Of a stretch of 64,000 nucleotides of DNA, positions 1-64,000 are shown piece after piece; position 1 is the first letter of the stretch, and the number at the start of each line of letters is the position of its first letter. The DNA is from Nitrospira sp. GTDB taxonomy: Bacteria; Nitrospirota; Nitrospiria; Nitrospirales; Nitrospiraceae. The notes under the pieces are model-generated. The model was not told where the DNA came from and did no database searches. It worked only from the letters and a program-made list of their open reading frames with translations. The DNA is taken from the NCBI GenBank assembly GCA_024998685.1, contig JACOEH010000022.1, forward strand, positions 1 to 64,000, written 5' to 3'. The position numbers were made by a program, and so were the translations under genes.

Positions 1-407
1 TGTCGCGCATAACACCCAATTCATGTGTCAGCGATGTGTTGACCCTTGTCGCCTATCGTGTAGCTCGTGTTGCGGGGTGGGTGTGGCACGGCGGCAACAA
101 GTTATTTAATAACGTTACGAGATGTTCCTAATTGAGGATCTTTTCAAGGCAAGGTTGATTCCGTCGGTCCATGAATGCGACTCAGCAAGGGAAGGTCAAC
201 GCACAAAGACAGGGACCAGTATTGCGATCTTGACCTCAAACGAGTAAGTCCTGGGAGAGATCCTGCTTATTACGATGAGGTGGACCCGTGAATGTTCTAC
301 TCACGTTACGCTGCGCCAAGGCGAGTGTCCCCTGTTCATCGTTGCAATGAATGATGGAAATGAATTATTGAATCGTTGGACAATAAACAGACTGCGAGGG
401 GGCTTCC
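1..407. other. Leading intergenic region, no gene recognised
   Basis: No reading frame here has protein-like composition, and the short frames in both directions overlap the phosphoesterase start. The last 15 bases before position 408 hold a purine-rich stretch (gcgaggggg) that can act as its ribosome binding site. A TGGCAC sequence near position 82 lacks the downstream TTGC of a sigma-54 promoter. The upstream gene lies outside the window. Confidence 0.4.
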
Positions 408-2042
408 ATGTTCACCAGACGACAATTCCTCAAAGCCGGCTTGGGTACCGTGGGGGCATCGGTGCTCGGCCTTCAGGGTTGCGGCGACGGTACCCCTGGA
501 GGCCCCCCATTGGGATGCACCCCTACCGGCTCGACAACAGGAGGGATGCAGCACATCGAGCATGTCGTGGTGGTCATGCTGGAGAATCGTTCGCTTGACA
601 ACCTGCTCGGCTGGCTCTATGCGGATCAGCAGAATCATCCTTCAGGCACTATTCCCCCCTCACCCACTCCAGCGTACGAAGGGCTCCGGGAAAGAACGTT
701 CTTCAATCAGGATATCCAGACGAACACGCGCGTGTATGCAAGTGCACCCACCAGTAGCTGGCCGCCCGATCACAATCCGATGCTGGTGCCTGATCCCGAC
801 CCGGGGGAAAGTTTCGAACAGATCACCCGTCAACTGTTTGGCACGGCGAGCCCGCTCCCGGCTGCTCATGCCGATATGTCCGGCTTTCTGTTGGACTATA
901 CCGCCCTTGCAGGCCCTACGGCCGCTGTCCAGATTATGCAGTCCTATAGTCCACAACAGGTTCCCGTCATCTCCGAACTGGCGAAGAGCTTCGCCGTGTG
1001 TGATCACTGGTATGCCTCGGCCCCCTGCCAGACATGGCCGAACCGGGGGTTTGTGCATACTGGTTCCTCGGATGGCCATATCAATAACGATGATTATGAG
1101 CTGTACGATATTCAGACCATTTTCAATGTGATGTCAGCGCAGGGCATCAGCTGGGGGATCTACTCCGATACCCTCTATACGCCCTCGTTGACGCATGTCC
1201 AGTTTCCGAGGCTCTTGCCCTTCCCTGATCACTTTCAGAACTTCGCAGCCTTTCAGCAGCTGTGCGAGGCTGCTCTGAACGCCTCCGCCAGCGAGAAGCT
1301 TCCGGCCTACTCGTTTGTCGAACCGCGATTCACGGTCGAGCATGCCATCTCGGAGACGCACTACCCCGAAGATTATCACCCACCTTACAACCTCACTGTG
1401 GGGGAACAGTTCCTCGCTGAGGTCTATACCGCTGTTCGCCAAAGCCCCTATCGCGACAAGATTCTGTTGATCATCACGTTTGACGAACACGGGGGGTGCT
1501 ACGATCATGTGCCTCCCCCCACGGGAGCCGTCGCGCCAGACCCAGGGCCGGTCTCACGGGATGGGACCTTCCATTTTGATCGCTATGGGGTACGGGTACC
1601 CACCATCGTGGTCTCATCGTATGTCCAAGCCGGCACCGTGTTCCGCGCTGCTCCAGGTGCTACGCCGTACGATCATACGTCGATCTTGGCGACGCTTCGG
1701 GATTGGAAAAACATGGCGTGCAATGCAGGGGAACCCTTCCTACCCAGCCCTCGGGTCAAACATGCCCCGACATTGCACTCCGTGCTCACGTTGTCGGACA
1801 GCACCAAGCGCACGAATTGGCCCTCGATTGCTGTTCCCCCGCTTGGGGGAGGAGAGCCTGCCACGGCACGGATCATGGAGAGACCCATCAATGATGTCCA
1901 GCTGGGCTTGCTGGTAGGCGTGGCAAACCAACGCAATAATAACCAGTATATCGGGAGGGCGGCCGTCCAATCGATGCGCCAGCACATCAAGACGCACAAG
2001 CAGGCCCTGGCCTTTATGAGACCGGACCTCAACCTCGACTAG
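408..2042 (+). CDS. Tat-exported phosphoesterase (phospholipase C / acid phosphatase AcpA family)
   Basis: This is a 544-residue hydrolase of the phosphoesterase family (PF04185), which cleaves phosphate ester bonds of phospholipids or other phosphomonoesters or diesters outside the cytoplasm. The N-terminus has a twin-arginine signal (RRQFLKAG, residues 4-11) followed by a hydrophobic stretch and a lipobox-like LQGC (Cys near 25), so the product is probably a Tat-exported lipoprotein. The family's N-terminal metal-ligand motif is visible as ENRSLDNLLGW around residues 60-70, and the C-terminal active-site segment as FDEHGGCYDHV around residues 355-367. The length fits the AcpA-like branch rather than the longer classical PLCs. 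It stands alone with no partner gene. The family call is firm and the substrate is unknown. Confidence 0.85.
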   Translation: MFTRRQFLKAGLGTVGASVLGLQGCGDGTPGGPPLGCTPTGSTTGGMQHIEHVVVVMLENRSLDNLLGWLYADQQNHPSGTIPPSPTPAYEGLRERTFFNQDIQTNTRVYASAPTSSWPPDHNPMLVPDPDPGESFEQITRQLFGTASPLPAAHADMSGFLLDYTALAGPTAAVQIMQSYSPQQVPVISELAKSFAVCDHWYASAPCQTWPNRGFVHTGSSDGHINNDDYELYDIQTIFNVMSAQGISWGIYSDTLYTPSLTHVQFPRLLPFPDHFQNFAAFQQLCEAALNASASEKLPAYSFVEPRFTVEHAISETHYPEDYHPPYNLTVGEQFLAEVYTAVRQSPYRDKILLIITFDEHGGCYDHVPPPTGAVAPDPGPVSRDGTFHFDRYGVRVPTIVVSSYVQAGTVFRAAPGATPYDHTSILATLRDWKNMACNAGEPFLPSPRVKHAPTLHSVLTLSDSTKRTNWPSIAVPPLGGGEPATARIMERPINDVQLGLLVGVANQRNNNQYIGRAAVQSMRQHIKTHKQALAFMRPDLNLD

Positions 2043-2181
2043 CGACCACCACAGTCACGCGAGGATCCGAGTCGTGGGATGACTTCGGCTGTTCTCCGGT
2101 TGTGGGTTCCAGAGTCCACAGTGCGATGAGTGCGACACCGACCACAACCGCTCGATAGCCGCTATGCGCACATCGTCTCAT
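2029..2181 (-). CDS. Possible small membrane or secreted peptide (about 50 aa)
   Basis: This short leftward frame starts at an ATG with AGGAGC about eight bases upstream. It encodes a basic N-terminus, one hydrophobic segment (roughly residues 10-22, VVVGVALIAL) and a polar tail. Its 3' end overlaps the last bases of the convergent phosphoesterase gene by 14 bp. No family was recognised. The signal-like organisation and start context are the only support, and it may be chance. Confidence 0.3.
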   Translation of the reverse strand: MRRCAHSGYRAVVVGVALIALWTLEPTTGEQPKSSHDSDPRVTVVVASRG

Positions 2182-2437
2182 CGATGGCTTGCTCCTGAGG
2201 GGAACGAATGAGCGTGGGTTGATGAGGACACAGGTATAGCCTGACTCCCAGTGGGGCTCAAAGATGTACGACAATGTGTTGCGATGTGAATAGTTATGCT
2301 GTCTCTATTGTGTTTGCACGAAACATGGGCTGACTATTTAATTGATGGTCGGCTCCATGAGCCTTAGCCGGATGCCACGCTTCTAACCTATGCCTCCCTC
2401 AGTTTATGATGCTGTCTAAAGTTACGTACGCACTCAC
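2182..2437. other. Intergenic stretch
   Basis: Nothing convincing is seen here apart from the upstream context of the putative small peptide. It separates two converging transcription units; no hairpin followed by a T-run was found. Confidence 0.3.
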
Positions 2438-4096
2438 TTAAAATAGTGGTTTGAGGTCACTAAAAACGTGACTTACACCCGTAAAATGGCCGCCATGACA
2501 CGTAAAGCAGTTGAAGGTCCCCGATGCTTGTGTGCTTGTGCCTTGCGTGAAGGTTTCCATCGTCGTGTTGTTTAATTTGCTCGTTCCCACTTGCGTAGGA
2601 TTAAATGAGTTAAACGGAAAGGCACCGGCAATCATCCAGGTTGAGCCGGTCATGATGTAATTGCCCCGCACATCACCGTTGGCAAGCACGCCGCGCACAC
2701 TGTTGTTGACCGAGATAATTTCGCTATTGGAAGCTGGAGAGTTCTTTAACGGGTTGGGCGAAACATCGGAAGCAGCCCCCCAAGCCTTCCTGCGGATAAT
2801 GTTGTTCGGCCCAACGGGTGTCGATGGCGAGACAGCAACAATGTTGTCGCCGCTTGTTGCCTGGCGCGGCCCGTTAAATGGCCCTGTCGAATTGGACCCA
2901 GTGAAGAGCCAGTTTCCAGCGGTATCGACAGGCACCGAAGTCGTGCCTCCTCCGGAATTACGATATGAATAGGCGTCGTTTGCTGTATTGCCAATGTGCT
3001 CGAATGTGGCCCAAATCATTTCGGGGTGGCCGGCGGCACTTCCGACCACGTGCATTCCAACCAAGGCCACTTGGGCGTTTTTCGTGCCGGTTTTCTTCCA
3101 ATTGAGTGGATCAGATTTGTCGTAGGTAGGTACCTCTGCTGTCATGGTGATGTAGTCGCCGACGTTGGCGAGCCCCGTGGTCTCAATCCATGAGGTCTTA
3201 ATCTCGAATGCGAGCGCCTCGGGGTCAATAAAGGTCCTGTTATGCGCGGAGGCAAACGTCGTGATGTTGTCGAGCTCGCCTTGCGTGGTGGGAAACAACA
3301 AATTGGCAGGAACGCTCGAGCCTTGCATCGTGCGAAAATATGCCAGCACCTCGTTGACAGCGATACCATAGTAGATCGGCGACCCATTTTGAGCGATAAG
3401 CACCGAACCATCAGCCTGGCCTTGCTCCACTTCGATCACATTGCCGAAGCGATCGACAAAAATCGGGAGACGGTCCAGGACAAATTTGCGCGCTTTACCG
3501 ATTTGCGCGGGGTGCACATCCACGGGACCGACCGCAAGCGGACTGCGCAGCGGGTGCTGGAGGAGTTTGGGTTCGATATGTTTGCCAGCTTGGTCTAACA
3601 GAATCAACTTGCCGGCATCGTCACGTTTTGCACTGAAGACCTCAGTGAGCTTGCCGGCTCCCGTGTGAATTTGAGGACGGAGGACGCCGTCCGGTACTCG
3701 CTCGACTTCGAACAGTCGGCCTTGTTTGTCAGTAATCAGCGGCAAACGATTCGGGCCCAACTGTCGTGCAATGGGGCCTAGCTTGATGATTCCTCTTCCA
3801 TGTGCTGACATGGTGCGGTGCCCATTGGAGTCCGGTGGAGAAACGTCGAAAAAGGCCGAGGACTCAAAGATGCGTCCACCTCCACCGCCATAAATTGCCG
3901 GCGCAGGTGAGGTGAGCCATAGGAACATGTGATGGGACCACTCGTAGAAGCTGCAGTTGGGCGTGTTGGGAAAGGACACGCTATTCGCTGGATTCACGAC
4001 ACCGTTGAGGCTGGCTGTCCCACTCTTGAACCAGCCATTAATGGTTGCTGCGGGAATCGGGGGGTCAGTAAAGGGGTCGGGAGTCTTTTCTGACAT
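2438..4096 (-). CDS. Large protein with a single C-terminal CxxCH motif, function unknown
   Basis: This 552-residue product is of unknown function. Residues about 528-540 contain CFTCHGGH, a c-type haem attachment sequence, followed by a Phe-rich tail. The middle has repeated short segments of the form 'DxxGxLxEVE...QxHTGAGKL' that resemble beta-strand repeats, and a segment rich in Gly, Ser and Asn (about 385-480). The N-terminus begins MSEKTPDPF and has no signal peptide or Tat motif, which is odd because covalent haem attachment occurs in the periplasm. Either the true start is elsewhere, export uses another route, or CxxCH is not a haem site here. There is no operon partner. Confidence 0.6.
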   Translation of the reverse strand: MSEKTPDPFTDPPIPAATINGWFKSGTASLNGVVNPANSVSFPNTPNCSFYEWSHHMFLWLTSPAPAIYGGGGGRIFESSAFFDVSPPDSNGHRTMSAHGRGIIKLGPIARQLGPNRLPLITDKQGRLFEVERVPDGVLRPQIHTGAGKLTEVFSAKRDDAGKLILLDQAGKHIEPKLLQHPLRSPLAVGPVDVHPAQIGKARKFVLDRLPIFVDRFGNVIEVEQGQADGSVLIAQNGSPIYYGIAVNEVLAYFRTMQGSSVPANLLFPTTQGELDNITTFASAHNRTFIDPEALAFEIKTSWIETTGLANVGDYITMTAEVPTYDKSDPLNWKKTGTKNAQVALVGMHVVGSAAGHPEMIWATFEHIGNTANDAYSYRNSGGGTTSVPVDTAGNWLFTGSNSTGPFNGPRQATSGDNIVAVSPSTPVGPNNIIRRKAWGAASDVSPNPLKNSPASNSEIISVNNSVRGVLANGDVRGNYIMTGSTWMIAGAFPFNSFNPTQVGTSKLNNTTMETFTQGTSTQASGTFNCFTCHGGHFTGVSHVFSDLKPLF

Positions 4097-4209
4097 ACCA
4101 CTTCCCAGCGCGCTTACCTCATAGCGTCTCGACGCGCAGCGAATAACCTGGCCTCCCTTACCCTCTCGATCACCTTCACCGCCCTTCTTGTTTGTTATAA
4201 TCCCAAACC

Positions 4210-4818
4210 GTGAGACGACAAGATCGCATCGCCCCGGTCATCACACTCGCGTGCTTCCTCTCCATCCTGCTCCTTCTGGAAGGATGCTACTCTACACCAC
4301 CTCCATCCGGCGTCCACTTTCCAATCACCAACGGCTCCCATACGCTTTTGCCCAGTGAGCGACAGCGCATCCTTATCTGGGGAGATCCTCTCCTCGCCCG
4401 CGTGGCTGACGAATGGCTCCGGTCTCATCACTATTCAAACATCCTGATGTTCCCTCAGATTCCCCACCGCTCATCGGATCGCCAGGCGGCGCTTGCGGTC
4501 GCGACAGAGGCGAATGCAGAGTTCGTGCTCATGCTGGAGCGGGAAGAACTGAAGGAAGAGGCATTGATCCAGGCGAACTGCGGCGCACTCTTCAACATCA
4601 CTGTCGATGTACGAGGTCTTTCGGTAGAACGCGGAGGGAGCATCCTGCGGGGCAACGCCCATTACCCTCACTGCGTCGAACGTAACGACCAGACTTTTCA
4701 GAACCTGACTTGCCAAGCCCTTGCCACCGCGTGGGGCTTCCGCTCATCCGGACAGCTTGAGATTCCCTCACACCTGGCATGCACAGCCGGCCAGAGCACC
4801 CCCGCACCGAACCGCTAA
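4210..4818 (+). CDS. Putative lipoprotein
   Basis: This 202-residue protein has a basic N-terminus, a hydrophobic stretch and a lipobox (LLEGC, Cys near residue 26), so it is likely an SPII-processed lipoprotein. The mature part contains a predicted alpha/beta segment with 'ERQRILIWGDPLLARVADEWLRS' character (residues about 50-75; only parts quoted) and four or more cysteines in the second half that may form disulfides. The family is not recognised. The gene ends 30 bp before an ATG with a GAGGAG site that is now interrupted by an insertion sequence. Confidence 0.6.
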   Translation: MRRQDRIAPVITLACFLSILLLLEGCYSTPPPSGVHFPITNGSHTLLPSERQRILIWGDPLLARVADEWLRSHHYSNILMFPQIPHRSSDRQAALAVATEANAEFVLMLEREELKEEALIQANCGALFNITVDVRGLSVERGGSILRGNAHYPHCVERNDQTFQNLTCQALATAWGFRSSGQLEIPSHLACTAGQSTPAPNR

Positions 4819-4848
4819 CTCCACACACGCGAGTGAGGAGAGAAATAT

Positions 4849-4857
4849 ATGTCACAG
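4849..4857. repeat. Target-site duplication, left copy
   Basis: ATGTCACAG occurs here and again at 6180-6188, directly outside the two ends of the insertion sequence. Nine bases is a usual target duplication length for the IS4 family. Confidence 0.8.
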
Positions 4858-4876
4858 CACTACTGTCCGGTTAAAT
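4858..4876. repeat. IS4-family left inverted repeat
   Basis: It begins CACTACTGTCC and matches the reverse complement of 6161-6179 except at positions 3 and 5. The transposase stop codon (4871-4873) falls within it. Confidence 0.8.
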
Positions 4877-6040
4877 CGGGAATAGAGTCAGTTGGTTGCA
4901 CGGTACCCCTTCAGGCATATTGCAATCGCCGCCCGGAAACGCTTGCTGCAAGGGCATCTTCTCGAAAATGGTGACGGACAAGATCTGTAGAAGCGTGTAG
5001 AGCGAGGCATCCAGATTCAGCCGCTTCTTGATGATGGCAATCAGCACATACACCGACACCGCGATCCAGATTTGCGTCTTGACCGCATTTTCCGACGTAC
5101 CGAAGAACCGCTTGATCCGAAGATGCTGCTTGATCCACTTGAAGAACAGTTCGACCTGCCAGCGATGCTTGTAGAGCGCGCAGATCGTGGCCGCCGGCAA
5201 GGTCATCTGATTGGAAAGGAACACCAGTGCCTTGCCGGTTTCCGGATCGTTGAATCGGACCCGCCGCAGAAGTGCCAGATAGTTCTGTTTGGCGTAGAAG
5301 CCATCCAGCGCGATGCGCTGATCGCAGACGATGCCGGTCTTGCGATCGGTCGGCATCGAGTACACGCGATGCGCCTTGAGGTTCGATTTGGCGCGCGTGA
5401 CAAAGAAGGCCCCGGCCAGATGCAGCGCATGCAGCCGAGTGAAATCCAGATAGCCTCGATCCATGACGTAGATGGCCCCCGGTTCCGGCGTCAGGAGGTC
5501 GAGCGCATGGACGTCGTGGAGTGTTCCGTCGGAGATATGGAGAAAGCTGGGGATACTGCCCTTCAAGTCGAGCAACGTGTGCATCTTGACCGCCGCCTTG
5601 GTGGCACGGAAATTCGCCCACGGAAATAGCGCCAGGCACAAGTCGATGGTCGTCGAATCCAGCGCATAGACCGTATTCGACAGGTCGCGCCCCAAGTCCT
5701 CGCGGGCATACAGGGCACGGGCCTGCGTGATCAGCCGCCCGGCGAAGTCTGCCCAACTGCGCCAGTTGCGCAACTCGTTGGCGTCGGCCAAGGTCGATCG
5801 TGCCACCGGTTCGCGAAAGCCCATGTGATACAGCTTCGCCGCCTGCGCCACCAGGCACGCTTCGATGTCCCGCAGGCTCTCCCGATAGGTGAGTTGCGCA
5901 AAAGCCATCGCCCGATACTGCTCGGCGCACGTCAGCGTGCGCACCCCCTTGTCGCCGCCCCGTCGGGCCACGATACGATGGAAGGTCTTCCACGGCAGGA
6001 AGTCCATGATCTGCGCGAACAATGTCTTGCCAAGGTTCAT
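4871..6040 (-). CDS. IS4-family transposase (DDE)
   Basis: This is a 389-residue DDE transposase that cuts and pastes its own element. The family signature Y-x2-R-x3-E-x6-K is complete in YKHRWQVELFFKWIK near residues 292-306 and supplies the catalytic Glu. Catalytic Asp candidates are in ALDSTTIDL (about residue 127) and VMDRGYLDF (about residue 194). The N-terminal part (CAEQYRAMAFAQLTYRESLRDIE) matches the helical DNA-binding N-terminus of this IS4 subgroup. Length is full and no frameshift is seen. An overlapping alternative frame (4911-6152) is a high-GC shadow. Confidence 0.92.
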   Translation of the reverse strand: MNLGKTLFAQIMDFLPWKTFHRIVARRGGDKGVRTLTCAEQYRAMAFAQLTYRESLRDIEACLVAQAAKLYHMGFREPVARSTLADANELRNWRSWADFAGRLITQARALYAREDLGRDLSNTVYALDSTTIDLCLALFPWANFRATKAAVKMHTLLDLKGSIPSFLHISDGTLHDVHALDLLTPEPGAIYVMDRGYLDFTRLHALHLAGAFFVTRAKSNLKAHRVYSMPTDRKTGIVCDQRIALDGFYAKQNYLALLRRVRFNDPETGKALVFLSNQMTLPAATICALYKHRWQVELFFKWIKQHLRIKRFFGTSENAVKTQIWIAVSVYVLIAIIKKRLNLDASLYTLLQILSVTIFEKMPLQQAFPGGDCNMPEGVPCNQLTLFPI

Positions 6041-6160
6041 CGGCGTCTCCGGGCAAAAGCCCAGGATCGTGCCGGAACCCGCTCGGCAATTTCAAATCGG
6101 AGACACCCTTCGGTGCTCCGAATCCCGCTCCAGTTCTTGTGTTCATGCTCATGGGAGCAA

Positions 6161-6179
6161 ATTTAACCGGACAGCACTG
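6161..6179. repeat. IS4-family right inverted repeat
   Basis: The segment ATTTAACCGGACAG plus CACTG is the inverted partner of 4858-4876. Confidence 0.8.
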
Positions 6180-6188
6180 ATGTCACAG
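6180..6188. repeat. Target-site duplication, right copy
   Basis: This is the second copy of ATGTCACAG. It overlaps a 12-bp tandem repeat (ACAGGATAAAAG at 6185-6196 and 6197-6208) that belongs to the target DNA. Confidence 0.8.
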
Positions 6189-6593
6189 GATAAAAGACAG
6201 GATAAAAGGTGTCGGGAATCTTTTCTTGCCAGGATGGCATCGACTTCGTCAGAAGCTCCGGCATGCCCTCGCTGTTCCCGATTGGCTACCGGAGACCTCG
6301 CCTACTCGTCCTGAACCGCCGTCCTAAACTTGGGCACGATTGCCGTTATCCCAGTCAAAGCCGCTCGCACACACCGTCACCACACCTCGAAATGTATACA
6401 TTTATATAGACAACTGTCAATGTTCAGAACTGGTCACTTGTGAAACAGGAGAATTTCCCTCCCGCTTCCTCTCCTCAGAGCTGCCCGAGTCAGAAGCCCT
6501 TGCGTTGAGCCTATCCCGAGCGATACGTTACCTGGAGATCAATCAGGGATAAAAGAACAAGTACCCCTCTCCCTGTTTCTTTCTGAGGAGGAA
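6189..6593. other. Intergenic region with tandem repeat and 14-bp palindrome
   Basis: No convincing gene is present. The 12-bp tandem repeat at 6185-6208 is followed by GGTGTCGGGAATCTTTT, which resembles DNA seen near REP-associated tyrosine transposase genes (recalled, not verified). The perfect palindrome AAATGTATACATTT lies at 6390-6403, followed by an AT-rich segment that could hold a promoter for the PilZ gene. A strong GAGGAGGA ribosome binding site sits just before 6594. Confidence 0.4.
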
Positions 6594-7580
6594 GTGATTG
6601 GTGCCGTTGATGGGAAGTGGGAGCGTCAATCAGCCATGGATCTGAAGATAGAGGATCAACGGACTGCGCCCCGAGTTGCGGTGCAGTTTCGCGCTATGGT
6701 GTTGGGCTCCGTAGAGTCCGAAGGGGTGGGCATCATCGTCGATCTCTCACGGAGCGGGTGCCGGCTGGAAAGCCCGCTCCTCATGTTGCCTGGTCTGTCG
6801 TTAGAATTGCGCATCGCTGTGCCCGGCTTGGAGTGGGCGCTGACGATTGATGGGGCTGATGTGCAGTGGACGAACGAGGAAACCGCCGGCCTGGCTTTTG
6901 TTCGAATCAGAGAGACTGAACAGCAGCGACTCGACGACGTGATGACCACTCGGCTCGAGAGGAAGGCTGAGGGCGGCGATGAAGAACAGGTCGAGATGGT
7001 GCCGTTTGAGTTCCAAGGACTGGAACCGGTGTTTGCGAAAGACCCTGAACTCGCCATCAACAAGGGACTGGCGTGGTTCGCGCAAGACCGGACGCAATTT
7101 CGGTTTCGAGGAGGGAGCCTGCTCGGCAGAGCGTTTCCTCCGTGCACGCCCGAGTTCGCTGCCGCACTCGCTGAGTTGGTCAAAGCCGGTGGCGACACGG
7201 AGGCAGATTTCTCGCTGGCGATTCTCCAAAACTATCTTGGTTCGACATCCACCGACGGTGTCTTGAAAGAGATTGTGTCGCGATTTTCAGATGACACTCG
7301 CAAGATGGACGAAATCCGGGCCACCATCAATAGCACCGGCGTGGTCTCCGGTGAATTCTGGCTTGCGGAAGCATGGCGGGTCAAGAAGGAGTCGCTGACC
7401 CGATGGCTGACGGACGAACGACAGGCGGTCAAAACGTTCACCGAGCAGCACATTGCAGAACTTGGCCGAATGATCCTATCAGAACGACGCCGTGTGGAGG
7501 CCGAACGTGAACTGCGAGAGAGGAACCGACATGAGGACGAGTCAGGCCACGATCATGGGTACAGGGCAAAACCCTTCTAA
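6594..7580 (+). CDS. PilZ-domain protein with C-terminal helical region
   Basis: This 328-residue cytoplasmic protein has a PilZ domain in about residues 20-110 (RTAPRVAVQFRA, then a conserved DLSRSGCRL element), the fold that usually binds cyclic di-GMP. The canonical RxxxR is represented by RTAPR, and D/NxSxxG by DLSRSG, so binding is plausible. The rest is charged and helical with no recognised domain; the last 60 residues are rich in Arg and Glu and may be a coiled coil. GTG 6594 lies very close behind GAGGAGGA, so ATG 6636 (MDLKIEDQ) is an alternative start. A second, shorter PilZ protein lies at 14724-15104. Confidence 0.75.
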   Translation: MIGAVDGKWERQSAMDLKIEDQRTAPRVAVQFRAMVLGSVESEGVGIIVDLSRSGCRLESPLLMLPGLSLELRIAVPGLEWALTIDGADVQWTNEETAGLAFVRIRETEQQRLDDVMTTRLERKAEGGDEEQVEMVPFEFQGLEPVFAKDPELAINKGLAWFAQDRTQFRFRGGSLLGRAFPPCTPEFAAALAELVKAGGDTEADFSLAILQNYLGSTSTDGVLKEIVSRFSDDTRKMDEIRATINSTGVVSGEFWLAEAWRVKKESLTRWLTDERQAVKTFTEQHIAELGRMILSERRRVEAERELRERNRHEDESGHDHGYRAKPF

Positions 7581-7613
7581 ATAGCCGCAATAGATCGAAA
7601 AGGGAATAAGTAG

Positions 7614-8081
7614 ATGAAGACAAACATCTTTGTGACCACGGTGCTCTGTTGCTCGACGATCGTGTCGGCCAGCCATGCTGAGGAAATTGGGAGTGTCGAC
7701 ACGGAATTCAAATGGTTGGGGCCGGATCACAAAATTGTGGTTGAAGCGTTTGACGACCCAAAGATTGAAGGCATCACGTGTTATCTGAGCCGATCGAAAA
7801 AAGGCGGCTTGAAAGGGATGGTCGGATTGGCCGAGGAAACCTCAGATGCCTCACTGGCCTGCCGTCAAGTCGGTCCCATTCGCATGGTGGGTGAGCCGAA
7901 AGACGGGGAAAAGGTCTTCAGTGAGAGTCGATCTCTGATTTTCAAGAAGCTACAAGTTGTCCGATTCTTCGACAAGAAACGCCAGACCTACATTTATCTC
8001 GCCTATAGCGATCGCGTGATCGAGGGCTCGCCGCAAAATGCCATCTCCACCGTACCGATCCAATCCTGGTCAAGTCGCTAA
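7614..8081 (+). CDS. creA: CreA-family periplasmic protein
   Basis: This 155-residue protein has a cleavable signal peptide (about residues 1-22, ending SHAEE). The mature sequence matches the CreA family (PF05981): [25 protein letters not shown], the conserved cysteine in [12 protein letters not shown], and a second Cys in ACRQVGP (only parts quoted). The family's molecular function is not established. It starts 33 bp after the PilZ gene and may be co-transcribed with it. Full length for the family. Confidence 0.85.
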
Positions 8082-8328
8082 GGGCCGGGAGACAAACCGA
8101 TCTCTCGTTCCGGAAACCACCTGAAACAAAGACTCTACCCTTCTCTCTCGCGCAAGCTGACAAAACTTTGACGGCTTGAACTCTTCTGCACCGTCAATTT
8201 CGTGAACATATGTTACCCGTTGAACTACGTACCCCTCAGAATTCTTGACATATCGACATATGACAATTTGGTGCGGCTCTTGCTTAACTTTGTCATCAGC
8301 TGTGAACGTAGCCACCTGGGAGGGAACA

Positions 8329-8502
8329 ATGGAATGTCCGAAGTGTAAGGGGCTGATGATGTTGGAGCGGTTCTCGGATTTCTTTCTGGTGTTTTATGCA
8401 TGGAAATGCATCAATTGCGGCGCCATCATCGACCGCACCATTTCCAATAATCGCCGAAAGAGTCTGTCTGCCCGAGAATCCCAGACCGTTGCCGCGCGTT
8501 GA
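8329..8502 (+). CDS. Small zinc-ribbon protein
   Basis: The start at 8329 is chosen because GGGAGGG lies five bases upstream; a longer frame from 8245 has no ribosome binding site. The 57-residue product has two knuckles, MECPKCKG near the N-terminus and CINCGAI in the middle, with a Phe-rich hydrophobic stretch between (FSDFFLVFYAW). This is the arrangement of a small rubredoxin-like or zinc-ribbon protein. The role is unknown. Confidence 0.6.
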   Translation: MECPKCKGLMMLERFSDFFLVFYAWKCINCGAIIDRTISNNRRKSLSARESQTVAAR

Positions 8503-8779
8503 GAACCTCCGACTCAGCGTGCACCGGGCCGCCCCTCCGGTGAAGAGATCTGAGTGAACCGCATGGCGAAGCGGTTCGGGATGGAACGGGGACGGTATCG
8601 TATCTATGGTGTTCGCTGGAAGTTCCGTCCCGCCCTCCCCACCCTCGCCTCTCGATAGGCCTGCCTCTTCAAATCCATAGACCCGCCGAATTCAACACAG
8701 TAGAATACTGCCGTCATCTGTTCTTCTTCGAACGTTGAGGCAATGCTTTCCTTCCTGTCGCAAGGGGTCCTGTTGAAAG

Positions 8780-9301
8780 GTGATGTCGATGTGGCGTTCT
8801 GTCTTTGCACTGCTCGTGGTTCTAGCCTGTGCGTCCGGGACGAGCCCGGAGATCGTTGTTGCAGCACAATCCATCGAGGAAGCAGAATTTGCGTATGAGC
8901 GTGGCGATTATACCCAAGCGGCCCGTCTCTTCAGTCCCCTGGCAGAACAAGGAGTAGCGTCAGCCCAGTTCTATCTGGGCCTGATGTATGAAAAAGGACG
9001 AGGCGTCCGGCAGGACCACTCCGCGGCACTGGCGTGGTTTCGCAAGGCAGCGGCGCAGGGCTACGCCGGTCCGCAGAACAATCTGGGTCTGATCTATGAG
9101 AGGGGAAGAGGCGTCCGGAAAGACATCGTTCGTGCGCTCATGTGGTACATCGTCGCTGCCGCTATGTTGAACGGCGATGAGGGGAAAACGGCGGTGAAGC
9201 GTCGAGACTATCTGACCTCACAAATGACCGCCGCGCAGATCGAGCAGGCGCAGGAGATGGCGCGGCGTTGCCAGCAGTCACAGTTTAAAGAGTGCGACTA
9301 G
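8780..9301 (+). CDS. Secreted Sel1-repeat (TPR-like) protein
   Basis: This 173-residue protein starts with a signal peptide (residues about 1-29, ending VVAAQ). The mature part contains Sel1-like repeats: YERGDYTQAARLF, then AQFYLGLMYEKGRGVRQD and NNLGLIYERGRGVRKD, each about 36 residues. Such repeats form helical solenoids used for protein-protein contact in the envelope. The C-terminal helix has two Cys (CQQSQFKEC). It is followed after 27 bp by a lipoprotein gene on the same strand. Confidence 0.8.
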   Translation: MMSMWRSVFALLVVLACASGTSPEIVVAAQSIEEAEFAYERGDYTQAARLFSPLAEQGVASAQFYLGLMYEKGRGVRQDHSAALAWFRKAAAQGYAGPQNNLGLIYERGRGVRKDIVRALMWYIVAAAMLNGDEGKTAVKRRDYLTSQMTAAQIEQAQEMARRCQQSQFKECD

Positions 9302-9328
9302 AAGGAATGCACTATCGGCAAGGCATCT

Positions 9329-9829
9329 ATGCTCAATGTTACCGCTCTTGGCCTTTCTATCTGCGTCCTCCTTCTCATCCTTGCGTCCTGTGCGGACCCC
9401 GGTTCTCAGATCCGGCAACCCCGGGGATATGGCGAGATGCCGCCTGGGGAAACTTGGGTACCCGTCGATCGCGCGTATCAATCCCCATCGCGGGAAATGG
9501 TGTACTACGATCCTCAGACGGTTCGCCGAGACGGCGATCGCGTGACGTTGTGGCAGTTAATCGATTATAAGTGGATGCAAGGCAATGCGCCCTTTGGGAT
9601 GTTCATGATGAGCCCTCACCGGTTTTTCTCGACGAAGACGCGCAAGGAATTTGATTGCGCACACAACAGCGTTCGGCTACTGGCGTCCTCGGAATTCTCT
9701 CAGCACATGGGCACCGGAACTCAACATGCGGTATTGGTCGAACAAGGCGATGGGCAACCAGTGGAACCGGGTAGTATCAACCAGGCGCTTTGGGAAGTGG
9801 CCTGTGGGATGACCACAACCCCGAGTTGA
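9329..9829 (+). CDS. Lipoprotein of the surface-adhesin protein E type
   Basis: This 166-residue product has an N-terminal hydrophobic segment and lipobox (LILASC, Cys near 21). The mature domain carries the pattern of the surface-adhesin/protein-E-like family (PF16747): YYDPQTVRRDGDRVTLWQL, a central 'KTRKEFDC' Cys and a second Cys in the final VACGM. The two Cys could form a disulfide. It probably sits at the outer membrane. It is in line with the Sel1 gene upstream and the methyltransferase gene 24 bp downstream. Confidence 0.65.
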   Translation: MLNVTALGLSICVLLLILASCADPGSQIRQPRGYGEMPPGETWVPVDRAYQSPSREMVYYDPQTVRRDGDRVTLWQLIDYKWMQGNAPFGMFMMSPHRFFSTKTRKEFDCAHNSVRLLASSEFSQHMGTGTQHAVLVEQGDGQPVEPGSINQALWEVACGMTTTPS

Positions 9830-9853
9830 GCCCTCATCCTCATTCCGACTCAC

Positions 9854-10315
9854 ATGTTCAATGCCCTCGAACTCAAAGTGCCCCCGCTCGCGCTCGTCTT
9901 CCTGTTCGGCGGGCTGATGTGGCTCCTCTCCGCCTATTCTCTGTTCACGATCGCCCTGCCATGGCGTTCGGTGCTCTCCCTTATTTTTTACATCGTAGGA
10001 TCAGCCATCGTGCTGGCCGGCGTCTTGGCGTTTCGCCGGATGAAAACCACCGTCAATCCACTCACACCGGAAGCGACCACGACGATGGTCACCACAGGCA
10101 TCTACCGCTTCACCCGTAACCCGATGTACCTGGGCTTCCTCTTGGTTCTTACTGGGTGGGCAATCTATCTCTCGAACCTCCTGGCCTTCGCATTTCTCCC
10201 GCTCTTCGTGTGGTACATGAATCGTTTTCAAATCCTACCCGAGGAACGAGCATTGGACACAAAATTCTCAGAAGCATTTACCGTATACAAGCGTTCAGTT
10301 TGCCGATGGGTATGA
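9854..10315 (+). CDS. Isoprenylcysteine-carboxyl-methyltransferase-like membrane protein
   Basis: This 153-residue integral membrane protein has about four transmembrane segments. The SAM-binding signature of the ICMT/PEMT superfamily is present as GIYRFTRNPMYLG (about residues 76-88), followed by a hydrophobic segment and an acidic ending (LPEERALDTKF). Bacterial members methylate lipids or unidentified small molecules. It is probably the last gene of the rightward group begun by the Sel1 protein. The 3' end faces the tpm-like gene across 31 bp. Confidence 0.78.
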   Translation: MFNALELKVPPLALVFLFGGLMWLLSAYSLFTIALPWRSVLSLIFYIVGSAIVLAGVLAFRRMKTTVNPLTPEATTTMVTTGIYRFTRNPMYLGFLLVLTGWAIYLSNLLAFAFLPLFVWYMNRFQILPEERALDTKFSEAFTVYKRSVCRWV

Positions 10316-10346
10316 TCTGCTCAAGGCTCTGCCTCCCTGCGAACCG

Positions 10347-10985
10347 TCACTTTCTTTTCAGCAGCCAGACATCCTCTTTGACAGGTCCTTTTCCCTTCAA
10401 TCCACCCGCGACCTCAGTGCTGGACAGAAGCGTGAGATCATACGTGGTGGCGTAGTGTCGGTGGACTTCCTCGTTATTGACTGAAAACGGCGGGCCATCC
10501 ATCAGGCTTTGGTCGTACTCATAACAAATAAGCAATTGTGGTGACTTCGTAGTAACTTCCGTGAGGTGTGCGGTATAACGCTTTCGCATGTCTTCGGGGA
10601 ACGCCACCAACGCAGCCCGGTCATAGACCGCATCGATCGGGCCGAGCATCTTTTCAGACACCGCGAAGATATCGCCGACGAAGATGTCGAGATTGTTCGC
10701 GCTCCACTGCTCGACGCTGCCGACGGTCGCGATTTCCGGTTGCATGCCAAGTTCGATGAATAATTGCTCGATGGCAAGTTGACTCAATTCGGCTCCAGCC
10801 ACGCGATAGCCACGGGACAGCAGCCACGAGATATCCTGCGTTTTCCCGCACAATGGGACAAAGATCCGACGGCCTTTGGCTACCGACAGCTCATGGAAAT
10901 GTTTGACTAGGAACGGGTTCGGTTTGCCTTCGTGAAAGCCGATTTCATTCTTCTCCCACCGTTGATGCCAAAAACTTGGGTCCAT
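10347..10985 (-). CDS. tpm: Thiopurine S-methyltransferase family protein
   Basis: This 212-residue cytoplasmic SAM-dependent methyltransferase matches bacterial TPMT along its length: FWHQRWEKNEIGFHEG at the N-terminus, the cofactor loop RRIFVPLCGKTQDISWLLSRG (parts quoted), and AVYDRAALVAFPEDMR further on. Bacterial homologues methylate thiopurines and inorganic or organic selenium and tellurium compounds. The start ATG follows AAGGAG-like sequence. Single gene, no partner. Confidence 0.88.
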   Translation of the reverse strand: MDPSFWHQRWEKNEIGFHEGKPNPFLVKHFHELSVAKGRRIFVPLCGKTQDISWLLSRGYRVAGAELSQLAIEQLFIELGMQPEIATVGSVEQWSANNLDIFVGDIFAVSEKMLGPIDAVYDRAALVAFPEDMRKRYTAHLTEVTTKSPQLLICYEYDQSLMDGPPFSVNNEEVHRHYATTYDLTLLSSTEVAGGLKGKGPVKEDVWLLKRK

Positions 10986-11220
10986 GTAAATCTCCTTTTA
11001 GATATGACGGTTTAGCAATTGATCAGCATTCTACGCACCGGCGACTGGCGTGAGATATTTGAGGTTGGTTCATCAATTGTCAAGCGTCATCCAGCGCGGC
11101 TTTGGTGTGTTATCTCTCGATCACCTTTCCGTTTTTCTCACTTCAATAGTGAATACGTCTCCTTCATTGCGGTACACTCCTCCGCATAATACGACGCGCC
11201 TTAATCCCGGAGGCCACACG

Positions 11221-12246
11221 ATGCCCGAACCCGACATCACCTCTTTACCCCCTCATGCACAACTCGTTCAAATGGGCACGGCACACTGGGTGTCGCACAT
11301 CCTCTACGTCAGCGCAAAGTTGAGCCTGGCAGACCATCTGGGCAAGGGCCCGACCCATGCCGATGACTTGGCCATTGCGACGAACACCCATCCCCCTTCC
11401 CTTCGCCGTTTTCTGCGGACGCTCGGACATCTGGGACTCGTAACCGAGGACAATGCAGGCCGCTTTACGTTGACCCCACTCGGTGCAGCGTTGAAGAATG
11501 GCGCCCCGGGTTCGGCGCGTGCAGCGATCTTGACACTGGCGAGCCCGATCATGACGCAGGGATGGGGACATCTGCTTGAGTCAGTCCAAACCGGAAAGCC
11601 CGGCTTGGAGCAGGCCATGGGCATGCCCATCTTTGACTGGCTGGCCCAGCATCCCGAGGAGGCCTCCCTCTTCAGCGAGACAATGGTGAGTTTCCACGGA
11701 GCGGAACCGTCCGCAGTGGCGGCCGCATACGACTTCTCCGGCATGCGCATGATCGTGGACGTCGGCGGGGCGACAGGCAATCTGTTGACCACCATTCTGG
11801 ACCAATATCCTAAGCCCCATGGTATCCTTTACGATCTTCCGCACGTCCTTCGTGACGCCCCGGCACTTCTCAAATCTCGCGGCGTGGCCGATCGGGTGAC
11901 GATTGAGTCCGGCAGTTTCTTCGATCGTGTACCCGCCGGCTGCGATGCGTATCTGCTTTCACACATCATTCACGATTGGACCGAGGCCCAGTGCCTGACG
12001 ATTCTGGGTCATTGCCGGCGCGCTCTCGCACCGGCCGGTCGTGTGCTGATCATCGAGATGGTCCTGCCGGAAGACAACGCGCCGCATCCGGGCAAGATGC
12101 TCGACATGATGATGCTCGTCGGCCCCGGCGGACAAGAACGAACCATACCGGAATATCGCCAACTCCTCGACAAGGCCGGACTTCGATTGACAAAGATGGT
12201 GCCGACGGATTCGGCGGTGAGCATCGTGGAGGCGATCAGCGCTTGA
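11221..12246 (+). CDS. SAM-dependent O-methyltransferase (family 2)
   Basis: The start at 11221 is preferred over the long upstream frame because GGAGG lies just before it. The 341-residue product has an N-terminal winged-helix dimerisation domain (LADHLGKGPTHADDLA, LRRFLRTLGHLGLV) and a C-terminal Rossmann catalytic domain with MIVDVGGATGNLL near residues 175-187 and the catalytic-type SHIIHDW segment (about residue 245). This is the architecture of hydroxyneurosporene and acetylserotonin O-methyltransferases. The substrate cannot be told from the sequence, and no biosynthetic neighbours are present. Confidence 0.82.
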   Translation: MPEPDITSLPPHAQLVQMGTAHWVSHILYVSAKLSLADHLGKGPTHADDLAIATNTHPPSLRRFLRTLGHLGLVTEDNAGRFTLTPLGAALKNGAPGSARAAILTLASPIMTQGWGHLLESVQTGKPGLEQAMGMPIFDWLAQHPEEASLFSETMVSFHGAEPSAVAAAYDFSGMRMIVDVGGATGNLLTTILDQYPKPHGILYDLPHVLRDAPALLKSRGVADRVTIESGSFFDRVPAGCDAYLLSHIIHDWTEAQCLTILGHCRRALAPAGRVLIIEMVLPEDNAPHPGKMLDMMMLVGPGGQERTIPEYRQLLDKAGLRLTKMVPTDSAVSIVEAISA

Positions 12247-12357
12247 TAGCTCGTTCACCGGCTCGGCTTCTTCACGCCTCGCTCACTCCATCGTTAATCG
12301 TGAAGTGGATCGGCTCGCCACCATCGCCGTCCATGCAGATGCTCGAAATGTCACATT

Positions 12358-13047
12358 GTGAGACACAGGGAACCACACAGAATCCATCGTACCGGCTGGC
12401 TCCGTGCGGCGGTGCTTGGCGCGAATGACGGGATTGTCTCCACGGCAAGTCTCGTATTGGGCGTGGCGGCGGCAGAGGCAAGTTCGCAGAGCATCGCGAT
12501 CGCCGGCGTGGCGGGACTTGTAGCCGGCGCCATGTCCATGGCTGCAGGGGAATATATTTCGGTCAGTTCGCAAGCCGATACGGAACGCGCCGATCTTGAT
12601 CGAGAACGCAATGAGTTGGCCGCTGATCCCGAGCGTGAACACGCGGAAATGACCGCTATGTACGTGGCGCGCGGACTCGATCATAGCCTCGCTTCCGCTG
12701 TTACGACTCAATTGATGGCACATGACGCACTAGGCGCGCACAGCCGTGAAGAACTGGGTCTCACTGACACCATGACCGCTCGCCCCCTTCAGGCCGCGCT
12801 CGCATCGGCCGGCACATTTACAGTCGGCGCGCTCCTTCCCCTCCTGATTGTTGTAGCGGTGCCGAGATCAATGATCATGTGGGCCGTATCCGGCAGCGCA
12901 CTTATCTTTCTCGCGCTGCTCGGCTCGCTGGCTGCCCAGGCCGGCGGCGCATCGGTGGTGACGGGTGCCGTACGAGTCACCTTTTGGGGTGCCTTGGCCA
13001 TGGCCGTCACGGCGGGAGTCGGGCGCTTGTTTGGGATAGGGTTTTAA
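12358..13047 (+). CDS. VIT1/CCC1-family metal transporter
   Basis: This 229-residue membrane protein belongs to the vacuolar iron transporter family (PF01988), whose members move Fe2+ or Mn2+. The first helix pair carries the conserved motif GANDGIVSTASLVLGV, followed by AGAMSMAAGEYISVSSQ. A charged cytosolic segment rich in Glu (residues about 80-130, ERNELAADPEREHAEM) would be the metal-binding domain, and three hydrophobic helices follow. The start is a GTG. It is about 110 bp from the preceding methyltransferase and may be independent. Confidence 0.85.
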   Translation: MRHREPHRIHRTGWLRAAVLGANDGIVSTASLVLGVAAAEASSQSIAIAGVAGLVAGAMSMAAGEYISVSSQADTERADLDRERNELAADPEREHAEMTAMYVARGLDHSLASAVTTQLMAHDALGAHSREELGLTDTMTARPLQAALASAGTFTVGALLPLLIVVAVPRSMIMWAVSGSALIFLALLGSLAAQAGGASVVTGAVRVTFWGALAMAVTAGVGRLFGIGF

Positions 13048-13230
13048 GATGAAGAGTTCGCCGATTGTTTCCCGAAGAAGTGCTAAGAATCAAGCCTGTC
13101 TAGGCGTCCCTTACGACGAAACATAGCAAAAGTCGATCAGACGGGGATGGCGATGGACCAGGCCGAGCCGACAAGTTAGAATGACCGCCGTTCAATCTTC
13201 GTCACGCACAGGTCGTCTGAAGAGGAAGCG

Positions 13231-13974
13231 ATGGCAATCACTGATCCCTACATCGTTACCGTCTTGTTGGATGTCAACGAGACGCAGGATGTCGACGACA
13301 GAGCGGAAAGTCGATCCTACATCGTGGCCGATCGCGGCTCCCGCCAGGCGGTCATCATCGATGCCGTCATCGAAAATGTCGCGCGCGACCTCAACATCCT
13401 CAAGGAACTTGGGCTGACCCTCCGCTTCGCTATTGAAACACATATCCATGCCGACCACATCACAGGAGCCTCGCTCATCAAAGAGAGAACCGGGGCGCAG
13501 ATCGTGTATGGCGGCGGGGCCAAAGGCGATGTCACCGGCGTGGATCAGTTTCTATTTGAGGGTGAGGCATTGCGGTTCGGTCACACGGTGCTGACGGCAC
13601 TCGCTACCCCCGGTCATACGAATGGTTGCACAAGCTATGTGCTGCCCGGTGCTGTCTTCACCGGCGATGCGTTGTTCGTCCGCGGCAATGGGAGAACCGA
13701 TTTGCAGGGCGGCTCCGCAGAGAAACTATTCGACTCTGTTCGCAAGAAACTGTTCGCCTTGCCGGACGACACGATTGTCTATCCCGGGCACGACTACCAA
13801 GGCAGGGTGTCTTCCACAATCATGGAGGAGAAGCAATTCAACGAACGCCTGAACCTCTCGATCAACAAAGAAACCTTCGTCGAGACAATGAATCGGAGAA
13901 AAACGCCGCGTCCTGCAAAAATGGATATCGCCATTCCCGCCAATATGAGCGCGGGCCGAACGATCGAACCATGA
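13231..13974 (+). CDS. MBL-fold persulfide dioxygenase-like protein
   Basis: This 247-residue metallo-beta-lactamase-fold protein resembles ETHE1/sulfur dioxygenases, which oxidise glutathione persulfide to sulfite. The metal motif is ETHIHADHITGA (about residues 68-79), a further ligand His is in ATPGHTNGC (about 128-136), and the domain ends with FTGDALFVRGNGRTDLQGG and YPGHDYQGR, both typical of this branch rather than of glyoxalase II. The start ATG follows GAGGAAGCG. A rhodanese gene (20347) and a sulfite-oxidase-like gene (63073) elsewhere in the window would be in keeping with sulfane-sulfur handling, but they are not linked. Confidence 0.85.
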   Translation: MAITDPYIVTVLLDVNETQDVDDRAESRSYIVADRGSRQAVIIDAVIENVARDLNILKELGLTLRFAIETHIHADHITGASLIKERTGAQIVYGGGAKGDVTGVDQFLFEGEALRFGHTVLTALATPGHTNGCTSYVLPGAVFTGDALFVRGNGRTDLQGGSAEKLFDSVRKKLFALPDDTIVYPGHDYQGRVSSTIMEEKQFNERLNLSINKETFVETMNRRKTPRPAKMDIAIPANMSAGRTIEP

Positions 13975-14097
13975 AAAGCGGACGTAAAATGATACAGAGA
14001 AGGTTGTGAATAATGGTGATCAGACAACAGCCACGATCTCCCTTGCATCCGCGCCCCATAGCCATGTTGAACCAATGCCACGGAGGTCCGACGGCAT

Positions 14098-14133
14098 ATT
14101 GTAGTCAAATTGTAGTCAAGACGGGTGTATAAT
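14098..14133 (+). promoter_or_regulatory. Tandem 11-bp repeat with consensus -10 element
   Basis: ATTGTAGTCAA occurs twice in direct succession (14098-14108 and 14109-14119). A perfect TATAAT lies at 14128-14133, about 38 bp before the HNH gene start. No good -35 hexamer is at the usual distance, so the repeats may be an activator or repressor site. Confidence 0.4.
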
Positions 14134-14171
14134 AATTACGTATCGAATCGCCGGTCTCACAGGAGGCTCTC

Positions 14172-14498
14172 ATGGCACGGAACACTCACGAGCAGCCCTA
14201 CCGAGCACGCGCGTTAAAAATACTTCCCTGGATCTGTGCTCACTGCGGACGTGAATTTGACGGTAAGAAGCTCAACCAGCTCACCGTCCACCACAAGGAC
14301 CATGACCATCACAACAATCCCCCGGACGGCAGCAACTGGGAGTTGCTGTGTCTCTACTGTCATGACAATGAGCATCAGCGGTATCTGATGGCTGACACCT
14401 CCGGTGAGACATTGCCGAACAGGAATCACGAACAACCTTCGACCTTTACGCCTTTCGCCCACCTCGGGGACTTGGTCAAGCGTAAACAGGTGGCTTAA
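14172..14498 (+). CDS. yajD: YajD-family HNH nuclease
   Basis: This 108-residue protein is a small HNH endonuclease of the YajD type. A CxxC zinc knuckle (ICAHCGREF) is followed by the nuclease core LTVHHKDHDHHNNPPDGSNW and the second knuckle LLCLYCHDNEHQR. The catalytic His is the first of VHHKDHD. YajD proteins are widespread in bacteria and their cellular role is not known. The start ATG follows AGGAGG. Full length and not in an obvious defence context. Confidence 0.88.
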   Translation: MARNTHEQPYRARALKILPWICAHCGREFDGKKLNQLTVHHKDHDHHNNPPDGSNWELLCLYCHDNEHQRYLMADTSGETLPNRNHEQPSTFTPFAHLGDLVKRKQVA

Positions 14499-14723
14499 TG
14501 AGCCATACCATGGTCGACAGCCTGCAAGAGATTCCCCGCTTTACATGGTGGATCTGTCGCTAAATTAGGCGTCTTGCAGCACCGCATGTGAAACATTGGT
14601 ATCAGTGTCCGGATCCCCTGTCCTGCGCATTCTTTTGCTTTCATCCTCCGCCTCGTTATCACGCCGGCCCTTCCAATGTAGGATATCCCGCCCTGGTGTC
14701 GGCGGATACAATCGGCCCCTATC

Positions 14724-15104
14724 ATGGGGACAGCAATGGCCCACTTTCCTTATACGCGAATCTACCAACGGTTTCTCTTCCATTGTCCGCTGGTTGTCGG
14801 CAGCGAGTCGTATGTCTGCGAGGGCACACTGAGGAATCTCTCGATGCACGGATGCTCGATGGTGTGCGATCGTGAATTTCCTATCGGCAGCCAGGTGCGC
14901 GTGAGCATCCTCCTACCGGATCAGACCTCGGCCTTGCCCATTGAACTGGGCCTGATATCCTGGGTGAATGGCCGCGAATGTGGAGTGAAGTTTATGCAGC
15001 TGCCGCTGCAATCGAGATGGCGGCTCAACGGTACACTGCGTATCGCACTCATCCAATTCCTGAGCGCTCGTATGAATCGGGAGTGGCAGAAGCCCGCCGT
15101 TTAG
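14724..15104 (+). CDS. Short PilZ-domain protein
   Basis: This 126-residue protein is a single PilZ domain: TRIYQRFLFHCPLVV at the N-terminus, then GTLRNLSMHGCSMVC (the N-x-S-x-x-G element) and a terminal beta-strand region ECGVKFMQLP. The usual RxxxR cyclic-di-GMP motif is reduced to a single Arg before RFLFHC, so ligand binding is uncertain. ATG 14736 (MAHFPYTR) is an alternative start. Downstream it converges with the pyrophosphatase gene. Confidence 0.72.
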   Translation: MGTAMAHFPYTRIYQRFLFHCPLVVGSESYVCEGTLRNLSMHGCSMVCDREFPIGSQVRVSILLPDQTSALPIELGLISWVNGRECGVKFMQLPLQSRWRLNGTLRIALIQFLSARMNREWQKPAV

Positions 15105-15130
15105 CGTTTGAATGGACGCCATCGCGCATT

Positions 15131-15859
15131 CTACATATTCTTCGGCCACAAGGAACTCAGCTCCGGATACTTCGCCCGATAGTCGGCATGGCCGGCGCGA
15201 ATGACCTTCAGCGCTTCCTCCCGTCCGTACACGCTCGTGATTTCCACCTTGTGATGAATCGTCCCCGGCGCACTCTTATACGTCAGAAAATAATGTTGCA
15301 GGCGATCCATGAGCGCCTTCGGACATTGTGAAACGTCCGTGACGTTGCCGTACACCGCATCGTCCCGCATCACAGCGATAATCTTGTCGTCGGCCTCGCC
15401 GCCATCGGCCAAGCTCAACCCGCCGATCGGCAGCGCGGTCAGGAGAATGTCGCTGTGCGGAATGCTTTTTTCCGATAACACGCAGATGTCGAGCGGATCG
15501 CCGTCCCCGACCATATCTTTGCGACGGGCTCGCTTGGCGAAGATACCGGCCACCTGGCTTCCGGAGTAGGTCTGCGGAATGAGTCCATAATAGACCGGAC
15601 AGAAGTTGGAAAACCGCTGTGGCCGGTCCACCTTGAGAAAGCCGCTGCTCTTATCCACTTCGTATTTGACCGTGTCGGTCGGGACGATTTCAATGTAGGC
15701 CGTGACCACGTCCGGAGCTTCTTCCCCAATGGACACGCCGTGCCAGGGATGCGCCTTGAACATCAGCCCGAGCAGACGCTGAAAGGGATCGCTCGCTGCT
15801 CGAATCTCGGCTGGCTTGCCTATATCCACACCCTTTCCCTTCACCTTCTTCTCTTTCAT
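15131..15859 (-). CDS. ppa: Inorganic pyrophosphatase (family I)
   Basis: This enzyme hydrolyses pyrophosphate in the cytoplasm and pulls biosynthetic reactions forward. The 242-residue product has the family I metal-binding signature GDGDPLDICV (about residues 120-130) and upstream catalytic residues in KYEVDKSSGFLKVDRP. It is longer than typical bacterial enzymes (about 175 aa) and carries an N-terminal extension, as in eukaryotic-type and some other bacterial branches. The start at 15859 is chosen because GGAGG lies just upstream; the frame also has an ATG at 15874. Confidence 0.88.
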   Translation of the reverse strand: MKEKKVKGKGVDIGKPAEIRAASDPFQRLLGLMFKAHPWHGVSIGEEAPDVVTAYIEIVPTDTVKYEVDKSSGFLKVDRPQRFSNFCPVYYGLIPQTYSGSQVAGIFAKRARRKDMVGDGDPLDICVLSEKSIPHSDILLTALPIGGLSLADGGEADDKIIAVMRDDAVYGNVTDVSQCPKALMDRLQHYFLTYKSAPGTIHHKVEITSVYGREEALKVIRAGHADYRAKYPELSSLWPKNM

Positions 15860-16017
15860 GCCTCCTCCGATCACTGCCGATCATCAATCGCGCCTTAGTA
15901 TCGCCCAGGAGATTGGTCGTGGCAATAGCTTCTCACTGCCTAAATGAGCGTCAGCACTTCAGTAGGCGAAGGTCTCGAGCACTACCGTTTTTTTAAGCTC
16001 GTAAGAACATAACAAGA

Positions 16018-16046
16018 GGGTCGGAAGGCCTGCGCCATTCCGACCC
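16018..16046 (-). terminator. Probable terminator of the TPR gene
   Basis: A perfect 9-bp stem (GGGTCGGAA with TTCCGACCC, 11-nt loop) lies 36 bp beyond the leftward TPR gene. On the minus strand it is followed by a moderately T-rich segment (TCTTGTTATG). The same hairpin could also act rightward, where a T6 tract follows 14 bp later. Confidence 0.55.
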
Positions 16047-16081
16047 AAAACTTCCCGACCTTTTTTGTCGTTCGCTGTCCG

Positions 16082-17773
16082 CTAGAACCTCGATGCCGTC
16101 AACGTCACATCGGCGTCCGGCCACGCTCGGCGGAAACGTGCTTCCATTGCGTCCGCTTCAGTGTTCTTCCCCTGCGCCCGGAGCGCCTGCGTGAGGCCGA
16201 ATAGAGACCAGCCGTTCTCGGGGAAGCGTCGGAGGTCTTCGCGATACACCTTTTCGGCCTCGACATTTTGTCCCGCTTTCAGCAGTGCGGCGCCGAGCGA
16301 GTGCCGAATCGGGTAATACCACTTGGGCGGTTCGAAGTAGAGTCCCGCGTCCTCGATCTTGGCCGCTTTCCGGAAGTGATCGATGCCTGCGTCGAGATCA
16401 CCACGGCGAGTCGCGATTTCGCCGGACAGCGCGTGTACGGCAATTGAGAGCGAGGTTTTGCCTTCAGCACCTTCGGGCGTCGCAGCATCGACGGCCGTCA
16501 CCTGGTCGAGCGCGGCTTGCGCCTCAGCCCATTCTCCCTTGGCGGCATGTGCCACGCCCCGGGCGTAGGAGGCCATTGCGTATGAGAAGCGGATGTCTTC
16601 CGGTGGAAGCGGTGCGGCAAGCACCTCGTCCCATTTTCCGAAGGTCGTGAGCGTGAGGGCGTGGTACGGCAGCATCTCTTGCAACATCCCAACCTGGCGC
16701 GCGGCATCAAGGTTTACCTTGGTGGTGAGTGTATTGGATGCGTCGATCGCCTGCGCACTGCGGCCCGCCATGGTGGAGGCGAAGGCGAAAAAGTGGATGT
16801 TGTGCGGGTAGTATGCGAGCGGATAGACGCCCATCGGGCGCTGCCCCTCGATGAACTCCTCGTCCGTATGGATCGCATGGTGATTGGACTGCACCGCGTC
16901 GTTCCACCGGCCGACGCGGATGAAGATGTGTGAAGGCATGTGCACCATATGTCCTTCACCCGGCATGAGCCGAGCCAGCCGTTCGGCGCAGGGCACCGCG
17001 GCCTTCGGGTTCACCGCTTCGACGGCGTGGATGTAGTAGTGGCACGCGCCGGGGTGATTGGGATTGCGCGTCAGGACCTTCTCCAGCTGGCGTACGATGT
17101 CCTTGGTCTCGGGGTACGGAGTGCCGTCGGGCTTCCAGTAGTTCCACGGACGGAGATCCATCAGCGATTCGGCGTACAGGGTCGCGGCGTCGAGGTCCTT
17201 GGGGTAGGTCTTGGCGACCTGCCCCATCGCGCGCGAATACGCCGTGTCCAACCGGGCACGATCGGCCGGTGTGTCCGCCTCATAGCGCTGCGCGAGCGCT
17301 TCGATGTACGCACGCTCAGACGCCGTAGCGTGGGACTTGAGCGCCAGCGCTTTCTGCACTGCCGCATAGGCGGCGATTCCGCTTGCCTTCTCCATAGGAG
17401 CGTTGACGTGCGGCCCGTAGGCAAGTGCGATCCCCCAGTAGCACATGGCACAGGTGGGATCGAGCTCTGCGGCGCGCGTGAACGAACGTATCGCTTCCGC
17501 ATGATTGAATCCATAGACGAGTCGCAGGCCCTGGTCGAAGTACTGCTGTGTGGCCGCGACTCGAGTGGTGATGCGTTTGTGATGAGAACCCAGGTTCGTA
17601 TAGAGGGGAACCGTGTCAGAAAGGCTCGGTGGCGGCGCGGGCTCCACCGCCGGCTCTGTGCCCGAGCTGGGAACGGCACAAGTCAGCAAAACAGCCGTGA
17701 TGAATCCAATGATTTGGGCAGACAGCATGGCGTGCCGCCGTCCAATCAACGCAAGCAATCCTAATGGTTTCAT
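16082..17773 (-). CDS. Secreted TPR-repeat protein
   Basis: The start at 17773 is preferred because AGGAGG lies directly upstream. The 563-residue product has a hydrophobic N-terminal segment (residues about 18-32, possible signal ending near PSSGTEP) and then tetratricopeptide-like repeats, for example YGFNHAEAIRSFTRAAELDP followed by CAMCYWGIALAYGP, and GSLGAALLKAGQNVEAEKVYRED-type units near the C-terminus (parts quoted). A central segment HMVHMPSHIFIRVGRW with several His is conserved in this protein type. The role is unknown; it forms the distal end of a putative operon with the CMD-fold and methyltransferase genes upstream. Confidence 0.75.
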   Translation of the reverse strand: MKPLGLLALIGRRHAMLSAQIIGFITAVLLTCAVPSSGTEPAVEPAPPPSLSDTVPLYTNLGSHHKRITTRVAATQQYFDQGLRLVYGFNHAEAIRSFTRAAELDPTCAMCYWGIALAYGPHVNAPMEKASGIAAYAAVQKALALKSHATASERAYIEALAQRYEADTPADRARLDTAYSRAMGQVAKTYPKDLDAATLYAESLMDLRPWNYWKPDGTPYPETKDIVRQLEKVLTRNPNHPGACHYYIHAVEAVNPKAAVPCAERLARLMPGEGHMVHMPSHIFIRVGRWNDAVQSNHHAIHTDEEFIEGQRPMGVYPLAYYPHNIHFFAFASTMAGRSAQAIDASNTLTTKVNLDAARQVGMLQEMLPYHALTLTTFGKWDEVLAAPLPPEDIRFSYAMASYARGVAHAAKGEWAEAQAALDQVTAVDAATPEGAEGKTSLSIAVHALSGEIATRRGDLDAGIDHFRKAAKIEDAGLYFEPPKWYYPIRHSLGAALLKAGQNVEAEKVYREDLRRFPENGWSLFGLTQALRAQGKNTEADAMEARFRRAWPDADVTLTASRF

Positions 17774-17837
17774 GACAACCTCCTTGTAATTTTCGAATCC
17801 TGAAATAGGCACATTAACCGTCCGACTGCCCAGTCTC

Positions 17838-18188
17838 CTATATTCCCTTCAGCGCATGGGTGCCATGTGTAACCGCCCCACCCGCTCGCAACGCTGCCGC
17901 GACCAGAACGCATTCCGCAATTTCCTGATCGGATGCGCCCAACTCCCGCGCCTTGTTGGCATGGATGTCGATACAGTACGGGCATTGCGTCGTAAAGGCG
18001 ACGCCCAGCGCAATCAGCTCCTTGTATTTTCTCGGTATCGCACCGTCGGCCAACGCCGCTTTATCGAAGGCCACGAATGCTTGCATGGCTTCCGGCGCGT
18101 GAGTGGCCAGCACCTTCAGTCTGCTCATATTGCTCATGTCGTACAGACCCGGTTCCCGTTGATCATTGACCGCGTTCGGCTGTGTCAT
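17838..18188 (-). CDS. Carboxymuconolactone decarboxylase / AhpD-like protein
   Basis: This 116-residue protein has the CMD fold core: LKVLATHAPEAMQAFVAFDKAAL, then FTTQCPYCIDIHANKA, where CPYCIDIH is the redox CxxC-x3-H motif of AhpD-like proteins. Members reduce peroxiredoxin partners or detoxify organic hydroperoxides. It lies 23 bp after the methyltransferase gene and 64 bp before the TPR gene on the same strand, so the three are probably co-transcribed. Confidence 0.85.
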   Translation of the reverse strand: MTQPNAVNDQREPGLYDMSNMSRLKVLATHAPEAMQAFVAFDKAALADGAIPRKYKELIALGVAFTTQCPYCIDIHANKARELGASDQEIAECVLVAAALRAGGAVTHGTHALKGI

Positions 18189-18211
18189 GTCAGACTCCTT
18201 TGATAGCTGTG

Positions 18212-19030
18212 TTAGCGGCGGATTCCGATCACTTCCAAATACTCACCATAGACCGTCGTACTTTCGCCGTCGGCCCGATTATGGGTCGACCACAAGGCTT
18301 CAAGATCTTGACGAAGCCGGCCGCGGCCGAGCTCGTCGAGCGAGGCGAATGCCTGATGAGTCGGTCCGTAGTAGAGACGAAAGAATTCCACCACCTCCGA
18401 CGGTGGGAAAGGGTAGCTGAAAAGGTACTGTCGTCTCGTGAGGCTGAGTTCCGAGAGCCCATGGCCAAGTCGCTCACGTACGGTGGCTTCGTCTCCCCAC
18501 AAAACCGGCGAGGGCATCCCGGAGGGCGCGATGAATTTTGATACGGTCTTGAACATCTGCCCAATGAATCCCTGCGGCGTCCAATTGGCCATGGCGATGA
18601 TGCCGCCCGGCACGCAGACACGGAGCAATTCTTGAGCAACCAGCTGAGGCCGCGGGGCGAACATCGCGCCGATCAGACTCGTCACGACGTCGAAACTCGC
18701 GTCGTCGAACGGAAGCGCCTCGGCATCGGCTTCCTCGAAACGAACCTTCACTCCCTCCGCTTGCGCACGGACCCGTGCCCGCTCGACTACGTTGCCGACG
18801 ATATCCACACCGGTCACCTGGAGACCCTCTTTCGCCGCCATCAGCGCCAGTTGACCTGACCCGCAAGCCACGTCCAGCAACCGTGATCCCGGCGCGATAT
18901 TGAGCCGCTCGTAAAACTCTCGCGCGCCGCCTTCCATGTATCGTGAAAATCGATCATAGTCTCCGGCGGTCCAGATCGATTTGAGCCGAGCCTTTACGCT
19001 GTCTATTCCCCCGGTTGCGGTATTCGTCAT
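18212..19030 (-). CDS. Class I SAM-dependent methyltransferase
   Basis: The 272-residue product carries the SAM-binding loop LLDVACGSGQLALMAA (about residues 47-62), motif II in VRFEEADAEALPFDDASFDVV and a downstream IAMANWTPQGFIG segment, as in UbiE/Methyltransf_11 enzymes. ATG 19030 is chosen because GGAGG sits eight bases upstream; ATG 19036 is only three bases away. The substrate is unknown. It is the first gene of the leftward group and faces the AraC-type regulator across about 180 bp. Confidence 0.82.
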   Translation of the reverse strand: MTNTATGGIDSVKARLKSIWTAGDYDRFSRYMEGGAREFYERLNIAPGSRLLDVACGSGQLALMAAKEGLQVTGVDIVGNVVERARVRAQAEGVKVRFEEADAEALPFDDASFDVVTSLIGAMFAPRPQLVAQELLRVCVPGGIIAMANWTPQGFIGQMFKTVSKFIAPSGMPSPVLWGDEATVRERLGHGLSELSLTRRQYLFSYPFPPSEVVEFFRLYYGPTHQAFASLDELGRGRLRQDLEALWSTHNRADGESTTVYGEYLEVIGIRR

Positions 19031-19125
19031 GATCATTTCCTCCTTCTTTTGTCGATTAACAGCGCTGTCTCTGTTCGCACTATACCGGACAGGACTATCG
19101 ACGTCTTATCAGCGCGTCTGGTTCT

Positions 19126-19185
19126 CTTAGCAAGGGCATGCTAAGCTGCGGCTCGCTTATCCAAGCGTCCGATTGGCTTAGCAAG
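19126..19185. promoter_or_regulatory. Repeated CTTAGCAAG operator-like sites
   Basis: CTTAGCAAG occurs at 19126-19134 and again at 19177-19185, 51 bp apart (close to five helical turns). The first copy is the left arm of an inverted repeat with GCATGCTAAG at 19136-19145. They lie between the divergent methyltransferase operon and the AraC-family gene, so they are likely binding sites for that regulator (inference). Confidence 0.45.
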
Positions 19186-19209
19186 ACCCCCTTACTTGCA
19201 GTAATCGAT

Positions 19210-20226
19210 ATGGATGTGCTCTCTGAAGTCCTGAAAGCCGTGAAACTGGACGGCGCGGTGTTCTTCAACGGCGAATTTTCATCGCCCTGGTGCGCGCGCG
19301 AACCCGATGCAGGCACGTTGGCATCATATCTCCCCACCCGTCCGAAGCACGTCATTATCTTTCACCTGGTCACTGAAGGACGCGGCTACGTCCGCATCAA
19401 AGAAAATGGCCGGGCGGTACCGCTTGAAGCCGGCGATGTCGTCATCCTTGCGAAAGGCGATGCGCATTTTATGGGCAACGGCCCTTTCGTCACACCGCTC
19501 GACAGCACGGAACAACTGCGGCAGGTATTGGCTGAAGGACAGATGATCTCCCATTCCGGAGGCGGAGGAGAGCTCACCAAGCTGATCTGCGGCTACTTGA
19601 CTTGCGATCCTCAACTCAGTGAGGTCTTCCTGGCCGGACTCCCCCCGATCGTCAAAGTCCATATCCGTGACAGCCCATCAGGGCAGTGGTTGGAAGACAC
19701 CTTTCGATATTCCATCGATCATGCCGGGGTCTCCAACCCAGGCGGCGCCGCCGTCATCGCCAAATTATCGGAAGTGTTGTTCGTGGAAACGTTGCGACGG
19801 TACATCGCGAAATTGCCGCCGTCGCATACAGGTTGGTTGGCCGGCGTCCGCGATCCGGATGTGGGAAAGGCACTGGCCGTCCTGCACAAGCAGCCGGCTC
19901 AACCCTGGACGATCGCCTCGCTGGCGAATGAGGTCGGTGTGTCTCGTTCCGTGTTGGCTGAGCGATTCCGGCATTATCTGTCGGACACGCCGATGGGGTA
20001 CCTGACACGCTGGAGGCTGCACCTCGCCGCTCAAGTATTGAGTTCAACCGCCAAGAGTGTGGCGGAAGTGGCAAGCGACGTGGGATATGAGTCCGAACCT
20101 TCCTTCAATCGCGCCTTCAAGCGTCAGTTTGGGGTACCCCCGGCACGGTTCCGCAGCCATGTGAAGAAGACTCGCACTTCCTCTGTCGCTCTCGATCAGC
20201 CGACGGGTCGGACGGCTCACCGCTAG
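19210..20226 (+). CDS. AraC-family transcriptional regulator with cupin N-terminus
   Basis: This 338-residue regulator has an N-terminal cupin domain (about residues 1-180, including HLVTEGRGYVRI and LEAGDVVILAKGDAHFM, which resembles the cupin_6 domain) and a C-terminal AraC double helix-turn-helix (IASLANEVGVSRSVLAERF and VAEVASDVGYESEPSFNRAFKRQFG; parts quoted). Start 19210 is chosen because the longer frame has no ribosome binding site and homologues begin at MDVLSEVL. Divergent arrangement and repeated sites suggest it controls the methyltransferase-CMD-TPR operon and itself. Confidence 0.85.
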   Translation: MDVLSEVLKAVKLDGAVFFNGEFSSPWCAREPDAGTLASYLPTRPKHVIIFHLVTEGRGYVRIKENGRAVPLEAGDVVILAKGDAHFMGNGPFVTPLDSTEQLRQVLAEGQMISHSGGGGELTKLICGYLTCDPQLSEVFLAGLPPIVKVHIRDSPSGQWLEDTFRYSIDHAGVSNPGGAAVIAKLSEVLFVETLRRYIAKLPPSHTGWLAGVRDPDVGKALAVLHKQPAQPWTIASLANEVGVSRSVLAERFRHYLSDTPMGYLTRWRLHLAAQVLSSTAKSVAEVASDVGYESEPSFNRAFKRQFGVPPARFRSHVKKTRTSSVALDQPTGRTAHR

Positions 20227-20346
20227 GCCCAGGGCTGCGCATATTTTTTTCCTCCCACAGCCTTAATCATCCCTTGAGTTGAGTCTCAGAATAACGCTAC
20301 ATTATATTGATTCCTTCACTCAACGAAACGTCTCAAAGGAGGATCT

Positions 20347-20805
20347 ATGAGCACATCGATCCTGTTACCATTGGTCATCGTTGCGAGCGCGGTGCTCTCT
20401 TTCCCTTCACCAATCTTCGCGCAAGGTTCGCCACCTATCGCCAAACAGAAAGCCGAAGCGGCGCAGAAGCAGGTGAAGACGATCGGCATGGAAGAATATC
20501 GGAAGCTCGTTGAGAATCCAGGTGCTGCCTTGATCGTAGATGTCCGGGAGCCGTATGAGTACGCTGCGGGGCATGTACCTGGAGCAATCAATATTCCGCG
20601 GGGCCTGCTCGAATCTCAAATCTGGAGTCATGTCGGCTCTCCGGGCGAACCCGACATGGACCGGCCTCTCATTCTCCAATGTCAAAGCGGCAAGCGTGCC
20701 TCGCTTGCTGCGCAATCACTCGAAGCTCTTGGGTTCACGCGAACGACGGCGGTCGTCATGAACCTTGACGATTGGCAGAAGACCGGTAATCCATTTACAA
20801 AGTAA
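20347..20805 (+). CDS. Exported single-domain rhodanese
   Basis: This 152-residue protein has a signal peptide (about residues 1-26, ending IFAQG) and one rhodanese domain. The domain shows IVDVREPYEYAAGHVPGA and the active-site loop ILQCQSGKRASLAA with the nucleophilic Cys. It transfers sulfane sulfur in the periplasm. The six-residue loop CQSGKR is typical of sulfurtransferases and not of the longer Cdc25-type phosphatases. The start follows AAAGGAGG. Confidence 0.88.
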   Translation: MSTSILLPLVIVASAVLSFPSPIFAQGSPPIAKQKAEAAQKQVKTIGMEEYRKLVENPGAALIVDVREPYEYAAGHVPGAINIPRGLLESQIWSHVGSPGEPDMDRPLILQCQSGKRASLAAQSLEALGFTRTTAVVMNLDDWQKTGNPFTK

Positions 20806-21045
20806 CCTTCGCATGCCCTGGAGCACGTTCGTCTTCGCTTGCTGACGAACATACATCGGTGGTGCATCGAAGGACGCGATCATCGACAGTTACCGCACGT
20901 CTCGATGGCGCTGCAACGACCGCCGAGTCCGAGATGTGTGGCTACAGTGCCTTCAGATGACGTCGCGTCCGCATACGGCGAGAAGAACGGTCGAGCAAGC
21001 TTTCCGTCGTCATCCATAGCTGCAGTGCTATACTGCGCGACCATC

Positions 21046-22017
21046 ATGCCTGTCACCCCGGATACTGAACTCTCCTTATCCTTTGAAAACCAGCGTGCGG
21101 TTGTTTCTCCGTGGGGAGCCTCGTTACGGCGGTATGTTTTGATCAACGATGCATATGAGGCAGATATCCTTTGGGGCTATTCGGGTGGCGGCGGGAAACG
21201 AGGTGGACAGGGCGACGTGCTCATCCCGTTCCCCGGCCGCATCAGGGATGGGCGCTATACGTTCAATGGGCGGTCACTGCAGCTCGAATGTAACGACAAG
21301 GAAGGTCCGAATGCCATTCATGGATTCGTCCGCAGTCTGCCATGGCGCGTGCAGGAAGCCCATTCACATAAGGTGACGTTTGAGATCCGCCTCGATGCCG
21401 ACACCTATGCTGAGCGAGGCTATCCCTTTTCACTTGCCGTATGGGTGGCGTATGACCTCGGTGTCGCTGGGCTCACATGCACATTCACCGTGAAGAACAT
21501 AGGGCGACAAACAGCTCCGGTCGGAGTCGGATTTCATCCCTACTTCACCGTTGGGACGTCATTGATCGACGAAGCCGAGGCGCAGATCCCTGGAACTGCC
21601 TATTTGGAATTCAACGAGCGGCTCGTTCCGACAGGAGCGATTCTGAACGTAGTCGGCACGTCATGGGACTACCGACGATTTCGTGAGATCGGTCGTCGGC
21701 GCTTCAACCATTGTTATGTACAACTCGAACGTGACGAGCAGGGAATGGCCACTGTATCCCTGCGTCATACGGCAAGCGGACGGGCAATCGATGTGACGAT
21801 GGATCCGTCTTTTTCGGCAGTGGTGGTCTATACCGGAGATGCCATTGCAGACACGCCACGAGCTGCGCTTGCCATAGAACCGATGACCTGTGCGAGTGAT
21901 GCGTTCAATCATCCGGACTGGGGGCTGAAACGGCTCGCTCCCGGTGAGACATTCGCTGGACGCTATAACGTCCGGCATCGAAGCCCATCTGTCATCCGCG
22001 CCCATTCCACGAGTTGA
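21046..22017 (+). CDS. Aldose 1-epimerase family protein
   Basis: This 323-residue cytoplasmic protein has the galactose-mutarotase fold. Visible features are GASLRRYVLIND at the N-terminus, the substrate-binding NAIHGFVRSLPW (catalytic His), GVGFHPYFTVG (second His) and the C-terminal IEPMTCASDAFNHPD with the catalytic Glu. It interconverts anomers of hexoses or phosphohexoses. Start 21046 is chosen because the longer frame from 20839 lacks family-like sequence. It stands alone. Confidence 0.85.
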   Translation: MPVTPDTELSLSFENQRAVVSPWGASLRRYVLINDAYEADILWGYSGGGGKRGGQGDVLIPFPGRIRDGRYTFNGRSLQLECNDKEGPNAIHGFVRSLPWRVQEAHSHKVTFEIRLDADTYAERGYPFSLAVWVAYDLGVAGLTCTFTVKNIGRQTAPVGVGFHPYFTVGTSLIDEAEAQIPGTAYLEFNERLVPTGAILNVVGTSWDYRRFREIGRRRFNHCYVQLERDEQGMATVSLRHTASGRAIDVTMDPSFSAVVVYTGDAIADTPRAALAIEPMTCASDAFNHPDWGLKRLAPGETFAGRYNVRHRSPSVIRAHSTS

Positions 22018-22164
22018 GAGAACTCACTTTGACAGGCCGAGAACTTATGCGGCACAAAGATGAGGCTCATCCACTCTGAGAGAGAGAAGTCCGAGAGCGG
22101 AAAGGTTGACCCGCTTTAGTCCAGGCCTCAGCAAGAATATTTTTGTTGTATTGGTCGGACGAAT

Positions 22165-22199
22165 GCCCGAGCCGACGGCCTAAGGCTCTCGGCCCGGGC
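22165..22199 (-). terminator. Strong hairpin downstream of HicB-like gene
   Basis: Stem GCCCGAGCCGA with TCGGCCCGGGC, one A/C mismatch and about a 13-nt loop, beginning 23 bp after the HicB-like stop. No T-tract follows in the direction of that gene, so termination is unproven. Confidence 0.35.
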
Positions 22200-22221
22200 T
22201 TGTCGTCGAACAGACGGTCTT

Positions 22222-22392
22222 TCAGGCGATCTTCCGGAGGGTGGAAGACTTGTCGCCGATTTGTCCACGGCAGAGCTGACGAAGCTTGAGCTGCAGTTCT
22301 TCGAACGACTCTCCTTGAACCTGCTGGTCAGGAGAGCCCTGCAGACAGCCGCGCCACTTACCCTGCTCTTCCCAAATGATGTATTTCGTCAT
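22222..22392 (-). CDS. Solitary HicB-like small protein
   Basis: This 56-residue protein begins MTKYIIWEEQGKWRGCLQGSPD and continues with ESFEELQLKLRQL, the pattern of the HicB/UPF0150 partial RNase-H fold in which a beta hairpin is followed by a helix. No HicA toxin or other partner lies on either side. The start at 22392 fits the family; a longer frame begins at 22425. It could be an orphan antitoxin. A HicB-like gene tail is also found at 31849-31945. Confidence 0.5.
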   Translation of the reverse strand: MTKYIIWEEQGKWRGCLQGSPDQQVQGESFEELQLKLRQLCRGQIGDKSSTLRKIA

Positions 22393-22552
22393 GTCCCAGA
22401 GTATAGATGCAAGTCGACGTTCCAAACAGAATTTTGTGCATTTTCACCGGGCGCGCAAGGGAACGAGGCGGGAACTCTTCTGTGCAAGCTGACTTTTCGC
22501 ACCGACTTTCCGAAGAAAAGCGTATGGTCTCAATACTGTCGACGCACGAGCC

Positions 22553-23425
22553 ATGACGTTTCAACAGATATCCGCGAACCGACTCTCCTTTCGAGTGGCG
22601 ACAGCCGGTTCCGGCGATCGATTGATGCTCTGTCTCCATGGGTTTCCAGAATCCGCCGTTTCATGGCGGTATCAGATCGTTCCGCTGGCGCAGGCCGGAT
22701 TTCAGGTCTGGGCGCCGGACCTCAGAGGATATGGCGGCACGACACGACCGATAGGCATTGACGCCTACCGCATTGAATCCTTGATGGACGATGTCACCGG
22801 ACTCCTTGATGCCGCTCAGGTTCAACGAGCCATTCTGGTGGGGCATGATTGGGGTGGAATTATCGCTTGGTACTATGCGATGCGGCACCCCGATCGCGTG
22901 GAAGCCTTGGTGATTATGAATGCTCCCCACCCGGCCTGCTTTGAGCGGGAAGTGCGGCACTGGCGCCAGTTGCACCGTTCCTGGTACATGGGCTTTTTCC
23001 AAATTCCTCGGCTTCCGGAAGCAGCACTGTCCGCCGGCCATGGCTTTGTGATCGGCGCTATTTTTAAGCGCATGGCGATTCATCGCGAGCAGATGCCTGA
23101 CGATCTCGTTCGGTTGTACCGACAACAGGCCTGCGGACCGGGAGCGCTCTCTGCCATGGTGAATTACTATCGAGCGATCTTACGAAGCGGAGGGGCGATA
23201 CGTCAGCGAAGGATGGGGTATCCTACCGTCTCCGTTCCCACACTGATGATCTGGGGATTACAAGATCATGCACTCGTCCATCAGAATCTTGATGGATTAA
23301 ATGATTTCGTCACGAATCTGACGGTGGTGACGGTCGCCGACGCCGGACATTTCGTGCACCAAGACAAGCCGGAACAGGTCACGCGTGAACTGCTGACTTG
23401 GTTGCAGGACCACGTGAGCACCTGA
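22553..23425 (+). CDS. Alpha/beta hydrolase, epoxide-hydrolase or dehalogenase-like
   Basis: This 290-residue protein is an alpha/beta hydrolase. The oxyanion motif HGFPESAVSWRYQ (about residue 29-41), the nucleophile elbow VGHDWGGIIAW with Asp in place of Ser (about 97-107), the acid loop near LMIWGLQDHAL, and the base in DAGHFVHQDKPEQV (about 265) are all visible. Asp nucleophile plus HGFP is typical of soluble epoxide hydrolases and haloalkane dehalogenases. The cap domain (residues 130-210) is present. No linked pathway. Confidence 0.85.
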   Translation: MTFQQISANRLSFRVATAGSGDRLMLCLHGFPESAVSWRYQIVPLAQAGFQVWAPDLRGYGGTTRPIGIDAYRIESLMDDVTGLLDAAQVQRAILVGHDWGGIIAWYYAMRHPDRVEALVIMNAPHPACFEREVRHWRQLHRSWYMGFFQIPRLPEAALSAGHGFVIGAIFKRMAIHREQMPDDLVRLYRQQACGPGALSAMVNYYRAILRSGGAIRQRRMGYPTVSVPTLMIWGLQDHALVHQNLDGLNDFVTNLTVVTVADAGHFVHQDKPEQVTRELLTWLQDHVST

Positions 23426-23498
23426 TTCGTTGATTCCATAGCTGAGCATCCTCATCATGTCGCCGGGCTGGTTGAGCTGCTGCGCGTACGAACGGCCC

Positions 23499-24779
23499 TC
23501 ACAATGTCGGGCTGGGCGTGGCGATTGCGGAAGGGTTGGTCCCTGCGGGAAAGGGGTTGCCTAGGAACGGAGTAAGGGGAACCAGGGTGCCTGATCCCGA
23601 CGTAATTGTGTAAGCCGATACATTGCCTCCTCGATTTGCCACATACAAGAACTGTCCATCCTGAGATATTGTGACGGCTGCCGGATTGGTCCCTGTCGGT
23701 GTTGGATTGAGAGCAGTCCCTGAGGCCGGCACGAGCGTGAGCAAGCCGTTACTTCCTATGGCAAACGCCGACACATTCCCTTCACCATTTGCGATATAGA
23801 GATATGCCCCATTCGATGCGACTGCGATGCCATTTGGAGTAGCTCCACCTGTGAAAACAGGATTCGGATTGGATCCGGCCGGCGGCACCAGCGTCAACAA
23901 TCCGGATGTTGCAACCTGGAATGCTGTCACAGTGTTGGATGCACCGTTCGTGACATAGAGGAACTGACCGTTCGGAGACATGGCCAGTGCGGTGGGACCT
24001 GTCCCTCTGACCGAGATAGGATTCGTGCCTGGCCCAGCCGGCGGCACCTGTGTTAACAGTCCGGACGTTTCAATCTGAAATGCCGTTACAGTGTTGGATG
24101 CACTGTTGGCCACATAGAGAAATCGTCCGGTCTGAGGAGTTGCTAATGCGATAGGCGCCGAGCCTCCGACGGCGGCGGGATTGGGATTTCCCGTAATTGG
24201 GGGGACAGGTGTGAGAACTCCGGCTGTACCAATACTGAAGACAGTCACGCTGTCAGATCCACTGTTCGCGACATACAGAAATCGCGAATCCTGTGAAATG
24301 GCTATTGCTCGCGGTGTCGTACCGACTGAAGCCGGATTGGGAGTCGCCGGAGTCGACTCCACCAGCAATAGTGCACCATTAGTGCCGACCCTGAAGGCCG
24401 TCACATTGTTGGCGTGGCTATTCGCGGCGTATGCAAAGAACCCATTGGATGACACAGCGATTGCCGAAGGGGCCGAAACATTGACAAACGGAGAGCCGGG
24501 AATCGCTGAGAGGGTTCCGCTTGTCGCGTTAATGCTGTATCCCGACACGTTATCGGACCCGCTATTCGCGACATAAAGAACCGCTGTCGTTCCACTTCCT
24601 CCTCCTAACGGCTCCCCACCTCCTCCTCCAAACCCTCCTCCATCTCCTCCGCCATCACCACAACCGGCCGGAAGTAGGACCACTGGTAACAACCATGCCA
24701 GCAGTACGTTGTTCACGGCCGAAACCTTGCGACTTCCTCGGAGGACCATATCTCGCTTTATACCATTCTCACGAAGCAT
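23499..24779 (-). CDS. YVTN-type beta-propeller lipoprotein
   Basis: This 426-residue lipoprotein has a signal with lipobox (LLPAGCGDG) and a Gly-rich linker (about residues 42-65), then seven to eight repeats of about 45-50 residues of the form 'LYVANSGSDNVSGYSIN...G.L' (lactonase/YncE-like beta-propeller). The repeats are highly similar to each other, and the string 'ANSGSDNV' recurs. Its function may be binding of a ligand or protein at the cell surface. ATG 24779 is preferred over TTG 24785. The neighbouring gene 24966-26090 is a paralogue in the same orientation. Confidence 0.82.
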   Translation of the reverse strand: MLRENGIKRDMVLRGSRKVSAVNNVLLAWLLPVVLLPAGCGDGGGDGGGFGGGGGEPLGGGSGTTAVLYVANSGSDNVSGYSINATSGTLSAIPGSPFVNVSAPSAIAVSSNGFFAYAANSHANNVTAFRVGTNGALLLVESTPATPNPASVGTTPRAIAISQDSRFLYVANSGSDSVTVFSIGTAGVLTPVPPITGNPNPAAVGGSAPIALATPQTGRFLYVANSASNTVTAFQIETSGLLTQVPPAGPGTNPISVRGTGPTALAMSPNGQFLYVTNGASNTVTAFQVATSGLLTLVPPAGSNPNPVFTGGATPNGIAVASNGAYLYIANGEGNVSAFAIGSNGLLTLVPASGTALNPTPTGTNPAAVTISQDGQFLYVANRGGNVSAYTITSGSGTLVPLTPFLGNPFPAGTNPSAIATPSPTL

Positions 24780-24965
24780 GGACAACGGCGCAGTTGAGCA
24801 CAGTCCCGTCGTGACGTAAGGTCAACAGAGAGGTGGTGTGAGGGGTGTCAAGTGGGAACAAGCAGATTGACGAGCACTATCGTATGGTAGCAGTACTGAC
24901 CGTCATCTCAAACCCACGGTGCAGTGGCTGAGCCGCGGGTTACCGATCCAGCTATAGAAGCAGAC

Positions 24966-26090
24966 TTACGGGCGACCCGGTGTTGCGATTCCTACGGGAA
25001 CCTGAGGAAGAACTGTAAATGTAGCGGGAGTTGTCGTCGTTAAGATACCACCAGATCCAACCATGAAGCTTCCCACTTCCTTTGTTCCGCTATTCGCCAC
25101 ATACAGGAACTGTCCTGTTGGCTCAATGGTAATCCCGATGGGAGCAGTGCCTGCCCCAGTACTTGTATTAGGGGTGATACGTGTAAGTTGACCGCCGCTT
25201 CCGATAGTGAATACAGCGATCTCATTCGTGCCCGTATTTGCGACATACAAAAAAGATCCATTGGGGGAGATAGCTATCCTCTGTGGGCTTTCGCCACCAA
25301 GAGTTCCTGTAAGAAAACTCGATTGTGGGACAGCTGGAGTGAGAGTTCCGCCACTTCCAATAGCAAAAGCACCGACGCGGTCCGTTCCGCGATACACAAC
25401 AAACATAAAGGAACCACTTGGAGATATCGTCAAACTTTCTGGGTTCGACCCCGCACCGGTCGAAACCGGTGTGCCTATAGTCGTTAGAACACCACCTGCT
25501 CCGATGGTAAATCCAGAAATAGTGTTGCTTCCGGAGTTTGCCACGTAGAGATATTGTCCGTTTGGTGAAACTGCAATCCCTCTCGCCAATGTCTCACCTG
25601 TCGAAATTATGCCTTGAGCTGTCGATGTCAACACACCACCCGCCCCAATCGAAAATCCAGCTATGGTATTCGTCGCACTATTTGCCACATAGATGAATTG
25701 CTGATTCGGCGTCATGGTAATCCCACGCGGAGAAGGGGTCGTTCCTGGGACAGTAATCGATGCCCCAATCGATGTTAAGACGCCGGTTGTTCCATTGACG
25801 GTGAAACCAGATATGGTGTGGTTACCTTGGTTCGATGCATACAGGAACTGGCCATTCGAGGAAACTGTAAGCCATTCCGTGTTGTTAGCTCCAACAGTCG
25901 CAGGATTGGTCGGGCTCAATGCACCTCCAGCTCCGATGGTGAAACCTGATACGGTATTGGAACCATCGTTGGCCGTATAGAGTACAGCTGCTGTTCCTCC
26001 AAACCCTCCATCTCCGCCGCCGCCTTCGGGACATCCGGTCAAGAGCAGCAGCACCGACACAGCGAACCTCGACAACGGTCGTGTCCTCAT
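24966..26090 (-). CDS. YVTN-type beta-propeller lipoprotein, paralogue
   Basis: This 374-residue protein has a signal and lipobox (LLLTGCPEGGGG) followed by about seven propeller repeats of 'YVANSGSNTVSGFTIGAGGVL' type (parts quoted). It shares this repeat type with the adjacent 23499-24779 gene, so the pair arose by tandem duplication. AAGGA precedes the start at 26090. The 186-bp gap between the two genes leaves room for a separate promoter. Substrate unknown. Confidence 0.82.
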   Translation of the reverse strand: MRTRPLSRFAVSVLLLLTGCPEGGGGDGGFGGTAAVLYTANDGSNTVSGFTIGAGGALSPTNPATVGANNTEWLTVSSNGQFLYASNQGNHTISGFTVNGTTGVLTSIGASITVPGTTPSPRGITMTPNQQFIYVANSATNTIAGFSIGAGGVLTSTAQGIISTGETLARGIAVSPNGQYLYVANSGSNTISGFTIGAGGVLTTIGTPVSTGAGSNPESLTISPSGSFMFVVYRGTDRVGAFAIGSGGTLTPAVPQSSFLTGTLGGESPQRIAISPNGSFLYVANTGTNEIAVFTIGSGGQLTRITPNTSTGAGTAPIGITIEPTGQFLYVANSGTKEVGSFMVGSGGILTTTTPATFTVLPQVPVGIATPGRP

Positions 26091-26233
26091 ATCATGTCCT
26101 TTGTTGACATACTACGTACGATACCTAGTTCTCGTATAGCACGAGACAATGTGCACACAAAATAAAATGCTTTTTTCGTTGGACTCCGATCCGTTCTCGC
26201 TGGCACACTGCGTTGCACGGAGCATGACCGATC

Positions 26234-27058
26234 TTGCACCATTCGCTTATCATTCTCGGATCCGGCTACACCGCCAGGTTTCTCCTACCGCTCGCCCGGC
26301 AACATTACCCTCATGTCTTCGCCACCAGTCGGGATCCGGATCGGCACCTCACACATCTAACTCTTAACCAGCGGATACGATTTGACCTGGCACGGCCTGA
26401 GACATGGCAGGCGATTCCCGCTTCAGCCGATCTCCTGTGGTGTTTTCCCGCAGTACCGATCGAGTTGGTTCAGCGGTTCGCTGATGCCGCATCTCTGCGG
26501 ACCCGCCGCTTGGTGATACTCGGCAGTACCTCCGCGTACGACGACTGCACCTCAGCCGAATACCCTCCACCATGGATTGACGAAACAGCCCCCATTGATC
26601 TGACAAAATCTCGCGTACAAGGTGAGGAACTACTGCGAAACTCTTATGGTTCCATTCTGTTACGAGTTGCAGGAATCTATGGCCCTGGCCGTAATCCGGT
26701 CGAGTGGATCAAAACAGGCCGAGTGAGCCGCTCCCGAAAATATGTCAACCTGATTCACGTTGAGGATCTGGCTTTGTGCTGCCTCACGGCGCTTACACAT
26801 GCCGAGCCAGGCACTATTTACAACATCAGTGATGGAAATCCGAGGACCTGGATGGAGATCTGCAAGATGGTCGAGCAACGATGGGGTATTCGATCCCCTG
26901 ACTCGCAGGAAACCAGTCCACCAGGAAAACGGGTGTCGAACAAACGGATGTGCGAGTTACTGACATTGCATGGGACAGGTCTGCACTATGGGAATCTATT
27001 CGAAATGCTTGAGTTGATGCAGCGGAATTCGCTCAACGAAGCAACGCCATCACGGTGA
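26234..27058 (+). CDS. NAD-dependent epimerase/SDR-type oxidoreductase
   Basis: This 274-residue protein has a Rossmann nucleotide-binding N-terminus (LIILGSGYTARFLLPLA), a GSTSAYDDC segment and a downstream YGPGRNPVEW that fit the extended SDR (YeeZ-like NAD(P)-dependent epimerase) group. The classical YxxxK is not clear, so catalysis is uncertain. It starts at TTG. Its last 26 bases overlap the end of the convergent CPBP gene. Confidence 0.7.
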   Translation: MHHSLIILGSGYTARFLLPLARQHYPHVFATSRDPDRHLTHLTLNQRIRFDLARPETWQAIPASADLLWCFPAVPIELVQRFADAASLRTRRLVILGSTSAYDDCTSAEYPPPWIDETAPIDLTKSRVQGEELLRNSYGSILLRVAGIYGPGRNPVEWIKTGRVSRSRKYVNLIHVEDLALCCLTALTHAEPGTIYNISDGNPRTWMEICKMVEQRWGIRSPDSQETSPPGKRVSNKRMCELLTLHGTGLHYGNLFEMLELMQRNSLNEATPSR

Positions 27059-28529
27059 GGCACACGAGCAAGTTGTTCATCGCGTGGGCGACTATGCCGG
27101 GAATCAGGCTCCCCGTCCGTTCATAGATCCAAGCCCAGAGGAATCCGCTCCAAAAGACGCTGAGAAACCCAATCAAGCTATAACCGTGAGCCAAAGCAAA
27201 GAGGCTGGTACTGATCAGGGCGGCAGGAAGGAATTCGAACCGGCGGCGAAGCATCGCAAACAGTAATCCACGAAACGCAAGTTCCTCGAAGATCGGCGCG
27301 AAGACGACATATTCGAGCACACTCACGGCCAGGGTGGGCGGAGCCCCCCACACAAGATCCTGATCAAACCATTCCGTCCAATGGTTATCTAAATTCAGGA
27401 ACTCGGCGGCCCGTCCCATCACCCATTCACCCCAGAGTCCGGCTGCAACAACTGCAAGCACGATGCAGGTCAGACGTCCAACATTGTCTCGCTTGATCCC
27501 CAGACCGAAACCGTTCGAGAAAGTCAGGCCGGCAGGCCTCAGCAATTGGACATACGCAAGGCCAAGCAGCGGTAGGTTGGCCAAAGGAATAGCTAACGCG
27601 CGCAACGACGCATGCTGAAATGACGAAGTAGACAGCATAGCTGCGGTCGTGACGACTCCTAAGGCGCCCCCCCGAAGAATGACCGCTGCGGCAGTTCTTC
27701 CGGACCAGGAAGGCGGAACGCCGGTTACATTGAGACACAGACTGTCCGTCTGTCGTGACCGCAGTCCGGCGATCCCCACAAACATGGCCGATCCAATCAC
27801 GAGGCATATCAATTCGAACGCCATCAATGGGCTGATCCTTTGTTGAATCCGATCCTCCCTGAGCACACGTTGCTCTTCAACCGCCGTCAGCAGATCTTGA
27901 TCGTCCGCGCGTCGTGCCAACCGTGCAGCGAGGTGAGCATAGAACCATCCGCTCGGCAACGTCTCCGCCAGCGTGGCCTGTAATTCTGCTTCTTGCGTCC
28001 GATCAAGCGGCTGAGACCCATACGCAGCTTCTATCAGTTGTCCGAACAGCACCGCAGACGTCCCACGGTTTTCCCATCCTTTGATTTCAGCCACTGCCGC
28101 AGTTTCATAGCCGGACTCTCCAAGTAGGATTGCCAGCCGAAGTTTGGAGAGTGGATTATCGGTCGCTTCGACCAGCTCCCGGTACCACTGGATGGCTTGT
28201 CCCCGCGCTTCATCAGTGCTGCCCATCGTCCAGTCAGCCAGCCATTGCTGCCATTGCGGCGCTCGACGAAGGCTGTCTTGTGCATCCAACATCCGGCTGA
28301 CCATCAGATCAAGCGCACGATCCGGCTCTTCAAAGCGCTGGAGTTTTGGAGACGTCACCGAAAACCAGAGAATGGCGCCGAGCGCCGCAATCAGAATGCC
28401 GGCGCATACCCCGCTCACGACCAGAGACCATCGAGAGCTATAGGGAAAAATCGATTGCTCGGGAACTACCGACTGGTCGCGTGGCGGAAGATCCGGCACT
28501 GGTTGGATTGAAACGGCCTGTTCACTCAT
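27033..28529 (-). CDS. CPBP-family membrane protease (CAAX-protease-like)
   Basis: This 498-residue integral membrane protein has one N-terminal membrane segment (about residues 38-60), a long soluble helical region with TPR-like character (about 90-260), and a polytopic C-terminal domain carrying the ABI/CPBP motif. The catalytic EELAFRGLLF and a downstream His in LFALAHGYSLIGF are present. CPBP proteins cleave prenylated or membrane substrates, and some are linked to bacteriocin immunity. Start 28529 (MSEQAVSIQ) is preferred over 28562. The large soluble N-terminal part is unusual. Confidence 0.82.
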   Translation of the reverse strand: MSEQAVSIQPVPDLPPRDQSVVPEQSIFPYSSRWSLVVSGVCAGILIAALGAILWFSVTSPKLQRFEEPDRALDLMVSRMLDAQDSLRRAPQWQQWLADWTMGSTDEARGQAIQWYRELVEATDNPLSKLRLAILLGESGYETAAVAEIKGWENRGTSAVLFGQLIEAAYGSQPLDRTQEAELQATLAETLPSGWFYAHLAARLARRADDQDLLTAVEEQRVLREDRIQQRISPLMAFELICLVIGSAMFVGIAGLRSRQTDSLCLNVTGVPPSWSGRTAAAVILRGGALGVVTTAAMLSTSSFQHASLRALAIPLANLPLLGLAYVQLLRPAGLTFSNGFGLGIKRDNVGRLTCIVLAVVAAGLWGEWVMGRAAEFLNLDNHWTEWFDQDLVWGAPPTLAVSVLEYVVFAPIFEELAFRGLLFAMLRRRFEFLPAALISTSLFALAHGYSLIGFLSVFWSGFLWAWIYERTGSLIPGIVAHAMNNLLVCLTVMALLR

Positions 28530-28670
28530 GAGTTGCCGACTATACCATTGGGCGTCACTCAAGCCGAATCCCCCAAAGTAGCTATGGGCACTTTCAGCAG
28601 CTGTTTCTCACATAGCCTTAGCCATCATACTTGGCTATACTAACCGCGCGATTTAAGGAGCCTATTTGTA

Positions 28671-29852
28671 ATGGAGAATTTTCTCGTCCCACGACGGCTG
28701 CTCTTGGGGCCAGGCCCCAGCATCGTGCATCCCCGGGTGCTACAAGCCTTAGCCACTCCGCTTGTCGGACATTTGGATCCTGTTTTCTTACACGTGATGG
28801 ACGACATTCAGGCGCGCTTGCGCCGCATATTCTCAACGACCAATCAATTTACAATTGCCGTCTCCGGAACCGGATCAGCCGGCATGGAGGCTGCGGTCGT
28901 CAACGTCGTTGAACCAGGCGACATCGTCATCGTCGGCATCAACGGCGTGTTCGGGACGCGACTCGCCGCAATCGTTGAACGTTGTGGAGGGAAAGTCATT
29001 CGAGTAGAAGTTCCGTGGGGGCAAGTAATCGAACCGGAACCGATGGCTGCGGCGCTCCGGCAGTCGAGTCCGGTCAAAGCTGTTGCGCTTGTGCATGCTG
29101 AAACTTCGACGGGAGCGTGGCAACCGCTCGAACCGATCGGCGCCCTTTGTCGTCGGTACAATGCGCTGCTGATCGTGGATACGGTCACATCCCTTGGCGG
29201 AATCCCTGTGGAAGTCGATCGGTGGGGCATTGATGTCTGCTACAGCGCCACGCAAAAATGTCTCAGTTGCCCGCCTGGCCTGGCTCCCTTGACCCTAAGT
29301 GACCGCGCGCTGTCCGCCGTCAAAAATCGCCGCTCTCCCTGTCAAAGCTGGTATTTTGACCTGTCCCTCATTGCGGATTACTGGAAGGAGCACAACCGTG
29401 CCTACCATCACACGGCGCCGATCTCGATACTCTATGCCCTACGGGAAGCGTTGTGTCTGATCGAGGAAGAAGGACTTCCCCCCAGATTTGCCCGCCACCA
29501 ACTGAATAGCCGTGCGCTGCTCGCAGGACTGATGGCGCTCGGTCTCGACCCGTTGCCTCCCCCTGATCGGCGGCTTCCGACGCTGATCTGCGTCACCATT
29601 CCAGCGCACATCAATGAGGCAGCCGTCCGATCCCAGCTGCTGGAGATGTTCGGGATCGAAATCGGAGGAGGCCTCGGCCCTCTCAAGGGAAAGGTCTGGA
29701 GAATCGGACTGATGGGAGAATCGTCGACGGAGGCCAATGTGCTGACTCTGTTGAACGCCATAGAAGAAATCGGTATTCGCAGCAGGTGGGTTTCGACTCC
29801 GGGTGCCGCGCTGCAAGCCGCTGCGCATATGTATGGTGTAGGTCAGCTGTGA
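28671..29852 (+). CDS. Class V aminotransferase (alanine-glyoxylate/serine-pyruvate type)
   Basis: This 393-residue PLP enzyme matches the alanine-glyoxylate aminotransferase family. N-terminal LLLGPGPSIVHPRVLQAL, the PLP-binding Asp segment LLIVDTVTSLGGIPVEVD, and the Schiff-base lysine in YSATQKCLSCPPGLAPL (about residue 198) are visible. It converts glyoxylate or hydroxypyruvate with Ala or Ser. AAGGAG precedes the start. The stop overlaps the start of the next gene (GTGA), so translation is probably coupled. Confidence 0.9.
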   Translation: MENFLVPRRLLLGPGPSIVHPRVLQALATPLVGHLDPVFLHVMDDIQARLRRIFSTTNQFTIAVSGTGSAGMEAAVVNVVEPGDIVIVGINGVFGTRLAAIVERCGGKVIRVEVPWGQVIEPEPMAAALRQSSPVKAVALVHAETSTGAWQPLEPIGALCRRYNALLIVDTVTSLGGIPVEVDRWGIDVCYSATQKCLSCPPGLAPLTLSDRALSAVKNRRSPCQSWYFDLSLIADYWKEHNRAYHHTAPISILYALREALCLIEEEGLPPRFARHQLNSRALLAGLMALGLDPLPPPDRRLPTLICVTIPAHINEAAVRSQLLEMFGIEIGGGLGPLKGKVWRIGLMGESSTEANVLTLLNAIEEIGIRSRWVSTPGAALQAAAHMYGVGQL

Positions 29853-31054
29853 CACTTGCCGTTTATCGCGCACGCCTCATCGATGGGACGGGTGACCTTC
29901 ACGATAACGCGACGCTCCTCGTGCGCGGCACAAAGATCTTGATGGTCGGCCCAAGCCATGAGGTCAGAATCCCAAAAGGAGCCGTCCGTATCGACGCCCG
30001 AGGTCTCACGGTCATCCCAGGACTCATCGACTGTCATGTCCATCTTTGCCTGGGTGGAGAACCGGACGTCGTCGGCGCGCTCGAATCAGAGCAGCCTTCC
30101 TATACGTTGCTCAAGTCGGCCAAACACGCAAAGTCGACGATCGATGCGGGCTTTACGACGGTGCGCGACGTCGGATCACGAGATCATTCTATCTTCACCC
30201 TGAAACAGGCCATCGAATCGGGCTTGTTGCCTGGGCCACGCATCGTCGGTGCAGGGCGCGCTATCTGCATGATCGGAGGCCACGCACGGTTCATCGGTCA
30301 GGAGGTGGAGGGGACGGAGCAGGTCAGGCAGGTTGTGGCCGAGCAGATCGCTGCCGGTGCAGGGGTCATCAAACTCATCGCTTCCGGCGGCGTCTTAACA
30401 CCCGGCACTTCACCGGACGAGGCCCAAATGACGATGGAGGAATTGGCGGCAGCAGTCGATGCGGCACACCAAGCCGGGAAAAGAGTCGCCGCCCATGCCC
30501 ATGGTGCCGCCGGAATGAAGAACGCCATTCATGCGGGAGTACGATCAATCGAACACGCCACCTTGTTGGATGACGAGTCAGGAGCACTCATGAAGCGCTA
30601 TGGCGTTTACATGGTCCCTACTCTTTCAGCCCTCGCGACGACGGCGGCATGTCGGCCAGGCTGCGGTGTCCCGGACAGTGCACTGGCGAAAGCCAAATCC
30701 ATGACCAAGCGGCACCAGGCGAGCTTCAAAACCGCCCATCAGAGCGGCATCGCCATCGCCATGGGCACCGATGCCGGAACTCCATTCAACTACCATGGAG
30801 AAAATGCGCAGGAACTCGAACGGATGGTTGCTTTCGGCATGACGCCAATGCAGGCCATTGTCGCCTCCACCGCCACGGCAGCCCAGCTCATCGGGATTCA
30901 GGATTCAGTCGGAACGCTGACCAAAGGAATGGAAGCGGATCTCGTGATCTTGAAAGGAAATCCCCTTCGACGGATCGAGGTGCTACAAGACCGGGATAAG
31001 ATTGTAGGCGTGATGAAAGCGGGAAAGTTTGTGGCGGGAGTGTTCGGAAAGTAA
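29849..31054 (+). CDS. Amidohydrolase (imidazolonepropionase/prolidase-like)
   Basis: The 401-residue product starts with GTG 29849, four bases overlapping the aminotransferase stop. It has the amidohydrolase metal motif VIPGLIDCHVHLCLGGEPD near residue 50, the Lys/Asp-bearing middle GAGVIKLIASGGV, the His segments RVAAHAHGAAG and SIEHATLLD, and the catalytic Asp in IAMGTDAGTPFNY. Members hydrolyse cyclic amides, dipeptides or organophosphates. Coupling with the aminotransferase suggests a shared nitrogen catabolic step, but the substrate is unknown. Confidence 0.85.
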   Translation: MTLAVYRARLIDGTGDLHDNATLLVRGTKILMVGPSHEVRIPKGAVRIDARGLTVIPGLIDCHVHLCLGGEPDVVGALESEQPSYTLLKSAKHAKSTIDAGFTTVRDVGSRDHSIFTLKQAIESGLLPGPRIVGAGRAICMIGGHARFIGQEVEGTEQVRQVVAEQIAAGAGVIKLIASGGVLTPGTSPDEAQMTMEELAAAVDAAHQAGKRVAAHAHGAAGMKNAIHAGVRSIEHATLLDDESGALMKRYGVYMVPTLSALATTAACRPGCGVPDSALAKAKSMTKRHQASFKTAHQSGIAIAMGTDAGTPFNYHGENAQELERMVAFGMTPMQAIVASTATAAQLIGIQDSVGTLTKGMEADLVILKGNPLRRIEVLQDRDKIVGVMKAGKFVAGVFGK

Positions 31055-31181
31055 TGTCTCGCTACTGAGCAGCCGTTCGTCAAACGGGCGTCTTCTATGT
31101 CTGGACGGCTGCTTGACCCACCAGTGGATCTTGATAGAATGCCCCCGATTACCGACACTAAAATGAACTAAGTGGGGGCTT

Positions 31182-31409
31182 ATGAAGACGCTAACAGGAA
31201 CAGTACACCAAGGACGGATTGAACTGACCGATCAGACCGAGCTGGTTGAAGGTCAGGCGGTCATCGTCCTCGTTCCCGAAAACCAGGATCCTCTTCCCGC
31301 CGAAGCCATGAAACTATTGGCACGACTCGATGCGTTCCGGCACGAAGTCGGGCCTGTCGGGTGCTCCACTCGCGATCTCGTCGGCCAAGGCAGACGCAAT
31401 GGCCAATGA
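31182..31409 (+). CDS. Antitoxin of a VapBC-type pair
   Basis: This 75-residue protein begins MKTLTGTVHQGRIELTDQTEL, a beta-rich N-terminus like that of AbrB/DUF104-type antitoxins, followed by an acidic helical tail. It overlaps the downstream PIN toxin gene by 11 bp, the common antitoxin-first order of vap operons. The family is assigned mainly by context. Confidence 0.6.
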   Translation: MKTLTGTVHQGRIELTDQTELVEGQAVIVLVPENQDPLPAEAMKLLARLDAFRHEVGPVGCSTRDLVGQGRRNGQ

Positions 31410-31827
31410 CTATGTCGTCGATGGATCGGTGGCGTTGAAGTGGCTGGTTGATGACGAGGCCGATATCCCCAGGGCCCGTACGATGCTTTCCGACATCCTC
31501 TGTGGAAATGCTCGCCTTTTCGTCCCTCCACATTATGTCAGTGAAGTTGGAAACGGCCTAATCATGGCTGCGAAGCGAAAGCGTATCGCTCCCCACAATC
31601 TCTCAGAAGCTTGGGCTGATTTTCTTTCGATTCCTCGCCTGGAGACTACATGGCATCCGCTTTTGGGCGTGAAGGCCTTCGATCTCGCCCGTGAATCATC
31701 GCTCACGTATTACGATGCAGCGTATGTGGCATTAGCGGCCTTACAGAACGCGAGCCTCATGACCGCAGATACGCAGGCCGCCGAAGCGGCCCAGCGCTTA
31801 AAAATCCATGTGACTCTCTTGAGATAG
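31399..31827 (+). CDS. vapC: VapC-type PIN-domain ribonuclease toxin
   Basis: This 142-residue toxin begins YVVDGSVALKWLVDDEAD, with the first catalytic Asp of the PIN domain (VxDxS), then EVGNGL with a Glu, and finally LTYYDAAYVALAALQNASLMTAD containing the Asp pair. PIN toxins cleave RNA, often initiator tRNA. The start lies inside the antitoxin gene. The nuclease residues are all present, so it is probably active. Confidence 0.85.
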   Translation: MANDYVVDGSVALKWLVDDEADIPRARTMLSDILCGNARLFVPPHYVSEVGNGLIMAAKRKRIAPHNLSEAWADFLSIPRLETTWHPLLGVKAFDLARESSLTYYDAAYVALAALQNASLMTADTQAAEAAQRLKIHVTLLR

Positions 31828-31848
31828 TCTTATTCCCAAGGGTGTGTC

Positions 31849-31945
31849 TCAGCGGTATTTTTCAAGACATAACCACAGAATTTCTTTCAGATTCTTTTGC
31901 AACTCATCCAAGCTTTCCCTTGTGTATGTTTTGACGACGAAACCC
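31849..31945 (-). pseudogene. HicB-like antitoxin remnant (C-terminal end)
   Basis: A leftward frame reads GFVVKTYTRESLDELQKNLKEIL and ends at TGA 31849-31851. The helix pattern is that of the C-terminal part of HicB-family antitoxins. Upstream of this the frame has no family-like sequence, and no hicA is adjacent. It is taken as a remnant. Confidence 0.4.
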
Positions 31946-31973
31946 GGCGGTGATGGTCGGACATCACCGCCGG
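31944..31973. repeat. Perfect 12-bp inverted repeat
   Basis: CCGGCGGTGATG and CATCACCGCCGG flank a 6-nt loop. It directly abuts the HicB-like remnant. Confidence 0.6.
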
Positions 31974-32325
31974 ACTCGCCGGCCCTGGTCGGGCCTCACA
32001 AGGGTGGGCTGCTGGATCAAGCGGCCCGGCCTTTCCCGACCTGGGACTTGCCGTACAGGCGTAGCAAATCCTGTGCTGTCATCGACGCACCGAAGTTTCA
32101 ATCTCTGCGCAACATAGCCTCCATGGAAATTATGGCTTTCGCGAACTCGCATCGCCAGGGGCTCCGTCGTGTCTCGACTCACCGAATAGAACAGGGTGAA
32201 TCTGAACCGATACAGGTGAATCCAATCGGATTCACACGATGCCCTACGAGCGGCAAGGAGACCGGAGATTTTTAGGTCTGTTGACCTGTGGATCAGAAGC
32301 AGGCTTCTTTGGCAGGAAGGCCTTG

Positions 32326-32457
32326 GGAATCGATGTGGCGTACCAGGCTCTTCTGTTTGAGTCTCGAACCGTCATCGGCAATCCGAATCCCACGGTGAAC
32401 GGCACCTACCAGACCACCACCCACGCCAGCTCGATGACGATGCGGATCAACTTCTAG
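32326..32457 (+). pseudogene. FadL/OmpP1-like outer membrane protein, C-terminal remnant
   Basis: The 44-codon end reads GIDVAYQALLFESRTVIG followed by NGTYQTTTH and a terminal strand MTMRINF ending in Phe. This is the C-terminal beta-strand arrangement of OmpP1/FadL-type porins, including the final aromatic residue needed for BAM recognition. The frame upstream (from 32239) is not family-like and the rest of the gene is missing, so this is a decayed fragment. Confidence 0.5.
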
Positions 32458-32558
32458 ATCCGTAAAGCCTCGCAATGTTCCACATTGTTCGCCGCTGGAA
32501 CATAGAGAGCGGTATGCATAATTTGTGACCCGACTCTACGAAGAGAAATACAATGCCG

Positions 32559-32996
32559 TCATGATGCCCCGGTTTGTCCAAGGATACGGTGGAACTCATG
32601 AGCCGTGACAATGCGCACCCCTTTATATTCGTGAAGGTCGAGAAGATCTGAGTCCCCACTGACAAGATAACCCGCACGCCCCTCCAGTGCAGCAACCAGA
32701 TATTTGTCATCATCTGGATCTTTCTCGACCACCCGGAGTTTCAAACAGCCTTCAGTGGGTTCAGCAATCAACGCGAGGGCGATGACCCAACGTTCAATCT
32801 CCTCAGTGGTCAGGGAAAGATACCGTCGAACGCGTGGATAGTTCAGACCGCGTCGCACTTCATCAAAGATTGCAGCAGACCCGACAAGATGAAACGCTTG
32901 ATCGTCTAACAAGAGACGAAGGATACGTCCCGGCAGTCCCTGCGGACGAAGGCACGCACTGATATAAATATTGGCGTCGAGGACGGCTCGAATCAC
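32559..32996 (-). CDS. PIN-domain toxin (putative VapC-like, TIGR00305 type)
   Basis: This 145-residue protein starts MIRAVLDANIYISACL with the PIN catalytic Asp, then carries FDEVRRGL (Glu), and KDPDDDKYLVAAL plus YLVSGDSDLLDL with the remaining acidic ligands. It is the 'toxin component, PIN family' type. It sits 3 bp downstream of the Phd-like antitoxin gene. Intact catalytic residues indicate an active RNase. Confidence 0.85.
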   Translation of the reverse strand: MIRAVLDANIYISACLRPQGLPGRILRLLLDDQAFHLVGSAAIFDEVRRGLNYPRVRRYLSLTTEEIERWVIALALIAEPTEGCLKLRVVEKDPDDDKYLVAALEGRAGYLVSGDSDLLDLHEYKGVRIVTAHEFHRILGQTGAS

Positions 32997-32999
32997 ACG

Positions 33000-33272
33000 T
33001 TATTTCCGAAGCGGCTTACGAGTACGATGTTTGGCTTCGTTACCAAGTTGATCGGCCTGGCTCTGAGAGATCCCGTCCGATCTCCGAGAAAGGATAGAGA
33101 GCAAGTGTGCGCGCGCGGCTTGTTGCATTTGTTCAAGTCTTTCGATCGGGACTATCGCCGCCAGGGGCTTACCTTTGCGCTCAATGACAAATTGATCATG
33201 CCGAAGCGCCACCCGATTGAGGAGATCGCCAAGCCGTTGACGGATATCAAGCGTTGACACCGTTTCAATCAT
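33000..33272 (-). CDS. Phd/YefM-type antitoxin
   Basis: This 90-residue protein begins MIETVSTLDIRQRLGDLLNRV, followed by FVIERKGKPLAAIVPIERLEQ, the classic Phd/YefM DNA-binding fold. The basic tail (KHRTRKPLRK) would bind the toxin. Start 33272 is chosen because the family begins with this Met and not at 33296. A 27-bp palindrome immediately upstream is a likely autoregulatory operator. Confidence 0.85.
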   Translation of the reverse strand: MIETVSTLDIRQRLGDLLNRVALRHDQFVIERKGKPLAAIVPIERLEQMQQAARAHLLSILSRRSDGISQSQADQLGNEAKHRTRKPLRK

Positions 33273-33296
33273 AAAACACCTCCATAAACATCTCAT

Positions 33297-33323
33297 CTAT
33301 TGCAACTAGTATAGTTGCAATAG
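33297..33323. promoter_or_regulatory. 27-bp palindromic operator
   Basis: The perfect 12-bp arms CTATTGCAACTA and TAGTTGCAATAG are separated by GTA. It lies 25 bp upstream of the Phd-like start and 45 bp before the RelE-like remnant. Phd-family antitoxins bind such palindromes to repress their own operon. Confidence 0.65.
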
Positions 33324-33367
33324 ATCAACCAGTCAACACAATCTTCCAAGCATACGAAGAGCCGATA

Positions 33368-33487
33368 GTGTCCTATACCGTTCTCCTACGGCCTGCAGCG
33401 CAACGCGACCTGGACAAACTTTCTCATCGAGATCCGATCACAAATGCCTCGCTTGACGACCATCTCAGTTTGAGATATCATGCTTCT
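33368..33487 (+). pseudogene. RelE/ParE-like N-terminal remnant fused in frame to higB
   Basis: The 40 codons before higB read SYTVLLRPAAQRDLDKL, the N-terminal strand and helix of a RelE/ParE toxin, and then degenerate. The frame continues without a stop into the HigB start (GTG 33488). It looks like the head of a lost relE gene joined to higB. Confidence 0.5.
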
Positions 33488-33775
33488 GTGCATATCATCA
33501 CGCGGAGGCGGCTGATGGACTTTTGGCGAATCCATCCCGAAGCCCGTTCCCCGTTGCAACATTGGTTTGCCGTTATGCGCAAGACCGACTATGCTTCCTT
33601 TGCCGCTCTCCGGACTACGTTTCCATCAGCGGATCAGATTGACCGGTTCACAGTCTTTAATATCGGAGGCAACGAGTTTCGGCTGATCGCAGCCATTTAC
33701 TGCAACCGGAAGAAAGTCTACGTCCGGCACGTGCTCACGCATGCGGAATACGACAGGGATAGTTGGAGGATCTAA
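33488..33775 (+). CDS. higB: HigB-type mRNA interferase toxin
   Basis: This 95-residue toxin starts VHIITRRRLMDFWRIHPEA and ends with RKKVYVRHVLTHAEYDRD, typical of HigB (RelE-superfamily ribosome-dependent mRNase). The start GTG 33488 is chosen because homologues begin with MHIITRRRL; the frame is open for 40 codons upstream. Conserved basic residues and the C-terminal Tyr/His are present. It is 3 bp from higA. Confidence 0.85.
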   Translation: MHIITRRRLMDFWRIHPEARSPLQHWFAVMRKTDYASFAALRTTFPSADQIDRFTVFNIGGNEFRLIAAIYCNRKKVYVRHVLTHAEYDRDSWRI

Positions 33776-33778
33776 CCG

Positions 33779-34249
33779 ATGCTTGCCAAATATATCCGTG
33801 AAGCTCATGCGGACTACCGCCGCATTCGCAGGCGAGTTCCGCTCGGGCCGTTGCGGACAGAGGCCGAATACCACCGAGCGGTCGCTATGCTCGATGAGAT
33901 CATCGACGAAATCGGCGAACAAGAGACTCATCCTCTGGCTGATCTGGTTGAAACCTTGGCACTTGCCATCACCGCATACGAAGAGGTTCATGTGCCGATA
34001 CCGGTCTCTTCTGGTCTCGAAATCCTTCGCGCGCTCATGGAGGACCATGGATTGTCTCAATCGGATCTTCCCGAGGTCGGCAGTCAGGGTGTCGTCTCAG
34101 AAGTTCTCTCCGGCAAGCGCGACCTGAACGTCCGTCAAATCGCTCGGCTCGCCGCGAGATTCGGGGTCTCGCCCGCGTTGTTCTTACAGATGCCTACCCT
34201 TGCGCATCACTCGTCACGAAGAAAGCAAGTTCTTATTGGGAAGAAGTGA
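33779..34249 (+). CDS. higA: HigA-type antitoxin
   Basis: This 156-residue protein has an N-terminal helical region that wraps the toxin and a C-terminal XRE helix-turn-helix: LRALMEDHGLSQSDLPEVG, followed by GVVSEVLSGKRDLNVRQIARLAARFGVSPALF (parts quoted). It neutralises HigB and represses the operon. Toxin-first order is normal for higBA. Confidence 0.88.
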   Translation: MLAKYIREAHADYRRIRRRVPLGPLRTEAEYHRAVAMLDEIIDEIGEQETHPLADLVETLALAITAYEEVHVPIPVSSGLEILRALMEDHGLSQSDLPEVGSQGVVSEVLSGKRDLNVRQIARLAARFGVSPALFLQMPTLAHHSSRRKQVLIGKK

Positions 34250-34382
34250 CAGGCCCAATAATAAAACGCCATGCGTCGTAGGTAGAGCACTCACGGTTTC
34301 AGCCTACTCCGCATCGCAGCCCCTAACCAACTCCGTTGCGGACATTCGCCACGTTTTTACCTTTCACCTTTACCTTTCACAT

Positions 34383-35012
34383 CTAACGTCTCTCATAAAA
34401 CAGCTCCAGCGCCGAGGCGATGCCGTGCACGCGGCCGTTGCGAAAGGCCGTTTCAAGACGATTCCGCAGCGCTCGAATTCCGCTCTCATCGCCGCGCTTC
34501 GTCACTCCCTGCGACACCATCATTTCCACCGCTACTTCAATCAGACGTTGTTTTCGTCCTTCCATTTCTTCCGTCACGAAGTCGCCCATGATCTCCGCCG
34601 CACGAGCGGTGACGACGTGCTCCAGAAACGAATCGTAACCCTGCTCGACCACAACTTGTTCTCGAACGAGAGTCAGCTCCGCCTTCACCCGCTTCACATC
34701 TTTCACCAAGATCGCGAACAATTCCTTTCTGCCTTCATCGAAGAGCTTCCGCTCCATTTCATCGAGGATAATGCCGGGATCGATTCTTTCAGCGCGTGGC
34801 TCATCTCCCCAAGATAGACGGTCATAACTCCTGCGTTTTTCAGAGTCTCCGACGATCTCATACGCGACATTGATCTCTCTGATCCGCTCGTCCGCATCTT
34901 TCTTATGAGGATTCCGGTCGGGATGATGTTCAAAGACCAGCTTTCGATAGGCCTTCTTGATGTCTTCGTCGGACGCCTCACGCGAGACGCCGAGTATTTC
35001 GTAGTAATTCAT
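34383..35012 (-). CDS. DnaJ-domain protein
   Basis: This 209-residue protein has a J-domain at the N-terminus (MNYYEILGVSREASDEDIKKAYRKL, with the HPD motif in EHHPDRN near residue 30) and an acidic-helical remainder without zinc fingers or the C-terminal substrate domain, so it is not DnaJ itself. J-domain proteins stimulate Hsp70 ATPase. ATG 35012 (MNYYEIL) is the family-typical start; two upstream codons are possible. It stands between toxin-antitoxin genes and a transporter gene. Confidence 0.8.
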   Translation of the reverse strand: MNYYEILGVSREASDEDIKKAYRKLVFEHHPDRNPHKKDADERIREINVAYEIVGDSEKRRSYDRLSWGDEPRAERIDPGIILDEMERKLFDEGRKELFAILVKDVKRVKAELTLVREQVVVEQGYDSFLEHVVTARAAEIMGDFVTEEMEGRKQRLIEVAVEMMVSQGVTKRGDESGIRALRNRLETAFRNGRVHGIASALELFYERR

Positions 35013-35204
35013 CGGTGGCATGCGAAGGACTATAACACGAGGTTTTGCACTGTTCACCTTGACAGTGACGGAGAACCCTCTTAGCCTTGCGCGGCGCGAA
35101 ACGGTTTGCCTGGTTTCAGGTCTATCTGGTTTATCTCGTCCATTTCGTAATGTGACCAGGAGGAAGCTATCTCGCTGACTAACAAACAGTCGTGGCGATC
35201 CGGT

Positions 35205-36443
35205 GTGACGCCCTATCAGTGGCTGGTTCTCTTCGTTGCCTGGTTGGGTTGGATCTTCGATGCCATGGACGCGACGATTTATGCCATTGTCTTACATCCG
35301 GCCTTGCATGATTTGCTGCATACGGCAAGCGGCCCACCGACCGCCGAGCAGATCGGCTGGTACGGGGGTATCATTTTTTCCATTTTTCTTATCGGCTGGG
35401 CGATCGGCGGCATCACATTCGGTGTTCTCGCTGATCGATTCGGGCGCACAAAAGTCCTGATCGCCACGATCATCATCTATGCCGTCTTTACCGGCGCCGC
35501 TGCATTGGCGGGAACCTGGTGGCACCTGGCACTAGCCAGATTTCTCACCGCGCTCGGCATCGGCGGGGAATGGGCGGCAGGCGCCGCAATCGTGGCTGAG
35601 ACATGGCCGGAAGAAAAGCGTGCCAAAGCGGCGGGCATTCTCCAATCGGCTTGGGCTGCGGGGTTCTTTTTGGCCGCTGCGATGAATCTCACCTTGAGAG
35701 ACGCCTATGGTTGGCGAGGCTTGTTTGTCATCGGTATTCTTCCGGCATTTGTTGCCCTCCTGGTTCGCTGGTGGGTCAAGGAGCCGGAACGCTGGACCCA
35801 CGCACATAAGCAGAAGGCTGTCCCTCTAACGACCATCTTTCAAGGCGACTTACGACGAGCGACGTTCGTCGGTTCAACGCTGGCGTTTGTCGCGGTGTTC
35901 GGTCTTTGGGGGGCAACGAATTGGGCGCCGACGCTGATCCGTGAATTGCCGGACTTGAAGGGGCAAGAGCCCGCAACGCTCACCCGATATGTGAGCTACG
36001 CCATCATGGCTTTGAACGCCGGGGCGATATTTGGATACCTGGGCTTCGGTCCTCTCGCTGATCGATTCGGCAGACGACCGGTATTCGCCTTCATGTGCCT
36101 CGGAAGCCTCATCATGTTGCCGGTCACCTACTTGGCGCCTTCAAGTTATATCGGTGTTCTGATGCTCCTGCCGATCCTTGGGTTTTTTAATAATGGAATT
36201 TTCAGCGGATTTCCGATCTATCTGCCCGAGCTGTATCCTACACAGTTACGGGCGACGGGAGCCGGATTCTGTTTCAACGCGGGGCGCGTCTTGGCATCGG
36301 CCTCTCCCCTCCTGACCGGCTGGCTGGTCACAACACTGGGCTCCTTTAGCCGGGCTGCCAGCACCATCGCGCTGATCTATCTGCTTGGATTAGCTGTCCT
36401 TTTATTCGCTCCAGAGACAAAAGGCCAGCGCTTACCAGACTAG
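35205..36443 (+). CDS. MFS transporter (metabolite:H+ symporter type)
   Basis: This 412-residue membrane protein has twelve hydrophobic helices. The signature between helices 2 and 3 is FGVLADRFGRTKVL, and its repeat is visible as GPLADRFGRRPVF in the second half. The best match is the AAHS/sugar-phosphate-symporter branch (WLGWIFDAMDATIYAI). The annotated GTG 35205 gives a short N-terminus; an in-frame CTG at 35175, after AGGAGGAAG, would add ten residues. Substrate unknown. Confidence 0.82.
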   Translation: MTPYQWLVLFVAWLGWIFDAMDATIYAIVLHPALHDLLHTASGPPTAEQIGWYGGIIFSIFLIGWAIGGITFGVLADRFGRTKVLIATIIIYAVFTGAAALAGTWWHLALARFLTALGIGGEWAAGAAIVAETWPEEKRAKAAGILQSAWAAGFFLAAAMNLTLRDAYGWRGLFVIGILPAFVALLVRWWVKEPERWTHAHKQKAVPLTTIFQGDLRRATFVGSTLAFVAVFGLWGATNWAPTLIRELPDLKGQEPATLTRYVSYAIMALNAGAIFGYLGFGPLADRFGRRPVFAFMCLGSLIMLPVTYLAPSSYIGVLMLLPILGFFNNGIFSGFPIYLPELYPTQLRATGAGFCFNAGRVLASASPLLTGWLVTTLGSFSRAASTIALIYLLGLAVLLFAPETKGQRLPD

Positions 36444-36492
36444 CTTATGCATAGTCCTTGACTTTCCATTCTCACAGCTTATCTTAACGACC

Positions 36493-37179
36493 ATGGATAC
36501 AAAACAGACTCCCAGAATGCTTACCCATGATGAGAGAAAAGCGGCCGAAGCGGCTTTTGGAGGCCGGCCGTTTAACCCAGCTTGGTCCCAGTCTGCCAAG
36601 AAAGTGTATGAAGGCCTCATCCAGGCGCTTCCTACTCTTTCGGATGAGACCGTTGTGACATTCGACCAGAACGCCTCAAGTGAAGCTTCGCCTATTGAAG
36701 CGGCTGCGACGTTACCGGCAACAGAAGAATCGAAACTCGAAGGCTCGACCCACTCGGACAAAGCGCTCGAAGCACGGACCGACGCCCCGGCCAATCAGCT
36801 GATCACGAATCGCCAACAGGCGATTCAAGCCGGATTTTTGATCGATGTATCGACGGATGCGCAAAAACTCGGCCTGACCTTCCCCGTCACGGTGACGAAG
36901 CCTCTTTGGGAAGTCGGGATCGCGCCCGGTGAATCGATGTCGGATGAAGAGAAAGCTGAGCGGTTGCGGGATGTGTTGATGGCGTTTCGGCTTCGCATTG
37001 CGAGCCAAGCGACGCTCTCGCCGCTGATCGACTTTCCTGCGATGCTGGCCCTGCCGCCCGGCGGCGTGCCGCAACCGGTGCCGTTGTTCGCGTTGATTCA
37101 ACCGGACGAACAAAATCGCGCGTCGGCTACCTTGCTGCTACCCAATGAAGTTTCAGCGACGATCATGCCGATGAATTGA
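36493..37179 (+). CDS. DUF6573-like protein, function unknown
   Basis: This 228-residue protein has a low-complexity N-terminal part (residues about 45-105, rich in Ser, Ala, Glu) and a conserved C-terminal half that begins NRQQAIQAGFLIDVS, then VTVTKPLWEVGIAP, and ends with LPPGGVPQPVPLFALIQPDEQN. The pattern resembles the DUF6573 family, which is not functionally characterised (family recalled, not verified). The last 246 bp are duplicated at 57672-57918 with few changes. Confidence 0.55.
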   Translation: MDTKQTPRMLTHDERKAAEAAFGGRPFNPAWSQSAKKVYEGLIQALPTLSDETVVTFDQNASSEASPIEAAATLPATEESKLEGSTHSDKALEARTDAPANQLITNRQQAIQAGFLIDVSTDAQKLGLTFPVTVTKPLWEVGIAPGESMSDEEKAERLRDVLMAFRLRIASQATLSPLIDFPAMLALPPGGVPQPVPLFALIQPDEQNRASATLLLPNEVSATIMPMN

Positions 37180-37316
37180 TCCGTCTCAGGCGTTGCTCCA
37201 GGTCCTCACATACAATGTGATGATCCGCTATCCCGAGGTTTTCTACAAAGCAAGCCTCTCCCCTTTTTCCGTTTCTGGGTCAGGATGCCCATGGCACCGC
37301 AGAATGCGGATAGTCG

Positions 37317-37670
37317 TCACAAGTATAGGAGTTGATTTCTGATCTCGTCGGCGGTGAAGAAATTGAGGAGTTTCATGATTCGCCTCGCGAGATCGGCATG
37401 TGAGGCGCGGCGATTCGCAATGATGATCCCTGCATGGGGTTCTTGTTTGTCCAGCGCGGCCCGGTGCAACAGTTCAAAATCGATCCGATTGTGAGTGAGG
37501 AGTGCTTGATGATGCTCTGCAGCAAACCGAAGTTGCGCCGTATCGGATAGACCCCGGTTCGATGCATCGCGGGCGGTCAAGTCATCAAACCCATGCGGAC
37601 GCAACCACTCAGCCACCAATACGGAAACATCTTCGTCGAGATAGAGGGAAATAAACAGCTTGTCGGCCAT
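37317..37670 (-). CDS. DUF5615 PIN-like toxin
   Basis: This 117-residue protein begins MADKLFISLYLDEDVSVLVAEWLR and contains FDDLTARDASNRGLSDTAQL and LLTHNRIDFELLH, the arrangement of DUF5615, a PIN-like nuclease toxin family. The catalytic acidic residues LDED and D in NRIDF are present. Its start overlaps the last base of the upstream DUF433 gene. Intact pair. Confidence 0.82.
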   Translation of the reverse strand: MADKLFISLYLDEDVSVLVAEWLRPHGFDDLTARDASNRGLSDTAQLRFAAEHHQALLTHNRIDFELLHRAALDKQEPHAGIIIANRRASHADLARRIMKLLNFFTADEIRNQLLYL

Positions 37671-37912
37671 TACCGCAGGCGGGGATCGATCGCCTCCGCA
37701 GGAATCCGATTGCGAAGAAGATCCTGGTCGATCTCGTCTCGATGGTCCTGGTAATAACTGAGCGCGTCAAAGATTTGGGCAAGCCCCAGGTGCGGCAAGT
37801 GAATAAGAATATCTTCCGGCATGACCCCAAATTTCCACATTTCCGCGATGGCTCGGACCGGCGTTCGCGTGCCTTTGATAATGGGAACTCCGCCGAGAAT
37901 GCCGCCGTCCAC
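37670..37912 (-). CDS. DUF433-family antitoxin
   Basis: This 80-residue protein shows the DUF433 pattern GGVPIIKGTRTPVRAIAEMW and YYQDHRDEIDQDLLR. These proteins have a helix-turn-helix and act as antitoxins to DUF5615 partners. Start is GTG 37912; family members usually have ITVDGG at the N-terminus, and the upstream codons read ITV in frame without an ATG, so the true start is uncertain. Confidence 0.78.
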   Translation of the reverse strand: MDGGILGGVPIIKGTRTPVRAIAEMWKFGVMPEDILIHLPHLGLAQIFDALSYYQDHRDEIDQDLLRNRIPAEAIDPRLR

Positions 37913-37944
37913 CGTGATGTGCGGAGGCCTGTGGTGAGGGTCAT

Positions 37945-38221
37945 AGCGTCGACCTCATGATGCTCAAGGTATCGAATGAATCGCGAGAAGTCAGCGGAAG
38001 CTCTATGAATTCCCCCAGGTGGGGATCGGTCGATCTGAAACGTCTCTATAGGAAACAGAAAAGGAGATATTCTACTTTTCTGTTTGATCAGACCGAGTTG
38101 ATCCGCTCACCACACTGCCAGATGGCCAGGTGAAGTTGCTGTTCTTATTTTCATAGCAGTTGCTGACACCTTTTTCTCATCCTCATCTTTAACAAATTGC
38201 GATTTCAATACAAGACCGACC
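37945..38221. other. Intergenic stretch
   Basis: No gene recognised. The sequence separates a toxin-antitoxin pair and the DUF5343-HEAT gene, both read leftward. No obvious terminator. Confidence 0.3.
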
Positions 38222-40231
38222 TTATATTTCTTTCTCCTTGTCTCGCCAGACCACAGGCCTGATACCACCGCTCCTGTTGATCTCATATCCACGGCGTTTC
38301 GCCCATGAGGCAGCTGCCTTGGCCAGCTTTTCGTGCCCGCAATTCAGGAAAGCTTCGGCTACATACTTGTCCTCAGTGCAATCAAGACCTGAGATCAGGT
38401 GCGGAACCGCAGACTCGTCCGACATCTCAATCAATGCGAATAGTGCATTCTCGATCCTGTGGGCGCGTGATTTTGACGCGCCTGACGGCGGCGTAGCATT
38501 GCCGGTGCGCACAAGAATGCGCTCGAAAAAGGTGCGGGGTCTCTCAGTTCCCAGAATCTCCCGAAGTAGAACGGCTCGCGTCTCCGGACGGGAAAGAACT
38601 GCGCTGCCCCAATTCCTCTCAGCGATCGTTAGGAAGACACTGTCGTCACCGGTCGCCGTCGCGTCGAGCTTGAGCTTCTTTAAAGCACGGGCCGCCGACG
38701 GGCCGACCGACCAATCGCGCAACGCGGCAACGAGCAAGGACGCGAGGTGCGGCGACTCCTGGCATTCCAGTGCCTCCACAGCCGCGGCCCGTAGTGCTCG
38801 CTGCGGCGATTCGACGGCCTCGCTGAGGAGCGTTAGAACGTCTGGATGTCTAGATGAGCCAAGCGCATGCACTGCAACTGCTGCTACATCAACGCGGCTG
38901 TCACAACACGCCTTGACCAAGACCTCGAAGGCCGCCTGGTTTGGATTCCGAGCCAAGGCACGCGCAGCAGCCTCCTGCTCCTTCGTTACGCGCTCAGATT
39001 GTGCTGTCTCGGCGCCATCTACATTGAAAGGTCGTAGAATCATGTTCGCGAGGAACTGACAATGAAGGTCGTCAGTCACGTAACCCAGCGCCTCGATTAG
39101 TGGTACCCTATTCTCAGTCGCGTCACTTTGGAGCAGAGTGATGAGACGCGGGATAGCGGCGTGCTTTGCACCGCGATCTGCGAGTAACTTGGCGACAAGG
39201 ACAGGCTCCACATCCAGGGTGTCCACAAGCAGATCTTGGGAGAGTTGATCCCTCATCGCTGCTAGACGTGTCACGGCCTGTTCCTGAAACTGGCTCGGCT
39301 TCATTAAGGCAGAGTTGGGAGAAGGTGTGGCAATCAACTTCCGAAAGCGTCTCACACGATCTGCATGAAGTGATTCCGAGGAACTTGGCGGTTGGGGACT
39401 CACGCCAGGACATCCAAGCCGTCCCCCACACAATCCGAAACGGTAATCTGTACCCGGCAAGCTCAGTTCGGCAGGGGTTGCTTGGGCATTTGCCATTAAG
39501 AAGAGGCCACCTGTTCGCACAGCGCCTCGCGTTGTGCGGAAGCCCGTATTCGCAACCACTGCACAGGCTGGCGCTTCCACAATCTGTTTCGCCGCCTGAA
39601 TGGCGTCTGCACTCCAGGTAGAACTGAATACAAGACGATCGTCAGTATGCACCCAAGGGCCGCGCGACGGCGGCGGTAGCTGTCCAGCCCGCACAAGCGG
39701 GAGCAAATCGTCCGAGTTAATCCAAAGCCCGACCACCTCTTTCGAGTCCTGGGAGGCAATGGCTAGCACTCCGAAATCGGAGATCGCAGGACACTGGTCT
39801 GGTGGGTCAAGAGCAGAGTCCAAGTCAAACTCAACGTCGGCAACGCCGAATCGCAGTAAGTCTGCAAACTGCCTCAATCCAACAAATGTCTTCGGCTTGT
39901 CCACAACTTGCCGCGTGTCCTTCTCGGACTTCGTTGGCGGTTCCTTGGAAAGCCTTACCAGTGTTTTGAACGTCCCTGCTATTCGCCTCGTGTCATCTGA
40001 TGAAAAGACGCGAGCGACGAGTTCATTCAGTTCTTGATGGCTTGCTTCGTGCGCCATCGCGCTGACTGCGAAAAGTGGTGCGTATGCCCTGCGAGTGCCC
40101 TCAAGAATCGCATCGCCTGCACGGGACGGATCCGTAAGGTCTCGGTAAGCCGGCGTAGGCTTGGCAGCTTCGTCGAGAAAGCCGAGTCTCTGAAGAAGGT
40201 CGATCGTCCCATAGGTGTCTCTGCTAGCCAC
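38222..40231 (-). CDS. DUF5343-like plus HEAT-repeat protein, damaged start
   Basis: This 669-residue open frame has an N-terminal region (residues about 1-100) that resembles DUF5343 (DTYGTIDLLQRLGFLDEA, PAYRDLTDPSRAG, RAYAPLFAV), a middle of unknown fold (about 110-330) and a C-terminal solenoid of HEAT/armadillo-like repeats (about 340-620; e.g. ESPQRALRAAAVEALECQE). The start codon given is GTG 40231, but the DUF5343 domain continues upstream in the same frame (LPYLHTYGVLDALFAWI, then PAYLTNVAS) to about 40337. ATG 40341 is one frame off, so a single-base deletion, or sequencing error, near the start is likely. Function unknown; it may be a scaffold protein. Confidence 0.6.
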   Translation of the reverse strand: MASRDTYGTIDLLQRLGFLDEAAKPTPAYRDLTDPSRAGDAILEGTRRAYAPLFAVSAMAHEASHQELNELVARVFSSDDTRRIAGTFKTLVRLSKEPPTKSEKDTRQVVDKPKTFVGLRQFADLLRFGVADVEFDLDSALDPPDQCPAISDFGVLAIASQDSKEVVGLWINSDDLLPLVRAGQLPPPSRGPWVHTDDRLVFSSTWSADAIQAAKQIVEAPACAVVANTGFRTTRGAVRTGGLFLMANAQATPAELSLPGTDYRFGLCGGRLGCPGVSPQPPSSSESLHADRVRRFRKLIATPSPNSALMKPSQFQEQAVTRLAAMRDQLSQDLLVDTLDVEPVLVAKLLADRGAKHAAIPRLITLLQSDATENRVPLIEALGYVTDDLHCQFLANMILRPFNVDGAETAQSERVTKEQEAAARALARNPNQAAFEVLVKACCDSRVDVAAVAVHALGSSRHPDVLTLLSEAVESPQRALRAAAVEALECQESPHLASLLVAALRDWSVGPSAARALKKLKLDATATGDDSVFLTIAERNWGSAVLSRPETRAVLLREILGTERPRTFFERILVRTGNATPPSGASKSRAHRIENALFALIEMSDESAVPHLISGLDCTEDKYVAEAFLNCGHEKLAKAAASWAKRRGYEINRSGGIRPVVWRDKEKEI

Positions 40232-40354
40232 GTTCGTAAGATATGCGGGCGTGAACGTGTCCGGAATAGGGGATGACGCAATCCAAGCAAATAGAGCGTC
40301 GAGTACGCCGTATGTGTGCAGATAGGGAAGAGCGTTGTCATGACATAGTAATGC

Positions 40355-40377
40355 TTAGGGTCAGGATTTGATATCTT
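40355..40377. repeat. 23-bp imperfect direct repeat, left copy
   Basis: It begins TTAGGGTCAG and ends ATATCTT, and matches 40887-40909 at 20 of 23 positions. The two copies lie on either side of the duplicated nuoN tail. Confidence 0.5.
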
Positions 40378-40539
40378 TACCGTTTACAACCTATCGCATC
40401 TTCGACAGGCCCGCTTCTGCGAGCTTTGCGCAGGCATCCGCCAAGTTCTTGCGCAAATCTGGACTGAAAGTTTCCCTTTGGGACGGCTGATGGCTGGCTG
40501 TGCCGGGCTGGACTTGTTGCTCACGTGATCTGCTCCCGT

Positions 40540-40878
40540 GAATAACAGTCGAGCTGGATGCTACTCCTACTTACGTACCATTGTAAAGGTGGGTGTTGGG
40601 AAGAGGAAAAATGGAATCACTCGTCATTGATTCATGGTCTCTGCACAACCACCATGACCAGGTTGTTGACAGAATCTCGGATTAACTCCATCAGTGGTCC
40701 CGGATAGACTCCTAGCAACAGAATTATCGAGGCGACGAGCCCCAGAGAGAAGACGGCCGTCCAGCCTGCCGCCTGCGTCGACTGCACGGCCCACCCTGGA
40801 GGGATGGTTGTCGGTGCCGGTTCTTCGTCGAACAGCGTCACGATCAATCGAAGATAATAGTACAAGCTGATGACACTG
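40540..40878 (-). pseudogene. nuoN: Diverged second copy of the nuoN 3' end
   Basis: This 339-bp segment aligns without gaps to 42208-42546. It includes the last about 75 codons of nuoN (YYYLRLIVTLFDEEPA to LMELIRDSV), plus 92 bp of downstream sequence. The protein sequences differ at about 13 of 75 positions. Homology stops sharply at GATGACACTG (40869-40878). It cannot encode a functional NuoN. Confidence 0.85.
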
Positions 40879-40886
40879 AGTCAAGA

Positions 40887-40909
40887 TTAGGGTCAGACTT
40901 TTATATCTT
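40887..40909. repeat. 23-bp imperfect direct repeat, right copy
   Basis: This is the partner of 40355-40377, directly after the end of the nuoN-tail copy. Confidence 0.5.
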
Positions 40910-40962
40910 GACTATCTTGGTGAACCAGTCCGCCACTACGCCGCGTGCCACCGCGCTTTGTC

Positions 40963-41220
40963 TCACAACTCATAGATCAATGTCTGGTATGGCTTCCCTT
41001 GTTTCGTCGCCATCAGTCGCAACGCAACCAAACAGGCGTGGTGACAGGCGGAAGGCGATCAAGTGCTTGGCCAGCCTGTGCCAGGCCGACCTACTCGACA
41101 CATATGTCTCAGTTGTTCGTCTGGAAACTCGGGTATATCCGAGACGTCAATCCATGAATCGGGAATATGCTTCATGCTCATTGCCACCGACTTATGCGTG
41201 GCCTTCCGCTTTCGTTTCAT
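40963..41220 (-). pseudogene. CopG/BrnA-like antitoxin, frameshifted
   Basis: The frame from ATG 41220 reads SDIPEFPDEQLRHMCRVGRP, as in BrnA/CopG-type antitoxins. After GTG it shifts frame; continuing in a second frame gives AKHLIAFRLSPRLFG, and a third frame gives LRLMATKQGKPYQTLIYEL and stop TGA (40963-40965). Thus two frameshifts break an otherwise complete ribbon-helix-helix antitoxin. The start overlaps the DUF5615 stop (ATGA). Confidence 0.65.
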
Positions 41221-41543
41221 GGTGAGAGACTCACCCAGCTGACTTGGCCTTTGACGAGCATCGACAACACGGTTTGTAGTTTCGGTGCCAACAGTCGAAG
41301 GTCCTGTAAACGGTTGGTTGGAGCCTGGAGCACGATCACGGCTATAGTGAACTGCGAAAGATTCTGCTGGAAGGAGAGATTCCGGTCAACGGTCACGAAC
41401 ACATCAAACTGTTCCTGAGCGAGCGTCAGCAGTTCACCGTTCTTGATGCCCGCCCATCCCGCTTGCGAGACGGTCACAACCTCATGCCTCGTGATCTCCT
41501 TGGCGAACCGGCGGTCAACGCACTCGTCCAGTAGAATTCTCAC
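41217..41543 (-). CDS. DUF5615 PIN-like toxin, second copy
   Basis: This 108-residue protein begins MRILLDECVDRRFAKEIT, with GELLTLAQEQFDVFVTVDRNLSFQQN and VLQAPTNRLQDL (parts quoted), matching DUF5615. The catalytic LLDEC and TVDRN segments are present. It overlaps the DUF433 partner by 4 bp and the decayed CopG/BrnA-like gene by 4 bp. It belongs to a different subtype from 37317-37670, with low mutual similarity. Confidence 0.85.
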   Translation of the reverse strand: MRILLDECVDRRFAKEITRHEVVTVSQAGWAGIKNGELLTLAQEQFDVFVTVDRNLSFQQNLSQFTIAVIVLQAPTNRLQDLRLLAPKLQTVLSMLVKGQVSWVSLSP

Positions 41544-41761
41544 GAGGCGACGGGGAACATCCGCGCTTTTGCTTCTTCCAGAAAGGCGATCACTTGCTCC
41601 CGCGTGACAGTGGGAAAACCTTCTAAGAAGTCGTCGATCGTCTCACCGCCTTCCAGGTATTCAATGAGCGTTTGTACCGGCACGCGTGTTCCCGCGAATA
41701 CTGGAGTACCGCCGAGCACTTCGGGTGATGTAGTGATGAGCGGGCGCTTGGGAGCCGACAT
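41540..41761 (-). CDS. DUF433-family antitoxin, second copy
   Basis: This 73-residue protein matches DUF433: ITTSPEVLGGTPVFAGTRVPVQTLIEYL and FPTVTREQVIAFLEEA (parts quoted). It is the canonical partner of the DUF5615 gene with which it overlaps by 4 bp (ATGA). Confidence 0.88.
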   Translation of the reverse strand: MSAPKRPLITTSPEVLGGTPVFAGTRVPVQTLIEYLEGGETIDDFLEGFPTVTREQVIAFLEEAKARMFPVAS

Positions 41762-42207
41762 TGCTGTCTCCTTCGTTGTGTCCCGCGATTCTATGCCAGC
41801 CCTCTGAACAAAGCAATTTCAAGGAGACCTTGGAGCAACAATGGGACTGTCCTCGCGCACCATGCCATATGCATTTGCGCACCACACTCTCTCAACGCTG
41901 CCTGTATATCCAGAGAGGCCCGCGCGCGAAAGATCAACGGACCCAGTCCTTTATGAGTGCCGGTGTCCCGAGGCTCAGCGCGACCTGACACCATAGGAAC
42001 GGGGGCCCACCGAGGCACGGCTGGGTAGGAAAGCGGGAACTGACTGAAGCACTATGGGGTTTGGGATATGGTGACAGGCGACGTTTCGCAACGACCTCTG
42101 TCAACGGCTCCTCGCCGTGACAATAGCGAATCGAGCCACCAAATTGAGGGTACACCTTGTTCTGTGCGTCCCAATAAGCACAGGAAGACGACGAAGGCAC
42201 ATAGCAA
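41762..42207. other. Intergenic stretch between island and nuoN tail
   Basis: No gene could be recognised. A leftward frame (41934-42200) reads CAYWDAQNKVYPQFGG and could be a small secreted-protein remnant, but has no clear start. A short hydrophobic stretch in another frame (about 42200-42260, LVGIASGSAVILAM) suggests a frame-broken signal sequence. Confidence 0.35.
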
Positions 42208-42299
42208 GAATAACAGCTGAGCCGGATGCTATTCCTACTAACGTACCGTTGTAAAGGTGGGCATTGAGAAGAGGAAAAGCGGAATCACGAGTCATTGAT

Positions 42300-43787
42300 T
42301 CATGGTCTCTGCATTCCCACCATGAGCAGGTTGCTGACAGACTCTCGGATGAGCTCCATGAGCGGTCCTGGATAGACTCCCAATAACAGGATCATCGAGG
42401 CGACGAGCCCCAGAGAGAAGACGGCCGTCCAGCCTGCCGCCTCGGTCGACTGCACGGCCCGCCCTTGAGGGGTGGTTGCTGATGCCGGCTCTTCGTCGAA
42501 CAGCGTCACGATCAGTCGAAGATAATAGTACAGGCTGATGACACTGTTCCCGATCAGCGCCAACACCAGCCACCACAGGCCGGCGTCAACACCGGCCGCG
42601 ATCGCATAAAACTTTCCAATGAATCCCGCCGTCACCGGGATGCCGGCCAGCGACAACAGGCTCAGTGTCAGCATGGCGGCGAGCCAGGGGCGCGTCCAAA
42701 ACAGTCCGCGATAGTCCTCGAAACGTTCCGCGTCCCCTCCTTCGCGTGAGTACACGGTCACCACCCCAAAGGCCCCTAAGGTCATGGCACAGTACACGAT
42801 CACATAGAAGGTCACGGCCTCCGCCGCTGCAGGACCACCAGCCAGCAGCGCCACGAGCAGATACCCGCCATGTGCAATCGAGGAATAGGCCAGGAGCCGT
42901 TTGACATTCTGTTGGAACAGGGCAAGCATGTTCCCGGTGACCATCGACACAACAGCGAGGAGACTAAACAGATGGACAAGCGAGGGTAGTTGCAATGCCC
43001 CTACATCGGTCACAAAACGGAGTAATAAGGCCACCAGCGCTCCCTTGGACACCGTAGCGATGTACGCCGTAATGGGGGCTGGGGCGCCCTGGTACACATC
43101 GGGAATCCACATATGAAACGGCGCCAGCCCGAGTTTTAATGCGACGCCGACAAAGACCAGGACAACGCCTCCTAGCCAAAGTCCCGGCACAGTCTGAACT
43201 TGTTTCATCACCATCCCCACGCCGCGAAATGTCATAGAGCCGCTTTCAAAATACAGCAGGGCCATGCCGAATAAGAGGATCGCCGAGGCGGAGATCGAAA
43301 GCAGAAGGTATTTCACCGCGGCTTCCATCGGGTGGCGTCTGGTTCGTACATACCCGATCAAACTGCACAGAGAAAGACCGAGCAGTTCGAGCCCCAGAAA
43401 AAAGGATACGAAGTGCGCGGAAACGGTCAGCACCAGCCCACCGAAGGTCGCGAGTAAGAGCAGGAGGTAATACTCCTCGATGCCTTCATGCTCACGAAAC
43501 TGGACGTTCAAATAGCGGTACGATAATCCGATCACAACCATCGCCGTGCTCAGTACGAGCCCCATGTACAACAAGGCATAGCGATCCACAATCAATAACG
43601 CCGTGACCGCTCGTGGTGATGCCGTTGCCGCCCAGGGCAGCGTCGCCAGTGTGAGCAGGCACGACATGAACGCGAAGACGGCAATCCTCGCATGGTTCCG
43701 TCTAAAGGCGATGGCGAGCATCGTGATGACGCAGAACGCTCCGAGGTCGAGAATAGGGGCAAGGGCAATAAAATCCTGGAGGATCAT
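42300..43787 (-). CDS. nuoN: NADH:quinone oxidoreductase subunit N
   Basis: This is one of the three antiporter-like proton-pumping subunits of complex I. The 495-residue product has fourteen predicted membrane helices, the conserved Lys-bearing discontinuous helix region (GLAPFHMWIPDVYQGAPAPITAYIATVSKGA; parts quoted) and the Glu in helix 5. It starts at 43787, overlapping the nuoM stop (ATGA), and is the last gene of the operon. A diverged copy of its 3' end lies at 40540-40878. Confidence 0.95.
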   Translation of the reverse strand: MILQDFIALAPILDLGAFCVITMLAIAFRRNHARIAVFAFMSCLLTLATLPWAATASPRAVTALLIVDRYALLYMGLVLSTAMVVIGLSYRYLNVQFREHEGIEEYYLLLLLATFGGLVLTVSAHFVSFFLGLELLGLSLCSLIGYVRTRRHPMEAAVKYLLLSISASAILLFGMALLYFESGSMTFRGVGMVMKQVQTVPGLWLGGVVLVFVGVALKLGLAPFHMWIPDVYQGAPAPITAYIATVSKGALVALLLRFVTDVGALQLPSLVHLFSLLAVVSMVTGNMLALFQQNVKRLLAYSSIAHGGYLLVALLAGGPAAAEAVTFYVIVYCAMTLGAFGVVTVYSREGGDAERFEDYRGLFWTRPWLAAMLTLSLLSLAGIPVTAGFIGKFYAIAAGVDAGLWWLVLALIGNSVISLYYYLRLIVTLFDEEPASATTPQGRAVQSTEAAGWTAVFSLGLVASMILLLGVYPGPLMELIRESVSNLLMVGMQRP

Positions 43788-45337
43788 GGACTGCTCACGT
43801 GAGAGGTGAAGAGGTTGGCCGACGGCATCTGGTCTGATGGCGGATGAGTCAGATGGGATGACGGCACTGCCGGCTGAACAAGCGTTTCCATGACCGGTCT
43901 CGTGGTCGTCAATACCGGCCTCGGATAGAGCCCAAGCAATACTTGTAATGCCGCCATGAGTAGCAAGGCTCCAAACACGACATTCGAGAGGTCCGGTGCC
44001 AGGCGGGTTTCACGCTGCGGGCCAAAGGAGGTGTGTTGCATCATGCCAAGAGAATAGACGGCGGCCATGACCATACCGATTGAGGCCAGGATCGTGACCA
44101 TCGGCTGAGCGGAATAGGACCCGAACAGGACGAGAAATTCACCAATGAAATTTGCCAAGCCTGGCAGACCAAGCGACGCACAGGCAAAAAACAGCGCCAT
44201 CGAGGCACCACGCGGAATCACTCCCCAGAGTCCTCCCATCTGTCGCATGTCTGTCGTCTGGAAACGCTCGTAAAGCGCACCGGCCAGCATGAAGAGAGCG
44301 CCGGTGCTCAGCCCGTGCGCGACCAGTTGCATCACCACCCCTTGCAATGCCAATTCCGTTCCGGCGAAGGCTCCAAGCAGGATGAACCCCATGTGGCTGA
44401 GGCTGCTGTAGGCCACCAATCGTTTTAGATCCGTTTGGGAACAGGCCAAGACCGCTCCGTAGAGAATCCCGATCGCACCGAGTCCCATAGCGATGGGAGC
44501 AAACTCACTCATCACCTCTGGAAACAACGGGACGGTGAATCGCAATAAGCCATAGGCGCCGGTCTTCGCTAACAGTCCGGCGAGGATAATGCTGGCACCG
44601 GTTGGAGCTTCGGTGTACGTGTCAGGTAGCCACGTATGGAAGGGTGGAGCCGGCAGCTTTACCACGAAGCCGATAAAGAAGGCGAGCATCAGCCACCAGG
44701 CCATTTCCTTGCTCAGCGTCAGTCTCATCAGATCGGCATAGTCAAAACTGGGCCTTCCTGTCGCCTGTTGATGAAGAAATGCCACGGTGATGATCGAGAC
44801 GAAGAGCACCAGGCTCCCCGCCTGAGTAAACAAAAAGAACTTGAACGAGGCGTACCGACGATTGGCATGGCCCCAGACGGCGATCAGGAGATACATGGGG
44901 ACCAGCATGACCTCCCAGAAGAAAAAAAACAGAAACAGATCGATCGCGAGAAACACCCCGATGACCCCACCCAGCGCCAAGAGGACATTACAGTGAAAGA
45001 ACCCAACCCGACTTTGGATTTCTGTCCAGGATGCGACGATCGCGATGAGACCGAGGAAGGCCGTTAAGAGGATCAGCACCAGGCTGAGACCATCGAGACC
45101 AAGATGGAGGCTGATGCCCCACAGAGGAATCCAACTCGTGTGACTTTCGAAGAGCCATGACCCGTGACCAGAGACCTGACCCGAATGGTCTTGGCTCCAG
45201 AGCAGAAGAGCCAGGCACAAATCGGTCGCCAAGGCACCGATCGCGATCCAGCGAGCGACATGGCGCGACCACTGTTGGCCGATCCACGCGAGGGGCGCCG
45301 CCAGCATAGGGATGAGTATGAGGAACCAGAGGACCAT
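43784..45337 (-). CDS. nuoM: NADH:quinone oxidoreductase subunit M
   Basis: This 517-residue antiporter-like subunit of the membrane arm of complex I has fourteen helices with the conserved segments FFFWEVMLVPMYLLIAVWG (Glu on helix 5), VKLPAPPFHTWLPDTYTEAPTG and KTGAYGLLRF (Lys). Start 45337 (MVLWFLILIP) is chosen because the upstream 33 codons of the frame belong to nuoL in another frame. There are 5 bp between nuoL and nuoM. Confidence 0.95.
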   Translation of the reverse strand: MVLWFLILIPMLAAPLAWIGQQWSRHVARWIAIGALATDLCLALLLWSQDHSGQVSGHGSWLFESHTSWIPLWGISLHLGLDGLSLVLILLTAFLGLIAIVASWTEIQSRVGFFHCNVLLALGGVIGVFLAIDLFLFFFFWEVMLVPMYLLIAVWGHANRRYASFKFFLFTQAGSLVLFVSIITVAFLHQQATGRPSFDYADLMRLTLSKEMAWWLMLAFFIGFVVKLPAPPFHTWLPDTYTEAPTGASIILAGLLAKTGAYGLLRFTVPLFPEVMSEFAPIAMGLGAIGILYGAVLACSQTDLKRLVAYSSLSHMGFILLGAFAGTELALQGVVMQLVAHGLSTGALFMLAGALYERFQTTDMRQMGGLWGVIPRGASMALFFACASLGLPGLANFIGEFLVLFGSYSAQPMVTILASIGMVMAAVYSLGMMQHTSFGPQRETRLAPDLSNVVFGALLLMAALQVLLGLYPRPVLTTTRPVMETLVQPAVPSSHLTHPPSDQMPSANLFTSHVSSP

Positions 45338-45342
45338 ACGGC

Positions 45343-47232
45343 TTACAGCGCAAACAGACCGAGTAACACCAGCGTGCCCACAGCAACGGTGGCGGCATAC
45401 CAGCGGACATGACCCGTCTGAGTGTGACTCAACCACGCATGGCAGGATTCAGCTCCAATCACGAGCAATTTAGAGCCATGGTCGAGGATTTCACCGGAGT
45501 CACGGGTGAGATGGAGCCAAGGCCGGACGATCAATCGATCATACAGTCGATCAAATCCCCACCCGTTTTGCCACCATGTCGCCAGGGCATGACCCGCCGG
45601 CATATCTGCACATCGCTCAATGAAGTTGAATCGTGGCAGGAACAAGACAGCGGCCAGTCCGATCCCAAGCAATGCCGAGCATGTGACGGCGATTTGTTCG
45701 AGAGTCTCACTCGATTCATCTATCCCAGCTCTTATCTCAAGCGTTGGGAGCACATGTGACAGGTATGGGCTAAATAGAGACAGGTGACCCAGCGTGTGGG
45801 GGACTTCGAGAAAGCCGATTGTAAGGGCGAAGAGCGCCAGCACCACAAGGGGAACACGCATCGCAAAACCGGGTTCTCCGCTCGCCAGTGTGTGGGCCTC
45901 TCCGAAAAAGACCCGAATGACCAAGCGGAAACTGTAGAGCCCGGTAAGCAACGTCCCGAGTAATGCTCCAAACCAGATCCAATGATGGCTCAACGGTGAG
46001 GACCAGACAGACCACAAGATCCAGTCCTTGCTGTAGAACCCGGCCGTGATCAAGGGGACACCGGACATCGCGGCGGCCCCAATCAGGAAGGTCCAGAATG
46101 TCACCGGCAGCTGCCGTCGAAGGCCTCCCATGCGGAAAATGTCCTGCTCATGGTGGAGGCTATGGATGACGGATCCAGCCGCTAAGAAGAGCAGGGCTTT
46201 GAAGCAGGAATGGGTCAGAAAATGAAAGAGCGCGGCAGACCAGGCTCCGACGCCGAGTGCAAGAAACATATAGCCGATCTGGCTCATGGTCGAATAGGCG
46301 AGCACCCGCTTAATGTCACGTTGCACCAACGCGCTGCACGCTGCGAGCAGCAAGGTCAGCAGGCCGATCACTGCGACGGTCTCCTGTACCAGCGGCGCAA
46401 GGGCAACAAGTTGATGCATGCGCGCGATGAGGTACACACCCGCCGTCACCATCGTGGCAGCATGGATGAGCGCGCTGACCGGGGTGGGACCAGCCATCGC
46501 ATCTGGCAACCACACTTGAAGCGGCAGTTGTGCCGACTTCCCGACCGCCCCGATCAACAACAGAGCGGCCACAATGACCGCCCGGGTCGATCCGATCGGC
46601 CAAGCCTCAGCGGCCAGGGTCTGGACTTGTTGGATCGACAAGCTGTGCAGTTGAGTAAAGAGGATGAAGAGGCCGATGGCAAAGGCCGTGTCTCCGATGC
46701 GAGTGACGATAAAGGCCTTCTGCGCGGCGGTCCCATATTCCGGTTCGCGGTACCAAAAGCCGATCAAGAGGTAGCTGCAGAGCCCCACCCCTTCCCAGCC
46801 GAGATAGAGCAGAAGCAGATTGTCTGCCAACACCAGCGTCAGCATGGCGGCGACGAACAGATTCATATAGGCGAAAAACCGCGAGTATCCATCATCGCCG
46901 GACAGATATTCGACCGAGTACAGATGGATCAAAAAGCCGATACCGGTGATGACCGCCACCATGAGGAGGGAGAGCGCATCCAGGTACCAGGAGACTCCGA
47001 CCGTCATGCCGGACGTGTCGATCCAATTCCACAGCGTTTGCTGGTAGAATGCGCGATCCGGAAAGCCTTGGAAAAAATCGACGCTGACGAGTGCCGTGGT
47101 TACGGCCGCCGTACCCACCGAACCGCAGCCAACCCACGCGACCTGTCGCCGAGACAAACGCCCTCCGCACAGGGCCAACACCAGAAAGCCGGCGAGCGGG
47201 AGAACGGGGATGAGCCAAAGTAGTTTCAGCAT
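45343..47232 (-). CDS. nuoL: NADH:quinone oxidoreductase subunit L
   Basis: This is the distal antiporter-like subunit (629 residues) with a long C-terminal lateral helix that spans the membrane arm. Conserved segments include LYLGWEGVGLCSYLLIGFW (Glu in helix 5), GAVGKSAQLPLQVWLPDAMAGPTPVSALIHAATMVTAG (parts quoted), and HSCFKALLFLAAG. Start 47232 (MLKLLWLIP) is preferred over 47268. A 70-bp gap with simple-word repeats precedes it. Confidence 0.95.
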   Translation of the reverse strand: MLKLLWLIPVLPLAGFLVLALCGGRLSRRQVAWVGCGSVGTAAVTTALVSVDFFQGFPDRAFYQQTLWNWIDTSGMTVGVSWYLDALSLLMVAVITGIGFLIHLYSVEYLSGDDGYSRFFAYMNLFVAAMLTLVLADNLLLLYLGWEGVGLCSYLLIGFWYREPEYGTAAQKAFIVTRIGDTAFAIGLFILFTQLHSLSIQQVQTLAAEAWPIGSTRAVIVAALLLIGAVGKSAQLPLQVWLPDAMAGPTPVSALIHAATMVTAGVYLIARMHQLVALAPLVQETVAVIGLLTLLLAACSALVQRDIKRVLAYSTMSQIGYMFLALGVGAWSAALFHFLTHSCFKALLFLAAGSVIHSLHHEQDIFRMGGLRRQLPVTFWTFLIGAAAMSGVPLITAGFYSKDWILWSVWSSPLSHHWIWFGALLGTLLTGLYSFRLVIRVFFGEAHTLASGEPGFAMRVPLVVLALFALTIGFLEVPHTLGHLSLFSPYLSHVLPTLEIRAGIDESSETLEQIAVTCSALLGIGLAAVLFLPRFNFIERCADMPAGHALATWWQNGWGFDRLYDRLIVRPWLHLTRDSGEILDHGSKLLVIGAESCHAWLSHTQTGHVRWYAATVAVGTLVLLGLFAL

Positions 47233-47302
47233 TCTCGTCTCTCGTCGTTCGTCTCTCGTATTTCGCAAGCGGACGACGCTTCACGAGATACGCTTCACGT
47301 GG
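47233..47302. repeat. Short-word repeat in nuoK-nuoL gap
   Basis: The 70 bp consist of variants of short words: on the minus strand CGTGAAGCGT occurs twice, and GAGACGAACGACGAGAGACGAG is built of GAGACGA units. No ORF or ribosome site is seen inside it. Confidence 0.5.
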
Positions 47303-47602
47303 TTATCCTTTCATCTCACTGAATGCATCGGCGTCCAATGTATGGAACCGGTACGACAGCTGGAGCACGATGCCAAGCGCGACGGAGACCTCAGCTGCGG
47401 CCAATGTGAGGATGAACAAGAACATCACCTCACCATCAACCTGGCCCCACCGAGCGCCTCCGGCAATGAATGCCAGACTGGCTGCATTCAACATGATTTC
47501 AAGCGACAGCAACATGTACAGGATATTGCGTCGACTTAAGAGGCCAACCAGTCCGAGACCAAACAGGAGGATGGCCAACATCAGCGCATGCGTGGTCAAC
47601 AT
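47303..47602 (-). CDS. nuoK: NADH:quinone oxidoreductase subunit K
   Basis: This 99-residue three-helix subunit carries the two essential membrane Glu residues: [16 protein letters not shown] and [16 protein letters not shown]. It connects the quinone site with the antiporter subunits. The start overlaps the nuoJ stop by 7 bp. Confidence 0.95.
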
Positions 47603-48099
47603 GAACGAGGCTCCTTCGACAGACGACGCCCCAAGTGATAGGCACCGATCAGCCCCGGGAGCAACAGCATGGAAGCCAATTCCACTCCGATGATATAGGG
47701 ACCGTAGAGGACGATGGACACGCCTTTCTGACGGGTTTCCATGCCGCTGATCGGCAGATAGTCCCCGGCCGCAATCAGATATCCCACCTCACCCAGGAGC
47801 ACCAGGGCCAGCACACTTGGTCCCACCCATGTGCCTGGCGTAAGCCAGCTCTTTTCCTGCTCGACAGCGAGCGGTCCTAAAAGCATCACCACAAAAATGA
47901 AAAGCACCATAATGGCGCCGCCATAGATAATGATCTCGAGAGCTGCGGCAAACTGCGCGCCCAGCAAATAGAAAATCAAAGCCAGCGCGATCAGCGCGAC
48001 AACCAAATAGAGCAGTGCGTGGACGGGATGCACATGCGTAATGACCCGCAGAGTCGCGAGGAAGGTCACGGCAGCAGCGATGTAGAAAAGAACTTCCAT
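47596..48099 (-). CDS. nuoJ: NADH:quinone oxidoreductase subunit J
   Basis: This 167-residue membrane subunit has five helices; the pi-bulge-bearing segment [23 protein letters not shown] is conserved. Start 48099 ([11 protein letters not shown]) is chosen on family grounds; the frame extends upstream to 48159 into repeat DNA. Confidence 0.95.
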
Positions 48100-48185
48100 A
48101 GTACAAGAGTTAGTGCTGAGTTCTGAGTGTTGAGTAAAACGCGGCTTCTCGCTCGGCACTCAGCACTTTCCCGCTCAGCACTTCT
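48100..48185. repeat. Inverted and direct short-word repeats in nuoI-nuoJ gap
   Basis: The arms AGTGCTGAGT (48112-48121) and ACTCAGCACT (48158-48167) can form a hairpin, and CTCAGCACT is repeated at 48174-48182. The rest is made of similar words (CTGAGTTCTGAGTGTTGAGT). Confidence 0.6.
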
Positions 48186-48725
48186 TCATGGCATCAAACT
48201 CCTCACATCCACCGGTGGGAGTTCGTGTTCACCTTGTCTTTTGTCCTTGTCGCGAGTTTTCACGCCGGCCACTCGATAAAAGTTATAGTCGTGATACTTG
48301 CCGGTGCCGCTTATTAACAGGTCTTCCTTCTCGTAGATCAGGTTTCGGCGCGCATATTCGCTTTGTTCAAAATCAGGGATGAGCTGGATGGCATTAGTTG
48401 GACAAGCCTCTTCACAATGTCCACAATAGATGCAGCGCGAGAAATTAATCCGAAAGAATTCAGGATAGCGACGTTCGTGAGCATTTGGATTGTCAGTGGC
48501 CTGTAGCGCGATGCAATCAACGGGACAAGCCACCGCGCAGAGGTAGCAGGCCACGCACCGCTCTTCTCCATCTGGATCTCGGGTCAGGACGATTCGTCCA
48601 CGCCAGCGTGGTGGCAAATAGGGTCGTTCCTCTGGATACTGAACCGTGACCGGCTTGGTGAATGTCCGTTTGAAGACAATCCAGAGCCCGAGCAAGAGAT
48701 CGTGGATGTAGCAAAGAGGTTTCAT
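48186..48725 (-). CDS. nuoI: NADH:quinone oxidoreductase subunit I
   Basis: This 179-residue ferredoxin-like subunit holds two [4Fe-4S] clusters (N6a and N6b) through [15 protein letters not shown] and [18 protein letters not shown]. It passes electrons from NuoG to NuoB. The C-terminal tail after residue about 130 is charged. An 81-bp gap with a strong hairpin separates it from nuoH. Confidence 0.95.
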
Positions 48726-48806
48726 ATTTGTCTGGTCTGTCTAGTTTGTTTGGTTCTGAACTCAACGAAACAAACTAGACAAACGAAATGAACCGAATGA
48801 ACCCGT
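48726..48806. repeat. 14-bp-stem hairpin in nuoH-nuoI gap
   Basis: TGTCTAGTTTGTTT (48738-48751) and its complement AAACAAACTAGACA (48768-48781) flank a 16-nt loop. The surrounding DNA is made of the same short words (GTTTG, ATGAAC). Confidence 0.65.
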
Positions 48807-49763
48807 TCAACCTTGTTTCCAGAGCACTACTCCTCCCGTTGCCAGAAGATTCATTAAGGCGAGCGGCATCACGACCTTCCAACCGAACGACAAGAGCTGG
48901 TCAAAACGAAACCGGGGCCAGGTCGCTCGAATGAGGATAATCAGAACGATGAAGAAGGCCATTTTCAGGACAAACCACATCACCGGCGGCAACCAAGGTC
49001 CGTGCCAGCCACCGAAGAAGAGGATCACGGTCATGGCCGAGAGCAAGATGACGCTGAGATATTCACCGACAAAAAACATCCCGAATTTCATCCCGCTGTA
49101 CTCGGAATGGTAGCCGGCGACCAGCTCGGCTTCTGCCTCAGGCATATCGAACGGTGTGCGATGCGCCTCAGCCAGCCCCGCCATAAAGAACCCGAGAAAC
49201 CCGAGAAATTGAGGAATCACGAACCATTGATGCCGCTGAGCTTCCACAATGTCGCTCAGGTTGAACGACCCAGCTAAGAGCACCGCGCCCATGAGGGACA
49301 GCCCCATGAAGACTTCATAGCTCAACAGCTGCGCGATCGCTCGGAGACTGCCGAGAAAGGCAAACTTGCTGTTGGAAGCCCATCCTCCGATGATGACGCT
49401 GTAGGCCGCAAGGCTCGACATGGCCAAAAAGAACATGGCCCCCATGTTGAGATCGGCGATCACGAAGCTGGGAGCGATCGGCACGACCGCGAAGGACATC
49501 AGGGCGGTAATCACAACGATGGCCGGTGTGATCACGAAGACCGCCTTGTCCGCGAAGGGCGGAATCCAATCTTCTTTCGTGAAGATCTTGATCATATCCG
49601 CGAGTGATTGCAGGCAACCGCCAGGCCCGACACGATTGGGGCCGTATCGTTCCTGCCAGATTCCCAGTAATCGACGTTCGACCCAGATCAATAGCCCGGC
49701 CAGCATCAGCGCGCCACCAAGGATGATTCCGATCGTCAGTGCAGTGTGGCTCCAATCGATCAC
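48807..49763 (-). CDS. nuoH: NADH:quinone oxidoreductase subunit H
   Basis: This 318-residue membrane subunit forms part of the quinone site. Conserved segments are [43 protein letters not shown] (parts quoted) and [13 protein letters not shown]. Start GTG 49763 overlaps the nuoG stop (GTGA); the longer frame from 49814 lies in nuoG. Confidence 0.95.
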
Positions 49764-52519
49764 GCGACCCTCCGCCTGTGTCCGGTCTTGATCGCCTTGA
49801 ACAGGTCGACCCAAACCGGCACTCTGACGCCAGAGGCGTCATATCCAAGGGAGATGCCCGCAGTGCCCATCGGTGTTGAAGATTCGAGATGTACGGCAAG
49901 GCGATAGGTCATCCCCTGCAACGCCAGTTCAATCGTGACTTGGTCCTCGAGGCTGAGCCTCGCTCCATCTGATGGATGCAAGGACAGGAACGGTTCTGAA
50001 ATCCGTTCGGCAATCGCCGGAGATCGATTGCTGAGCTCTTCGCCTCCAAACACTGCGGACAGTGGTAGGAACAACCATTGATGCAAGGTCGGCTGAAATG
50101 CAGGTGGAATGGCAGTGAACCAACATGGTGCCTTCGTTGCGACTGGCTCGATTAACCGTAACCCAGGCATTTCGTCTCGCAGCGGTCCACCGACTTCGTC
50201 CTGGTATTTATTCACGGCCTGAATAGAATTCCAGCCGGGAGCCCAGAATTGGGAAATCAGCGGTGAGGGAAGCGGTCCGCGGTATCCCTCCATCGAAAAG
50301 CCCAGTGGTGTGTCCGGATCGGGAGGAGGCGGAGGTTCGTGAACAGTCAGATGGGACAGCATGGACGTGCGTCCGCTATAGCGGTCGGGTTGCCGTGGGA
50401 CCTTTTGGCCCACAACACGAAAACTCGCGGGCGGCGCCACCTCTCCAATCCGTGCCAGCTCAGAAGCCGTCGCAGCTGTCGCGGAGACCGCATCGTCGAA
50501 CGTGTTCCAGGTTGCCACTCCGGTTACGCCGTCTGCCTCCGGTGATTTCGCACGGGCGAGGTCTCTGAGCCACCGCCAACTATCGGTGATGTCACCATCC
50601 GGTACAAACACTTGGTAGAACCGCTGGGCCCGCCCCTCTTGATTCACAAGGGTCCCATCAGATTCCGGGCCTGTGGCAGCCGGAAGCAGCACATCGGCAT
50701 GCGCTGCTGTGCGCTGCTCAAGGGAATCGATCACAATGACAGTTTGGGCAGTCTCCAGAAAAGCATCGACCTTCGCCTGCTCCGCACGTCGATACAGATC
50801 ATTCTCCAGCACGATCACCGTGTCAGCCTTTTGCTGGCTGATCGAGTCGAAGGCATCATGCAAACGTCCACCACCCAGCAATGCGAGGCCAACGCTATTA
50901 CTCTCCGGAACCACAAAACTGAGACGTGTCTGTTTCCCGTGCTGATGTAAGGCCCACGCCACATTGGCTGCCGCTTCAATCGTCGCTTGAGAGCCACTGC
51001 CCGTTCCGGCAATAATCAGCGGCTGCTGCGCGCGGGTCAGCGCGTCAGCAATGCGCTGAGCAAGATCGCGGACGTCGTTGGTAAGATCAGGAACGGACGG
51101 CGCATCAGGTCCGATTCTTCCAGCCACCGCGAACCCCAGCCGTGCGATGTCATCCGGTGCGGCGAAATAGCTGTCCGTCGCATACTCATGCACCCACGTC
51201 TGCCGATGCCCGGCCATGAACAGAGGCCCTCGCCTACTCTGCACCGCATTGCACACCGCGGCCTCATCCCACCGGGGAATCTTCAACTCGTCGACTCGTT
51301 CCATCGGCTGTTGTCGGACTGATTGCAGAAGAGCCAGCGCTAATCGGGGTGCATTGTTCAAGAGGTCTTCGCCAAGGACGAAGACGGCGTCTGATTGCTC
51401 TGCATCATGAATGGACGCGGAAGGTACCGGTCCGGTCCGAAGAATTGAGAGAATGGTGGACAGGAGCCGGTGTTCCTGTTCGTCAACGCCGAGAAAAAAC
51501 TGCTGTGGTCCGACCAATGAGCGGAGCGCCGCATTTGCCTCGAGCGAGGCACGAGGCGAACCAATGCCAATGATCCCACGGACACGCCGTAAACGCTCTC
51601 CAATAATTTCAAGAACCTGAGGCACTCCCTCCGGCTGCGCCGGTTTGGTCCGATCGAGTGCTGGCCTCACAAGGGCTCGCTTGATCCGCTTATCGCTATT
51701 GACATACCCGTAGCCGAACCGCCCTCGATCGCAAAGAAAGTAGCCGTTCACCTGGCTGTTGAACCGATTCATGATCCGACGCACGATGCCGTACCGTTCA
51801 CCGACAGTGGTATTGCAGCCAAGACTGCAATGGGAGCAGATCGATTGGGCTGATTGAAGATCCCACTTCCTTGTGTAGTGTTGGAACAAGGTCTTGTCGG
51901 TGAAGACGCCGGTCGGACAAACCTCCACAAGGTTGCCGCTGAATTCATTCTCCAAGGTCCCGTCCTGTTCCCTGCCGAAATAGAGGGCGTCGTGGGCGCC
52001 GAAGACATTGAGATCTCGCCCGCCCGCGTAGTCTCGGTAGAATCGTACGCAGCGGTAGCATTGGATACACCGGTTCATCTCATGGCGAATGAATGGGCCA
52101 AGGGACTGATTGCGATGAGTCCGTTTAGGAAACCGGTAGCGACGGTAGACGTGCCCGGTCATGACCGTCATATCTTGCAAATGACACTCCCCACCTTCGT
52201 CACAGACCGGGCAGTCGTGTGGATGATTGACCATCAACCATTCGATGACCGACGCACGAAAGGCCTTCGCGTCGGGATCATCAATCGAAATACGAGTGCC
52301 TTGGGAAGCGGGGGTCATACAGGCCATCACCAGTCGACCGCTCGGATCATGGTCATCTTTGAACTGTTTGACGGCGCATTGGCGGCACGCACCGACTGAT
52401 CCCATCGCCGGGTGCCAGCAAAAGTAGGGTAGGTTCAGCCCGACTCCGAGGCAGGCAGCCAGTAAATTCTTCCGTTCATCGACGGTATAGGATCGGTTAT
52501 CGACAATAATGGTTGCCAT
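49760..52519 (-). CDS. nuoG: NADH:quinone oxidoreductase subunit G
   Basis: The 919-residue iron-sulfur subunit has an N-terminal 2Fe-2S domain ([19 protein letters not shown]), the His-ligated cluster segment [19 protein letters not shown], a [13 protein letters not shown] cluster, and a C-terminal molybdopterin-oxidoreductase-type region. The additional N7 cluster ligands are present (CSHCSLGC, then C in [10 protein letters not shown]). The molybdopterin domain lacks a cofactor in known complex I. Starts 4 bp after nuoF. Confidence 0.95.
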
Positions 52520-52523
52520 ACAA

Positions 52524-53855
52524 TTAGACCAGGACCCTCAGTTGCGCGGGCTTGTTACTCCAGGGACATCGCCCTAAGCCGATATGTCGTTCGAAGTCGT
52601 CGTGAAAGAATTGCAAGGCCGATTGCAAGGGGGCCATCGCACCTGGTGCGAGACCACAGAATGTATGACCGGGAGCAAGCCACTTCGTATGCATGTCCAG
52701 GAGTGCCAAATCGTCGTTGGTGGCGCGTCCTTCCTCGAACGACTGGAGGAGCCGAGCGACCCACGGCAATCCTTCCCGGCAGGGCGTACACCACCCGCAG
52801 GATTCACGGGCGAAGAACCGTTCAAGATTCAGCACAAACCCTACCGGACAGGTGTGGTCGTCAAGCACGATCATGGTGCCGGTCCCGAGACGACCGACCT
52901 GGGGCGGGATCGAAGAAAAATCCATGGGGAGATCCAGGTGTTCCTCGGTCATAAATGCCGTGGATATACCGCCAGGCAAGACGCCCCGAAAGTGAACGCC
53001 GGCCAACATTCCACCAGCATGCTGTTCCAATACCTCACGAGCTGTCGTACCGAGCGGCAGTTCCCACCATCCCGGACGTGTGACGCGCCCGCTGACGCCA
53101 TAGATCTTCGTGCCGCCGTCCTGAGTACGGCTCAGGCTGTGATACCAAGCGGAGCCGTGGTTCACGATATGCGGAAGGTTGTATAAGGTCTCGACGTTCT
53201 GCACGATGGTCGGTTGTCCCCACAAACCGACGGTCTGCGGATAGGGAGGTTTCGCGCGAGGAGTCGCTCGTTTGCCTTCCAGTGCATTGATCAGCGCCGT
53301 TTCCTCGCCACAGATGTACCGCCCGGCGCTGGAATGGAGATGGAGATCAAAACGAAACGTCGTCCCAGGGAGGGGCTTGCCGAGATACCCTTCCGCATAG
53401 GCCTCCGCAATAGCTCGGGTCAGACGCTGGGCAGACAGATGATATTCCCCGCGCAAGAAAATGTAGCCGACCTCTGCATCCAAGGCATACCCGGCCATGA
53501 TCATGCCTTCGACGAGGCCATGAGGATCCCCTTCCATGAGGATCCGATCCTTAAAGGTGCCCGGCTCCATTTCATCAGCGTTCGCGACGATATACTTCGG
53601 TTTCTGGGCATCGGGCCCCATCGGCACGAAGCTCCATTTGCTCCCTGTCGGGAACCCTCCCCCACCCCTGCCCCGCAGGCCCGATTCACCGACCAGCCGT
53701 TGCACATCTTTGGGAGCCATCCCCGTGACAAGCTTTTGGAGACTGTGATACCCCCCGTTCGTGACGTACTCTCGCAGCAACCGCGGGGTACCATCTGGAT
53801 GGATGTACTGTGTGAGTGGGCGTTCCATTGTGATTCGCGTAGGGTCCTGGCTCAT
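52524..53855 (-). CDS. nuoF: NADH:quinone oxidoreductase subunit F
   Basis: This 443-residue subunit binds NADH and FMN and holds the N3 [4Fe-4S] cluster. The NADH-binding glycine-rich loop is LRGRGGGGFPTGSKW (residues about 60-74), the FMN loop contains ALINALEGKRATPRAKPPYP, and the cluster ligands are ESCGWCTPCREG with a later C in THTFCGLAPGA-like context. It lies 55 bp after nuoE. Confidence 0.95.
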   Translation of the reverse strand: MSQDPTRITMERPLTQYIHPDGTPRLLREYVTNGGYHSLQKLVTGMAPKDVQRLVGESGLRGRGGGGFPTGSKWSFVPMGPDAQKPKYIVANADEMEPGTFKDRILMEGDPHGLVEGMIMAGYALDAEVGYIFLRGEYHLSAQRLTRAIAEAYAEGYLGKPLPGTTFRFDLHLHSSAGRYICGEETALINALEGKRATPRAKPPYPQTVGLWGQPTIVQNVETLYNLPHIVNHGSAWYHSLSRTQDGGTKIYGVSGRVTRPGWWELPLGTTAREVLEQHAGGMLAGVHFRGVLPGGISTAFMTEEHLDLPMDFSSIPPQVGRLGTGTMIVLDDHTCPVGFVLNLERFFARESCGWCTPCREGLPWVARLLQSFEEGRATNDDLALLDMHTKWLAPGHTFCGLAPGAMAPLQSALQFFHDDFERHIGLGRCPWSNKPAQLRVLV

Positions 53856-53910
53856 CGTCTTAGGTTGTTCAGGTCAACACCGACGAACACCTCAGCATAG
53901 ACGTCTGTCG

Positions 53911-54375
53911 CTACTTATATTTCTCCATGATGGTTTCAACCTTGTCGGGCGTCACCTCGCCGTACACATTCTGATCGATCATCATGGCTGGCGCCCGTTC
54001 GCACTGTCCCAAGCATGCGATCGGCAAGACGGTCAGGCGCCCGTCGCGCGTTGTCTGCCCCAGATCGATGTCATACTGTTTTTTGAGTTGTTCACGAACT
54101 TGCTCGTACCCCATGATCCAACAACTGATACTGTCGCACAGGAAGGCCACATGCCGACCGACGGGCTTACGAAAGATGAGGTTATAGAAGGTTGCGACAC
54201 TATCGACGTCCTCGCTCGTCATCTCCAGAAATTGTGCAATGTCGAGAATCGACTCATCCGAAATCCACCCACGTCGGCGCTGGACGAGCAACAGCACATC
54301 GATGGTTCCCGATCGTTTGTCGGGGTAATGTTTCAGGGCGTCTTCAAGCTCACGGCGTTCAGTATCTGACAACAT
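53911..54375 (-). CDS. nuoE: NADH:quinone oxidoreductase subunit E
   Basis: This 154-residue thioredoxin-like subunit carries the N1a [2Fe-2S] cluster through CDSISC and CLGQC. The N-terminal helical region begins MLSDTERRELEDALKHYPD. Start 54375 is chosen for family fit; the frame starts at 54393. A 91-bp gap follows nuoCD. Confidence 0.93.
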   Translation of the reverse strand: MLSDTERRELEDALKHYPDKRSGTIDVLLLVQRRRGWISDESILDIAQFLEMTSEDVDSVATFYNLIFRKPVGRHVAFLCDSISCWIMGYEQVREQLKKQYDIDLGQTTRDGRLTVLPIACLGQCERAPAMMIDQNVYGEVTPDKVETIMEKYK

Positions 54376-54466
54376 ACGTGTGTGTATCCTCACTCCAGAG
54401 AGGCGGTCTTCGCATTCTGTCTAGCTTCAGGAGTGGAAGTTTGGTCACTGACCATTCCACACGCGG

Positions 54467-56263
54467 TCACCGGTCCACATCGGATAATACGTAGTCCACA
54501 CTTCCGAGTACGGCCAAGAGATCCGACAACAGTTCACCGCGTACGATGAACGGCACCATCTGAATATGGGCGAACGAGGGAGTGCGAATTCTCGTCCGGT
54601 ACGAGACCTGTGAGCCGTCACTCGTCAAGTAATAACTCGTCTGGCCTTTTGATGATTCCGTAGGAACCTCTGCCTCACCGGGTGGAAGCACCGGCCCCCA
54701 ACTCACCCCAACAAAATGATGGATGAGTGTTTCGATGTCGTGCATCGTGTGTTCTTTCATCGGTGGAGTTGCGAGCGGATTGAGCGACTTATAGTGGCCG
54801 GAGGGCATGGAATCGAGACACTGGCGGATAATCCTCAGCGACTGGCGCATTTCCAGTACATGCACCACTCCTCGACCATAACAATCGCCGTTTGTCGCGA
54901 CCGGGACATCAAAGTCAAACTGATCATAGCCAGAGTAAGGACGAGTCTTGCGCAAATCCCAGGGTAGGCCGCAGGCACGCAACATTGGACCGGTCGCACC
55001 CCAGGCGATGGCGTCTTCGAGTGATAATCCACCGATCCCGACGGTACGAGCCTTAAAAATTGGGTTGTCCATCACGAGGCGTTCATATTCATCGAGTCGG
55101 TTTGGAAACCAATCGACGAACTGTTGGACCAGTTGATCCCACCCAATCGGGAGGTCTCGTGCGACTCCACCGATGCGGAGCCAATTCGGGTGCATACGGC
55201 CACCACAAATTGCTTCTGCGATTGCGAGGATTCGCTCTCGATCGTTGAACATGTAAAAGACCGGTGACAACGCGCCGATGTCCTGTGCAAAGGTTCCGTA
55301 CCAGACAAGATGGCTGGCGAGCCGATAAAATTCAGACATCATGACACGGATGACTTGTGCTCGTTGGGGCACCTCAATGTCTGCGAGTCGCTCGACTGCG
55401 AGGCAGTACGGCATTTCATTCAATACACCCTGGAGGTAGTCCACTCGATCGGTGTAGGGAATGAAGGTATGCCAGGTCTGCCGTTCGGCGATTTTTTCCT
55501 GAGACCGATGGTGAAATCCGATATCAGGCACGATATTGACAATTTCCTCACCCGCGAGTTGCGCCACGAGCCGCAGCACGCCGTGTGTCCCGGTATGAGC
55601 TGGGCCGAGATTGATGAACATATAGTCGAAGTCCGGGTCCTGATGGGTGCGGGATAAGCCCCAGTCCTCTGGCTTGAATTGCAAGGCCTCTTGGGTCATC
55701 ACAAGTTTCTCAGGCGGCAATTGAAACTGCCCCATCTCTGTTCCACGTGAGGGATGATCCTTGCGAAGCGGATGACCGTTCCACCACGAAGGCATGAGGA
55801 GACGCCGGAGAAATGGGTGCCCGTCGAATTGAATGCCGAACATGTCGTAGGTCTCTCGTTCGTACCAATCCGCGTTTGGCCACAGATCGACGATCGACGG
55901 CAGTGAGAGATCTTCACCGCTGAGCGGCACCTTGATACGAAGCGATTGGTTCCGATCAAAAGAGAAAAGGTGATAAAACACGGTAAAGGCACTGATCGGC
56001 AATCCTTCATGGTGCCGGCGTAATCGTTCATCCGTCGCACTCAAGTCGAACAGCATGGGAAATGGACGAGGAATTTTAGATTTGACAAAGCGGAGGGTCT
56101 CGCGGAGCCGGTGTTTCTCGATCCAAATCGTCGGGATCCCATCCTTGGTGGATTGCACTGCAGTCAGATATTCCTCCGAACTAAAATGGCTCGCGATCTC
56201 TGCCACCAGTTCTGTTTGTTCGCCGATCGAGGCTTCTCGAAGGGCTGATGATCGTGGATTCAT
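54467..56263 (-). CDS. nuoCD: NADH:quinone oxidoreductase subunit C/D fusion
   Basis: The 598-residue protein joins NuoC (about residues 1-170, with [19 protein letters not shown]) to NuoD (about 205-598, with [30 protein letters not shown]; parts quoted). The NuoD part forms the quinone pocket. ATG 56263 overlaps the nuoB stop (ATGA); the much longer frame from 56848 is a shadow inside nuoB. The fused form is known from gamma-proteobacteria and several other phyla. Confidence 0.95.
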
Positions 56264-56967
56264 GAGTTGTCTTTCGAGAGACCGTTCGGCTGTCCGGCAA
56301 AATGGGGGGAGAGGATATCCGTCCGAGGGAGTACATCGATGCTGGGATATTCGCGCTGACGTGTTCGCTCCTCTCGTTTCGCATCCCGCATCGAGGGCAT
56401 GATGGGTTTCTGAACTTCTTGTGGACCGAACCACCAGCTCAACGGCCGGCGCTCTGATCCGACCATGTTCTGGAGAAGCAGCAGGCATTCCATAAAGGCA
56501 TGCGGCGGCGGGGGGCATCCCGGCATATACACATCCACAGGAAGGAATTTGTCGACACCCTGTACGACAGAATAGGCGTCGAACATCCCTCCTGAATTCG
56601 AGCAGGAGCCCATCGAAATCACCCAACGCGGCTCCAGCATCTGTTCGTATAGCTGCCTGATGACGGGAGCCACCTTCATGAAAACCGTTCCAGACACGAC
56701 CAACACGTCGGCTTGACGTGGTGAACCGCGTACCACTTCTGCGCCAAACCGAGCTGCGTCGTAGACGCTGGTAAGACTCGTCGCCATTTCGACGAAACAG
56801 CAAGACAAGCCGAAGTTCAACGGCCAGAGTGAATTCTTCCGTCCCCATGCCAAGAGGTCCTGAAGCTTCGCAAAGAGTACCGACTGACCGACGACTGAGG
56901 TTAACGAGCCGTCGCCGCCGTCGATACTCCGCACACCCTCGAGTCTTCCGTTACGCCACCCTGTCAT
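56260..56967 (-). CDS. nuoB: NADH:quinone oxidoreductase subunit B
   Basis: This 235-residue subunit carries the N2 [4Fe-4S] cluster next to the quinone site: tandem Cys in [10 protein letters not shown], the Cys in MGSCSNSGG, and PGCPPPPHA. Start 56967 follows AAGGAG and overlaps the nuoA end by 17 bp. The C-terminal tail (residues about 175-235) is longer than in E. coli and rich in Arg. Confidence 0.95.
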
Positions 56968-57415
56968 CGTATAACTCCTTTGCCTCATTCACGTGTGGTT
57001 TCTGGTGGTGACGGACAGGCGGACGTTGATACTGTGCATTCCAGTCGAGCGCTCCGGTGAGCCACAGATAAGCAAGGGATGCCAAAAGAATGGCCACAAA
57101 GATTGTCACTTCAACAAAGCCAAGCCAGCCTGTTTCCGGCACAGCGACGGCCCAGGCATACAGGTAAGCCGCCTCCACATCAAAAATGACGAAGAACATG
57201 GCGATCAAATAATATTGCACCGGCGGGCGGACTTGGGCGGTGCCGGTCGGTCGAATACCGGATTCATAGGGAATGGCAGTCGCGCTTTCTGATCGACGTT
57301 CTGACTTTTTCCAGTGACGCTCGCCAAGCAGGGGAGGAAGTCCCAACATGACGAGAATCACGAAGCCTACAGCTAACCCGTAGATGCAGATCTGCCAAAT
57401 AGGGTCCTGTAGCAT
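56951..57415 (-). CDS. nuoA: NADH:quinone oxidoreductase subunit A
   Basis: This 154-residue subunit has three transmembrane helices. The conserved segment [12 protein letters not shown] (about 50-61) and [12 protein letters not shown] (loop-helix Asp-Glu) are present. It is the first gene of the operon; the AT-rich DNA just upstream (57416-57460) is the presumed promoter region. Confidence 0.92.
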
Positions 57416-57545
57416 GACAATAATAGTTATTGAGGAATTCTCCGTTCTAGCTCGTTGTTATCATGTTCAGTCCGTTTGTGCTCCAAAAAATGAAAATGTG
57501 GAAAATGTTCCTCAGGAGAATGTGCGTCGGGACAAATGAAGCTCT

Positions 57546-57655
57546 CCGCAGCAAGCTGCGGGATATCTTGCGAAGTTTTCCGAAGCCACGACCCTCCTTC
57601 GCCAAAGCTGCAGAGGGTTCTCCACGCTTTCATCCCCGTAGCGAGCTACGGGGAT
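57546..57655. repeat. Hairpin-rich repeat DNA
   Basis: Two perfect hairpins with four-base loops lie here: CCGCAG-CAAG-CTGCGG (57546-57561) and ATCCCCGTAG-CGAG-CTACGGGGAT (57632-57655). The first is 74 bp from the second. Such stem-loops resemble REP/MITE-type repeats. The 3' edge lies 17 bp before the start of the duplicated DUF6573-like segment. Confidence 0.6.
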
Positions 57656-57671
57656 TCGGGAAGAAGAATAG

Positions 57672-57918
57672 TCGATGTTGGGATGAGGAGAAGGCCGAAC
57701 GGTTGCGGGATGTGTTGATGGCGTTTCGGCTTCGCATTGCGAGCCAAGCGACGCTCTCGCCGCTGATCGACTTTCCCGCGATGCTGGCCCTGCCTCCCGG
57801 CGGCGTACCGCAGCCGGTGCCGTTGTTCGCACTGATTCAACCGGACGAACACAATCGCGCGGCGGCCACTCTGCTGCTGCCGAATGAGGTTTCGGCGACG
57901 ATCATTCCGATGAACTAA
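57672..57918 (+). pseudogene. Truncated duplicate of the DUF6573-like gene
   Basis: This segment is nearly identical to 36934-37179 (one extra G near the start) and encodes the same C-terminal residues from EKAERLRDVLMAF to the stop. The frame upstream (from 57463) runs into the hairpin repeat and shows no family-like sequence. Its last 4 bases overlap the end of the convergent cca-like gene. It is a gene fragment. Confidence 0.75.
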
Positions 57919-60563
57919 CCATCGGCTTTCAACCCGGCAAGCTTCATGACCAGATCTCGCTCTTCCGATTCCGTCTTGATCTCCCCGTTCAGACGTGCGT
58001 CAAGGAGCCGATCCAGAATCTCTTTGAACTTCGGCCCTGGTTTTAACCCCATGGTTTTTAGGTCGGTACCCGTCAGAATCGGCTTCACGTGCTGATAGGT
58101 CGTAAGGAAGGCCGAGACCTGCCGCTTCACTGTATCTCCTTTGCTCTTGGCCATGAGGAGCAACAGCGTCTCATCGGATAACCCCGACAAGAGGTGGTAC
58201 ACGTCTGCCGGTTTGAGTGATCGTTGCGACGCGAGTCGACGAATCACGGTGTGACAGCCCACACGGGCCATTTTGAGCCTGCCGGCTTCCTGCTCGGAAA
58301 AGGGAAACCGCTTGAATACATCCTTCACGGCACGCTCCGGCAATACCTCTAGAAGGCCCATCATGTAGACCAACCAGGCTTCCATCTCCCGATCCAAGTA
58401 CAGCAACCGATACCAATCGACGGCTTCTTCGAGCGCGACCAACAATCTGTCCAATCGGTCGGACCAGCTCAGCTTCGGATGGATGAACCGGAGCAGATGG
58501 GACTCCGCCAGTCGTTTGATCGCCTGTTTCGGCTTTCGTTCGCCCAACAGCAATTTCAGTTCTTCCAGCAGCCGGTGGCCGGACAATCGTTGAAACAGAT
58601 TCATCTTGACGGCGCCGGCGATCAACGCCGCCGTGTCTTTGCCCAAGCGAAACCCGAACCGGGATTCAAATCGGATCGCTCGAAACACTCGGGTGGGATC
58701 TTCAACAAAACTCAATCCATGCAGGACTCGGATGACCTTGTCATTCAGATCCCGTTGCCCACCGTAAAAATCGAGCACATCCCCGAAACTCTTTCCGTTC
58801 AACCGGACGGCGAGCGCGTTCATGGTGAAATCCCGACGATAGAGATCTTTTTTGATCGAACTTTGCTCCACCGTCGGGAGAGCGGTCGGATATTCATAAT
58901 ATTCCGTTCTTGCGGTAGCCACATCGAGCCTGAAGCCGTCCGGCAACAACAGAATTGCCGTGCCGAATCGCTCATGTATCTTGACCCGTGCATGCAGTAC
59001 TTCACCGAGCTTTCGCGCGAAGGCGATTCCGTCGCCTTCGATCACGAGATCCAAATCCAAATTTTCGATGCCCAACAACAGGTCCCGCACACAGCCGCCG
59101 ACGACGAAGAGGGAGACCTCGCAGCGATCAGCCAGTTGACCGGCCTCTTCCAGCACTGTCACCAGGCGATACGGCAAGCGACTGCGCAAGAGTCCCTTCA
59201 CATTGCGAAGCGGTCCTCCGATTTCTGCTTCGGCGTCGCTTGGACGCATCGTCCGCATTCGAGCGACCCTCAGCACATCGTCGTGCAGGGTGCGCAGCAG
59301 ATCCGTCCTCGTCACGACGCCGACGATTTTGTTGTCTTTGACAATAGGCACAAACCGCTGGTTTCGCTCGATCATGGCCGTTTCGATCTCATGAAACGGA
59401 GTGTCCGGCTGTGCGAGATAGGCGTCGGTCTGCATGATGTCCCGCACGGCCATCTTGCCCAGCCGATGAAACAAGGCTTTTTGAATCGACTCCCGACTGA
59501 CGAGCCCGGTGTAATGGTCTTTCTCGTCCAAGATCGGAAAGACATTGAGCCCATAGGCCGTCATCCGCTGTCCCGCTTCACCCACACTGGTATCGACGTC
59601 GATTGCTTTGACCGGGAAGGTCATGACGTCCTGGGCCAGCAGCGTCGGGCGGTACTGTGTGGTCAGCAAGCGAACGATCTTCTCCTTGACTTCCGCAAGC
59701 GTCTGCCCTTTGACCGCGGCGGCTGCCGCAACGGCGTGGCCTCCTCCTCCGAATTCCCGAGCGATCCAGCCGACGTCGATCTCAGACCTGCGGCTTCTCC
59801 CGATCACTTCCACTCGGTCCGCCATCATCACGGCCACGACGACGGCATCGACTCCTTGCAATTCAGCGAGTCTATGCACCACCCCGGCTGCTTCTCCGCG
59901 GCAGCGGTCAACCGTGCTCGTGGCCACCAGCACCTTGCGGCCTTCCAGGTAATGTACTTCGCTGTGTTCCAACAAATCGTTCAGCAGCGCGACGGCATCA
60001 GGATCCAGAGGACGGTGCAGGGTCTCCGTGACCATATTCAGATCCGCGCCGGCCGCGACGAGAAACGATCCGGCCTCGAAGTCCCGACTGGTCGTGGAGG
60101 GAAAGGTGAACGACCCGGTCTCTTCATAGAGACCCAGCGCCATCACGGTCGCCTCGAACGGCATCACAGGAATATGCCGCCGCCGGAGTTGCTCGACGAG
60201 AAGCGTCGTCGTGGCCCCGACTGATTGAATCATGGACTGCTTCGAACGGTCGACGCGGGTTGAGGTTGGGTCGGGGTGGTGATCGAACACCACGACTTCG
60301 ACTAAAGGGTTCTCGACACAAGACTTGAGCGTTCCAATCCGGTCCGGGTCTTGCGTATCGACCAACACCAGCCTCGTGATTTGTGAGATGTCGACATCTT
60401 TGAGTTTGGTCATGTCGAGATCGTGCACGGCAAGGAAATTCCGGACGGTCTCCTGGCCTCCACCGGGCAACACCAGCTTGGCCTCTGGAAAGAGCTTGCG
60501 CGCGGCAACCATCGAGGCAAGACCGTCGAAATCCGCGTTGTTATGCGTGGCTATGACATCCAT
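57915..60563 (-). CDS. DHH-CBS-tRNA nucleotidyltransferase fusion (A-adding type)
   Basis: This 882-residue cytoplasmic protein has three parts: an N-terminal DHH/DHHA1 phosphoesterase-like module (residues about 1-310, THNNADFDG and FDHHPDP), a pair of CBS domains (about 315-435) that would bind adenine nucleotides, and a C-terminal class II poly(A)-polymerase/tRNA nucleotidyltransferase (VVGGCVRDLLLG near residue 485, metal-binding DLDLVIEGDG, then RDFTMNALA and RRAIRFESRFG-like). Such fusions occur in Aquificota and Deltaproteobacteria-like groups and are thought to add A to tRNA. No partner gene is linked. Confidence 0.88.
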   Translation of the reverse strand: MDVIATHNNADFDGLASMVAARKLFPEAKLVLPGGGQETVRNFLAVHDLDMTKLKDVDISQITRLVLVDTQDPDRIGTLKSCVENPLVEVVVFDHHPDPTSTRVDRSKQSMIQSVGATTTLLVEQLRRRHIPVMPFEATVMALGLYEETGSFTFPSTTSRDFEAGSFLVAAGADLNMVTETLHRPLDPDAVALLNDLLEHSEVHYLEGRKVLVATSTVDRCRGEAAGVVHRLAELQGVDAVVVAVMMADRVEVIGRSRRSEIDVGWIAREFGGGGHAVAAAAAVKGQTLAEVKEKIVRLLTTQYRPTLLAQDVMTFPVKAIDVDTSVGEAGQRMTAYGLNVFPILDEKDHYTGLVSRESIQKALFHRLGKMAVRDIMQTDAYLAQPDTPFHEIETAMIERNQRFVPIVKDNKIVGVVTRTDLLRTLHDDVLRVARMRTMRPSDAEAEIGGPLRNVKGLLRSRLPYRLVTVLEEAGQLADRCEVSLFVVGGCVRDLLLGIENLDLDLVIEGDGIAFARKLGEVLHARVKIHERFGTAILLLPDGFRLDVATARTEYYEYPTALPTVEQSSIKKDLYRRDFTMNALAVRLNGKSFGDVLDFYGGQRDLNDKVIRVLHGLSFVEDPTRVFRAIRFESRFGFRLGKDTAALIAGAVKMNLFQRLSGHRLLEELKLLLGERKPKQAIKRLAESHLLRFIHPKLSWSDRLDRLLVALEEAVDWYRLLYLDREMEAWLVYMMGLLEVLPERAVKDVFKRFPFSEQEAGRLKMARVGCHTVIRRLASQRSLKPADVYHLLSGLSDETLLLLMAKSKGDTVKRQVSAFLTTYQHVKPILTGTDLKTMGLKPGPKFKEILDRLLDARLNGEIKTESEERDLVMKLAGLKADG

Positions 60564-61103
60564 GAGCGCATTCTAACAGGGTCCTATTCCATCCGAATGC
60601 TGGATTTTCGCCTATGCCAGTGCGGAGCCACATTGCCTCATCTATCAGGCGAGGTCGGAAACGTCCACTCTTTAAGGGTTTTGCAGGATGCCGATTAAGT
60701 CCGCCGGCGGCGATCTCGCCGGGAGACCGCCGCCTCATCATCCCGTTGCAGGTACGAACCGATCTCGCCCGCTCCCTGAATGATCCGGACGCTCGGAGCG
60801 GTCAAGTTTGTCAAGACCGGTCCCTCCGATCACTGTAACTAAATCGATTGGACCGGCCGAACGAGGATGGCGAAGATTTTCAGGCTTTCTTGCCGTGATG
60901 CCGCTGTGATCGTTCAATATGCATCAGCATGACTCCGTCAGTGGAGATTGCCGTACAGTTTTGGTCAACGATGTGCGGTTTTGCCAACTCTATCCAATAA
61001 TCGCGACGCGTGAACGCTCTACCGGGTCGGCAGGAACCATCGGAACTCCGGCAAGAATCGCAACAGAGGCTTGCTGAATACGATGGTCTTTCATGGTCAC
61101 CAT
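60564..61103. other. Intergenic region upstream of the nucleotidyltransferase
   Basis: No gene is supported; short leftward and rightward frames have no family-like composition. It holds a 7-bp inverted repeat (CCGGTCC at 60817-60823 and GGACCGG at 60850-60856). The promoter of the nucleotidyltransferase gene is expected in the part nearest 60563. Confidence 0.35.
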
Positions 61104-62654
61104 TCAGCGTCTCATCCATTCGAACAGCTTTGTTACAAGTTGTTTTGTTCGCTGGGTAAAGTGCGCTTTCCTCCAAAGGTTGACGACTTTTTTATTCGCT
61201 TCCGCCTGTGTGGGATAGGGATAAATCGTTCCGGCGATTGTTTTGGCCCCTCCTGCTTTCATCGCAACCGACAATTCACTGATCATATCGCCGGCATGGG
61301 TAGCCACGATCGTTGCGCCGAGGATCTTGTGCGTCCCCTTTTGAATATGCACACGCGCGAACCCTTCGTCTTCTCCATCCAGGATGGCCCGATCAACTTC
61401 ATCCAATTTGTGCGTATAGGTCTCAACCTTGAGTCCCTTTTCCTTCGCCTCTTTTTCGTACAGCCCGACATGGGCGATTTCCGGTTCGGTAAAGGTGCAC
61501 CAGGGCATGCTCAAGGACTCGACGCTGGCGTACCCCAGCCTCAAGGGGTGAGGGAACAGCGCGTTCTGGATGACGATGTGCGCCATGGCGTCAGCGGCAT
61601 GTGTGAACTTATAGCGTGAGCAGACGTCACCGGCCGCGAAAATCTTGGGGTTGGTCGACTGCAATCGAGCATCCACCCGGATCCCGTTCTTATCGTACGA
61701 GACTCCTGCGGTCTCCAAACCGATCCTTTCGACGTTCGGCGTCCGACCGACCGCGACGAGAATCTCGTCGACGACGACATCGTAATGTTGGCCATGAGAA
61801 TCGCCTGTCAGACGTTTCCCGCCTTCGATTTTTCCCACCTTCAGATATTTTCCGCAGCAGAGCAGCTTCACGCCGTCGCGAAGCATGTGCTGTTCAACGA
61901 TACCCGCCGCATCTCGATCCTCGTTCGGCAGGATGCCGTGCATCGCTTCGATCAGATAGACTTGGCTTCCAAAGCGGGCGAAGGACTGCGCCAGCTCACA
62001 TCCGATAGGCCCGGCCCCGATGACGCCCAGACGCTGCGGCAGCTCAGTCAGAGAAAACACGGTTTCATTCGTCAGATAGCCGGCTTCCTGAAGGCCGGGC
62101 GTCTCAGGGACCGCCGCTCTCGCCCCTGTACAGACAGCGGCTCGCGCGAAGGTGAGAACCCGATTACCGGCCGGACCTTCCACCTGGACCGTGTCAAAAC
62201 CGAGAAACCGTCCACTGCCGATATACACGTCTACGCCGAGTTTCGCATATCGATGGGCGGAGTCGTTCCGGCTGATGCGGGCCCGCAGTTTCCTCATGCG
62301 CGCCATCACGGCGCCGAAGTCATACTTCACGCCGGCGGGAATATGAAGACCGAACTCTGTGGCCTTCCGTAAGTCGGCCCAGGCTCTGGCTGCTCGAATC
62401 ACTCCTTTCGACGGCACACACCCGACATTGAGACAGTCGCCACCCATCAGCTGTTTTTCGATCAATGCGACCTTCGCTCCAAGACCCGCGGCGATGGCGG
62501 CCGTGGTCAACCCGGCGGTTCCTGCTCCGATTATGACAAGGTTGTAGCGGTCGGTCGGCTCTGGATTGACCCAATCGGCGGGATGCACGTTCGCGACGAG
62601 TTCTTGATTATAGTCGTCGTACGGAAGGATCAGAGTTTGGTTGTACTCACTCAT
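61104..62654 (-). CDS. Mercuric-reductase/dihydrolipoamide-dehydrogenase-like flavoprotein
   Basis: The 516-residue enzyme has the FAD-binding GAGTAGLTTA (residues about 42-51), the redox-active disulfide GGDCLNVGCVPSKG, the NAD(P)-binding GAGPIGCELAQSFARFG and the C-terminal dimer domain TFTEPEIAHVG. It resembles mercuric-reductase-like pyridine nucleotide-disulfide oxidoreductases more than true E3, as no MerA N-terminal metal domain and no lipoyl-dehydrogenase operon partner are present. Start 62654 (MSEYNQTL) is preferred over 62717. The substrate is unknown. Confidence 0.82.
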   Translation of the reverse strand: MSEYNQTLILPYDDYNQELVANVHPADWVNPEPTDRYNLVIIGAGTAGLTTAAIAAGLGAKVALIEKQLMGGDCLNVGCVPSKGVIRAARAWADLRKATEFGLHIPAGVKYDFGAVMARMRKLRARISRNDSAHRYAKLGVDVYIGSGRFLGFDTVQVEGPAGNRVLTFARAAVCTGARAAVPETPGLQEAGYLTNETVFSLTELPQRLGVIGAGPIGCELAQSFARFGSQVYLIEAMHGILPNEDRDAAGIVEQHMLRDGVKLLCCGKYLKVGKIEGGKRLTGDSHGQHYDVVVDEILVAVGRTPNVERIGLETAGVSYDKNGIRVDARLQSTNPKIFAAGDVCSRYKFTHAADAMAHIVIQNALFPHPLRLGYASVESLSMPWCTFTEPEIAHVGLYEKEAKEKGLKVETYTHKLDEVDRAILDGEDEGFARVHIQKGTHKILGATIVATHAGDMISELSVAMKAGGAKTIAGTIYPYPTQAEANKKVVNLWRKAHFTQRTKQLVTKLFEWMRR

Positions 62655-63072
62655 TCCGATGACCTCTGAGAAGTGTTGTATAATCACAGCCTGACATCCT
62701 TCGCCGTGCGTCGTCAATCGGTCAGGCGTTCATCCCACTGGTTTCCCTGCGAACCGCTTGTACACAACCGCCAGTGCCGGAGAAATTTTTCCTAGATTCG
62801 AACTGCCTGACTCACGCTGATTCACACGGGGTATAGCTGCATCGTGGCGTATCATGGTGGCTTCCTCTTTGTTCTGTCAATGAGATAAGCTGCTTCAGCT
62901 CTGTCCGACTAGGTCAGAATGCTTTACGGGCTGAGCGGCACGTGAACAGTGTTCAGCATCCCATAGAGGCTGCTGTTCGACGAAATGTTCGGTTGCCGGA
63001 CTTTCCCGACCACCGATCAGTGGGTTGCCGGCTCCGTTTCAATTCCCGTCGTCTGTAAAAGTGGAGGTCGAA
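62655..63072. other. Divergent intergenic region
   Basis: No gene recognised. It separates two divergent genes and should contain both promoters. No sequence element was identified with confidence; several A/T-rich stretches lie around 62780-62860. Confidence 0.3.
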
Positions 63073-63717
63073 ATGGATGAATCAAGCAGACTGACAAGGA
63101 CCAAAGAACAATGGGCCAGGGCGCGGCGAGGAGGAGAAGAGCGGGAAGTCTTTTATGAAGGCGATGATCGTCTACCTCCAGGCCAGCACCTCGTCGATAA
63201 CTTTCCAGTATTGGACTTAGGTTTCAAACCAGAAGTCTCATTAGATGAATGGCGGCTCAGCATCGGCGGGTTTGTCGCTGCCCCCGTCACCTGGTCATGG
63301 GAGCAATTTCTCGCCCAGCCTCAATTCAAGGATCGGTCTGACTTTCACTGCGTGACCTCATGGAGTCGTTACGACAATGACTGGGAAGGTGTGAGCTTCA
63401 GGCACATCATGTCCATCGTGAAACCGCTGTCGCTCGCCCGGTTTGTCCTGTTCAAGTCCTACGACGACTACACGACGAACCTCCCGCTTGAGGCCTGTGA
63501 CGATGACGATGTGTTGCTGGCCCATAGCTGGAACGGCAAACCCCTATCCCGAGACCATGGTGGGCCGGTACGTGTGATCGTCCCGAAACGCTATGCCTGG
63601 AAAGGGACGAAATGGGTGAAGGACATGACGTTCTCAGATAAAGATGAGAAGGGATTTTGGGAGGTCCGCGGGTACTCCAACACCGCATTTCCATGGAAGA
63701 ACGATCGCTACGGATAG
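63073..63717 (+). CDS. Sulfite-oxidase-like molybdopterin oxidoreductase
   Basis: This 214-residue cytoplasmic-type protein matches the molybdopterin-binding domain of the sulfite oxidase/YedY family. The Mo-ligating Cys is in FHCVTSWSRYDNDWEGVSF (about residue 92), and the downstream GGPVRVIVPKRYAWKG and GFWEVRGYSN are conserved. Start 63073 is chosen because GGAGG lies just upstream. No signal peptide; the physiological substrate is unknown. Confidence 0.85.
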   Translation: MDESSRLTRTKEQWARARRGGEEREVFYEGDDRLPPGQHLVDNFPVLDLGFKPEVSLDEWRLSIGGFVAAPVTWSWEQFLAQPQFKDRSDFHCVTSWSRYDNDWEGVSFRHIMSIVKPLSLARFVLFKSYDDYTTNLPLEACDDDDVLLAHSWNGKPLSRDHGGPVRVIVPKRYAWKGTKWVKDMTFSDKDEKGFWEVRGYSNTAFPWKNDRYG

Positions 63718-63759
63718 TGGTTATGTCTTGATCCAGCCACCCGGACTTTCAGTAAAGCG

Positions 63760-63999
63760 TCATGGATTGGTATTCCCAATGGCTTTTTCTCCGGCGAGTG
63801 CTTCAACGGCCTGGACGCTGATGCGGTTTCGCGCTGCGATATCTTCATAGGCCTGCCGCCGACTCTGATTGACCTCCTTTATCAACGCCTGCACTTCAGC
63901 ATTGGAGGGGTTCACCGCTCTTAGATAGCCGTTGCTCTTCTCCTCGACCCATCCCTCGGCTTTTGCTTCATCCAATGGGCCGCCGTCATTCGACAACAC
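63760..63999 (-). CDS. YdbL/DUF1318-family protein, cut by right edge
   Basis: The visible 79 C-terminal residues contain EGWVEEKSNGYLRAVNPSNAEVQALIKEVNQSRRQAYEDIAARNRIS (only parts to quote), matching the DUF1318 domain of YdbL-type periplasmic proteins. The final helix AVEALAGEKAI is conserved. The signal-peptide end lies beyond the window. Members are often next to ydbH-like genes; the neighbourhood is out of view. Confidence 0.75.
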   Translation of the reverse strand: MLSNDGGPLDEAKAEGWVEEKSNGYLRAVNPSNAEVQALIKEVNQSRRQAYEDIAARNRISVQAVEALAGEKAIGNTNP

Positions 64000-64000
64000 G

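Follow-up and report, generated by a model that had tools for sequence, protein, structure and literature searches.

Among the known systems closest to the gene analysed here is PDC-M34, the name that PADLOC gives to a candidate system (PDC, phage defence candidate; PMC11514479) formed by a DUF5343 protein (A) and a HEPN_Swt1 protein (B). The literature searched contained no paper naming DUF5343 and no text on PDC-M34. The Pfam cut-off for DUF5343 (PF17278) is exceeded in 12 of 295 Nitrospirota genomes. Apart from the fusion described below, these matches are proteins of about 210 residues, and most of them end in a conserved tail of the SYTINLNLP..VFNAIFKSL type. The adjoining gene encodes HEPN_Swt1 in six genomes (G024, G133, G036, G063, G079 and G215) and in G448, which was added by a later search. 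DUF4145 is the partner in G029 and Hypoth_Ymh in G195 and G175 (non-Swt1 partners at L022 2109–2618, L027 816–1292 and L028 2153–2392). Anantharaman et al. 2013 (PMC3710099) count DUF4145 (PF13643) among the HEPN families. In G195, the Ymh protein matches the PADLOC profile Aga_HEPN (3.9e-9). The neighbour in G010 is short and has no Pfam match, and the copy in G099 lies at a contig end. Thus, a HEPN-family gene accompanies DUF5343 in all readable Nitrospirota cases but one.

The pair is also present on viral contigs. These surfaced only with alignment queries; when plasmids, phages and viral contigs were searched with single canonical DUF5343 sequences, nothing was returned. HEPN_Swt1 was confirmed for the B genes of contigs L107 and L112, and the other viral-contig B genes were assigned by eye, with the exception of the partner in L103. 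In L107 and L108 the pair adjoins a gene resembling an S24-type phage repressor, a position as expected of an extra gene pair that would be expressed during lysogeny. In L112 it is located behind genes resembling phage structural genes. These resemblances were judged from the sequence. As DUF5343 comes first in this tight two-gene arrangement with a HEPN RNase-like protein, it likely holds and controls the HEPN effector. With one of three kinds of HEPN-family gene next to almost all readable copies, and with the viral pairs, DUF5343 gains a role that can be tested, as the controlling half of HEPN modules.

The window (the whole stretch of DNA that was analysed, 64,000 nucleotides) lies within a 73.7-kb contig (G000:C34) of a Nitrospira sp. 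draft genome (4.83 Mb, 98.8% complete, 105 contigs). In this window an open frame joins a DUF5343 head to a middle region and a HEAT-repeat solenoid (Table 1). The frame is bounded by a TAA upstream (40355–40357) and the stop at 38222, and no in-frame ATG, GTG or TTG precedes the GTG at 40231. Residues are numbered according to the read-through protein (P0001).

Table 1. Features of the fusion gene and its surroundings (positions in the window)
Feature	Position	Strand	Description
DUF5615 PIN-like toxin	37317..37670	-	Pairs with DUF433
DUF433 antitoxin-like gene	37670..37912	-	Downstream neighbour of the fusion gene
DUF5343-middle-HEAT open frame	38222..40336	-	704 codons counted from N of NALPYL
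Helical solenoid	38294..39379	-	HEAT repeats; Pfam matches and helix pattern in a low-confidence model
HEAT_PBS	38381-38449	-	Residues 626-648; 2.2e-4; 21.9 bits (cut-off 20.9)
HEAT_2	38765-38980	-	Residues 449-520; 1.4e-12; 48.2 bits (cut-off 27.7)
Middle region	39383..39937	-	Residues about 130-314 (~180 aa); no family
DUF5343 head	39914..40336	-	All-helical, first half possibly winged-helix-like in the AF2 model; Pfam 3.2e-17; PDC-M34A 1.1e-21
GTG	40229..40231	-	Earliest in-frame start codon; its use would cost the head its 35 N-terminal residues
ATG	40339..40341	-	Where homologues start; one base off the DUF5343 frame
Copy of nuoN 3' end and following bases	40540..40839		Direct repeat, 87% identity
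DUF5615 PIN-like gene	41217..41543	-	Between the two nuoN repeats
Intact nuoN 3' end, same stretch	42208..42507		87% identical to the copy

The Pfam DUF5343 match covers residues 1–125 (63.5 bits, cut-off 27; positions 2–132 of the 140 in the profile). The whole domain is present, and the fused state is what distinguishes it from the other matches. Translation from the GTG only yields 50.8 bits and profile positions 43–132. The disputed N-terminus reads ..CHDNALPYLHTYGVLDALFAWI.. and was examined with an independent profile of 16 sequences from other DUF5343 heads, the protein being scored both complete and lacking the 35 residues upstream of the GTG. With them the score is 75.4 bits and without them 56.8 bits, a gain of 18.6 bits. 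Shuffled N-termini score at most 62.2 bits (0 of 500 reach the read-through value) and the other two reading frames 57.2 and 56.3 bits. Thus, the sequence upstream of the GTG is part of the DUF5343 domain.

An alignment-based AF2 model of the head (pLDDT 85.9, pTM 0.81) contains a helix, residues 4–21, that falls wholly inside the disputed N-terminus. Comparison with the PDB by fold or by sequence gave no significant match; the top fold match, a nickase, is weak (Z 4.8, 123 residues, 3.9 Å). Several winged helix-turn-helix chains of the GntR/MarR/VanR type match residues ~6–72, but with Z of at most 4.8 and Foldseek E of at least 0.7. The head may begin with a winged helix.

The middle region has no Pfam match. 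No homologue of it was found among 345 Nitrospirota or in GTDB contigs (two peptide-pattern scans, which reach close relatives), and the one plasmid match was at chance level and was rejected. In the solenoid, tandem HEAT motifs exceed their cut-offs, which identifies a HEAT-repeat protein. The best PDB sequence matches of this region are designed alphaRep proteins. The fusion resembles these and the two Pfam families in the repeat signature (residues 449–551 and 626–648) but not in architecture, and the repeat match is uninformative on function. PADLOC HEAT-ARM_XIII weakly matches one repeat stretch (19 bits over ~100 positions of a 1972-long profile), which is more likely due to a general similarity among HEAT repeats. 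The single-sequence AF2 model of the whole protein is poor (pLDDT 43.7); with low confidence it predicts helix pairs in residues ~316–677 and mixed strands and helices in ~185–258. No Pfam HEPN match is present inside the fusion. The sole candidate for the HEPN Rx4-6H motif, R221..H226, is located in a region with predicted strands and was discarded.

The head aligns with positions 6–150 of the 208 in PDC-M34A, but the conserved C-terminal tail is missing. Whereas PDC-M34 includes a HEPN partner, the fusion has none and carries the middle region and the solenoid instead. Its neighbours are the DUF433/DUF5615 genes and the nuoN copies, without an adjacent HEPN_Swt1 gene bearing Rx4-6H. HEPN_Swt1 was not detected in its own genome either, by a search that does recover the partners already known from G063 and G133. 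With both the tail and the partner missing, the fusion is not a member of PDC-M34 even though it shares the same head.

No full-length homologue was found in 98 relatives. The same architecture was not found in 269 genomes of the class (DUF5343 heads only, at E 1e-9), in the plasmids, phages and viral contigs searched or in GTDB contigs within the reach of two peptide-pattern scans (close relatives only); the protein has no match in PHROGs. It is the only fusion among the DUF5343 matches of the 295 sampled Nitrospirota genomes. The initial annotation had recognized a DUF5343-like head and a HEAT solenoid in an unfamiliar combination, and all three statements hold. It overlooked the uncharacterised middle region between the two parts and, with respect to domain context, the HEPN RNase-like partner that is usual elsewhere and absent here.

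The backbone of the locus, nuoN followed by DUF6573-MFS-DnaJ, is common to relatives. Between nuoN and DUF6573 the interval is nearly empty in some of them (~158 bp in G323, ~376 bp in G057 and G353). In G023 it holds a DUF433/DUF5615 pair 93% identical to 37273–38045, and in G012, G017 and G010 other toxin–antitoxin (TA) modules and transposase-like genes. The region of the fusion gene (about 38045–40540) has no match in the relatives compared. Synteny confirms the accessory island proposed from the sequence. The extra nuoN 3' end shares 91–92% identity with nuoN of G012, G010 and G030 and is nearer to these than to the resident nuoN. Together with a block (40883–41945) that is 95% identical in G012, this points to DNA exchange between related species at the site. 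The 31–42 kb stretch is rich in TA modules; apart from these, no defence genes adjoin the fusion.

We tentatively favour, at somewhat less than even confidence, a joint reading in which the ~700-residue fusion is cargo of a TA hotspot behind nuoN and a conflict or stress switch that was recently inactivated. A HEAT scaffold has been attached to the DUF5343 head, while the HEPN partner has been lost. Most likely, the solenoid would bind a trigger, either protein or nucleic acid, and the head would relay the signal, with the middle region or a partner in trans as the receiver. This reading draws on the domain matches, the 35 upstream residues that belong to the domain and contain a helix of the head model, the HEPN pairs elsewhere, the lack of HEPN_Swt1 matches in the genome, the hotspot with its near-empty sites and the rarity of frame breaks on the contig. 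Against it, there is no homologue of the same architecture by which to judge conservation, the function of DUF5343 rests on neighbours only, PDC-M34 is itself a candidate system, and TA modules are the only defence-type genes beside the fusion. The fusion may plausibly have a conflict-related role.

Alternatively, the protein is an ordinary HEAT scaffold with a borrowed helical head that has no conflict role and drifts in the hotspot. HEAT proteins are common in the genomes of relatives, the only defence neighbours are TA modules and the partner toxin is missing. The HEPN-family genes beside DUF5343 in all readable Nitrospirota cases except one argue against such a scaffold, which we regard as rather unlikely. 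The gene in the window shows that a DUF5343 head is separable from HEPN and can be joined to other parts. Quite doubtful is the more far-reaching idea that DUF5343 is a portable control module which guards HEPN RNases and, fused to a middle domain and a HEAT sensor, also forms a HEPN-free one-protein immune or stress switch. The value of the gene is limited because the one copy known may be nonfunctional and offers no counterparts from which its function could be judged by comparison.

The inactivation assumed in the favoured reading concerns the start. Canonical DUF5343 proteins have a Met a few residues ahead of a PY motif (MATTLPYLNAYG, MAGLPYVTAPG). At this place the fusion gene has two ATG codons and both are out of frame: the one at 40341 opens a frame of 104 residues without a Pfam match, and the other (40344–40346, reverse strand) is followed by a stop two codons later. 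Thus, the start is off by one base. Codon usage over the 36 disputed codons does not separate the frames (-1.30 in the DUF5343 frame, -1.37 in that of ATG 40341). The one-base offset described in the initial annotation is confirmed, as are its reading frame from the GTG (38222–40231, reverse strand, 669 residues) and the open frame upstream. Two observations named there as speaking against its reading, homologues that start at the GTG and an N-terminus that does not match DUF5343, were not made: no homologue starts at the GTG and the N-terminus matches. With its start displaced by one base, the gene as assembled probably yields no full-length protein. Most likely, a dispensable gene has recently lost its function. 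The rest of the ~700-codon frame is free of stops, which would fit a very recent lesion and also an assembly error.

An assembly or sequencing error, with an intact gene expressed from an ATG near 40341, is supported by the absence of any other lesion in the frame, by an ATG located where homologues start and by the draft state of the genome (105 contigs). This is possible but on the unlikely side, given the rarity of frame breaks along the contig. When the open reading frames of relatives were compared with the contig, 186 protein matches (at least 60% identity) were obtained at about 113 approximate loci, some of which are antisense or duplicate frames, and only one or two of these conserved loci show an apparent frame break. 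Of the two cases of frame change encountered, one is an overlap between frames and not a clear break. Indel errors are therefore rare, which favours a real lesion. A second frame break may lie at contig positions 67249–67723, where the matches to a small conserved protein of G023 fall into two frames.

It is very unlikely that the protein is made from a non-standard in-frame start or by slippage from ATG 40341. The CTG at 40321, for example, is in frame and would keep nearly the whole head, but CTG starts are rare in bacteria, homologues use standard starts, and neither a clear ribosome-binding site nor a slippery heptamer was seen by eye. Programmed frameshifting was set aside for the same lack of a heptamer. 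A true start at the GTG with a head shortened by design is hardly probable: although it is the earliest legal in-frame codon and leaves 669 residues, it removes 35 domain residues, among them the first two helices of the head model, costs the 18.6 bits of DUF5343 match and is used by no homologue.

Broken DUF5343 copies are not confined to the window, as the gene of G010 (L023, G010:C49) is likewise split into two frames. Elsewhere in the window, genes resembling PIN and VapC/antitoxin genes are found at 31330–33296. Additionally, a HigB/HigA-like pair on the forward strand (33368–34249) matches the PADLOC profiles PD-Lambda-2_A (2.1e-22) and PD-Lambda-2_B (2.3e-19, N-terminal third of the profile).
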